This document shows positions 1 through 37,471 of a stretch of 37,471 bases of DNA, piece by piece. The notes below the pieces were generated by a model. The model was not told the origin of the DNA. It saw only the letters and a program-made list of their open reading frames with translations, and did no database searches. Source of the stretch: Candidatus Uhrbacteria bacterium (lineage in GTDB: Bacteria; Patescibacteriota; Patescibacteriia; UBA9934; GWF2-40-263); assembly GCA_016219925.1 (NCBI GenBank), contig JACRJU010000013.1:244472-281942 (forward strand), given 5' to 3'. A program made the position numbers and the translations under genes. Each line of letters opens with the position of its first letter. The first letter of the stretch is position 1.

Positions 1-2
1 AT

Positions 3-659
3 AGGACCGATGAGCGCCAGATGAAGTTCGGCCGCCAGATATTTCATCGCGATTTGTATGCGACCGTCGCGATCAAGACGACGAATGGAGACGGGGATTT
101 TCGTCGCTTTGAGAAAGCCGAACTCACCCACTCTTTTGAGACGGTGAGCATAATCATGATCTTCACAGAACAATACGGACTCATCAAACCCTCCGATTTT
201 TTTATGGGCATCGCGACGGACGAACATACAGAATCCCGGCGCATGCGGAAAGAGTGATCCCCACGCACGGGCATAGGTGTTGTAAGCCTTATGCAAAAAA
301 TGATCGACAACCGCATCCGATAATGGAAACACATCGCACGTGGCAAGGTCTAGTTTGCGTTCAAGCATTTCTCCAACCGCTTTTTCCAAAAATTCCGGAT
401 CGCGTAACTCAACATCCGCGTCCAAAAATAAAATCAAATCCGTTTGCGCTTGTGCGGCTCCGCGATTTCGCCCAGCCCCCGGGAGTCCTCCTTCAATCAC
501 TTCCGCTCCATAAGAACGAGCAATCTCACACGTTCGATCTGTTGAACCCGCATCCGAGACAATTACTTTGTCTGGTTGAAATGTTTGCTTTCGAATGGAC
601 GTAAGAAGTTTTGGGAGAAAAGCTTCTTCGTTTTTCGTTGGGATCACAATGGTCAGCAT
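3..659 (-). CDS. Family 2 glycosyltransferase (partial, 3' end lies outside the window)
   Basis: Reverse-strand translation from ATG at 659: MLTIVIPTKNEEAFLPKLLTSIRKQTFQPDKVIVSDAGSTDRT...GLPGAGRNRGAAQAQTDLILFLDADVELRDPEF...; classic GT2 N-terminus and DAD motif; open to the window edge. Confidence 0.88.
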   Translation of the reverse strand, partial: MLTIVIPTKNEEAFLPKLLTSIRKQTFQPDKVIVSDAGSTDRTCEIARSYGAEVIEGGLPGAGRNRGAAQAQTDLILFLDADVELRDPEFLEKAVGEMLERKLDLATCDVFPLSDAVVDHFLHKAYNTYARAWGSLFPHAPGFCMFVRRDAHKKIGGFDESVLFCEDHDYAHRLKRVGEFGFLKATKIPVSIRRLDRDGRIQIAMKYLAAELHLALIGP

Positions 660-669
660 ACTGAAGAGT

Positions 670-698
670 AGTTTAGGTCAAAAACAACCGATTGACAA
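670..698 (-). promoter_or_regulatory. Sigma70-like promoter of the GT2 gene: TTGTCA-N17-TAAACT, 10 nt before ATG
   Basis: -35 at 698-693, -10 at 675-670, ATG at 659. Confidence 0.55.
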
Positions 699-720
699 TT
701 CGTGTCGACGATGATAAGAC
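692..720 (+). promoter_or_regulatory. Sigma70-like promoter of the MFS gene: TTGACA-N17-TAAGAC
   Basis: -35 at 692-697, -10-like at 715-720; followed by GGAGG at 743-747 and ATG at 753. Confidence 0.55.
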
Positions 721-752
721 CAACTCGCCGATCGTATCGGATGGAGGATTCC

Positions 753-2222
753 ATGGCGACGCGTGCTTCGCTTCTGCAGTTCAGAACGAACGGGAGTCCC
801 GTTCACGCCCCAGCCTTTCGGCGGCGGCGTCTGCTCAACTGGTTGCCACTCGGACTGGGCTATGCAAGCCTGGTCTTCATGCGCTACAACCTCAACGCCG
901 CGCAGAGCGCTCTCTCGGCTGACAAGCTGATGACGCTCGACGACTTCGGCAAGATCTTCGCCGTCGGAGCGTGGGTCTACCTCGCCGGCTTCCTCTACTT
1001 CGGTCGCAAGACCGATGTACACGGAGGCCGCTGGGGCATGATCACCGGCATGACCGGCGCGACCGCTTCGACCCTATTGATGGCGCTCGCCGTGAAGGGC
1101 GTCATCGCTTGGCACTGGAACGTGTCGCTGTTCTGGATGATCCTCATCCTGTACAGCATCAACATGTTCTTCCAGTCGCTCGGTGCCATGTCGATCGTCA
1201 CGACCAAGATGCCGTGGTTCCACGTGCGCGAGCGCGGCACCTTCTCGACGATCTTCGGGATGATGATCTCGACCGGCATCTACTTCGCGTTCGACTGGGG
1301 CTACGCGCTGGTCAGCGCCACGCGCACGCAGATCAACCTACAGAAAATGGACGCGACCGCTCGGTTCTTCTCCGGATTGCTCGGCAGCGGAGGACACGAG
1401 GTCAACGAGAGCTGGTGGATCTTCCTGTTCCCCGCTCTGTTCGCTATCGTTTGGCTCGCCGTCATCATCCTGACGCTCCGCAACAAGCCATCCGACGCCG
1501 GGTTCGCGGACTTCGAGACCGGCGACGAGCACATCGCCGAGACGCCACTCACTATGGGGCAGATGCTCCGCGAAGTGTTCCTCAACCCCAAGCATCGGAC
1601 GATCCTGATCATCTGTCTGATCGAATTCTGCTCGGGTGGAGTGCGCAACGGCGTCATGCAGCTCTACCCGAAGTTCGCCGAGACCATCGGTTTCAAGCAC
1701 GAGTTCTGGATCAGCCAAAACTGGGGTCTGTCCCTGCTCATCGCCGGAATCATCGGTGCCAACGCCACCGGATGGGTGTCGGACAAAGTGTTTCGCTCCC
1801 GTCGCGGCCCGATGGCGCTGTTCTTGTACGGCGCCGTGATCGTTTGCGCGGTGTTGATGTTTTGGGAGCTTCCACATCACTACGGAAAGTACGGGGCTTC
1901 GCTGATCATGGGCATTGCGACTCTCGTCGCTTGCGCGGCCATCATCGGCGTGCACGGAATTCTCTCGGGTACGGCTGCGGCCGACTTCACCGGCGTGAAG
2001 AACACGGCCAAGGCCGTCGGCATCGTCGACGGTGCCGTGTACGCGGGAACCGGTGTGCAATCCTGGCTTACCGGACTCTTCCTCGCAAGCGGTCCGGAGG
2101 CAACCAATCCGAAATCTTGGGCCGCCTGGCCCATCATCATCGGCCTGTTCGCCCTGGGAGGCATATTCTTGAGCGGTTCAATCTACCACGCCTTCCCCAA
2201 GTCCAAGCGTGCCCCCCACTAG
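753..2222 (+). CDS. MFS transporter, organophosphate:phosphate antiporter (GlpT/UhpT)-like
   Basis: ORF with about 12 hydrophobic segments; motifs YASLVFMRYNLNAAQ, GFLYFGRKTDVHGGRWGM and DFTGVKNTAKAVGIVDGAVYAGTGVQS resemble the OPA family. Start chosen at 753 because GGAGG lies 5 nt upstream and the ATG at 702 falls inside the predicted promoter. Confidence 0.8.
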   Translation: MATRASLLQFRTNGSPVHAPAFRRRRLLNWLPLGLGYASLVFMRYNLNAAQSALSADKLMTLDDFGKIFAVGAWVYLAGFLYFGRKTDVHGGRWGMITGMTGATASTLLMALAVKGVIAWHWNVSLFWMILILYSINMFFQSLGAMSIVTTKMPWFHVRERGTFSTIFGMMISTGIYFAFDWGYALVSATRTQINLQKMDATARFFSGLLGSGGHEVNESWWIFLFPALFAIVWLAVIILTLRNKPSDAGFADFETGDEHIAETPLTMGQMLREVFLNPKHRTILIICLIEFCSGGVRNGVMQLYPKFAETIGFKHEFWISQNWGLSLLIAGIIGANATGWVSDKVFRSRRGPMALFLYGAVIVCAVLMFWELPHHYGKYGASLIMGIATLVACAAIIGVHGILSGTAAADFTGVKNTAKAVGIVDGAVYAGTGVQSWLTGLFLASGPEATNPKSWAAWPIIIGLFALGGIFLSGSIYHAFPKSKRAPH

Positions 2223-2246
2223 GCGCCACAACCTCCACGCAACCTC

Positions 2247-2276
2247 CAGAGCTTCACAAGAGCTCTGTTTTTCTTT
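2247..2276 (+). terminator. Rho-independent terminator of the MFS gene
   Basis: CAGAGCT-TCACAAG-AGCTCTG followed by TTTTTCTTT. Confidence 0.8.
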
Positions 2277-2281
2277 ATACT
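2253..2281 (+). promoter_or_regulatory. Promoter of the methyltransferase gene: TTCACA-N17-TATACT, 9 nt before ATG
   Basis: -35 at 2253-2258 (mostly in the terminator loop), -10 at 2276-2281, ATG at 2291. Confidence 0.6.
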
Positions 2282-2290
2282 CGTTTGGTT

Positions 2291-3430
2291 ATGCCTTCCT
2301 CTTGCCCCCACCCAGCTGTCTGCGGCTCTTGCTCCTGGTCACATATCCCTTACGAAAAACAGCTTGCCCAAAAGATATCTGATATCAACGGGTCATTAAA
2401 GCTAAAAAACCTTGCGCTACATTGCGAGCACATTTTGGCTTCACCCAAAATCGATCATTATCGAAACCGCATGGATTTTACGATTGATTTTGAAGGACGC
2501 ATCGGTTTGCGCGAAAAAGGAAAATGGTGGCGGGTGATTGATGATCATCCTTGCTTCCTTGCTGATGAATGCATTGAGACTTTATTTGCCCAGATCCGCG
2601 CGTGGATTCAAACGTGTGGGCTTTCATTTTACGATCGCAAAACGCATCAGGGTCTGCTTCGCGCCGCCGTCATCCGTGCCACGACGCTTGGACAAACGCT
2701 CATCAACATCGTGACAAGCGCTCCGGTTCATCACGAAGAGGAACAAAAGACCCGCGAAGCGCTTCACGTCCTTGCGAAATTCTGCCCAACATTGACCGGT
2801 TTAGTCTGGACGATCAATCACACCGACGCCGATGTTTCATTTGGAGATGAAACGCATGAAATCGTTGGCCAACCATTTATCGAAGAGCGTATCGGTCAAG
2901 CGACTTATCGCATCAGTCCAAACGCTTTTTTCCAAACCAACTCTTTTGCCGCGCCCCTGTTGTTAGACACCGTTTCTTCTTTTTGCGGCGACCTCACGGA
3001 CAAAACGCTTCTTGATCTCTACTGCGGTACGGGATTTTTTTCCATCGCGCTAGCTCATCGCGCTAAAAAAACCATCGGGATCGAACTTTCCACAGAAGCG
3101 ATCGCGGACGCAAAAATGAACGCCCAAATCAACAACGCGCCCGTCGAATATCTTGCGGCTCCTACCGAACAATACGATTGGTCCGTACACAAAGCCGATG
3201 TCGTAATTCTGGATCCTCCGCGCAGTGGAATGCACGATCGTGCTCTCGCAGACATTATTCGTATTAAACCGCCTGGTATTGTTTACGTTTCATGCAACCC
3301 CAAAAATTTCGCTCGAGAAATGGTACAATTAGAACAGGTCTATCGCGTTGAAGAGATGATGGCGATAGACATGTTTCCGCACACGCCGCATGTGGAATTG
3401 GTGAGTAAACTCGTCGCTCATAGCCCCTAA
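2291..3430 (+). CDS. 23S rRNA/tRNA (uracil-5-)-methyltransferase, TrmA/RumA family
   Basis: CPHPAVCGSCSW Cys motif, DLYCGTGFFSIALA SAM motif, ILDPPRSGMH and YVSCNPKNFARE catalytic motifs. The listed ORF (971-3430) includes a spurious antecedent frame. Confidence 0.9.
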   Translation: MPSSCPHPAVCGSCSWSHIPYEKQLAQKISDINGSLKLKNLALHCEHILASPKIDHYRNRMDFTIDFEGRIGLREKGKWWRVIDDHPCFLADECIETLFAQIRAWIQTCGLSFYDRKTHQGLLRAAVIRATTLGQTLINIVTSAPVHHEEEQKTREALHVLAKFCPTLTGLVWTINHTDADVSFGDETHEIVGQPFIEERIGQATYRISPNAFFQTNSFAAPLLLDTVSSFCGDLTDKTLLDLYCGTGFFSIALAHRAKKTIGIELSTEAIADAKMNAQINNAPVEYLAAPTEQYDWSVHKADVVILDPPRSGMHDRALADIIRIKPPGIVYVSCNPKNFAREMVQLEQVYRVEEMMAIDMFPHTPHVELVSKLVAHSP

Positions 3431-3442
3431 CCCCTTTCTCCT

Positions 3443-4297
3443 ATGCCCAAATCCGGATTCGCTGTTCTGATCGGTCGCTCGAACGTTGGAAAATCAACGC
3501 TTCTTAATGCTCTGGTCGGATCTAAAGTGGCCATCACAACTCCAAAGCCGCAAACAACGCGCCTGCCCATTCAGGGCATTGTCACGCGTCCCGAAGGTCA
3601 GATTGTTTTTGTGGATACTCCGGGTATTATCAAAAAAAAGGGTGATCCACTCACCAAAAAATTGCGTGAGTCTGTTCTGCATGCCCTCAAAGACGTGGAT
3701 ATTGTGGCATATGTTGTTGATCCGACGCGCGAAATTGGCGATGAAGAACGCGAGGCTATTCGCATGACCACCAACGCGGAGGGCAAGCGTATCCTGATTA
3801 TCAACAAAATAGACGCCCCGCAAAAACCCTTTTTGGATTTTTATCGCGACCTCTCGGATCAGTACGACGCCACCGTTGAAGTCTCTGCTTTGCGCGGCAC
3901 GCACATTGAAACGCTCATCCAGAAGCTTTTTGAATATCTCCCAGAAGGCGAGCGGTATTATCCTGAACACCAACTCACCAACCTCGGCAATCGTTCATGG
4001 CTGGCCGAACTCATTCGAGAAAAATTGTTTTTGCGTCTGCGTCAAGAAGTGCCGTACTCGACGCATGTGGAGATCACGGATTTGCAAGACCGAGATAATG
4101 GCATGAAATATATCGCCGCAACGGTTTTCACAACGGATGAACGATACAAACGGATGATTATCGGAAAAAACGGTCGAGGCATTAAAGAAATCGGTCAGTC
4201 CACACGCAAAGAACTCGAGGGAGTGTTAAATCAAAAAGTCTTTTTGGATCTTACGGTTGAAGTTGATCCGCACTGGGTTCTGCGTCTGCAAGAGTAA
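3443..4297 (+). CDS. era: GTPase Era
   Basis: GRSNVGKSTLLNALVGSKVAITTPKPQTTR, DTPGI, NKID and C-terminal KH domain (IIGKNGRGIKEIGQSTRKELE). Confidence 0.95.
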   Translation: MPKSGFAVLIGRSNVGKSTLLNALVGSKVAITTPKPQTTRLPIQGIVTRPEGQIVFVDTPGIIKKKGDPLTKKLRESVLHALKDVDIVAYVVDPTREIGDEEREAIRMTTNAEGKRILIINKIDAPQKPFLDFYRDLSDQYDATVEVSALRGTHIETLIQKLFEYLPEGERYYPEHQLTNLGNRSWLAELIREKLFLRLRQEVPYSTHVEITDLQDRDNGMKYIAATVFTTDERYKRMIIGKNGRGIKEIGQSTRKELEGVLNQKVFLDLTVEVDPHWVLRLQE

Positions 4298-5210
4298 CTC
4301 CCGTGATTTCATAGCCCCAAAACGCTTCGCCGATGGCCTGCTTGCTAAACAGATTAAGCGATCCACGCGAAGCCGGAGAAAGCATCACGCTTAAAATGAG
4401 CGGATTGTCCGGATTGGCAAGAATGGTGTAGCGCGCAAAAGCATTTTGCGCGCTGATGGCGCGCACCGCCGTGTTCACGCCATTCACAGACAGCGCATAA
4501 GTCGCCCAATCAATTTTGGCATCAATTTGTAAAACGTCCTCCTGTTGAGGTTGATCTTGCGAACCTTTAATTCGATCCACAAAATACTTGACCTGATCGG
4601 TCAGACTCATCGCGTACGAAATGGAGTCATCAAAGAGTCCAAGATTCACTTTTGTCTTGCGAGTGTTCACGAGTTCGTCGTATTGCTTGCGCGAAAGCCA
4701 AAGCAAAGACGTGTCATCCCCTTGTGTCTGATCTTTCGCCCAGAACAATGGGAGCAAAACTTTTGAAGCGTCGGCGAGTGCTTGGGTCTCAAGCGTTCCT
4801 TGCTCGACGGTTTTTTTATATTGCGGCTCCGGCGAAGTGGGTAATGTTGCCCCAACCGGCGCACTCACATACAGCGCTTGATAATCAAGCCGGGCCTTTT
4901 TTGAGGCTTCTGTTTCTTCTTTAAATTCACGGCTCCAGTGCAAAACAGCCTGCTTCCCCGCTTCCCATTTTTGAATATCCACCGTGCGCTCAACGTCCGA
5001 CTGCCCAAATAACGTCGCGACTTTTCCTCCGAGACCAAGGACCGTTTCGCGTACGCGAAAGGACGAACCCGAAACAAAAGAAAGCGACTGCGCCGCTTCC
5101 TCTGACGTTTGCGATTGCGGTTCAATACTCAAACAACCGGATCCCAGCAAGACGAGCCCGACAACGAGGACAGCGAGGTTGTTCCAGCGCTGCGTGGCCA
5201 TAGGGTTCAT
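4251..5210 (-). CDS. Hypothetical lipoprotein
   Basis: N-terminal signal with lipobox-like LLGSGC; start overlaps the upstream gene's stop (ATGA). Confidence 0.7.
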   Translation of the reverse strand: MNPMATQRWNNLAVLVVGLVLLGSGCLSIEPQSQTSEEAAQSLSFVSGSSFRVRETVLGLGGKVATLFGQSDVERTVDIQKWEAGKQAVLHWSREFKEETEASKKARLDYQALYVSAPVGATLPTSPEPQYKKTVEQGTLETQALADASKVLLPLFWAKDQTQGDDTSLLWLSRKQYDELVNTRKTKVNLGLFDDSISYAMSLTDQVKYFVDRIKGSQDQPQQEDVLQIDAKIDWATYALSVNGVNTAVRAISAQNAFARYTILANPDNPLILSVMLSPASRGSLNLFSKQAIGEAFWGYEITGVTLADAEPSADQLQP

Positions 5211-5461
5211 TCACTGTTAGCCCATGCGCGAACGTCTTTTTCGGACGCTTCCCCACAAATCGACGCGCCGGTTTCTTCATTATAGAAATACGGGACTCCG
5301 CCACATTTATTCCCCTCTTTTTGCTCAAAAATTTTTGCATTCTCCTTGTCGTGCCACGTTTCTAATTTTTTTATCTCCCCCCCTTCGGCGATCAATTTAT
5401 CCACAAGTGGCATCATCGTATGACAATGTGGGCATTCTTCCCCATAAAAGAAATATTTCAT
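5207..5461 (-). CDS. Thioredoxin/glutaredoxin-like protein
   Basis: MKYFFYGEECPHCHTMMPLVDKL...GGVPYFYNEETG; CxxC plus cis-Pro motif. Confidence 0.75.
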   Translation of the reverse strand: MKYFFYGEECPHCHTMMPLVDKLIAEGGEIKKLETWHDKENAKIFEQKEGNKCGGVPYFYNEETGASICGEASEKDVRAWANSE

Positions 5462-5477
5462 ATGGTATGATCTTAAC

Positions 5478-6086
5478 ATGACTGAAGCGACAACAGCAAA
5501 AAAAATGATTTGGCTTTACCTCGCCGGCGGCATTCTGGTGGCAGTTTTTGGGTTGTTGATTGCTCAGAGACTTCACACCCAACCGTCTTTGATCGCCCGC
5601 ATTGTCGACACAGAAAATTCCGCTCATAAGGTCGGAGAAATCATCCGCCGCGGAGAAACCCTTACGACTCAACCCAACGAACATCTTCTTGTTCAAATCG
5701 GAGATTCTCTGCGTGTCGGAATGGATGAACGATCAACGCTTGAATTCTGGAAATTGTTTGATAAGGATGTCACCTTGCGGTTTAAGCGCGGCCGCCTTTT
5801 TGTCGACAATCCGAGTGTTCAGCCGGTTTTCGTCGAGACAAACAAAACAGAAAACTCGCTCGTGCAAGGACAAGCGAGCTTCATCAACTATGACTTCAAA
5901 CAATTGGTTACGGTCGCGCCTCTCGTTGGATCGGTCCAAACGCGACTGAAAAACTCAAATGAATTTTTGGTCGTGCCGAGCGCTCTTAACATTTCAGAAG
6001 GTGATACGCCCACGTTTTCAAAAACAGCGGTTGATGTGACTCAAGGGCTGGCCGCAGATTTTTATACGTGGGTTATGCATCCGTGA
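5478..6086 (+). CDS. Membrane-anchored hypothetical protein with FecR-like features
   Basis: One N-terminal TM, then RIVDTENSAHKVGEIIRRGETLTT...LVQIGDSLRVGMDERSTLEF, reminiscent of FecR domains. Confidence 0.6.
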   Translation: MTEATTAKKMIWLYLAGGILVAVFGLLIAQRLHTQPSLIARIVDTENSAHKVGEIIRRGETLTTQPNEHLLVQIGDSLRVGMDERSTLEFWKLFDKDVTLRFKRGRLFVDNPSVQPVFVETNKTENSLVQGQASFINYDFKQLVTVAPLVGSVQTRLKNSNEFLVVPSALNISEGDTPTFSKTAVDVTQGLAADFYTWVMHP

Positions 6087-7197
6087 TGATGCCACCACCA
6101 AGAACCGTCTGCCCATCATAAAACACTACGGACTGCCCGGAAGTGATGGCGCGTTGCGGTTCATCAAAATCAACTCGCACCTGATCTTTTTCATGAGAGA
6201 GCGTACAGAACTGAAGGGGTTGACGATGACGTATGCGAACCTGATAACGGCCGGACACCATCGTTGAAGCATCCACGAGCCAATTTATTTGGCGGGCGAT
6301 CAATTGTTTTTTAAAAAGTGACGGATGAAAATTACTCGAAACGATCAATTCTTTCGTCTGAAGACGCTTTTCAACGACATAGAATGGCGTCCCGCCGCCA
6401 ACCTCAAGGCCATGACGTTGCCCGATGGTATAAAACGCAACGCCTTGGTGATGGCCGACCACTCGCCCGTCTGTGGTGATGATATCTCCGGGATCATCCG
6501 GAATGCGCGCCTGTAAGAACGAACGCATCGGCACCTCGCCGACAAAGCAGATGCCCGTGCTGTCTTTTTTTTCTGCGACCACCAGGCCACGCGCCCGCGC
6601 TTCGGCTCGGACTTCTGGTTTGGTAAGATGACCGATGGGAAAGAGCACGCGCGAGAGGACGTTTTTATTGATGGCCCAAAGAAAATAGGTTTGATCTTTA
6701 TTCGCATCTGAACTCATGAGGAGGTGAACATTATTGCCCGAGCTTGTCGAGGGCCGGAGAGCGGATACGCGGGCATAGTGCCCTGTTGCGACAAACCCGC
6801 ATCCAAGCTGATCTGCCGCTTGAACAAACCGATCAAACTTGATGTATTTGTTGCACAGAACATCTGGATTTGGGGTGCGGCCTGCGGCAAACTCATCGAA
6901 CATTTCCTCCACGACATCGTGGCGATACTGTTCTTCAAAATCGAACGTGACAAAAGGAATGTCCAGTTGAGCTGCGACACGCGCCGCATCGCGACGCTCC
7001 TGTTTCCAGCCACATTCTTGATGCTCTTCTCCCACGCGGTCCGTCACTTTGCATTCCGGTCCGTTGACATCTCCTGACCAGTTTTTCATGAACGCACCGA
7101 ACACTTCATATCCTTGCTCCAACAACAACGCTGCCGAAACAGACGAATCCACGCCGCCGGACATTCCCACGAGTACCTTGGGTTTTATCTCGGACAT
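6073..7197 (-). CDS. mnmA: tRNA-specific 2-thiouridylase MnmA
   Basis: VLVGMSGGVDSSVSAALL, ATGHYARV, DANKDQTYFL, DSTGICFVGE. Start at 7197 (MSEIKPKVLVG). Confidence 0.95.
   Translation of the reverse strand: MSEIKPKVLVGMSGGVDSSVSAALLLEQGYEVFGAFMKNWSGDVNGPECKVTDRVGEEHQECGWKQERRDAARVAAQLDIPFVTFDFEEQYRHDVVEEMFDEFAAGRTPNPDVLCNKYIKFDRFVQAADQLGCGFVATGHYARVSALRPSTSSGNNVHLLMSSDANKDQTYFLWAINKNVLSRVLFPIGHLTKPEVRAEARARGLVVAEKKDSTGICFVGEVPMRSFLQARIPDDPGDIITTDGRVVGHHQGVAFYTIGQRHGLEVGGGTPFYVVEKRLQTKELIVSSNFHPSLFKKQLIARQINWLVDASTMVSGRYQVRIRHRQPLQFCTLSHEKDQVRVDFDEPQRAITSGQSVVFYDGQTVLGGGIITDA
6737..6755 (-). repeat. REP-like repeat copy inside mnmA
   Basis: Reverse strand GCCCTCGACAAGCTCGGGC, encoding part of PSTSSGN. 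Confidence 0.65.
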
Positions 7198-7208
7198 AGG
7201 GCGTGAAT

Positions 7209-8519
7209 CTACCACGCCACATTCTTTTTGACCAGATCAAAACGATCCGCATCCTCGCGCAGAACAAAAAAATCCGTGAATTGCAATTTCTCGCTATATT
7301 TTTGCAACAAGTCAGAATATTTGAAAACCGGAACATGTTCTACCCCATTCACGAGTTTCCTGGCGACATAGAGCATTCCCGCGCGATCCGTTTCGCCTTG
7401 TCCAAAATGGGTCAATTCGTTGGAGACGGTGTGCGTAAAAAAACGAATGTTCTGTTGCGTGCAGAAATATTTTAGTTGGTCTAAAAGCTTCAACTCTTCT
7501 GGTTTAGTCTGATGCAAACGCAGAACCCGACGAGCCGGAATACGCTCCACCATGTGTCGGGACCAGTAATGATTCGAATTTTTTGCGGCCTCAAACATCT
7601 GTTCAATCACGGCCCCATCGCGCAACTGCACATAGGCGTACGGATCGGTTGGAATGCTCAACGGAATTTCATGCGTGGTGATGGCTTCGCGCAAATAGTG
7701 TTCAAAACCGGCTTTCGTTTTGTGATAGTAAACCTGATCGATCATGTGATAACGCGCCAACAAGAGATCTTCATACGCGCGCACCCCATTTTCTGATAAA
7801 GCCACCACAAGTCCATCCGGTCCCGGTGCCGCGCTCATCGCGGAAATGAGCCAATCCAAATCATATTGACCATAAGCCACTCCACAAAAATAACTGTCCC
7901 TCAGCAGATAATCCATGCGATCACAATCGACTTCTCCAGAGATCAATCCTTTTAGGACACGCTTAAGTCCCGGAATGCGCTTAACAAGCGTTTCCAAATA
8001 ATCAGACGCTTTCACCTCTTGATGAATAAGCGAACACACATCTTGCGCAAAGTCCGCATCCAACACCTCTTCTTTAGCGAGCGTCTGAATCAACAAAACC
8101 GAATAGTCCTCATGAACAGCCTTGCGCGGTGAATGAGCGTTCCACCAATTCCATTCAAGTGGAAGGTGATCGAGATCAGGAAAGACAGACTCGGACGCAT
8201 GCGAGAATGGGCCGTGACCAATGTCATGCAAGAGTCCGGCGATGCGCACGCGCTGACGGAGGGCTTCTAATTCTTGCGGGCTAAGGGAGAGACCGGCGCC
8301 AGCCACGACGCGACCGAAAAGGCGCCCAGCAATATGCATAGCGCCAATGCCATGCATAAAACGATCATGCACAGCTCCGGGATAGACGTATGCTTGAATA
8401 AACCCAAGCTGGCTGATGAAGCGCAGGCGTTGGAAAAATGGGTGATCAATGATCGAGCGTTCAAAACCGGAAAAAACAATGCGGTGATGAATGGGATCAC
8501 GAAGTTCAAAATCAGCCAT
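7209..8519 (-). CDS. HD-domain phosphohydrolase (dGTPase/YdhJ-like)
   Basis: HDRFMHGIGAMHIA, GLLHDIGHGPFSHASE, SGEVDCDRMDYLLRDSYFCGV. Confidence 0.85.
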   Translation of the reverse strand: MADFELRDPIHHRIVFSGFERSIIDHPFFQRLRFISQLGFIQAYVYPGAVHDRFMHGIGAMHIAGRLFGRVVAGAGLSLSPQELEALRQRVRIAGLLHDIGHGPFSHASESVFPDLDHLPLEWNWWNAHSPRKAVHEDYSVLLIQTLAKEEVLDADFAQDVCSLIHQEVKASDYLETLVKRIPGLKRVLKGLISGEVDCDRMDYLLRDSYFCGVAYGQYDLDWLISAMSAAPGPDGLVVALSENGVRAYEDLLLARYHMIDQVYYHKTKAGFEHYLREAITTHEIPLSIPTDPYAYVQLRDGAVIEQMFEAAKNSNHYWSRHMVERIPARRVLRLHQTKPEELKLLDQLKYFCTQQNIRFFTHTVSNELTHFGQGETDRAGMLYVARKLVNGVEHVPVFKYSDLLQKYSEKLQFTDFFVLREDADRFDLVKKNVAW

Positions 8520-8530
8520 AGATTCTGTCG

Positions 8531-10324
8531 TTATTCAAAACGGATCGCTTGTCCGGGCTTGATGGTTCCCGTGGTCGGTTGCGGTTGCGGTGTTGATGTT
8601 GAAGGTGATGGCGATGATACAGGTGGTGGAGGTGCTGATGATGTTGGAGGTCTTGTTTCTCTCTTGTTGCGCTTGCGTTTTCGTTTTTTCTTGTCATTGA
8701 GTTCCCCCAATGAGAGCGGTTTCTCCTGTGTTTCTTTTTCGATCATGTGTCCGTCAGAAGGTCTGGCTGGCGGCGGAACGGGTGAAGGCGCAGGTGTCGG
8801 TGCAGGTACGGGCGTCGGAACCGATGCGGGTTTTTTCTTTCCGCTTTTTCGTTCCTCACGAACGATCTCAATGCAATCTTCGCAGTAAATCGGACGAGAA
8901 CGATCCAGCTCGACCGGCAGGACCATGTGTTTTTGACATCGCGTGCAATCGTACTCAAACTTGGGTTTTTTCGACTCCTTCGCCATTTTCTTTTTCTCTT
9001 CCGCTTCTTTCAGAAGCGTATCCATATCCATATCTTCCATCCCGCTCCATTTCAAAATTTTCTGCTCAATTTCCTCGCGCGGGTTCGCATAGCGTTCGCG
9101 AGAAACGCGAATCACCCGTTCCGCAGAAGCTGTGCGTTGTGAAATGGGTGGAAGCGTGATCGCAGAAAACGGTAAACTCGTGACCCCATCAATGAGTAAT
9201 TTGAGATAGACATTGTATTTCGGGAGATTGATGATGTCTTCCGGCAAAAATCGCGGAGTGAATTCTTTTTCCATGTAGAGCGCATCCGGCGAACCCACAC
9301 GGTAAGTGATGATGGTCCCAACGTTTCCAAATACCGCTTCACGCACCTCATCAGTCAATTGAGCGATATATTGATGGGCCATGGTCAAACAGAGCCGATA
9401 TTTTCGCGCTTCGGACAAGATTCCAGCAAACGATTCCACAGCAAAATTTTGAAATTCATCCACATAGAGATAGAAGTCCTTACGCTCAATTTCCGGAATA
9501 TCCACGCGCTCCATGGCGGAAAGCTGGAGTTTGGTAATAAGCAATCCTCCAAGCAATCGCGAGTTGTCTTCCCCAATACGGCCCTTGGACAAGTTTACAA
9601 TAAAAATTTTTCCCTCGTCCATAATGTTGCGGATGTGGATGGTTGATTTCACTTGCGCGACCATGTTGCGAATAACTGACGCGGACAAAAATTGACCAAT
9701 CTTGTTCTGAATAGGCGCCACGGCTTCCTGCGCGTACTTATCATTATATGCGGCAAACTCTTTGAGCCAGAATTGTTTGACCACCGGATCGGTGACATTC
9801 CCAACAATACGATTGCGGAAATCAACCTCTGCGAGCATGCGGTTGATGCCAAGCAGAGTCTGTCCGGGATTATCGAGCAGAGCCAAAATGGTGTTATTCA
9901 AAATATATTCCATGCGCGAAGACCACATGTTTTCCCAAATCTTTTTGAACACCCCCATCATTCCGCTTGCCACCAAATGTTTATGGCGCTCGCTTACCGC
10001 TTCTAAAATATTAAACCCAATCGGGAAGTCAACATCGGAGGGGTTGAAATACACCACGTCGTTAATGCGCCAACTCGGAATATAATCAATCAATTTTTCC
10101 GCCGTATCGCCATGCGGATCCACATAACAACAACCGTGCCCGGCGTAAATATCGGACAAAATAAAATTTTCGAGCAAGGTCGTCTTGCCCATACCGGTTT
10201 TTCCAATCACATACACATGACGCCGGCGATCGTCCGTTTTAATGCCAAACTTCGTCATCGAATTGCGAAAATTCGTTTTAGCGAAGTAGGTCACCTCTTG
10301 TTCATGATCGTGATTGTTGGACAT
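8531..10324 (-). CDS. TraG/VirB4-like (DUF87-type) ATPase with C-terminal Zn-ribbon and Pro-rich tail
   Basis: VIGKTGMGKTTLLEN Walker A, VDPHGDTAE, FYLYVDEFQNFAVESF Walker B, MAHQY; CTRCQK...CEDC zinc ribbon; low-complexity P/S/T/K/R tail. Confidence 0.85.
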   Translation of the reverse strand: MSNNHDHEQEVTYFAKTNFRNSMTKFGIKTDDRRRHVYVIGKTGMGKTTLLENFILSDIYAGHGCCYVDPHGDTAEKLIDYIPSWRINDVVYFNPSDVDFPIGFNILEAVSERHKHLVASGMMGVFKKIWENMWSSRMEYILNNTILALLDNPGQTLLGINRMLAEVDFRNRIVGNVTDPVVKQFWLKEFAAYNDKYAQEAVAPIQNKIGQFLSASVIRNMVAQVKSTIHIRNIMDEGKIFIVNLSKGRIGEDNSRLLGGLLITKLQLSAMERVDIPEIERKDFYLYVDEFQNFAVESFAGILSEARKYRLCLTMAHQYIAQLTDEVREAVFGNVGTIITYRVGSPDALYMEKEFTPRFLPEDIINLPKYNVYLKLLIDGVTSLPFSAITLPPISQRTASAERVIRVSRERYANPREEIEQKILKWSGMEDMDMDTLLKEAEEKKKMAKESKKPKFEYDCTRCQKHMVLPVELDRSRPIYCEDCIEIVREERKSGKKKPASVPTPVPAPTPAPSPVPPPARPSDGHMIEKETQEKPLSLGELNDKKKRKRKRNKRETRPPTSSAPPPPVSSPSPSTSTPQPQPTTGTIKPGQAIRFE

Positions 10325-10332
10325 AAAAGTTC

Positions 10333-11871
10333 CTATGTTGGCAAATTTGGAGGGACGAATGCGCCCTCGTTGGTGGAACTCGTTGGGGCTTGAACTTCTG
10401 GAACGATTGCCGAACCAATGGCATCGCGAGGCGGACGTTCGGAGGCATCTTCTTCCTGTTGCATTGAAGTCGGGATCTGTGGTGGCCCGATCTCTGGTTC
10501 AGGTTCCATAGCAAAATTGGGAAGAGTTTCCTCTGAAAGTGTAAACGGCAAACCAACAGGCGGCTCGGCGCGCCGCGCTTCAGCCTTTTTAACCAGAGGC
10601 GCTTTAATGCTAATTGCCGGGAAGTGCCAAAGAGAGGCAATTTCTTCAACATTAAGGAAGAACGGATCGGCCCCGACACCCCAGTTGCGAGTCATATACG
10701 CTTTCATAAGCGTCCGTTGTTTGCGCGTGTACACCCATCGCATCCAAAAATAGTCGTCCTTAGGAACCTGCGGAATGAACAAGGTAAACTTGTTCAAAGT
10801 GAGGTCTGCATATTGGTTCAGAATCCCTTTCACCATCGCCGTGCGTTCTACTTTCACAAACACATTTTTCTTCGCCACATATAAAATCCGAATTTTGGCC
10901 CCGAGCCCGACTTTCATGATTTTTTTATGGATAGCTTCGGCTTCTTTTGTTTCTTGAAGTGGCAGTAACACGTACGGTTCCTTCTTTTCTTCAGCTTCCA
11001 CTCCAAGTAGTCCGCTTAAATCCAAAGAGGTCGCATGAGCCAAAAATTCGATTGGCCAAGAAAGCGCCGTCTCAAGACCGGAAACAATTGCGCTCTTTTT
11101 CACTTTTTCTTTCTTTCCATACAGATCGTTCAAGTGTTTGATCCCGGATTTGATCCAATCATTTGTCGACGGCTGAACCAAAATTTGAATCCAGAAATGT
11201 TCTCCAGGGCGCATTTTCGCCATTTGTTCAAGGGTATAGCCAAGCGGATCCTTAATCTCTCCGGTCATTCGATCTTCAAAATCAACATAGGTCTTGATCG
11301 GAAAGTAGGTTGGCTTATCCAACGTAAATTCGGCGCCCCACATCTCATATTCGGCATTCGGAAATTCTGTCGAAAAAAATTTTGTGTAGTCTTCCACTTC
11401 CGAGATTTCAGCGTCCGGGTAATGCGCATAAATACCCGCTTCAATGACGTCACGAAAACGTGTTTGCGTGCGCACCAAAAATTGAATAAACCCTTCTGTT
11501 GAAATAATTTCAAACGAAAAAACCGGATGAAGCTTTCCGACGATCCAGGTTTCCTTCCACGTCAAGGTGGATTTAGCCCCGTAGAGATTTGAAAAAAGAT
11601 TCTCAAGCGCTTTTGGGGTTTGCTCGGTCATGGAGGGAACGTCGATGGCAAGCACAATAAATTTGTATGTCGACACATATTGGCCTTGGCGATTGTTCTG
11701 CCACATCATGACCATTCCCCAACCAACGGTTATCGCAATCGGGATCCAACCGAACCACAAAAAGAGATCAAAAAAAATGGCGTCGATTGGACGACTCAAA
11801 AAGGAGCTTGCAACCGGCGTCGCGGCTACCGTGGCCTGTTGAACGAGCGGTATCGCTAAAAGTGGCAGCAT
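10333..11871 (-). CDS. Conserved membrane protein, likely partner of the downstream TraG/VirB4-like ATPase
   Basis: N-terminal hydrophobic segment (AIFFDLFLWFGWIPIAITVGWGMVMM), soluble region and Pro-rich C-terminus; 8 nt from the ATPase gene, same strand. Confidence 0.65.
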   Translation of the reverse strand: MLPLLAIPLVQQATVAATPVASSFLSRPIDAIFFDLFLWFGWIPIAITVGWGMVMMWQNNRQGQYVSTYKFIVLAIDVPSMTEQTPKALENLFSNLYGAKSTLTWKETWIVGKLHPVFSFEIISTEGFIQFLVRTQTRFRDVIEAGIYAHYPDAEISEVEDYTKFFSTEFPNAEYEMWGAEFTLDKPTYFPIKTYVDFEDRMTGEIKDPLGYTLEQMAKMRPGEHFWIQILVQPSTNDWIKSGIKHLNDLYGKKEKVKKSAIVSGLETALSWPIEFLAHATSLDLSGLLGVEAEEKKEPYVLLPLQETKEAEAIHKKIMKVGLGAKIRILYVAKKNVFVKVERTAMVKGILNQYADLTLNKFTLFIPQVPKDDYFWMRWVYTRKQRTLMKAYMTRNWGVGADPFFLNVEEIASLWHFPAISIKAPLVKKAEARRAEPPVGLPFTLSEETLPNFAMEPEPEIGPPQIPTSMQQEEDASERPPRDAIGSAIVPEVQAPTSSTNEGAFVPPNLPT

Positions 11872-11881
11872 AATCGATCAT

Positions 11882-11910
11882 AGTATATCAAAAAACGCGT
11901 TTGGTGTAAC
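11882..11910 (-). promoter_or_regulatory. Promoter: GTTACA-N17-TATACT, 10 nt before ATG of the 11871 gene
   Basis: -35 at 11910-11905, -10 at 11887-11882, ATG at 11871. Confidence 0.55.
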
Positions 11911-11918
11911 GCGTTTTT
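11890..11918 (-). terminator. Rho-independent terminator of secF
   Basis: Reverse strand AAAAACGCG-TTACACCAAA-CGCGTTTTTT. Confidence 0.8.
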
Positions 11919-11928
11919 CTGTTTCGAT

Positions 11929-12810
11929 TTAGGAGCGCCGCTTTTCCCACACCACCAGCAACGGACTGGCAAGAAAAATAGATGAATAGGTTCCCGTAAA
12001 GATGCCGATCATCAGTGCCATTGCAAACGGGCGCGTGGTTTCTCCGCCGAAAAGAAAAATGGCCAAAAGAGCAAGCAATGTTGTAATGCTTGTGCTTAAA
12101 GATCGCCAAAGGGTTTGGTGAATACTTCTTTCGACAGTCGTTTCAAACTCTTGTGAAGCGTGGTGCAGAAGATTTTCGCGCGTCCGATCGAAAACAACCA
12201 CGGTATCGGTAATGGAATATCCCAGAATGGTCAGAATGGCCGCAACAAAAGCCGTGCCGACTTCCCAACCGAATAATTTTCCGAACAAAGCAAACGCTCC
12301 AAGCGGGATGATAACATCATGAAAGGCCGTCAAAATCGTGAGAAGACCATATTTCCACGAAGCAACCGGATCGGATACCTTGCGATAAGCCCACGCGACA
12401 TACAGACCGATTAAAACCAGGGTAATGACAACGCCGGTTGTTGCGGTTCGTTCCAACTCTTTACCGATCACCGGCCCAATGGAATCAAAGCGAGCTTCTG
12501 TGAGTTCACCCTTTGCGCGCAAAGCGCCTAACAATGTTTGGTGTTCCTGCTCGCTCAAAGATGGTAACCGAATAAGATACCCTTGCCCCGAGGATTGAAC
12601 AGTCACCTCTTTGTATCCGGCTTGCACCAAGACTTGGTCGACCTGTTCGCGAGCAACCGGCTGAGTGAAATTAACTTCCATGAGGCTTCCGCCGGTGAAA
12701 TCAATACCGAATCGCAGACCAAGCGTGGCGAGCAGAATAAGACTGGTCAAAACGAGAACCCCAGAAATGGAGAGCCAGATGGCCCGGTGAGGAATGATCG
12801 ATATGGTCAT
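11929..12810 (-). CDS. secF: Protein translocase subunit SecF
   Basis: LRFGIDFTGGSLMEV, TDTVVVFDRTRENL, six-TM arrangement. Confidence 0.95.
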   Translation of the reverse strand: MTISIIPHRAIWLSISGVLVLTSLILLATLGLRFGIDFTGGSLMEVNFTQPVAREQVDQVLVQAGYKEVTVQSSGQGYLIRLPSLSEQEHQTLLGALRAKGELTEARFDSIGPVIGKELERTATTGVVITLVLIGLYVAWAYRKVSDPVASWKYGLLTILTAFHDVIIPLGAFALFGKLFGWEVGTAFVAAILTILGYSITDTVVVFDRTRENLLHHASQEFETTVERSIHQTLWRSLSTSITTLLALLAIFLFGGETTRPFAMALMIGIFTGTYSSIFLASPLLVVWEKRRS

Positions 12811-12811
12811 A

Positions 12812-14818
12812 TCAGTTCGTCGGTTTCTTATTTCCAAACAACACGGGATGACGCGCCCATTTCCAAGCGGTCACATTGCGCAAATAAACGCGTGTAACGG
12901 TAATGGCCGTAAAGAGACTCAACACCACTCCAACGGAAAGGGTCAGAGCAAAGCCACGGATAAAACTTGAACTGAACCAATAGAGCACCGCCGCCGCGAT
13001 CAGGGTGGTGAGGTGACCATCACGAATAGCGGTCCATGCGCGAGTAAACCCTTCATCGATCGCTGATTGAAAATCACGCCCAGCGGCAAACTCTTCCTTC
13101 ATACGCGCGAAAATCAGCACGTTGGCATCGACCGCAATTCCGATCGACAACACTAATCCGGCAATACCGGCAAGGGTGATCGTCACGTCAAAAAACCGGT
13201 ATGCAGCCATATTAAGCGAGACAAACAATCCAAGCGCGACGACGGCGATGAGTCCTGGAAGGCGATAGGCAATCAGCATAAAAAGCGCGACCAGCAAAAA
13301 TCCAATGAGCGCGGCGCTCACGCTTTTTGCAAGCGAGATGGAACCAAGGGTTGGACCGACGGTTTGCTGAGATAGCAAGTTAATTGGAACCGGCAAGGCT
13401 CCGGCATTCAAGTTCTGCGCGAGGAGTTTGGCTTCATCGAGTGTAAAGTTTCCGGTGATGACCGCCTGTCCTCCGTAGATCGCTTGCTGAACAACCGGCG
13501 CGGACACCGGAACTCCATCCAAAAAGATCGCAATCTGTTGACCGACAAGACGTTCAGTGAGCTTGCCGAACAAATCTGCTCCTTCGCTATTGAAATCAAG
13601 GACAACATTAGGCACGTTGGTCTTTTGATCGAACTGAACCGTCGCGCGCTTCAATTGCTTTCCGGAAAGGGTGGTGTTCAACCAGTTCCCTTGTGGAGCG
13701 ACATCAGTCTCCGTCGTAAGTGGCATCAAAATGCGCTTAACTGTATATGACGGAACCGTGCGTTGAGCTTGCTTGTAAATAAGATGATACCCAAAGGGCG
13801 ATTCAATCACATCCGAAATGCTTCCGACTTTGAGCGCGCTCGCCGCTGTGGCAAAAGCCTCCACATAACGGTCCACGGTTCCCCAACCCAAGTCCTGATA
13901 ACCTTCAAGCTTGGAAAAGCCTTCTGGGGTCGCTTGAGATTTTAGCTGTTGGATCTTGGTGTTGGCTTCAATCTGTGGAATAGGTTTGCTACAACGCTCC
14001 TTGCCTTCGAAACACACGAGAACATGTCCGAGTTGCATTTCTTCTGCGGGCTCCTGTTTCTCATATCTAAAAATGTTGATCCCTTCATCGGTCTCCAATG
14101 TCGATGCGTATACGCGCCCGGGTTTGAGATGATTTTTTTCGATCACAATCTGGAAATCCCCATAGGGTGAGTTTCCTGTGATGTGTTCAAGAGTGGATTT
14201 TTCAAGAGGCACTCGGCTATTTTCTGTAATCAAGCCATCGAAATTTTCTCCTTTAAGAGTCCGACCTAAAACAGTTTGTGCCGCCTCCCGCTCTTTCGCA
14301 TTGGCCTGTTTGAACGCTGTTTTTTGATCGTCGCTCAAATCGTTTTGCGTAGTCTTCGCGGGTTCCTTAAATTCCAATACTGGCGTTTTGCCAATCTGAT
14401 CAATGGCTTGTTTGACATCCTGAATGCCGGCGAGTTCGATAATCAATCGATACGTGCCACCCGTTGTTGTCGTTTGAACGACAGGTTCGGAAACTCCAAA
14501 CGCATTTACGCGCCGCTCGATCACATTTTTTACCCCCTCAAGCGCGTCTGCTCGCTCACTCTCGGGGATCTGACTCATGTCGGCGTCATAAACAAGATGC
14601 GTCCCGCCTTGCAAATCAAGACCGAGCCGAAACGCGTTTTCAGAAAGCCGAACGGAGGCTGGAAGATGTGCCGCATTGACCGCGCGATTCCAGTACATCG
14701 GGAAATCGTAGCCGTAAAAAAGAACAGTCAGAACCAACAGAATGATCCCGACAATGCGCCGACCCCATGGGCTTTTTGGCTTGCGGGCGGTCTTTCTCTT
14801 AAGTTTCCATGTTTGCAT
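12812..14818 (-). CDS. secD: Protein translocase subunit SecD with parvulin-like insert
   Basis: RLGLDLQGGTHLVYDADM, LNAGALPVPI, IGIAVDANVLIFARMKEE. Start at 14818 (MQTWKLKRK), the ATG 9 nt after a TACACT -10. Confidence 0.95.
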   Translation of the reverse strand: MQTWKLKRKTARKPKSPWGRRIVGIILLVLTVLFYGYDFPMYWNRAVNAAHLPASVRLSENAFRLGLDLQGGTHLVYDADMSQIPESERADALEGVKNVIERRVNAFGVSEPVVQTTTTGGTYRLIIELAGIQDVKQAIDQIGKTPVLEFKEPAKTTQNDLSDDQKTAFKQANAKEREAAQTVLGRTLKGENFDGLITENSRVPLEKSTLEHITGNSPYGDFQIVIEKNHLKPGRVYASTLETDEGINIFRYEKQEPAEEMQLGHVLVCFEGKERCSKPIPQIEANTKIQQLKSQATPEGFSKLEGYQDLGWGTVDRYVEAFATAASALKVGSISDVIESPFGYHLIYKQAQRTVPSYTVKRILMPLTTETDVAPQGNWLNTTLSGKQLKRATVQFDQKTNVPNVVLDFNSEGADLFGKLTERLVGQQIAIFLDGVPVSAPVVQQAIYGGQAVITGNFTLDEAKLLAQNLNAGALPVPINLLSQQTVGPTLGSISLAKSVSAALIGFLLVALFMLIAYRLPGLIAVVALGLFVSLNMAAYRFFDVTITLAGIAGLVLSIGIAVDANVLIFARMKEEFAAGRDFQSAIDEGFTRAWTAIRDGHLTTLIAAAVLYWFSSSFIRGFALTLSVGVVLSLFTAITVTRVYLRNVTAWKWARHPVLFGNKKPTN

Positions 14819-14827
14819 ATCGGCAGA

Positions 14828-14856
14828 AGTGTAAAAAATTGTGGGAAATGATGCAA
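14828..14856 (-). promoter_or_regulatory. Promoter of secD: TTGCAT-N17-TACACT, 9 nt before ATG
   Basis: -35 at 14856-14851, -10 at 14833-14828. Confidence 0.5.
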
Positions 14857-14864
14857 GTGGACAG

Positions 14865-15025
14865 GTAAATGTTATACGTCCTGTTCGACGACATGCGCAG
14901 TCGGCCATTGCTCAACCATGGGGTTACCTCGTCGGTTCCGCCGACGAGCACTAAGCCGCCGAAATCATTCCATCTGTCTATTCATACGATTGGCGGCGGT
15001 CAAGAACAGGACGTATAACATTTAC
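14865..15025. repeat. 161-bp intergenic element bounded by perfect 22-bp inverted repeats
   Basis: gtaaatgttatacgtcctgttc (14865-14886) and its exact reverse complement gaacaggacgtataacatttac (15004-15025); inner hairpin CTCGTCGG-TTCCG-CCGACGAG. Confidence 0.85.
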
Positions 15026-15048
15026 AACGTCACAAACGAGCATCATTT

Positions 15049-15399
15049 TTAATTCGTCTTCTTGAAAGAGACCTTGAATATCGGATGCCAAGTCTGCTCA
15101 AACTCATCAACAATCTCGACCGTCTCTTCCTTCATGTACATATTTAATGCCACGTCGCTCAATAATTCTTCATCGGTTTGAATTTCCAACTTGAGCTCTT
15201 CTAATTCCAAAAAATCTGGACTTTGCCCGCGGATCGATTGTTCAATAGCTTTTTTCTCCTCACGAAGCGTTTTAGCCTCCTCAAGGATCTCTTGGTATCG
15301 CGTGTGATGCGCAAGTTCGTCCTTGAGCATCTGACGAATTTCTTTCTGACGTTTTTTACTTTCCTGAATCCGTTTGTAGACTTCGTCGAGTTGGGACAT
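15049..15399 (-). CDS. Hypothetical coiled-coil protein
   Basis: MSQLDEVYKRIQESKKRQKEIRQMLKDELAHHTRYQEILEEAKTLREEKKAIEQ; charged heptad-like composition. Confidence 0.65.
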   Translation of the reverse strand: MSQLDEVYKRIQESKKRQKEIRQMLKDELAHHTRYQEILEEAKTLREEKKAIEQSIRGQSPDFLELEELKLEIQTDEELLSDVALNMYMKEETVEIVDEFEQTWHPIFKVSFKKTN

Positions 15400-15435
15400 A
15401 GGGGAGAGGAGAAGTAAAAAGTAAGAAGTAAGAAG

Positions 15436-18228
15436 TTAGGAAGAAAGAATCAAATGACATTTCTTATACTTTTTGCCACTGCCGCATGGACATGGATCAT
15501 TACGACCGACTTTTTCCTCCGCATGCCCCGCCCCGCCCGTGCTTCCCCCCTTGTCCGCTCCACTCATCACCACCCCTTTACGTTCAAACACCGATTGGGC
15601 GAGTTGGACCTGCACGCGCATATCAACCGCATGCTTGAGAAATTTGAAAAACGAATACGTGATCTCGCGATTGATTGCCCCAAGGAGTTCTTGATACAAC
15701 ACGTACCCTTCTTTTTTATATTCAATAAGCGGATCGCGCTGGCCATATCCACGTAGACCAATGCCGGTGCGCAACGCCCCCATCGCCGCCAAGTGATCAA
15801 TCCACAGCACATCGACCGCGCGTAAAATCACCCCACGCTCAATCTGATGCAACTCAGATTTCTCATCAAACAACGTTGAGACCTGATCATAATACGCACT
15901 CATCATTTCCATAACGGCTCCAATCAGGCGTGTGCGTTTTGCCGCCAAATCATTTTTATCGCCTGCGGAGGATTCTTCAATCTGACGCAACACCTCTTTC
16001 TGCTCATTCGAAAGCGGCAAAATAGTTCCGATGGTGTCGATGATCTCTTTTTGTTCAACCGGAACATTTTCCGGTTTCTGATCAGGCTCCACTGTCACAA
16101 TGCGTGTCGCGTCGGCCGTTGGAACTTGAATGCCCACCTCGCCCATATGAAAGAGCACCACTTGTTCCACTTCCCCTTCGATAATATCCAAAATGCGCTC
16201 GCGCAACTTTTCCGGCTCATGAGCAAACGTATCAAGCACTTCTCGTCGGCGCGCATAAATCACCTCACGATGTTTGTTGAGCACGTCATCATATTCGAGC
16301 AGATGTTTACGTGTATCAAAGTGATGGCCCTCAACGCGCTCCTGGGCTTTTTCAATCGAACGCGTGACCATGCCATTTTCAATCGGCATGTCTTCGGGAA
16401 TACCTAAACGATCCATCATCCCCTTGGTACGATCCGATCCAAAAATGCGCATCAAGTCATCTTCCATGGAAATATAAAACTGGGTTGATCCCGGATCGCC
16501 TTGGCGACCAGACCGTCCGCGTAACTGATTATCAATGCGACGCGAGTCATGCCGCTCCGTGCCAATCACATGAAGACCTCCGGCTGTTTTAACTGTACCT
16601 TCATCTTCAGCGACAGGGGGATTGCCTCCTAAACGGATGTCCACACCACGGCCAGCCATGTTTGTGGCAATGGTCACAGCTCCCGGTCGTCCAGCTTGCG
16701 CGATGATTTCCGCCTCACGCGCGTGGTTTTTCGCATTCAAAATTTCATGGCGCACGCCAGCCGCTGACAAAAGCTCCGAGAGCATCTCATTTTTTTCCAC
16801 GGAGATGGTTCCCACCAAAATCGGCTGACCTTTCTGTTGCAATTGTTTGATCTCTTGCACAACGGCCTGAAACTTTCCGCGTTCCGTTTTATAAATGCGA
16901 TCTTGCAAATCCGCGCGTGCCACCGGCACATTGGTTGGAATTTCCGTGACTTCCAAATTGTAAATTTTGGCAAATTCTTCCGCTTCAGTTGCGGCCGTTC
17001 CAGTCATTCCGGACAACTTGTCATACATGCGGAATAAATTTTGAAACGTGATGGTTGCAAGTGTTTGGCTTTCTTTTTGGATTTCCACTCCTTCTTTGGC
17101 TTCGATCGCTTGATGGATCCCTTCCGAAAATCGTCGGCCGGGCATGATACGACCCGTAAATTCATCCACAATGATCACCTCTCCCTCTTTGACGATATAA
17201 TGAACATCTTTTTTATAGTTCGCCATGGCCCGCAAAGCGGTGTCGGCAAAACGCGCGTACAAGCCGGAACCTGCCGCATAGAGATTATCAATCCCGATCG
17301 CCTTTTCTACTCGCTCAATGCCCGCATCGGTAAATGTGGCCGTACGCAATTTTTCATCGACGTTGTAATCATCGTTTTCTTTAAGCGTGGCTACGATTTG
17401 GGAGAAGCGGTGGTAAAGCTCGTTGGATTCTTCCGCAGGAGCGGAAATGATCAGTGGTGTGCGCGCTTCATCAATTAAGATAGAGTCGATTTCGTCCACA
17501 ATGGCGAAATGCAAATCACGCATGACCATCTGATCAAGCGTTTGCGCCATGTTGTCGCGCAAATAATCAAACCCGAATTGATTATTCGTTCCGTAGGTGA
17601 TATCCGCGCCATAGGCCTCTTTGCGCGGAACCGGGCGCAAATAATCTTCACGCACACGGAATGATCCCACTTCGTCGCGTGTTTCATCCGCGGCTTGCTC
17701 CTCCACAGAGCCTTCTTCATGTTTATAATTCGGATCGTACACAAATCCGCCTTCGTGCTGGACACAACCAACACTCAAACCGAGTGCATGAAACACTTGC
17801 CCCATCCACACCGCATCGCGACGCGCCAAATAATCGTTTACGGTAACAAGATGACAGCCTTTGCCTGTGAGGGCGTTGAGATATAACGGCGCGGTTGACG
17901 TGAGTGTTTTTCCTTCACCGGTGCGCATTTCCGCAATGCCGCCTTTATGCATAACCAATCCTCCCATGAGCTGAACATCAAAGTGACGTTGGCCGAGAGT
18001 TCGCTTGGCCGTTTCGCGCACTACGGCAAACGCTTCATCGGTGATCGCATCGAGCGATTCGCCCGCAAGGAGACGCTCCTTGAACGAAACGGTTTTGGTT
18101 TTAAGCTCCTCATCCGTCAGAGCAGAAACCTGTGGTTCAAGAGCTGTCATGCTATCCACTTCGCGCTGTAAATCCGAAAGGACTTTTTTATTGGGATCTC
18201 CAAAGAGAATCTTCAAAAATTTCGACAT
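15436..18228 (-). CDS. secA: Preprotein translocase ATPase SecA
   Basis: MRTGEGKT, DEIDSILIDEARTPLIISAP, TNMAGRGVDIRLGG, C-terminal SEC-C motif VGRNDPCPCGSGKKYKKCH. Confidence 0.98.
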   Translation of the reverse strand: MSKFLKILFGDPNKKVLSDLQREVDSMTALEPQVSALTDEELKTKTVSFKERLLAGESLDAITDEAFAVVRETAKRTLGQRHFDVQLMGGLVMHKGGIAEMRTGEGKTLTSTAPLYLNALTGKGCHLVTVNDYLARRDAVWMGQVFHALGLSVGCVQHEGGFVYDPNYKHEEGSVEEQAADETRDEVGSFRVREDYLRPVPRKEAYGADITYGTNNQFGFDYLRDNMAQTLDQMVMRDLHFAIVDEIDSILIDEARTPLIISAPAEESNELYHRFSQIVATLKENDDYNVDEKLRTATFTDAGIERVEKAIGIDNLYAAGSGLYARFADTALRAMANYKKDVHYIVKEGEVIIVDEFTGRIMPGRRFSEGIHQAIEAKEGVEIQKESQTLATITFQNLFRMYDKLSGMTGTAATEAEEFAKIYNLEVTEIPTNVPVARADLQDRIYKTERGKFQAVVQEIKQLQQKGQPILVGTISVEKNEMLSELLSAAGVRHEILNAKNHAREAEIIAQAGRPGAVTIATNMAGRGVDIRLGGNPPVAEDEGTVKTAGGLHVIGTERHDSRRIDNQLRGRSGRQGDPGSTQFYISMEDDLMRIFGSDRTKGMMDRLGIPEDMPIENGMVTRSIEKAQERVEGHHFDTRKHLLEYDDVLNKHREVIYARRREVLDTFAHEPEKLRERILDIIEGEVEQVVLFHMGEVGIQVPTADATRIVTVEPDQKPENVPVEQKEIIDTIGTILPLSNEQKEVLRQIEESSAGDKNDLAAKRTRLIGAVMEMMSAYYDQVSTLFDEKSELHQIERGVILRAVDVLWIDHLAAMGALRTGIGLRGYGQRDPLIEYKKEGYVLYQELLGAINREITYSFFKFLKHAVDMRVQVQLAQSVFERKGVVMSGADKGGSTGGAGHAEEKVGRNDPCPCGSGKKYKKCHLILSS

Positions 18229-18238
18229 AGACCGCGGT

Positions 18239-18267
18239 ATTATGCGCTGGATGTGAAAAAAAAACAA
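18239..18267 (-). promoter_or_regulatory. Promoter of secA: TTGTTT-N17-CATAAT, 10 nt before ATG
   Basis: -35 at 18267-18262, -10 at 18244-18239, ATG at 18228. Confidence 0.55.
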
Positions 18268-18286
18268 GGCTTTTACGAAGTCTTGA
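18256..18286 (-). terminator. Rho-independent terminator of hpf
   Basis: Reverse strand CAAGACTT-CGTAA-AAGCCTTG followed by T9. Confidence 0.7.
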
Positions 18287-18288
18287 TG

Positions 18289-18639
18289 CTATATATCCTT
18301 ACCAGGCCTCTTCGCCTTTTGAGAACGATCTGTTCGTTTATCTTTATAATCTGAAATCTGACGACGGAGGTGATCCCGAACCCGATCAATCGCTTCGTAA
18401 AGGTCTTCAGATTCTTCTTCTGATCGCAGATCCGCCCCGGGCAAATGCAAGAACATCTCTGCACGAAAATAGGGACCCTTCGCGTGATGTCGTGTGGATT
18501 TTCCGACTTCGACTTGAAGCGTGTCTGCGGGATCGAACTCCCCACATAATTTTTTGAGCTGTTCGACTTTCTCATCGACATACGCACGAATGGCGTCGGT
18601 GAGATCCATGTTGGTTGCTTTGAGAGTGGTGATGCGCAT
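18289..18639 (-). CDS. hpf: Ribosome hibernation promoting factor / RaiA family
   Basis: MRITTLKATNMDLTDAIRAYVDEKVEQLKKL...VEVGKSTRHHAKGPYFRAEMFLHLPG...EDLYEAIDRVRDHLRRQI. Confidence 0.9.
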   Translation of the reverse strand: MRITTLKATNMDLTDAIRAYVDEKVEQLKKLCGEFDPADTLQVEVGKSTRHHAKGPYFRAEMFLHLPGADLRSEEESEDLYEAIDRVRDHLRRQISDYKDKRTDRSQKAKRPGKDI

Positions 18640-18657
18640 AGCAAAAGGCTAAGAGGA

Positions 18658-19623
18658 CTAAAACCCGACGAGCTCAACTTCCTCCCTTAAGAATACCCCA
18701 AGTTCATTTCTCGCGCGAGTCTTGATCAGAGCAATCAGTTGAACAACATCGTCGGCTGTTGCCGTTCCGGTGTTGACCACAAAGTTTCCGTGTTTGTCGC
18801 TGATTTTTGCTCCACCGATCTGCTTGCCTTTCAGGTCCAGCTGGTCGATGAGCCACCCGGCGGAAATCCGCCGGGCTTGGCTCATCTCACTAGGGATATC
18901 GAATTTCTGTTGAAGACGTTGCAGTTCATCTTCGGAGATAACCTCGTAATTTTTGAAAAGACATCCGGCCGATCCGGCATCTAACGGTTGAGAAGATTTG
19001 CGTGAAGACAATTTGTATTCAAGATCAGCTTGCAGAGCGACTGAATCGCCTGATTTGAAACTAAACGTCGCGGATAAAACAATATCGGACGAATGTTTAA
19101 TGGCGGACTCCCGATACCCAAATTGCAAATCAGACTTTGAGAGCGTCCTGATTTCGCCATTTCGAAGGACCATCGCTTCAACAAGATGATCTTTCGTTTC
19201 TCCACCAAAACACCCCGCATTCCCACGCACGGCGCCGCCAATGGTTCCCGGAAGCGATATGGCCCACGTAAATCCGGAAAGACCGGCTTGAGCCGTGGCA
19301 CGCGCCAGAGCGGCTGAAAGAACCCCAGCTTCCGCTTGGGCGGTTGTGCCCTCAATTCGAATTCCACGCATGGCCATCTGAATAACCATCCCATCAAATC
19401 CCTCGTCACTGACCAGAGTATTCGATCCTCCCCCCATGACAAAAACAGCGATCTTGTTTTGATGAGCAAGATCGAGAATCTGTCTGAGTTCGTTGAGGGT
19501 TCTCACCTCAACGAACCAACGCGCAGGCCCGCCAATGCGAAAATTCGTATGGCGCGACATCGGCTCCTGTTCTTTCATCCGTTCGCCAACAATTTGCTTA
19601 AGCTGTTGCGAGATATCACTCAT
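18658..19623 (-). CDS. murB: UDP-N-acetylenolpyruvoylglucosamine reductase
   Basis: HTNFRIGGPARWF, MGGGSNTLVSDEGFDG, SLPGTIGGAVRGNAGCFGGE, SAGCLFKN. Confidence 0.95.
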   Translation of the reverse strand: MSDISQQLKQIVGERMKEQEPMSRHTNFRIGGPARWFVEVRTLNELRQILDLAHQNKIAVFVMGGGSNTLVSDEGFDGMVIQMAMRGIRIEGTTAQAEAGVLSAALARATAQAGLSGFTWAISLPGTIGGAVRGNAGCFGGETKDHLVEAMVLRNGEIRTLSKSDLQFGYRESAIKHSSDIVLSATFSFKSGDSVALQADLEYKLSSRKSSQPLDAGSAGCLFKNYEVISEDELQRLQQKFDIPSEMSQARRISAGWLIDQLDLKGKQIGGAKISDKHGNFVVNTGTATADDVVQLIALIKTRARNELGVFLREEVELVGF

Positions 19624-19657
19624 ATTTTTTACACTTTGCCACAAATCCATCAAAGAA

Positions 19658-19676
19658 AAAAGACCCGAAAGGGTCT
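19658..19676 (-). terminator. Rho-independent terminator of the laccase-domain gene
   Basis: Reverse strand AGACCC-TTTC-GGGTCT-TTTTT. Confidence 0.8.
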
Positions 19677-20560
19677 CAGTTGAGCTTCACCACCACGAGA
19701 TTGCGCATCAGCGCATTGCGGCGGTTGGAGTGAAACAGCGGCTCGGAGCCATCGCTCGAGGTGGCGGTGTCGAAGCCATCCCAGACCATGTTGTCAAATG
19801 GGATCCCCAACTTCCAGAGCTGGACCTTCGCCAGAGCCACCAGATCGATCTTGCCCTGCACGGAATCCGTGACGATCGGCGGCTGATCGCGAAGCTGTCC
19901 GGCGTGCATCGCGTACTTCTGGGTGAGATGCCTGATGAGCTGGGCGTTGGCCGCGGCGTACTTGTTGGGAACCGGATTCCCGTCCGGACCCGGCACCATC
20001 TCGGTGGTCGGATGGACGAAGGTCTCCGGACCGATGCCGGCGGCCAGGAAGACGAGGAGCTTGCTAGGGTCGACTCTCGCGTACCTGTTGAGCGCATCGA
20101 GGCCGGCTTCGATGACCGAGGCGTACTGGCGCGGTGGCTTCCCCGCAAGCCGCTCGCGGTCGATGAGCGCGTTGCGTCCGCAGTGCAGAGCGACCAGAGT
20201 ATGCTGGTAACAATCGTACACTACGGTCGTGAGACAATCAGCGCTCGCCAGGATGTAGGCGTCACCGGACTCTGTCAGGAGCACGCCGTCGGCGTCAACC
20301 CCACGGAAGAAACGTGGCAATCGTTCGACGGTGAGCTGGCTGGGCTCGCAGACCATGGCGTGGAACGCCGGCCGCGGCACCAGAGCCCGATGGATCTCGA
20401 GCTGATCCATCACTTCGGCGATGTCCGCCGAGACCCCGGGGTTGTTGGCTTCGATGGCCTCGGGCGTTTCGCCCGCGAAGTTCCAGTTGCGAACCGTGCC
20501 GAACACGGCCACCAGCACGTCACCATGCCACAACCCTTTCACATACGCCGGAGACTTCAT
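19676..20560 (-). CDS. YfiH/PgeF-like laccase-domain protein (divergent)
   Basis: GVDADGVLLTESGDAYILASADCLTTVVYD...VALHCGRNALI...LAAGIGPETF...DLVALAKVQLWKLGI...LFHSNRRNALMRNLVVVKL; ADC and ALHCG core. Start at 20560, GGAGG 5 nt upstream. Confidence 0.8.
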   Translation of the reverse strand: MKSPAYVKGLWHGDVLVAVFGTVRNWNFAGETPEAIEANNPGVSADIAEVMDQLEIHRALVPRPAFHAMVCEPSQLTVERLPRFFRGVDADGVLLTESGDAYILASADCLTTVVYDCYQHTLVALHCGRNALIDRERLAGKPPRQYASVIEAGLDALNRYARVDPSKLLVFLAAGIGPETFVHPTTEMVPGPDGNPVPNKYAAANAQLIRHLTQKYAMHAGQLRDQPPIVTDSVQGKIDLVALAKVQLWKLGIPFDNMVWDGFDTATSSDGSEPLFHSNRRNALMRNLVVVKLN

Positions 20561-20597
20561 GCGATCCTCCACTTGTACACCTAATGTGCAAGAGCAG

Positions 20598-20626
20598 ACG
20601 CTATCAGAAAACCGCCACGATGTCAA
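20598..20626 (-). promoter_or_regulatory. Promoter of the laccase-domain gene: TTGACA-N17-TAGCGT
   Basis: -35 at 20626-20621, -10 at 20603-20598, leader with TGGAGG before ATG at 20560. Confidence 0.6.
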
Positions 20627-20643
20627 TCGTAACGGCCCTCATT

Positions 20644-22014
20644 CTATCGAACCATTTGTCGCGCCAATTCATCAATCGTCCCTGCCCCCTGAATGATCAC
20701 AACGCTTTGCGAATCGAGAAGCCCCATGATCCCTTTTTGAGCCTCTTCAAAATCAGGAGCAAATCGCACAGTCAGATCAGGACGTTTCAAAGAAATTGCG
20801 TCAACAAGATGTTGACTCGAAATTGTCTCCTGTTCTGTGCGGCCATCCACGCGGTAAATCTCCGACAATACGAGAGCATCCGCTTCGCTCAAAGCCGTCA
20901 CAAAATCCTCAAACAACGCCTCGGTGCGCGCATGCTGATGCGGTTGAAAACATAAAATAATGCGCCGATTGGGAAACAGTTCACGAGCCGCCTGAAGCGT
21001 CACACGAACGGCTGTGGGGTGATGACCATAATCAGAAATGATGGGCGCTCCTTGAACTTCTCCGACGCGCTCAAAGCGTCGCCAAATTCCCGGAAATGAA
21101 CCTAAAGCCCGAACGCAGGTCTCAAAGGGAATTCCAAGCTCCATCGCCGCGGCAATGGCGGCCAATGCATTGGAGACATTAAAGGCGCCGGGAACCTGAA
21201 GAGAAAGCGTCCCGAGAGCTTCCTTTGGAACAAGACGATGAATTTCAACCGATTGCAGACCTTGCGCAACCGTTCGCGCACGTTGATGATAGTGCGCCTG
21301 AACGTCTGATCCATAACGCACAGGATTCGCAATATGAAGCGTTTGGGAAACTGGATCATCCGCGTTCACAATCACCAAACCCATTCCCGATAGACGATCA
21401 ACAAATGTCTGAAAAGCTATTCGAATATTTTCAAGCGTTCGATAAAAATCCAGATGATCGGCTTCGATACTGGTAAGTACAATCATCTCCGGATGCAGAT
21501 GGAGCATGTTCGCCTGATGCTCGCATCCTTCAATCACCAAAAATCGTCCGCTCCCGACGCGCAAATTACCGTGCGCAAATGACGGAACGAAGGAGCCAAG
21601 AATTACGGTAGGATCATAGCCAGCCGCTTCCAAAATAAGACCGATCATCGCTGTCGTCGTGCTTTTCCCGTGTGTGCCTGTGACGACGATGGTTGAATAA
21701 TGTTTAGAGAGTTCCCCCAAAGCCTCGGCATAAGACAGCACGGGCAGGCCAAGCTCTTTGGCGAGCTGATACTCCGGATTCGTATCGGGAACCGCCGGCG
21801 AATGAATCACAAACTCGGCTTGCGAAGGGAGATTCGATACGGCATGTCCCTTCTGAATCACCGCTCCGCGCGCAACCAAATCACGGGTGATCTCCCCGAT
21901 ATGCAAATCAGAACCTGTCACCTGCTTGCCTTGCAACAAAAATAATTTCGCGAGCGCGGACATGCCGATCCCACCAATACCAATGAGGTGGATGTGCTGA
22001 ACTTCAGAAAACAT
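20644..22014 (-). CDS. murC: UDP-N-acetylmuramate--L-alanine ligase
   Basis: HIHLIGIGGIGMSALAKLFLLQGKQVTGSDL, VTGTHGKSTTTAMIG, DYGHHPTAVRVTL, CFQPHQHART. Confidence 0.96.
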   Translation of the reverse strand: MFSEVQHIHLIGIGGIGMSALAKLFLLQGKQVTGSDLHIGEITRDLVARGAVIQKGHAVSNLPSQAEFVIHSPAVPDTNPEYQLAKELGLPVLSYAEALGELSKHYSTIVVTGTHGKSTTTAMIGLILEAAGYDPTVILGSFVPSFAHGNLRVGSGRFLVIEGCEHQANMLHLHPEMIVLTSIEADHLDFYRTLENIRIAFQTFVDRLSGMGLVIVNADDPVSQTLHIANPVRYGSDVQAHYHQRARTVAQGLQSVEIHRLVPKEALGTLSLQVPGAFNVSNALAAIAAAMELGIPFETCVRALGSFPGIWRRFERVGEVQGAPIISDYGHHPTAVRVTLQAARELFPNRRIILCFQPHQHARTEALFEDFVTALSEADALVLSEIYRVDGRTEQETISSQHLVDAISLKRPDLTVRFAPDFEEAQKGIMGLLDSQSVVIIQGAGTIDELARQMVR

Positions 22015-22024
22015 AGGAGGAGAA

Positions 22025-22053
22025 AGGATGCCCTAATATTTTACTCTTGTCAA
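22025..22053 (-). promoter_or_regulatory. Promoter of murC: TTGACA-N17-CATCCT, 10 nt before ATG
   Basis: -35 at 22053-22048, -10-like at 22030-22025. Confidence 0.45.
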
Positions 22054-22055
22054 TG

Positions 22056-22081
22056 AAAAAAGAGCCAGTCGAATGGCTCCC
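22056..22081 (-). terminator. Rho-independent terminator of the 22086-23297 gene
   Basis: Reverse strand GAGCCA-TTCGAC-TGGCTC-TTTTTT. Confidence 0.8.
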
Positions 22082-22085
22082 GAGT

Positions 22086-23297
22086 TCACGTTGCATGTGT
22101 GCGATCGGTGATCAGCATCACCACATCGCCCACCACGCCGTTGTAACTGATCGAACCGTCTGGGCGAAGGTTCCATGCGTACTCAAGGGCATCGTGACGC
22201 CGACTGTTAACGATGGCGCGACGAAAACGGCCGTTGCTTTCGATCCAGGCATCCAAACGTCCGCGGTTTCCCACCACGAAATCGACAAAGAAATGCCCGG
22301 GCTTCGCCTGAATATTCTGGCGGTGCGTCACCAGACTCATCGGACCGTCGCCTTGCAGACCCGCATGGATACACGCCATACACCACACCCCATTCGGCGA
22401 CCACGCAAGGTCTCCAGCTCCTAGAGCGAACAGCCCCTCAAACTGCACGCCACAATTCATGACCAGTCGCCGTACCGTCTTTCCTTCCGTACTCACGCGA
22501 ACGAGATAGGCCAAACCTTTCTCATCCGGCGACGTCCACATTCGCTCGAGGATTCCCTCGACAGACAGCACCCTTTCTCGACCGTTGCCTGGAGCGTTGA
22601 AGAGTTGGACGAAGGAGTGATCTTCTGTCCGCAGACCAATGGCATAGCGTCTTCGCCATCGCCCCAATCCAGTGATCTCGGTTGAACAAGAGATCGGTAG
22701 AGGATACCAGTCCTCGAACCCTCCGCGCCCAACGGTGTAGCGATAGCGCATCCCAGCGATCGGCTCCAACACGAGGAGGCGTTGATCCTGCAAACCACTG
22801 ACGATGGCCCGCATGTTCACATGAAGCACATCCGGCAAACCGGGGCTGACGATCCGGCAGATGTCCATCTCATCCTGCCGATGTCTGGCGAAGATGACAG
22901 GCCCAGCTGGGCCATACTGAATGCCCAGGACATCGTCGGCCTGACAAAGCGTTTGGATGCTTTGTGTGGTCACCCGTACGATCGCAGATCGATTCTCACC
23001 CGCGAGACGGCCGAAAATGATCACCGAAGAGCCGTCCACCCACAGGGCGACCGGCCGATCACCGATGAAAGCTGCAGACAGCTGTTGGCCATTCAGACAA
23101 GGCCATATCAGCCCGCTGGGACCGAACATCCAACTTGCCGCGCTTCGCCCGTCGGCACTCACAATCAGCTCGCCCGAGGCGAGCATCGCTCGAATGCGAT
23201 CATGATGGAGCGCTTCACCGAGATGAAGCACGTGTTGGTACAGCCCGTGAAACGCGGACTGTCTGACTTCAACAGCTTTTGCGCAACAGGCCAACAT
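22086..23297 (-). CDS. Hypothetical protein, probable beta-propeller (TolB/WD40-like repeats)
   Basis: Repeating segments such as VSADGRSAASWMFGPSG, TSPDEKGLAYLVRVS and LAWSPNGVWCMACIH suggest PD40/TolB-like blades. Start at 23297, GGAGG 5 nt upstream. Confidence 0.6.
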   Translation of the reverse strand: MLACCAKAVEVRQSAFHGLYQHVLHLGEALHHDRIRAMLASGELIVSADGRSAASWMFGPSGLIWPCLNGQQLSAAFIGDRPVALWVDGSSVIIFGRLAGENRSAIVRVTTQSIQTLCQADDVLGIQYGPAGPVIFARHRQDEMDICRIVSPGLPDVLHVNMRAIVSGLQDQRLLVLEPIAGMRYRYTVGRGGFEDWYPLPISCSTEITGLGRWRRRYAIGLRTEDHSFVQLFNAPGNGRERVLSVEGILERMWTSPDEKGLAYLVRVSTEGKTVRRLVMNCGVQFEGLFALGAGDLAWSPNGVWCMACIHAGLQGDGPMSLVTHRQNIQAKPGHFFVDFVVGNRGRLDAWIESNGRFRRAIVNSRRHDALEYAWNLRPDGSISYNGVVGDVVMLITDRTHAT

Positions 23298-23324
23298 GAA
23301 AACCTCCACTCGCACGGTCACTTC

Positions 23325-23353
23325 AACCTATGAATTTTTTTGAGATTTGTCAA
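23325..23353 (-). promoter_or_regulatory. Promoter of the propeller gene: TTGACA-N17-TAGGTT
   Basis: -35 at 23353-23348, -10 at 23330-23325. Confidence 0.6.
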
Positions 23354-23375
23354 TGTTCTAACGCTCTCGTACAAT
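23347..23375 (+). promoter_or_regulatory. Promoter of glyA: TTGTCA-N17-TACAAT, 9 nt before ATG
   Basis: -35 at 23347-23352, -10 at 23370-23375, ATG at 23385. Confidence 0.65.
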
Positions 23376-23384
23376 AGGCGGAGT

Positions 23385-24629
23385 ATGTCTTACCTTTCAA
23401 CATTCGATCCTGAAATTTCCGAGGCTCTCAAAGCCGAACTGACCCGACAGCGCGAGGGTTTGGAAATGATCCCCAGCGAAAATTTTGTTTCCGCGGCTGT
23501 TTTGGAAGCCTTGGGTTCCATCGCCACAAACAAGTACGCTGAAGGAGTCCCGGGAAAACGCTACTACGGCGGATGTCAGGAAATCGACAAGATTGAAGAC
23601 TTGGCGATCGCTCGAGCAAAACAATTGTTCGGCGCCGAGCACGTCAATGTTCAGCCGCTCTCGGGCGCTCCCGCAAATCTCGCGGCATACAGTGCTCTGC
23701 TCTCCCCCGGCGACACTATTTTGGGCATGGATCTCTCCCACGGAGGCCATCTCACGCACGGTCACCCGGTCACATTCATGTCGCACATCTGGCAATTTAT
23801 TCGCTATAAAACCACTCCCGATGGGTTGATTGATTATGATCAGATGGCCGCGCTGGCAAACGAACACAAACCAAAACTGATCCTCGTCGGCTACTCCGCA
23901 TACTCGCGCGAAATCGACTATGCGCGCGTGAAAGAAATCGCCCAGTCCGTCGGGGCTTATACCATGGCCGACATCGCCCATATCGCCGGACTCATTGCCG
24001 CCGGAGAGATGAACAATCCCGTTTCGCATTTCGATTTGGTGACTACGACAACACACAAAACCCTGCGTGGTCCTCGCGGAGGCATGATCTTGTGCAAAAA
24101 GGAACACAAAAAGGCCGTCGACAAAGCCGTGTTTCCCGGACTGCAAGGTGGCCCACATGAAAACGTCATCGCGGCCAAAGCAGTTGCTTTTATGGAAGCC
24201 CTTCAGCCAGATTTTAAAAACTATGCGCGCCAGATCAAAGCCAATGCAAAAATGCTCGAAGAAGAATTGCGGAAGCGTGATTTTCGTTTGATGTTTGGAG
24301 GGACAGATAATCACCTTTTGCTTATTGATATCACCGCCAAAGGAACCACCGGCGCCCAAGCGGAAAAAGCCCTTGATCTTGCTGGAATCACCGTGAACAA
24401 AAACGCCATTCCGGATGATCCTCGCCCGCCGCTTGATCCTTCGGGGATTCGTCTTGGAACACCGGCGCTCACCACGCGAGGAATGAAAGAAGAAGAAATG
24501 CGACAAATTGCGGATTGGATTGATCGCGCCATCACACACAACAGCGATGAAAAAATGCTCGTGTCAATTAAAGAAGAAGTGAGGTCACTCACTCAACAGT
24601 TTCCGCTCTATACAGAACTTTCCTCCTAA
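23385..24629 (+). CDS. glyA: Serine hydroxymethyltransferase
   Basis: LEMIPSENFVS, KYAEGVPGKRYYGGCQEID, TTTTHKTLRGPRGGMILC (PLP lysine), DNHLLLIDI. Confidence 0.97.
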   Translation: MSYLSTFDPEISEALKAELTRQREGLEMIPSENFVSAAVLEALGSIATNKYAEGVPGKRYYGGCQEIDKIEDLAIARAKQLFGAEHVNVQPLSGAPANLAAYSALLSPGDTILGMDLSHGGHLTHGHPVTFMSHIWQFIRYKTTPDGLIDYDQMAALANEHKPKLILVGYSAYSREIDYARVKEIAQSVGAYTMADIAHIAGLIAAGEMNNPVSHFDLVTTTTHKTLRGPRGGMILCKKEHKKAVDKAVFPGLQGGPHENVIAAKAVAFMEALQPDFKNYARQIKANAKMLEEELRKRDFRLMFGGTDNHLLLIDITAKGTTGAQAEKALDLAGITVNKNAIPDDPRPPLDPSGIRLGTPALTTRGMKEEEMRQIADWIDRAITHNSDEKMLVSIKEEVRSLTQQFPLYTELSS

Positions 24630-24631
24630 TC

Positions 24632-25237
24632 ATGCGGCGGTTTCCTGAACCCATCACGAATCTGGTCGCGGCCTTTTCGCGCCTTCCTGGCGTCGGACCC
24701 AAGACGGCTCTGCGTTATGTTTTTTATCTTCTTAAGCAACCGAAGGCAGACCTGGAGATCATGGCGCGCGCGCTAGTGAATCTCGGGGAGCGCATCAATG
24801 TGTGTCCGCGTTGTTTCACGTACACGCAACGGGAGCTGTGCGAAATCTGCGAGGATCCCAAGCGCGATGCCTCTGTGCTCTGCGTCGTGGAAGAACCGCG
24901 CGATATCTCAACCATTGAATCCACGGGCTTCTATCATGGGCTCTACCATGTGCTTGGGGGGGTGCTCAATCCGATCGAAGGGATGACGCCTGATGCTCTG
25001 CGTGGTAAGGAGCTTTACGCGCGCCTCCACAGTGATCCGGGAATTCAAGAAATTATCTTGGCCTTGTCACCAACGGTCCAAGGTGAGATGACTATTTTGT
25101 ATTTACACAAAAATCTCTTACCCCTTGGGCGACAAATCACCCGTCTTGCGCGCGGTCTGCCCGTTGGATCAACCCTTGAATTTGCCGATGAGATCAGTTT
25201 GGGAGATGCCCTGTCCGGTCGAAAAAAGATGTCCTAA
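24632..25237 (+). CDS. recR: Recombination protein RecR
   Basis: FSRLPGVGPKTALRYVFYLL, CPRCFTYTQRELCEICEDPKRD, TOPRIM LCVVEEPRDISTIE. Confidence 0.96.
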   Translation: MRRFPEPITNLVAAFSRLPGVGPKTALRYVFYLLKQPKADLEIMARALVNLGERINVCPRCFTYTQRELCEICEDPKRDASVLCVVEEPRDISTIESTGFYHGLYHVLGGVLNPIEGMTPDALRGKELYARLHSDPGIQEIILALSPTVQGEMTILYLHKNLLPLGRQITRLARGLPVGSTLEFADEISLGDALSGRKKMS

Positions 25238-25262
25238 TAGAACCTGCCCGACACGTCCACAC

Positions 25263-25291
25263 TGGACGAAAGCCGGTTTTTTGGTTATTCT
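25263..25291 (+). promoter_or_regulatory. Promoter of folD: TGGACG-N17-TATTCT, 10 nt before ATG
   Basis: -35 at 25263-25268, -10 at 25286-25291, ATG at 25302. Confidence 0.5.
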
Positions 25292-25301
25292 ATTGGCCAT
25301 T

Positions 25302-26156
25302 ATGGCAGAGATCCTCGACGGCCGTGCAATTGCAGAGCGCATCCGCAGCAAAATCAAAGTACGTATTGCTTCACTTTCCAGCGAGCCAGGCCTTGCCGTT
25401 CTTTTAGTCGGCGATGATCCGGCGTCGCATACTTATGTTTCGATTAAGCAACACGCCTGTGAAGAAGTCGGGATTCGTTTTGAAAAATATCTGTATCAAG
25501 CAGATACGATAACGGATGAACTCACCAAAAAAATTGATGAGCTTAATGCGCGACCGGACATCCACGGCATTTTGGTGCAGCTTCCTCTTCCCAATCAAGA
25601 CACCAATCAGGTGATCGCGCGCATCGATCCCAACAAAGACGTTGACGGCTTCCACCCGGAAAATCTTCAGCGCTTGAAAGCCGGCAAGCCAGCCATCGCC
25701 TCGGCCGTTGCTCTTGGGGTGATAAAACTGATCGGACAAGCGACCATAAAAGCGACTGGAACAGCCAAGATCATCTCCAGTCCACTTTTTGCTGAGCCGC
25801 TCAGCGTTCTTCTCGCTGAACAACAAATGAGTTCAACGGTGGTTGATCCAAATGATCCAAACCTTTCCGAGAAAACAAAAACAGCCGACATCTTGATTGT
25901 GGCTGTAGGGCGACCGGGGCTTATCACTGGAGCAATGATTAAACCCGGCGCAATTGTGATTGATGTCGGGACAAGTAAGGTGAATGGAAAACTGTATGGA
26001 GATGTTGACCGCGCGTCCGTTGAACCTGTGGCCGGAGCGCTTACTCCGGTCCCCGGAGGAGTCGGCCCCATGACGGTCGCTATGCTCCTCTCAAATGTTC
26101 TCAAAGCTTTAAGTTTACAGCGTCATGACTTGGTAGATCATTCCTCCGACAAATAG
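25302..26156 (+). CDS. folD: Bifunctional methylene-THF dehydrogenase/cyclohydrolase
   Basis: AEILDGRAIAERIRSKIK, VGDDPASHTYVSIKQHACEEVGI, GILVQLPLP, KDVDGFHPEN, TPVPGGVGPMTVAMLL. The listed ORF start at 25125 overlaps recR and is not preferred. Confidence 0.95.
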   Translation: MAEILDGRAIAERIRSKIKVRIASLSSEPGLAVLLVGDDPASHTYVSIKQHACEEVGIRFEKYLYQADTITDELTKKIDELNARPDIHGILVQLPLPNQDTNQVIARIDPNKDVDGFHPENLQRLKAGKPAIASAVALGVIKLIGQATIKATGTAKIISSPLFAEPLSVLLAEQQMSSTVVDPNDPNLSEKTKTADILIVAVGRPGLITGAMIKPGAIVIDVGTSKVNGKLYGDVDRASVEPVAGALTPVPGGVGPMTVAMLLSNVLKALSLQRHDLVDHSSDK

Positions 26157-27257
26157 CGCGATCAACAGCCAAGTCAGCACGTTCGGAAAATTAAGACATT
26201 CTCGTCGCTTGCACAGAGGGCTGTTTTTCATTTTGGCATACGTCAACGCGATCAGAATGCCCAACGCGCCAGAAAATATCGAACCTACAAATCCTATCAC
26301 TTGGATGAATGCGCGCGCGCCGGCAAGATAAAACACGAGCGGAACAATGGTCACAATCGCCCAGGCCATTTTGTGATGCACGCGAAAATCAAAACGAAGT
26401 GTATTGAGCAGTTCGATGCCAAGCATGAGATAAATTGAAATAATCGTGAGACTGCCAAGCAAAGTCGCCACGATTCCAAACGTCTTGCCGAGCATCGGAA
26501 TCAGTCCATCAAAGGCCACCGGAGTCGTGGCAGGGCCAGTCACACCAACCACAGCCGCAGAGAACAACGCATAGAGAAGCAAAATAACTGCCATGCCGCT
26601 GATAATCACATATCCGATGCGATTTTTGAGACGCTCACCTAGAACATCTCTAATTTCAGGAACAATGCCAATGCCAGAAAGCGCAAACAATATGACGCCG
26701 TACGGAAGAAATATGCTTGCTGTTCCTGTAATAGAAAAGGAGCTCCACTGAATGTGCGGGACGGATGCGAGCGCAATAAAAATAAAAAGAAATAATAAAA
26801 TTCCGACGATCAATCCTTCAAACCGAGAGGCAAAACGCAACCCTCGATAGATCAGAGCGCTGGCAACGACGGCGATGAGGACGCTATAAACAAATTCCGT
26901 TCCACCCATGATTGGCGAAACAAGAAGATACAAAAAATTTCCGCCTACAATAATATAGGCAAGCATGGCGCCCCACACACCGGCGGCAAGAGAAATCAAG
27001 GCAACCCACGCCCACCCAGAACCCAAATATTTTCGCACATATCCCGCTAGACGATTATGACCGCCCGTTTGAATCACAACCTCGGCTTGCATGAGCTGGA
27101 GGATCGTCAACAACACCCCCAGAACGAGCAGTTCGATAAGGGTGGTCGCAAATCCGGTTTGCGCAAAAACATACGGCAATCCAAAAACGCCAACACCGAC
27201 TATGGCGCCGACCATCATCCCAATCGCGCGTAAAATGACAGACGAATGTTGAGTCAC
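26115..27257 (-). CDS. Amino acid permease (aromatic amino acid / HAAAP-like)
   Basis: GMMVGAIVGVGVFGLPYVFAQTG, about 10-11 TM segments; GTG start at 27257. Confidence 0.75.
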   Translation of the reverse strand: MTQHSSVILRAIGMMVGAIVGVGVFGLPYVFAQTGFATTLIELLVLGVLLTILQLMQAEVVIQTGGHNRLAGYVRKYLGSGWAWVALISLAAGVWGAMLAYIIVGGNFLYLLVSPIMGGTEFVYSVLIAVVASALIYRGLRFASRFEGLIVGILLFLFIFIALASVPHIQWSSFSITGTASIFLPYGVILFALSGIGIVPEIRDVLGERLKNRIGYVIISGMAVILLLYALFSAAVVGVTGPATTPVAFDGLIPMLGKTFGIVATLLGSLTIISIYLMLGIELLNTLRFDFRVHHKMAWAIVTIVPLVFYLAGARAFIQVIGFVGSIFSGALGILIALTYAKMKNSPLCKRRECLNFPNVLTWLLIALFVGGMIYQVMTL

Positions 27258-27326
27258 ACGTTGTCAACAAGTATACCACATCCGAACAGTTGCCGAACCG
27301 CCTCGTCGTGCTAAGATGCCAGCGCT

Positions 27327-28811
27327 ATGTCAGAAACCTCACGTGTCCCTCCTCAGAATATCGAAGCCGAGCAATCTCTTTTGGGCTGTTTGCTTATTGA
27401 CCAAGACGCCGTCGTGCGCATTGCCGACCGCCTGATGTCTGATGATTTTTATCGCCCGGCACATCAAAAAATTTTTGAAGTCATGTTGGATTTGTTCGAG
27501 CGACATGATCCGATTGATATTCTTTCTTTAGGAAATCGTCTGGAAGAGAAAGGGCTTCTTCAGCAAGTTGGCGGTCGCGCGTATCTCGTTGAACTCTCCA
27601 ACATGGAACCGACCTCGGCCCATGTGCTTCACTACGCCGAAATCGTTCAAAAAAAAGCGACTCTGCGGCGCCTCTTGCAAACGGCCGCGGAGATCGCTCA
27701 AATGGGTCACCATGAAGAAGAGGATATCGATATCACGCTTGATCAAGCCGAACGCTCTCTTTTTCAGGTTTCTGAAAAATACAACAAGAACACCTTTATC
27801 TCGATCCGGAGTGTTCTACACGATGCCTTTGATCGCATTGATGAACTTCATAAGGAGCGCGGGAAATTGCGCGGCCTTCCCAGTGGTTTCGGAGAATTGG
27901 ATGCTCTGCTTGCGGGTTTCCAAAAATCCGACCTCATTATTCTCGCCGCTCGTCCGTCTGTTGGAAAGACATCCCTCGCTCTCGATATCGCTCGTCAGAT
28001 TGGCGTTCAAGCAAAATTGCCCGTGGGTTTTTTCTCTCTGGAAATGAGTAAGGAACAGCTCGTGGATCGGATGATCTGCGCGCAAGCGGGAGTAGATTTG
28101 TGGAAACTGCGTACGGGTCGTCTGTCGGATCGCGATGATGATTTTCCGCGCATCGGCCATGCCCTGGGTGAGCTTTCGGAAGCGCCGATTTTTATTGATG
28201 ACAGTGCCCAACTTAATGTGATGCAGCTGCGCACCAAAGCGCGTCGACTCAAAACAGAACATGGTCTCGGCATCATCATGGTGGATTACCTTCAGCTTAT
28301 GGAAGGCCGATCGTTTAAAGGATCCGATAACCGCGTCCAGGAAGTCTCTGAAATTTCACGCGGCCTCAAACAAATCGCCAAAGAGCTCAATGTGCCCGTG
28401 CTTGCGCTCGCCCAGCTTTCGCGCGCGGTTGAACAGACACGCCCCGCCATCCCTCACCTCTCGCATTTGCGCGATTCGGGTTCCATTGAACAAGATGCGG
28501 ATGTCGTTCTGTTCATCTATCGCAAATCATCGGATCGCAATTACCAGATTGAAGACATCCCGCCCGAAGAGCGAAACATCGCCGAGGTGCACATCGCCAA
28601 ACACCGCAACGGCCCCACGGGAAAGATACGCCTCTATTTTGAAGCGACACGCGCGAGTTTCCAAAACCTTGAAACACGCCCAGGATACGCCGCGGTGCCT
28701 CGTCCACAGGAAAATGGTCTCGCTCCGCTCGCAACTCCACCTACCGGACCTGATCCACGCGATCTTCCCCCGCCACCATTGGATCCAAATCCAAGTGGGG
28801 ATATGATATAG
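27327..28811 (+). CDS. dnaB: Replicative DNA helicase DnaB
   Basis: PPQNIEAEQSLLGCLL, ILAARPSVGKTSLALDIA, FSLEMSKEQLVDRM, IIMVDYLQLM, HLSHLRDSGSIEQDADVVLFIYR. Confidence 0.97.
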   Translation: MSETSRVPPQNIEAEQSLLGCLLIDQDAVVRIADRLMSDDFYRPAHQKIFEVMLDLFERHDPIDILSLGNRLEEKGLLQQVGGRAYLVELSNMEPTSAHVLHYAEIVQKKATLRRLLQTAAEIAQMGHHEEEDIDITLDQAERSLFQVSEKYNKNTFISIRSVLHDAFDRIDELHKERGKLRGLPSGFGELDALLAGFQKSDLIILAARPSVGKTSLALDIARQIGVQAKLPVGFFSLEMSKEQLVDRMICAQAGVDLWKLRTGRLSDRDDDFPRIGHALGELSEAPIFIDDSAQLNVMQLRTKARRLKTEHGLGIIMVDYLQLMEGRSFKGSDNRVQEVSEISRGLKQIAKELNVPVLALAQLSRAVEQTRPAIPHLSHLRDSGSIEQDADVVLFIYRKSSDRNYQIEDIPPEERNIAEVHIAKHRNGPTGKIRLYFEATRASFQNLETRPGYAAVPRPQENGLAPLATPPTGPDPRDLPPPPLDPNPSGDMI

Positions 28812-28849
28812 GGATCCAAGCAACAAGAATTATCTATTTTTTTCGCCCT

Positions 28850-29155
28850 ATGTTCTCCAAACTCAAAAAATTCAAAGACATGAAGTCCCAAGCCAAGCAC
28901 ATGGAAAGCGAGCTTGGGCAAATTAAATCCGAAGGGTCCGCGGTCTGGGGAAAAATTAAAATGGTTGTGGATGGAAACCGAAACATTCAATCCGTCAGCA
29001 TCGACGATGAGCTCCTTAAGCCATCAGAAAAAATGAAACTCCAGGAAGGTCTGATCGAAGCGCATAAAGACGCTTTGAAAAAAATGCAATTCGCCCTGGC
29101 AAAAAAATTACAAGAAATGGGCGGTCTCGATGCGCTCAAAAATATGGGCGGATAA
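28850..29155 (+). CDS. YbaB/EbfC-family nucleoid-associated protein
   Basis: About 100 aa, charged N-terminal helix; VWGKIKMVVDGNRNIQSVSIDDELL, KLQEGLIEAHKDALKKMQ. Confidence 0.75.
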   Translation: MFSKLKKFKDMKSQAKHMESELGQIKSEGSAVWGKIKMVVDGNRNIQSVSIDDELLKPSEKMKLQEGLIEAHKDALKKMQFALAKKLQEMGGLDALKNMGG

Positions 29156-29187
29156 AAAAGCACCCGTCGAGAGACGGGTGTTTTTAG
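29155..29187. terminator. Bidirectional Rho-independent terminator between ybaB-like and ABC genes
   Basis: AAAAAAGC-ACCCGTC-GAGA-GACGGGT-GTTTTT; A/T tracts on both sides between convergent genes. Confidence 0.85.
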
Positions 29188-30917
29188 TTGACGAACCCTC
29201 CGGCTTGGATCTCCCACAGATTCTTGTAGATCCCGCCTTTGTGTCGGATGAGCTGGCTATGCGTGCCATCATCCACAACGCGCCCATCGTCGATCACGAG
29301 AATACGATCCATCTCCATGATCGTCGAGAGTCGATGTGCGATAACGATAGCGGTCTTGTCGCACATCAGTTCGTGCAGAGCTTGTTGGATGAGCTGTTCG
29401 GACTCGGAGTCAAGCGAGGAGGTTGCCTCATCAAGCACGAGAATTGGCGCGTCCTTGAGAATCGCGCGAGCAATGGCCACGCGCTGACGTTCCCCTCCCG
29501 AAAGCTTCACCCCACGTTCCCCGACATAGGTGTTGTAGCCGTCCTGCAGTTCGAGAATGAACTCATGGCACCGAGCTTTCTTGGCCGCTTCAATCACCTC
29601 TTCATCTGTGGCGCCGGGCCGGCCGTAGCGGATGTTTTCCCTAATGGTTCGATGGAAGAGAATCGGTTCCTGCGGCACCACCGCGATCGCCGCGCGCAAA
29701 CTTTCTTGCGTCACCTTGGCGATGTTCTGATTGCCGATGAGAATCTTTCCGCGTTCGATGTCATAGAACCGAAGCAGGAGTTTTGTGATGGTCGTCTTCC
29801 CCGCTCCTGACGGTCCCACCAATGCCACCTTTTGCCCAGGCTCAATCGCCACATTGAGACCTTTGAGCACGCGGCGAGTCTTGTTAAAACTGAAGTAGAC
29901 GTTTTGGAAGGTGATGCCGCCCCCCTGGAAACTAAGGGGTTTCGCGCCACGCGCATCCACGATGTCTGGCGAGGCTTCCATGATCTCCACCATCTCACTG
30001 GCATCGGCAATGGATTCATAGGTCTTGCGAATAGCACGACCCAGATCCCACAGCTTGCCAAACATGCCGACCAGATACCCTTGGATCAAAGCGAAATCTC
30101 CGATCGTGAGCATCCCACGCTGCCAAAAATGGATAGCCGTGTACATCAGGGCAAATTCGATCACGAACATGAGCCCCGCTTGCATGGCATCCGTGATCTC
30201 ACCCAAATTCCACGTGAGCATTTGCATCCGACGCAGACGCTCCGTCACCTCTTGATAGAGCGACCGCTCGTGACCAAAGCCGGTAAAGAGTTTGATCGTC
30301 ACGGCATTGGCGATGGAGTCCGCCAGAACGCCGGTGGCCTCCGAATCGATTTCGACTCGCTTGGCGTCGTACTTCATCTTCCACATCGAGAACCAGATGT
30401 TGAAGGCAATGAAAACGACCATCCAAACAAGCAGAATGACGGCGAGCAGGTAATGGCGCAAATACAGGACGACGAGATTTCCTGTGATCATGATTGCCAA
30501 AGGGATGTACCTGAACTGCAGTTGGTCTGTCAGTTCCTCGTAAGCGCGTTCAATGCGTCCGACTTTGCGAACGAGCGAACCCGCAAAGTTGTCGAGGAAG
30601 AAGGCGTACGAGTGGCGATGCAAGGAGGCATGGGCCGACTGCACGATGTCTGCCATAACGCTCGGTTGCAACCAGTTGTGTACAACTCCCATGGAACGCC
30701 ACAAGAGCCAACCGATTGCATGGAAGATGAGAACGGCGACGATGGCTCCGACGAGCCCGCTCGTACGTTCATCCGCCGTGAGCGTTTGCGTCCCGGCGAG
30801 CAAATCAAAAAACTTTTTGTAGTAGAGCGGCACAACGATGTTGGCCGTTTCCGAGAGTATCACGGCGCCGATGACGTAGAAATACGCGAGCTTATATTGA
30901 CTCGCGTACGTCCACAA
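29184..30917 (-). CDS. ABC exporter, fused permease and ATPase; N-terminus uncertain
   Basis: ABC_membrane TMs; VALVGPSGAGKTTITKLL, VKLSGGERQRVAIARAILKDAPILVLDEATSSLDSESE, AHRLST. ORF start is a TTG; see the frameshift finding for ATG at 30952. Confidence 0.92.
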   Translation of the reverse strand: MWTYASQYKLAYFYVIGAVILSETANIVVPLYYKKFFDLLAGTQTLTADERTSGLVGAIVAVLIFHAIGWLLWRSMGVVHNWLQPSVMADIVQSAHASLHRHSYAFFLDNFAGSLVRKVGRIERAYEELTDQLQFRYIPLAIMITGNLVVLYLRHYLLAVILLVWMVVFIAFNIWFSMWKMKYDAKRVEIDSEATGVLADSIANAVTIKLFTGFGHERSLYQEVTERLRRMQMLTWNLGEITDAMQAGLMFVIEFALMYTAIHFWQRGMLTIGDFALIQGYLVGMFGKLWDLGRAIRKTYESIADASEMVEIMEASPDIVDARGAKPLSFQGGGITFQNVYFSFNKTRRVLKGLNVAIEPGQKVALVGPSGAGKTTITKLLLRFYDIERGKILIGNQNIAKVTQESLRAAIAVVPQEPILFHRTIRENIRYGRPGATDEEVIEAAKKARCHEFILELQDGYNTYVGERGVKLSGGERQRVAIARAILKDAPILVLDEATSSLDSESEQLIQQALHELMCDKTAIVIAHRLSTIMEMDRILVIDDGRVVDDGTHSQLIRHKGGIYKNLWEIQAGGFVN

Positions 30918-31152
30918 GCGCCCAAGAATTTTTTGGTGTGTATGGATTCCATAGGTTTATTTTCCCTCCTCCTAACGTTACTCACAATGGGCGAAGGCCA
31001 TTGCGGCAGATTCGCAATCTTTTTAGCCGGTTGAACCTGTCCGACCAAAACCGTGTCGAAGGGACATGACCAAAGGTCATATCCCGTTCGTTCGCTCGGT
31101 AGTGAACAAACAAAATTTTGTTCACTACACTCGCTCCGCTCCGGGATCGCCA

Positions 31153-31171
31153 TTGCCTTCGACAGGCTCAG
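31153..31171 (+). repeat. REP-like repeat copy (TTCGACAGGCTCAG core)
   Basis: gccttcgacaggctcaggt; shares core with the 31252 copy and the mnmA copy. Confidence 0.7.
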
Positions 31172-31251
31172 GTAATAAGGCTTTGCGATCCCGAGACACG
31201 AGCGGCGGCGGGTATAGCCCATTGTCTGCAACTAACGATGGCCGACCGCGT

Positions 31252-31270
31252 CCCTTCGACAAGCTCAGGG
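31252..31270 (+). repeat. REP-like repeat copy (TTCGACAAGCTCAG core)
   Basis: cccttcgacaagctcaggg; outer CCCT/AGGG can pair. Confidence 0.75.
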
Positions 31271-31305
31271 CATGGTTTTGAGAGGATAGGTTCAACCGAC
31301 AATCT

Positions 31306-31336
31306 TGATAAAAAATCGCCGCGGTTAAGCGGCGAT
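31306..31336 (-). terminator. Rho-independent terminator of rplU, overlapping its stop codon
   Basis: Reverse strand ATCGCCGC-TTAACC-GCGGCGAT-TTTTT; stop TAA lies in the loop. Confidence 0.85.
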
Positions 31337-31645
31337 ATGATCAATCTTGATCTTCGTGAATGGCTGTCGGTGTCCGACATTGCGTCGATACCGAACCTTT
31401 GGCTTGTACTTGACCACGGATACTTTGTCCGCTCGGCCTTGCTCAAGCACGGTCGCCTTCACTTTTACGCCGCTCACAGAAGGAGCGCCCACTTTTGTAT
31501 CCTTCCCTTCGGTATCCGAAACCAACAGCGCATCAAACTCAACATCTGCGCCAACCTCAAGGAGGAGCTTCTCCACTTTCAGCATCTGACCCTCCGTCAC
31601 CAGATACTGTTTTCCTCCAGTTTGGATCACGGCAATTTTGTCCAT
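31325..31645 (-). CDS. rplU: 50S ribosomal protein L21
   Basis: MDKIAVIQTGGKQYLVTEGQMLKVEKL...GRADKVSVVKYKPKVRYRRNVGHRQPFTKIKIDHI. Confidence 0.95.
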   Translation of the reverse strand: MDKIAVIQTGGKQYLVTEGQMLKVEKLLLEVGADVEFDALLVSDTEGKDTKVGAPSVSGVKVKATVLEQGRADKVSVVKYKPKVRYRRNVGHRQPFTKIKIDHIAA

Positions 31646-31714
31646 ATTGAGGGCGTTATCCGCGGCTCCATGACTCATGGTCTGTATGCCAGCGGCTGAT
31701 TTAGCGCCAAAATA

Positions 31715-32170
31715 TTACCGCGACAAAAAGGTGATGTCAAGCCGATCGCCCACAGTCACTTGATGGGTTGAGATAAAACCCGATGGAAGTTCAATCACCC
31801 GATTAATCGGACGATCAGGACGATAGAGGGTTTTAGGTGAATTCTCTGGTTCAAGGCCCATATGCATACCGACCACTTGATTTTCATCAATCCAGATCAG
31901 ATCAATGGGAAACCGCATGTCTTTCATCCAATAGGTTGGAATCTCTTTTTGTTCATGAAGAAACAGCATCCCCTCTCCTTCCCGGAGTGGATCATGGCCA
32001 GAGAGGCCTTTTTGGCGCTGAAACGTATTGGCAGCCAGTTCAGCAGTTACGAGAGTTCCATCTTGAAAAACTACGCGCGCAAATTTTATTGACGGTCGAG
32101 AAGCAATCATGAGAAGCCATAGGCTGGTCGCAATAACAAGCAAACCAAACACCCAGCTCAGCCGTCTCAT
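31715..32170 (-). CDS. DUF192 family protein with N-terminal signal/TM
   Basis: VTAELAANTFQRQKGLSGHDPLREGEGMLFLH...YWMKDMRFPIDLIWIDEN...VIELPSGF; DUF192 hallmarks. Confidence 0.9.
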   Translation of the reverse strand: MRRLSWVFGLLVIATSLWLLMIASRPSIKFARVVFQDGTLVTAELAANTFQRQKGLSGHDPLREGEGMLFLHEQKEIPTYWMKDMRFPIDLIWIDENQVVGMHMGLEPENSPKTLYRPDRPINRVIELPSGFISTHQVTVGDRLDITFLSR

Positions 32171-33204
32171 ACCTTTTTTTCACTCTGAACCAATAGACCC
32201 GCCGCAATCAGCATCATGAGTCCGAGCAGGACAAGCGCAACCAATTTTTCGCGGCTTTGCAAAAAAAGCGTGGACACCCCAAACGCAGAAGCCACAAAGA
32301 TATAAAGGAACACCACGCGTCGCTGTCCCAAACCAAGATCCAACAAGCGGTGATGAAGATGCTTACGATCTCCGCGAAAAATTTGTTTCAAACCTCCCGT
32401 GCGCCACCGCCGTATAATCACCCAAAGCGCATCCAGGACGGGAATACCCAGAACGAGCAGAGCCGTTGCAAGTTTTCCCCCAGAGATAATCGCGAGCGTG
32501 CCGAGCACATAGCCGACAAATGTACTCCCCCCCTCTCCCAGAAAAATCGAGGCCGGATGAAAATTCCAAAACAGAAAACCGAGCAGGGCGCCGATACATA
32601 CCGCAGACAGTAAGGCGACATCCGGTTGAAAGTACGCCGTGGTGAGCGCAAGCAATAGGATCATCAACGCTCCCACCGCACTCATGCTTGTTGCCAGACC
32701 ATCAAGACCATCCAAAAACTTTGTCGTATAAACAACGGCGAGCATCCAGACAAACACCAAAATGTGCGATTGCCACGGGGCAAGATAAATCACCCCGCCA
32801 AACGGGTTCGTCAATTTTTCCACACCGATTCCGGACACCAACAAAACCACAATGGCCAAAACTGGCGAGATAAAAGAAAGATTGGGTGGAAGATCAAAGC
32901 GATCGTCCAACAGGCCGCCGACCATTAAAATCAACCCACCCACGAGAAAACCGACATAAGGCATGAGGGAGATGCGGCCAGCCGTCAGCGTTGGCGACAG
33001 AAATAATAAAAGAACGATGGCCACCGTGACGCCGATATAAATCGCAAATCCGCCCATGCGAGCGGTTGGTTTGGAATGAACTTTGCGCGCATGGCCCGGT
33101 CGGTCGATGAATCCCCCTTGAAAAGCCAGGTGCTTTACAAAAACCGTTGCAACAAAAGAAACCGCAAAGGCCACCAGACCCCACAGGATGAGCGAAGTGA
33201 TCAT
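32167..33204 (-). CDS. Undecaprenyl-phosphate sugar-1-phosphate transferase (WecA/MraY family)
   Basis: Polytopic; DRPGHARKVHSKPTARMGGFAIYIG, KFLDGLDGLATSMSAVGA, FLGEGGSTFVGYVLGTLAI, GDRKHLHHRLLDLGLG. Confidence 0.9.
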   Translation of the reverse strand: MITSLILWGLVAFAVSFVATVFVKHLAFQGGFIDRPGHARKVHSKPTARMGGFAIYIGVTVAIVLLLFLSPTLTAGRISLMPYVGFLVGGLILMVGGLLDDRFDLPPNLSFISPVLAIVVLLVSGIGVEKLTNPFGGVIYLAPWQSHILVFVWMLAVVYTTKFLDGLDGLATSMSAVGALMILLLALTTAYFQPDVALLSAVCIGALLGFLFWNFHPASIFLGEGGSTFVGYVLGTLAIISGGKLATALLVLGIPVLDALWVIIRRWRTGGLKQIFRGDRKHLHHRLLDLGLGQRRVVFLYIFVASAFGVSTLFLQSREKLVALVLLGLMMLIAAGLLVQSEKKV

Positions 33205-35792
33205 AAGGCTTCGGCTTTTTCAATACGGATCCCAGACGCTTCGAGCACGATCGTATCACGGCGCCGGACCTCTTGCTCAAGCAAAGCTTTGGCAATGGTG
33301 TTGTCCACTTCCTCCTGTACCAATCGCCGAAGCGGACGAGCGCCAAACTTTGGATCATAGCCCTTATGCGCAAGTGCCGCGATCACCTCGTCGGAAGCAC
33401 GAAAATGCATTCCCTTGGCTTCCAACCGTTCAGCGACTTGGGCGATCATTCGTTTAGCAATCTCAACCGTTTGCTCTTGGGTAAGTGGCTTAAACACAAT
33501 CACGCCATCAAAACGATTAAGCAATTCTGGACGATAAATCCCTTTGAGTTCTTCTTCGAGTAAATGGGTTTTGATGTCTTCTAGTGACGTCTGTTGTTTC
33601 ACAGCCTCTTGAATATACGACGTGCCGGCATTGGATGTCGCCACCAGAATAGTGTTGGTAAAATCAATCGTTCGACCCGCGGCATCCGTCAGACGCCCAT
33701 CGTCAAAAACTTGAAGGAAAAGATTGAGGATCCCGGGATCGGCTTTTTCAAATTCATCCAACAGAATAAGCGCGAACGGTTGTTGGCGCACCGCTTCGGT
33801 GAATAACCCGCCTTCGTCCTGTCCCGGCCGACCAATGAGTCGTACCACACTGTCCTGGGTTTGATATTCGGACATATCCAGCCGGATCATGTTGTCTTCA
33901 CTCCCGAAATACGCCTCCGCAACGGTTTTTGCCAGCTCTGTTTTGCCCACACCAGTCGGACCCAAAAAAAGAAACGTGGCCATCGGGCGATCCTCGCTTC
34001 GCAGTTGAGTGCGCGCTCGTCGCAAGGCACTTGCAATGGCCTCCACAGCTTCTTCTTGACCAACCACGCGCCCATGCAACCGTTCTTCGAGATGAAGGAG
34101 GGTATCTTTTTCCTGCTCGGCTACACGTGTGATTGGAATACCCGTTTTTTGCGCGATCAATCGACTGGCATCATCAGAGGTAATGACGGCATTTTGTCCT
34201 CGTTCTTTCGCCACCATCACCGCCACTTCTTTTGCCACCTCGATGGCTTTTTGCGGCAAATACGTTTCGTGCATGAACCGATCGGTAAGCTGGACGATCG
34301 ATTCAACCGCCAGATAGGTGAACGAAACGTGCTGATCGTATTCAATCGCGAGCACTTTTGATTCCAAAACACGAATAGACTCATCAATATCCGGTTCAGC
34401 AACAAGCACTTTTTCAAACACCCGGCCGAGAATAGATCGTTCGATGGTCGCGGTGTAACCGCGCGGCGTCGTTGTCGCCACAGCAAACGTATTACCTCGC
34501 GATAAAAATTCGACCAAGACAGCTGAAAGCTCGACAGGAATTTCATCCAAATCAGAAAAAGCGAGAATGATGTTTCCGGAACGCGAGGCTTCCATAAGCG
34601 CCAGCATAAGGCGCTCTTGGGCCTGTTCGGTCGTTGCTCCAGAAACGAGATGTGGAAGCGATACACGCACAAGGCGTTTGTCTTGTAATACTTGAGGAAC
34701 ACGCTCTTCAACCATGAGCACGGCGATCCCTTCCAAAATCGCTTCTTTGCCCACACCATCCTGTCCGACCAGAACGGCACTCTGGCGCCCACCTTCGATA
34801 ATACGAAACACCTCTTCGAGTTCTTTTTCGCGGCCAACTAAAATGCCGGTTCTTCCCTGCACCGCCACTGTTGTGAGATCAACAGAAAACGCATCAAGCG
34901 TCGGAGTTGCAACTGCGGTCATGGATCGATTCATGGCGCCGACCGGCTTAAACTGCGCCGCACGGCGAAACGCTTCGTATTGTTCGCGCGTTTTCTCATG
35001 GATGCGCACCCATTCAACCATGTTCGCCATCTGCCCTGCCGTCACACCCAAGTCGTAAAAAAGTTCTTGTACAAAATCATCGTGCCCAAACGCCTCGTAA
35101 AAAATCTCAAAAGCGTTCACCACCTGTCGCCCTTGTTGATAGGCGTTGATGAAAGCGCTTAGAAGCACGTGTTCAGCTGCCTCGGACAAAACCGTTTCGG
35201 GAGCGAGTTGGCGCGTGGTAAGGCGCCGTGCGAGGGGATCTTTCACTTTCTCAAAAGAAATTTGCAATCGTCCCAAAACGGCCGACGCATTATCGTCGGA
35301 AAGCGAAGCAATAAACACATGCAACGGATCGACTTGGCCATGGCCAAACTGACGAGCTAATTTAAACGCTTGATCCACAACCCCAAGCGCGGGCTTGTCC
35401 AACAACTCGGCAATATCCACACGATCGCCTTCGGCTTGAAAAGGCCCGATCTGCGGCAAAGCATCCCCAAGGTGCCGAACAGGGATCACGTGTTTAATGC
35501 GCCGCCCCTGTGCGATATGCGAAAAAATTAAGCACACCATGATCAGTATGAAAAAGACCAATGCGGCAGTCCAGTTTGAATCGAACCAAAATGTCTTCGT
35601 CGCAAACCGTCCGACATCAAAAAAAACTGAAAGCAAAACGATGACGGCACTGATGCCCCCCACCACTAAAAATACAACACCAACAGCACGTTCAGCTTTG
35701 GCTTTCGCGCTTCGCCGAGCAATGGCCATGGCGGACATTTCCTCGGCCCAGACGTACGGTTGTTTTCCAATGACAACACTCAAACGAGGCAT
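33201..35792 (-). CDS. Membrane-anchored Clp/Hsp100-like AAA+ ATPase (divergent)
   Basis: Two N-terminal TMs, Clp-N-like region, degenerate NBD1 (VLVGQDGVGKEAIL), intact NBD2 (GPTGVGKTELAKTVAE, ALILLDEFEKADP), ClpB D2-small C-terminus. Confidence 0.88.
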   Translation of the reverse strand: MPRLSVVIGKQPYVWAEEMSAMAIARRSAKAKAERAVGVVFLVVGGISAVIVLLSVFFDVGRFATKTFWFDSNWTAALVFFILIMVCLIFSHIAQGRRIKHVIPVRHLGDALPQIGPFQAEGDRVDIAELLDKPALGVVDQAFKLARQFGHGQVDPLHVFIASLSDDNASAVLGRLQISFEKVKDPLARRLTTRQLAPETVLSEAAEHVLLSAFINAYQQGRQVVNAFEIFYEAFGHDDFVQELFYDLGVTAGQMANMVEWVRIHEKTREQYEAFRRAAQFKPVGAMNRSMTAVATPTLDAFSVDLTTVAVQGRTGILVGREKELEEVFRIIEGGRQSAVLVGQDGVGKEAILEGIAVLMVEERVPQVLQDKRLVRVSLPHLVSGATTEQAQERLMLALMEASRSGNIILAFSDLDEIPVELSAVLVEFLSRGNTFAVATTTPRGYTATIERSILGRVFEKVLVAEPDIDESIRVLESKVLAIEYDQHVSFTYLAVESIVQLTDRFMHETYLPQKAIEVAKEVAVMVAKERGQNAVITSDDASRLIAQKTGIPITRVAEQEKDTLLHLEERLHGRVVGQEEAVEAIASALRRARTQLRSEDRPMATFLFLGPTGVGKTELAKTVAEAYFGSEDNMIRLDMSEYQTQDSVVRLIGRPGQDEGGLFTEAVRQQPFALILLDEFEKADPGILNLFLQVFDDGRLTDAAGRTIDFTNTILVATSNAGTSYIQEAVKQQTSLEDIKTHLLEEELKGIYRPELLNRFDGVIVFKPLTQEQTVEIAKRMIAQVAERLEAKGMHFRASDEVIAALAHKGYDPKFGARPLRRLVQEEVDNTIAKALLEQEVRRRDTIVLEASGIRIEKAEAL

Positions 35793-35793
35793 A

Positions 35794-36135
35794 TCAGAGC
35801 GAACCCAAGGCGTGATAAAAAAATCCGAGCACGGCAATAGGAGGAAGAACAAGATAAAGGACGAACAACACCATTAAAAGGATCGCGTACAAAAATAATC
35901 CAACCGTCCGGGAGATGATCATCACCAAACGAATGCCAAAACTGATCGCCCGTCCGGCAAAAGACGTGTCTCCGTACATCGGAACGAATAAATTTTTCAT
36001 CCACACCTTCAAAGCCAAACTTTCAGCGAGACTACCCGCCGTTTGCAAAAGACGTTTTAAAAACAACGCCAAACCAGGCCCGTACCACCAAATCGGAAAA
36101 CCCACGATGCGCAGAAAAAGCATTTGCAACACCAT
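35794..36135 (-). CDS. Small multi-TM membrane protein upstream of the Clp-like gene
   Basis: Hydrophobic segments; TAAAAT -10-like hexamer 9 nt before ATG; stop 1 nt from the next gene's ATG. Confidence 0.65.
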   Translation of the reverse strand: MVLQMLFLRIVGFPIWWYGPGLALFLKRLLQTAGSLAESLALKVWMKNLFVPMYGDTSFAGRAISFGIRLVMIISRTVGLFLYAILLMVLFVLYLVLPPIAVLGFFYHALGSL

Positions 36136-36163
36136 ACAAAATCTATTTTATCACACGATCCCT

Positions 36164-37470
<1,307 letters not shown>

Positions 37471-37471
37471 A

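Follow-up and report, generated by a model that had tools for sequence, protein, structure and literature searches.

Parvulin domains at the P1 base/head junction of SecD in a class of Patescibacteria, with a predicted nested and circularly permuted arrangement

The secD gene of a Candidatus Uhrbacteria bacterium raises the question of how parvulin-type prolyl isomerase sequence is accommodated within a protein export motor, and what it might do there. The gene lies in a stretch of 37,471 nucleotides (the window), between secA upstream and secF downstream, with all three genes running in a single direction (Table 1). Between secA and secD, positions 15049-15399 (minus strand) encode a charged, coiled-coil-like protein of 116 residues that belongs to no known family, and two genes come directly after secF, one for a TrwB/VirD4-like type IV coupling ATPase (8531-10324, minus strand) and one for a 512-residue protein lacking a Pfam match (10333-11871, minus strand). 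NCBIfam, Pfam, and PDB searches identify the secD product as a true SecD. The Pfam matches to the P1 base, P1 head, GG motif, and RND-type transmembrane domain (PF21760, PF22599, PF07549, and PF02355) all exceed their cut-offs, and the motor aspartate Asp594, the transmembrane residue of the VDxNV motif, is invariant in the SecD alignment. The start of the protein is probably Met31 (about position 14818), because relatives begin with MQTWK and residues 1-32 are modelled with a pLDDT below 50.

The insert of this SecD is 228 residues long and separates the P1 base from the P1 head, a junction that in ordinary SecDs of the phylum mostly measures 18-30 residues. A preliminary description of the window had placed the parvulin sequence in lieu of the P1 head. 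This is not borne out, since the head profile is matched separately, from its position 19 to its end, downstream of the insert; together with the short linker of ordinary SecDs, this match indicates that the head is retained and that the insert occupies the base/head junction. Replacement of the head is thus ruled out. The interval originally singled out (13760-14310, residues about 200-383) falls wholly within the insert, and every motif quoted for it is present. The same junction is an insertion hot spot in other phyla (L278-L296; Bacteroidota and others), in which inserts reach ~174 residues and have no parvulin match.

Table 1. Features of the secD locus. Positions are those of the window; residues are those of the SecD open reading frame.
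Feature	Positions	Strand	Residues	Evidence and remarks
secF	11929..12837	-		PF02355 E 1.2e-53; overlaps the secD end by 26 bases
secD ORF	12812..14908	-	698 aa	TIGR01129 372.6 bits (cut-off 244.4)
SecD P1 head	13388..13675	-	412-507	PF22599 E 1.3e-29, profile positions 19-114 of 114
Whole insert at base/head junction	13676..14359	-	184-411	Gap from PF21760 end (183) to PF22599 start (412)
C-terminal strand of outer parvulin (permuted first strand, SYTVKRILM)	13718..13753	-	~386-397	AF2 strand
Inner parvulin, canonical order (HVLV strand, helices, DLGW, GYHLIYK)	13754..14053	-	286-385	PF00639, PDB, AF2 model
His375, second signature histidine (GYHLI)	13784..13786	-	375	Invariant in nested relatives
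His295, first signature histidine (GHVLV)	14024..14026	-	295	Invariant in nested relatives
Outer parvulin, helix 1 to strand 4	14057..14341	-	190-284	Parvulin profile, AF2 model; signature histidines lost
SecD P1 base, N-terminal part	14360..14635	-	~92-183	PF07549 and PF21760 matches; GG motif RLGLDLQGG, SecD_1st
secA	15436..18267	-		SecA_DEAD E 2.7e-123; upstream of secD

The insert harbors two parvulin copies, referred to as inner and outer. The inner copy is readily recognized: with the window SecD as query, Pfam returns Rotamase (PF00639) with an E value of 5.2e-9 and 37.4 bits against a cut-off of 21.7, as well as Rotamase_3 (E 2.2e-7) and Rotamase_2 (E 1.2e-6), while a phmmer search of the PDB returns PrsA (6vj4, E 1.6e-8) and SurA (1m5y, E 2.3e-6). 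The SurA match improves to 3.3e-9 when the inner domain is the sole query. His295 and His375, which we take to correspond to the signature histidines His59 and His157 of Pin1, are invariant in the 50 aligned nested relatives, and the pair is His/His in all 87 distinct nested SecDs. This confirms the earlier proposal of a parvulin that keeps the two signature histidines. Just after the HILV strand of this domain lies a pair of cysteines, Cys299 and Cys306 (window positions 13991-14014); a cysteine four residues after the histidine and a second one shortly thereafter occur in 76 of the 87 nested relatives, and the pair could possibly form a disulfide or a metal site.

The outer copy is more divergent: against the parvulin profile, that of the window scores 14 bits and those of relatives reach 66, and in two of the latter (G113 and G098) it exceeds the PF00639 cut-off. 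On these profile scores, we regard the outer copy as a genuine parvulin homologue. It lacks both histidines in 79 of the 87 distinct nested SecDs. Many relatives contain a single domain instead, in an insert of 125-183 residues whose elements follow the order helix 1, DLGW, GYHII, hairpin, and HILI. Of the 61 rows in the single class, the histidines of strand 4 and of the displaced C-terminal strand 1 are both retained in 57, that is, all of the single-domain relatives in which the C-terminal strand is present. The four exceptions comprise three outer-only proteins (L062, L063, and L242) and an inner-only one (L230).

The catalytic competence of the module appears to vary. A loop of ~11 residues preceding GGDLGW, which reads like STDPSAASNGG, is present in 83 distinct nested SecDs and missing from the window protein and its nearest relatives (L003-L006). 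This loop presumably holds the active-site position occupied by Cys113 in Pin1 and by an aspartate in PrsA. In Bacillus subtilis PrsA, activity falls by about half upon the D154A substitution (PMC2678132), and the residue lost with the SecD loop appears, from the motif alignment, to be at the same position as D154. Because the third active-site position is lost with the loop, full PPIase activity of the window protein is doubtful, and this SecD may itself catalyse only weakly or act as a binder. For the class as a whole, the inner domain is the putative catalytic copy, and the outer one may have become a scaffold.

In Escherichia coli, the P1 head of SecD binds substrate, and its movements are linked to the proton motive force (PMC11470409, PMC9987972, PMC9643414). 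PpiD contacts this head (PMC11470409), and SurA binds the holo-translocon, its PPIase domains having been modelled on the head (PMC9987972). In view of these contacts, a parvulin covalently attached at the junction would most simply do the same job in cis. On balance, we consider it probable that the nested module binds the preprotein and isomerises or holds its prolyl segments. Situated next to the P1 head, it would bind the emerging chain and isomerise, or at least hold, prolyl segments during the pull exerted by the proton-driven head. In E. coli, PpiD and SurA dock on the head to act in trans; here the same would be accomplished in cis. By analogy, the module is most likely a cis-tethered equivalent of these proteins at the translocon exit.

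The parallel has limits. The window SecD shares with the structurally characterized SecD and SecDF proteins (Thermus 3aqp, Deinococcus 5xan, and E. coli 5mg3) the P1 base, the P1 head, the GG motif, and the transmembrane domain with its VDxNV aspartate, and its SecF partner is a separate protein as in E. coli. However, the base/head linker of the known SecDs is short, where the window SecD has two parvulin domains in 228 residues. PpiD, which in E. coli acts with YfgM, likewise contains a parvulin, sits at the Sec translocon, contacts the P1 head, and assists late translocation (PMC9643414, PMC11470409). It is nevertheless a protein apart from SecD, anchored in the membrane and equipped with a chaperone domain of its own, whereas the parvulin described here is part of SecD. 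SurA and PrsA have the same parvulin domain, and SurA also has two, modelled on the P1 head (PMC9987972). In contrast to these proteins, SecD lacks the SurA_N chaperone domain (no Pfam match in the window protein), and its outer copy is predicted to be permuted and nested around the inner one.

Alternatively, the module could be a non-catalytic chaperone or spacer, its parvulin fold binding or guiding the nascent chain or merely enlarging P1. We think this unlikely, though it deserves serious consideration: the active-site loop is deleted in the lineage of the window, the outer copy has lost its histidines, the outer-only SecDs persist without a histidine pair, and unrelated inserts of up to ~174 residues are found at the same site in other phyla. 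However, invariance of the inner pair in 87/87 nested proteins and retention of both histidines in 57 single-domain forms amount to more conservation than a spacer needs.

The arrangement of the two copies differs from that first suggested. The strand order of the outer domain is non-canonical, with strand 1 at its C-terminal end, where SYTVKRILM equals the SHILI/RHILI of the single-domain relatives. The preliminary description had recognized a degenerate second copy that had lost its first histidine-bearing strand; the copy and its degeneracy stand, but the strand is not lost and lies C-terminal to the other copy. An AlphaFold2 model of the window SecD, built from 57 sequences, has a mean pLDDT of 89.8 and mostly about 92-98 in the insert. 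When the whole model was compared with the PDB by Foldseek, the 50 matches listed were SecDF and RND transporters, none of them to the insert separately. Two strands of the model, 277-298 and 373-395, are very long (22-23 residues) and devoid of turns, the latter continuing directly from inner strand 4. The halves of the first correspond to outer strand 4 and inner strand 1, and those of the second to inner strand 4 and outer strand 1; their pairing is deduced from the DSSP string. The natural reading of these unbroken strands is a circularly permuted outer parvulin with the inner parvulin set into the tip of its hairpin; a canonical domain is thus predicted to be enclosed by a permuted one, and a continuous two-stranded ribbon would join the two.

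The single-domain relative L050, modelled from 16 sequences, has a pLDDT of mostly 91-96 in its insert, and its strands 249-263 and 266-279 form a hairpin; in this model, the domain is a permuted parvulin. Natural removals of parvulin units fit the nesting, as the inner unit is cleanly missing from L062 and L063, and L230 consists of the inner unit alone. Two permuted parvulins could also stand side by side in tandem, each completed by the following strand, since the linear order of elements is identical in both topologies and single-domain relatives use the following strand in this way. This arrangement is improbable. A simple tandem repeat is disfavored by the unbroken modelled strands of 22-23 residues at both junctions, with no hairpins, and the histidines are kept at inner strands 1 and 4 and lost together from outer strands 4 and 1. 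Co-loss of the outer histidines has a Fisher p of 1e-4, representing 2-3 independent pairs on the tree and not significant after tree correction. An extension of the nested reading, in which Patescibacteria have a lineage of permuted parvulins, both free-standing and within SecD, the SecD member acquired a second parvulin at its hairpin tip, and the ribbon, by linking a prolyl isomerase to the proton-driven P1 hinge, mechanically couples isomerisation or chain grip to pulling, is tentative and, in our view, rather doubtful.

The nested architecture occurs in all 36 SecDs extracted from the family of the window, which rules out an artefact of one assembly. A survey of SecD architecture, as the preliminary description had recommended, finds the module also in 104 of the 106 SecDs from the remainder of the host's class (45 nested, 55 single, 3 outer-only, 1 inner-only, and 2 with none). 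Within the class, L049 and L243 lack the whole module. Three proteins of fused SecDF length (L084, L066, and L067; 1013-1053 residues) also have nested parvulins. In a sample of 287 genomes from the phylum, a profile spanning parvulin and head gives near end-to-end matches in 25 genomes beyond the class, which belong to eight families. Where records containing the fusion are named, they are Candidatus Magasanikbacteria, Falkowbacteria, Uhrbacteria, and Parcubacteria-group MAGs, suggesting the class ABY1. Horizontal presence outside the phylum was rejected: in a scan of genome contigs, SecD and parvulin share one ORF only in Patescibacteria records, and the contig matches from elsewhere are parvulin proteins with no SecD in the same ORF. 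In two Chlorobiaceae loci (L145 and L161), secD/secF are closely followed, on the same strand, by a gene containing a parvulin; this association resembles the fusion but is weaker.

The large inserts common at this site in Bacteroidota and other phyla might suggest that the P1 head has undergone an ordinary expansion and that the likeness to parvulin is superficial. This reading has a negligible probability and is refuted by the Pfam cut-offs passed, the PrsA and SurA matches in the PDB, the invariant histidines, the separate intact head, and the lack of a parvulin-profile match in 25 comparator SecDs from other phyla.

A tree of the SecD core was built from 132 rows with the insert excluded; it is weakly supported at depth, and the direction of change is not readable from it. 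On this tree, the architecture requires 19 changes compared with 57 in shuffles. Nested and single forms are interleaved; the inner or outer unit has therefore probably been gained or lost repeatedly.

A possible source of the outer domain exists within the phylum. Its free-standing SurA/PrsA-like proteins (L001 and L308-L320) mostly share the permuted order, running from helix 1 to strand 4 (GYHII), a hairpin, and a HILI strand, but they have a SurA_N-like domain, are not fused to SecD, and contain no nested second parvulin. In the set examined, part of which was found with a profile favoring the permuted order, HILI follows strand 4 in 21 proteins and precedes it in 8 (5 free-standing and 3 SecD proteins). 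L321 and L322 have the canonical parvulin order, as do single-domain parvulins of other phyla. The permuted order of the free-standing proteins suggests that the SecD outer domain may stem from that family. One member, with a SurA_N domain, is encoded in the host genome itself (L001:808-1878, plus strand), and SecD is thus not the only PPIase of this genome.

SecD and parvulins are both known families. The literature search returned no paper on a SecD-parvulin fusion, its nesting, or a circularly permuted parvulin, and related searches returned only interactions in trans. In E. coli, whether periplasmic PPIases act on the chain while SecDF pulls is an open question, the contact being in trans and modelled or crosslinked. 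The natural covalent fusion, present in nearly every SecD of a class, is evolutionary evidence of an independent kind that a parvulin cooperates with the P1 head, and it provides a single-chain protein with which this cooperation can be tested. A circularly permuted, nested parvulin would be an unusual arrangement for a small and well-studied fold. Since the parvulin is fused to SecD, the export motor of a large group of ultra-small bacteria may help new proteins to fold as well as pulling them out of the cell.
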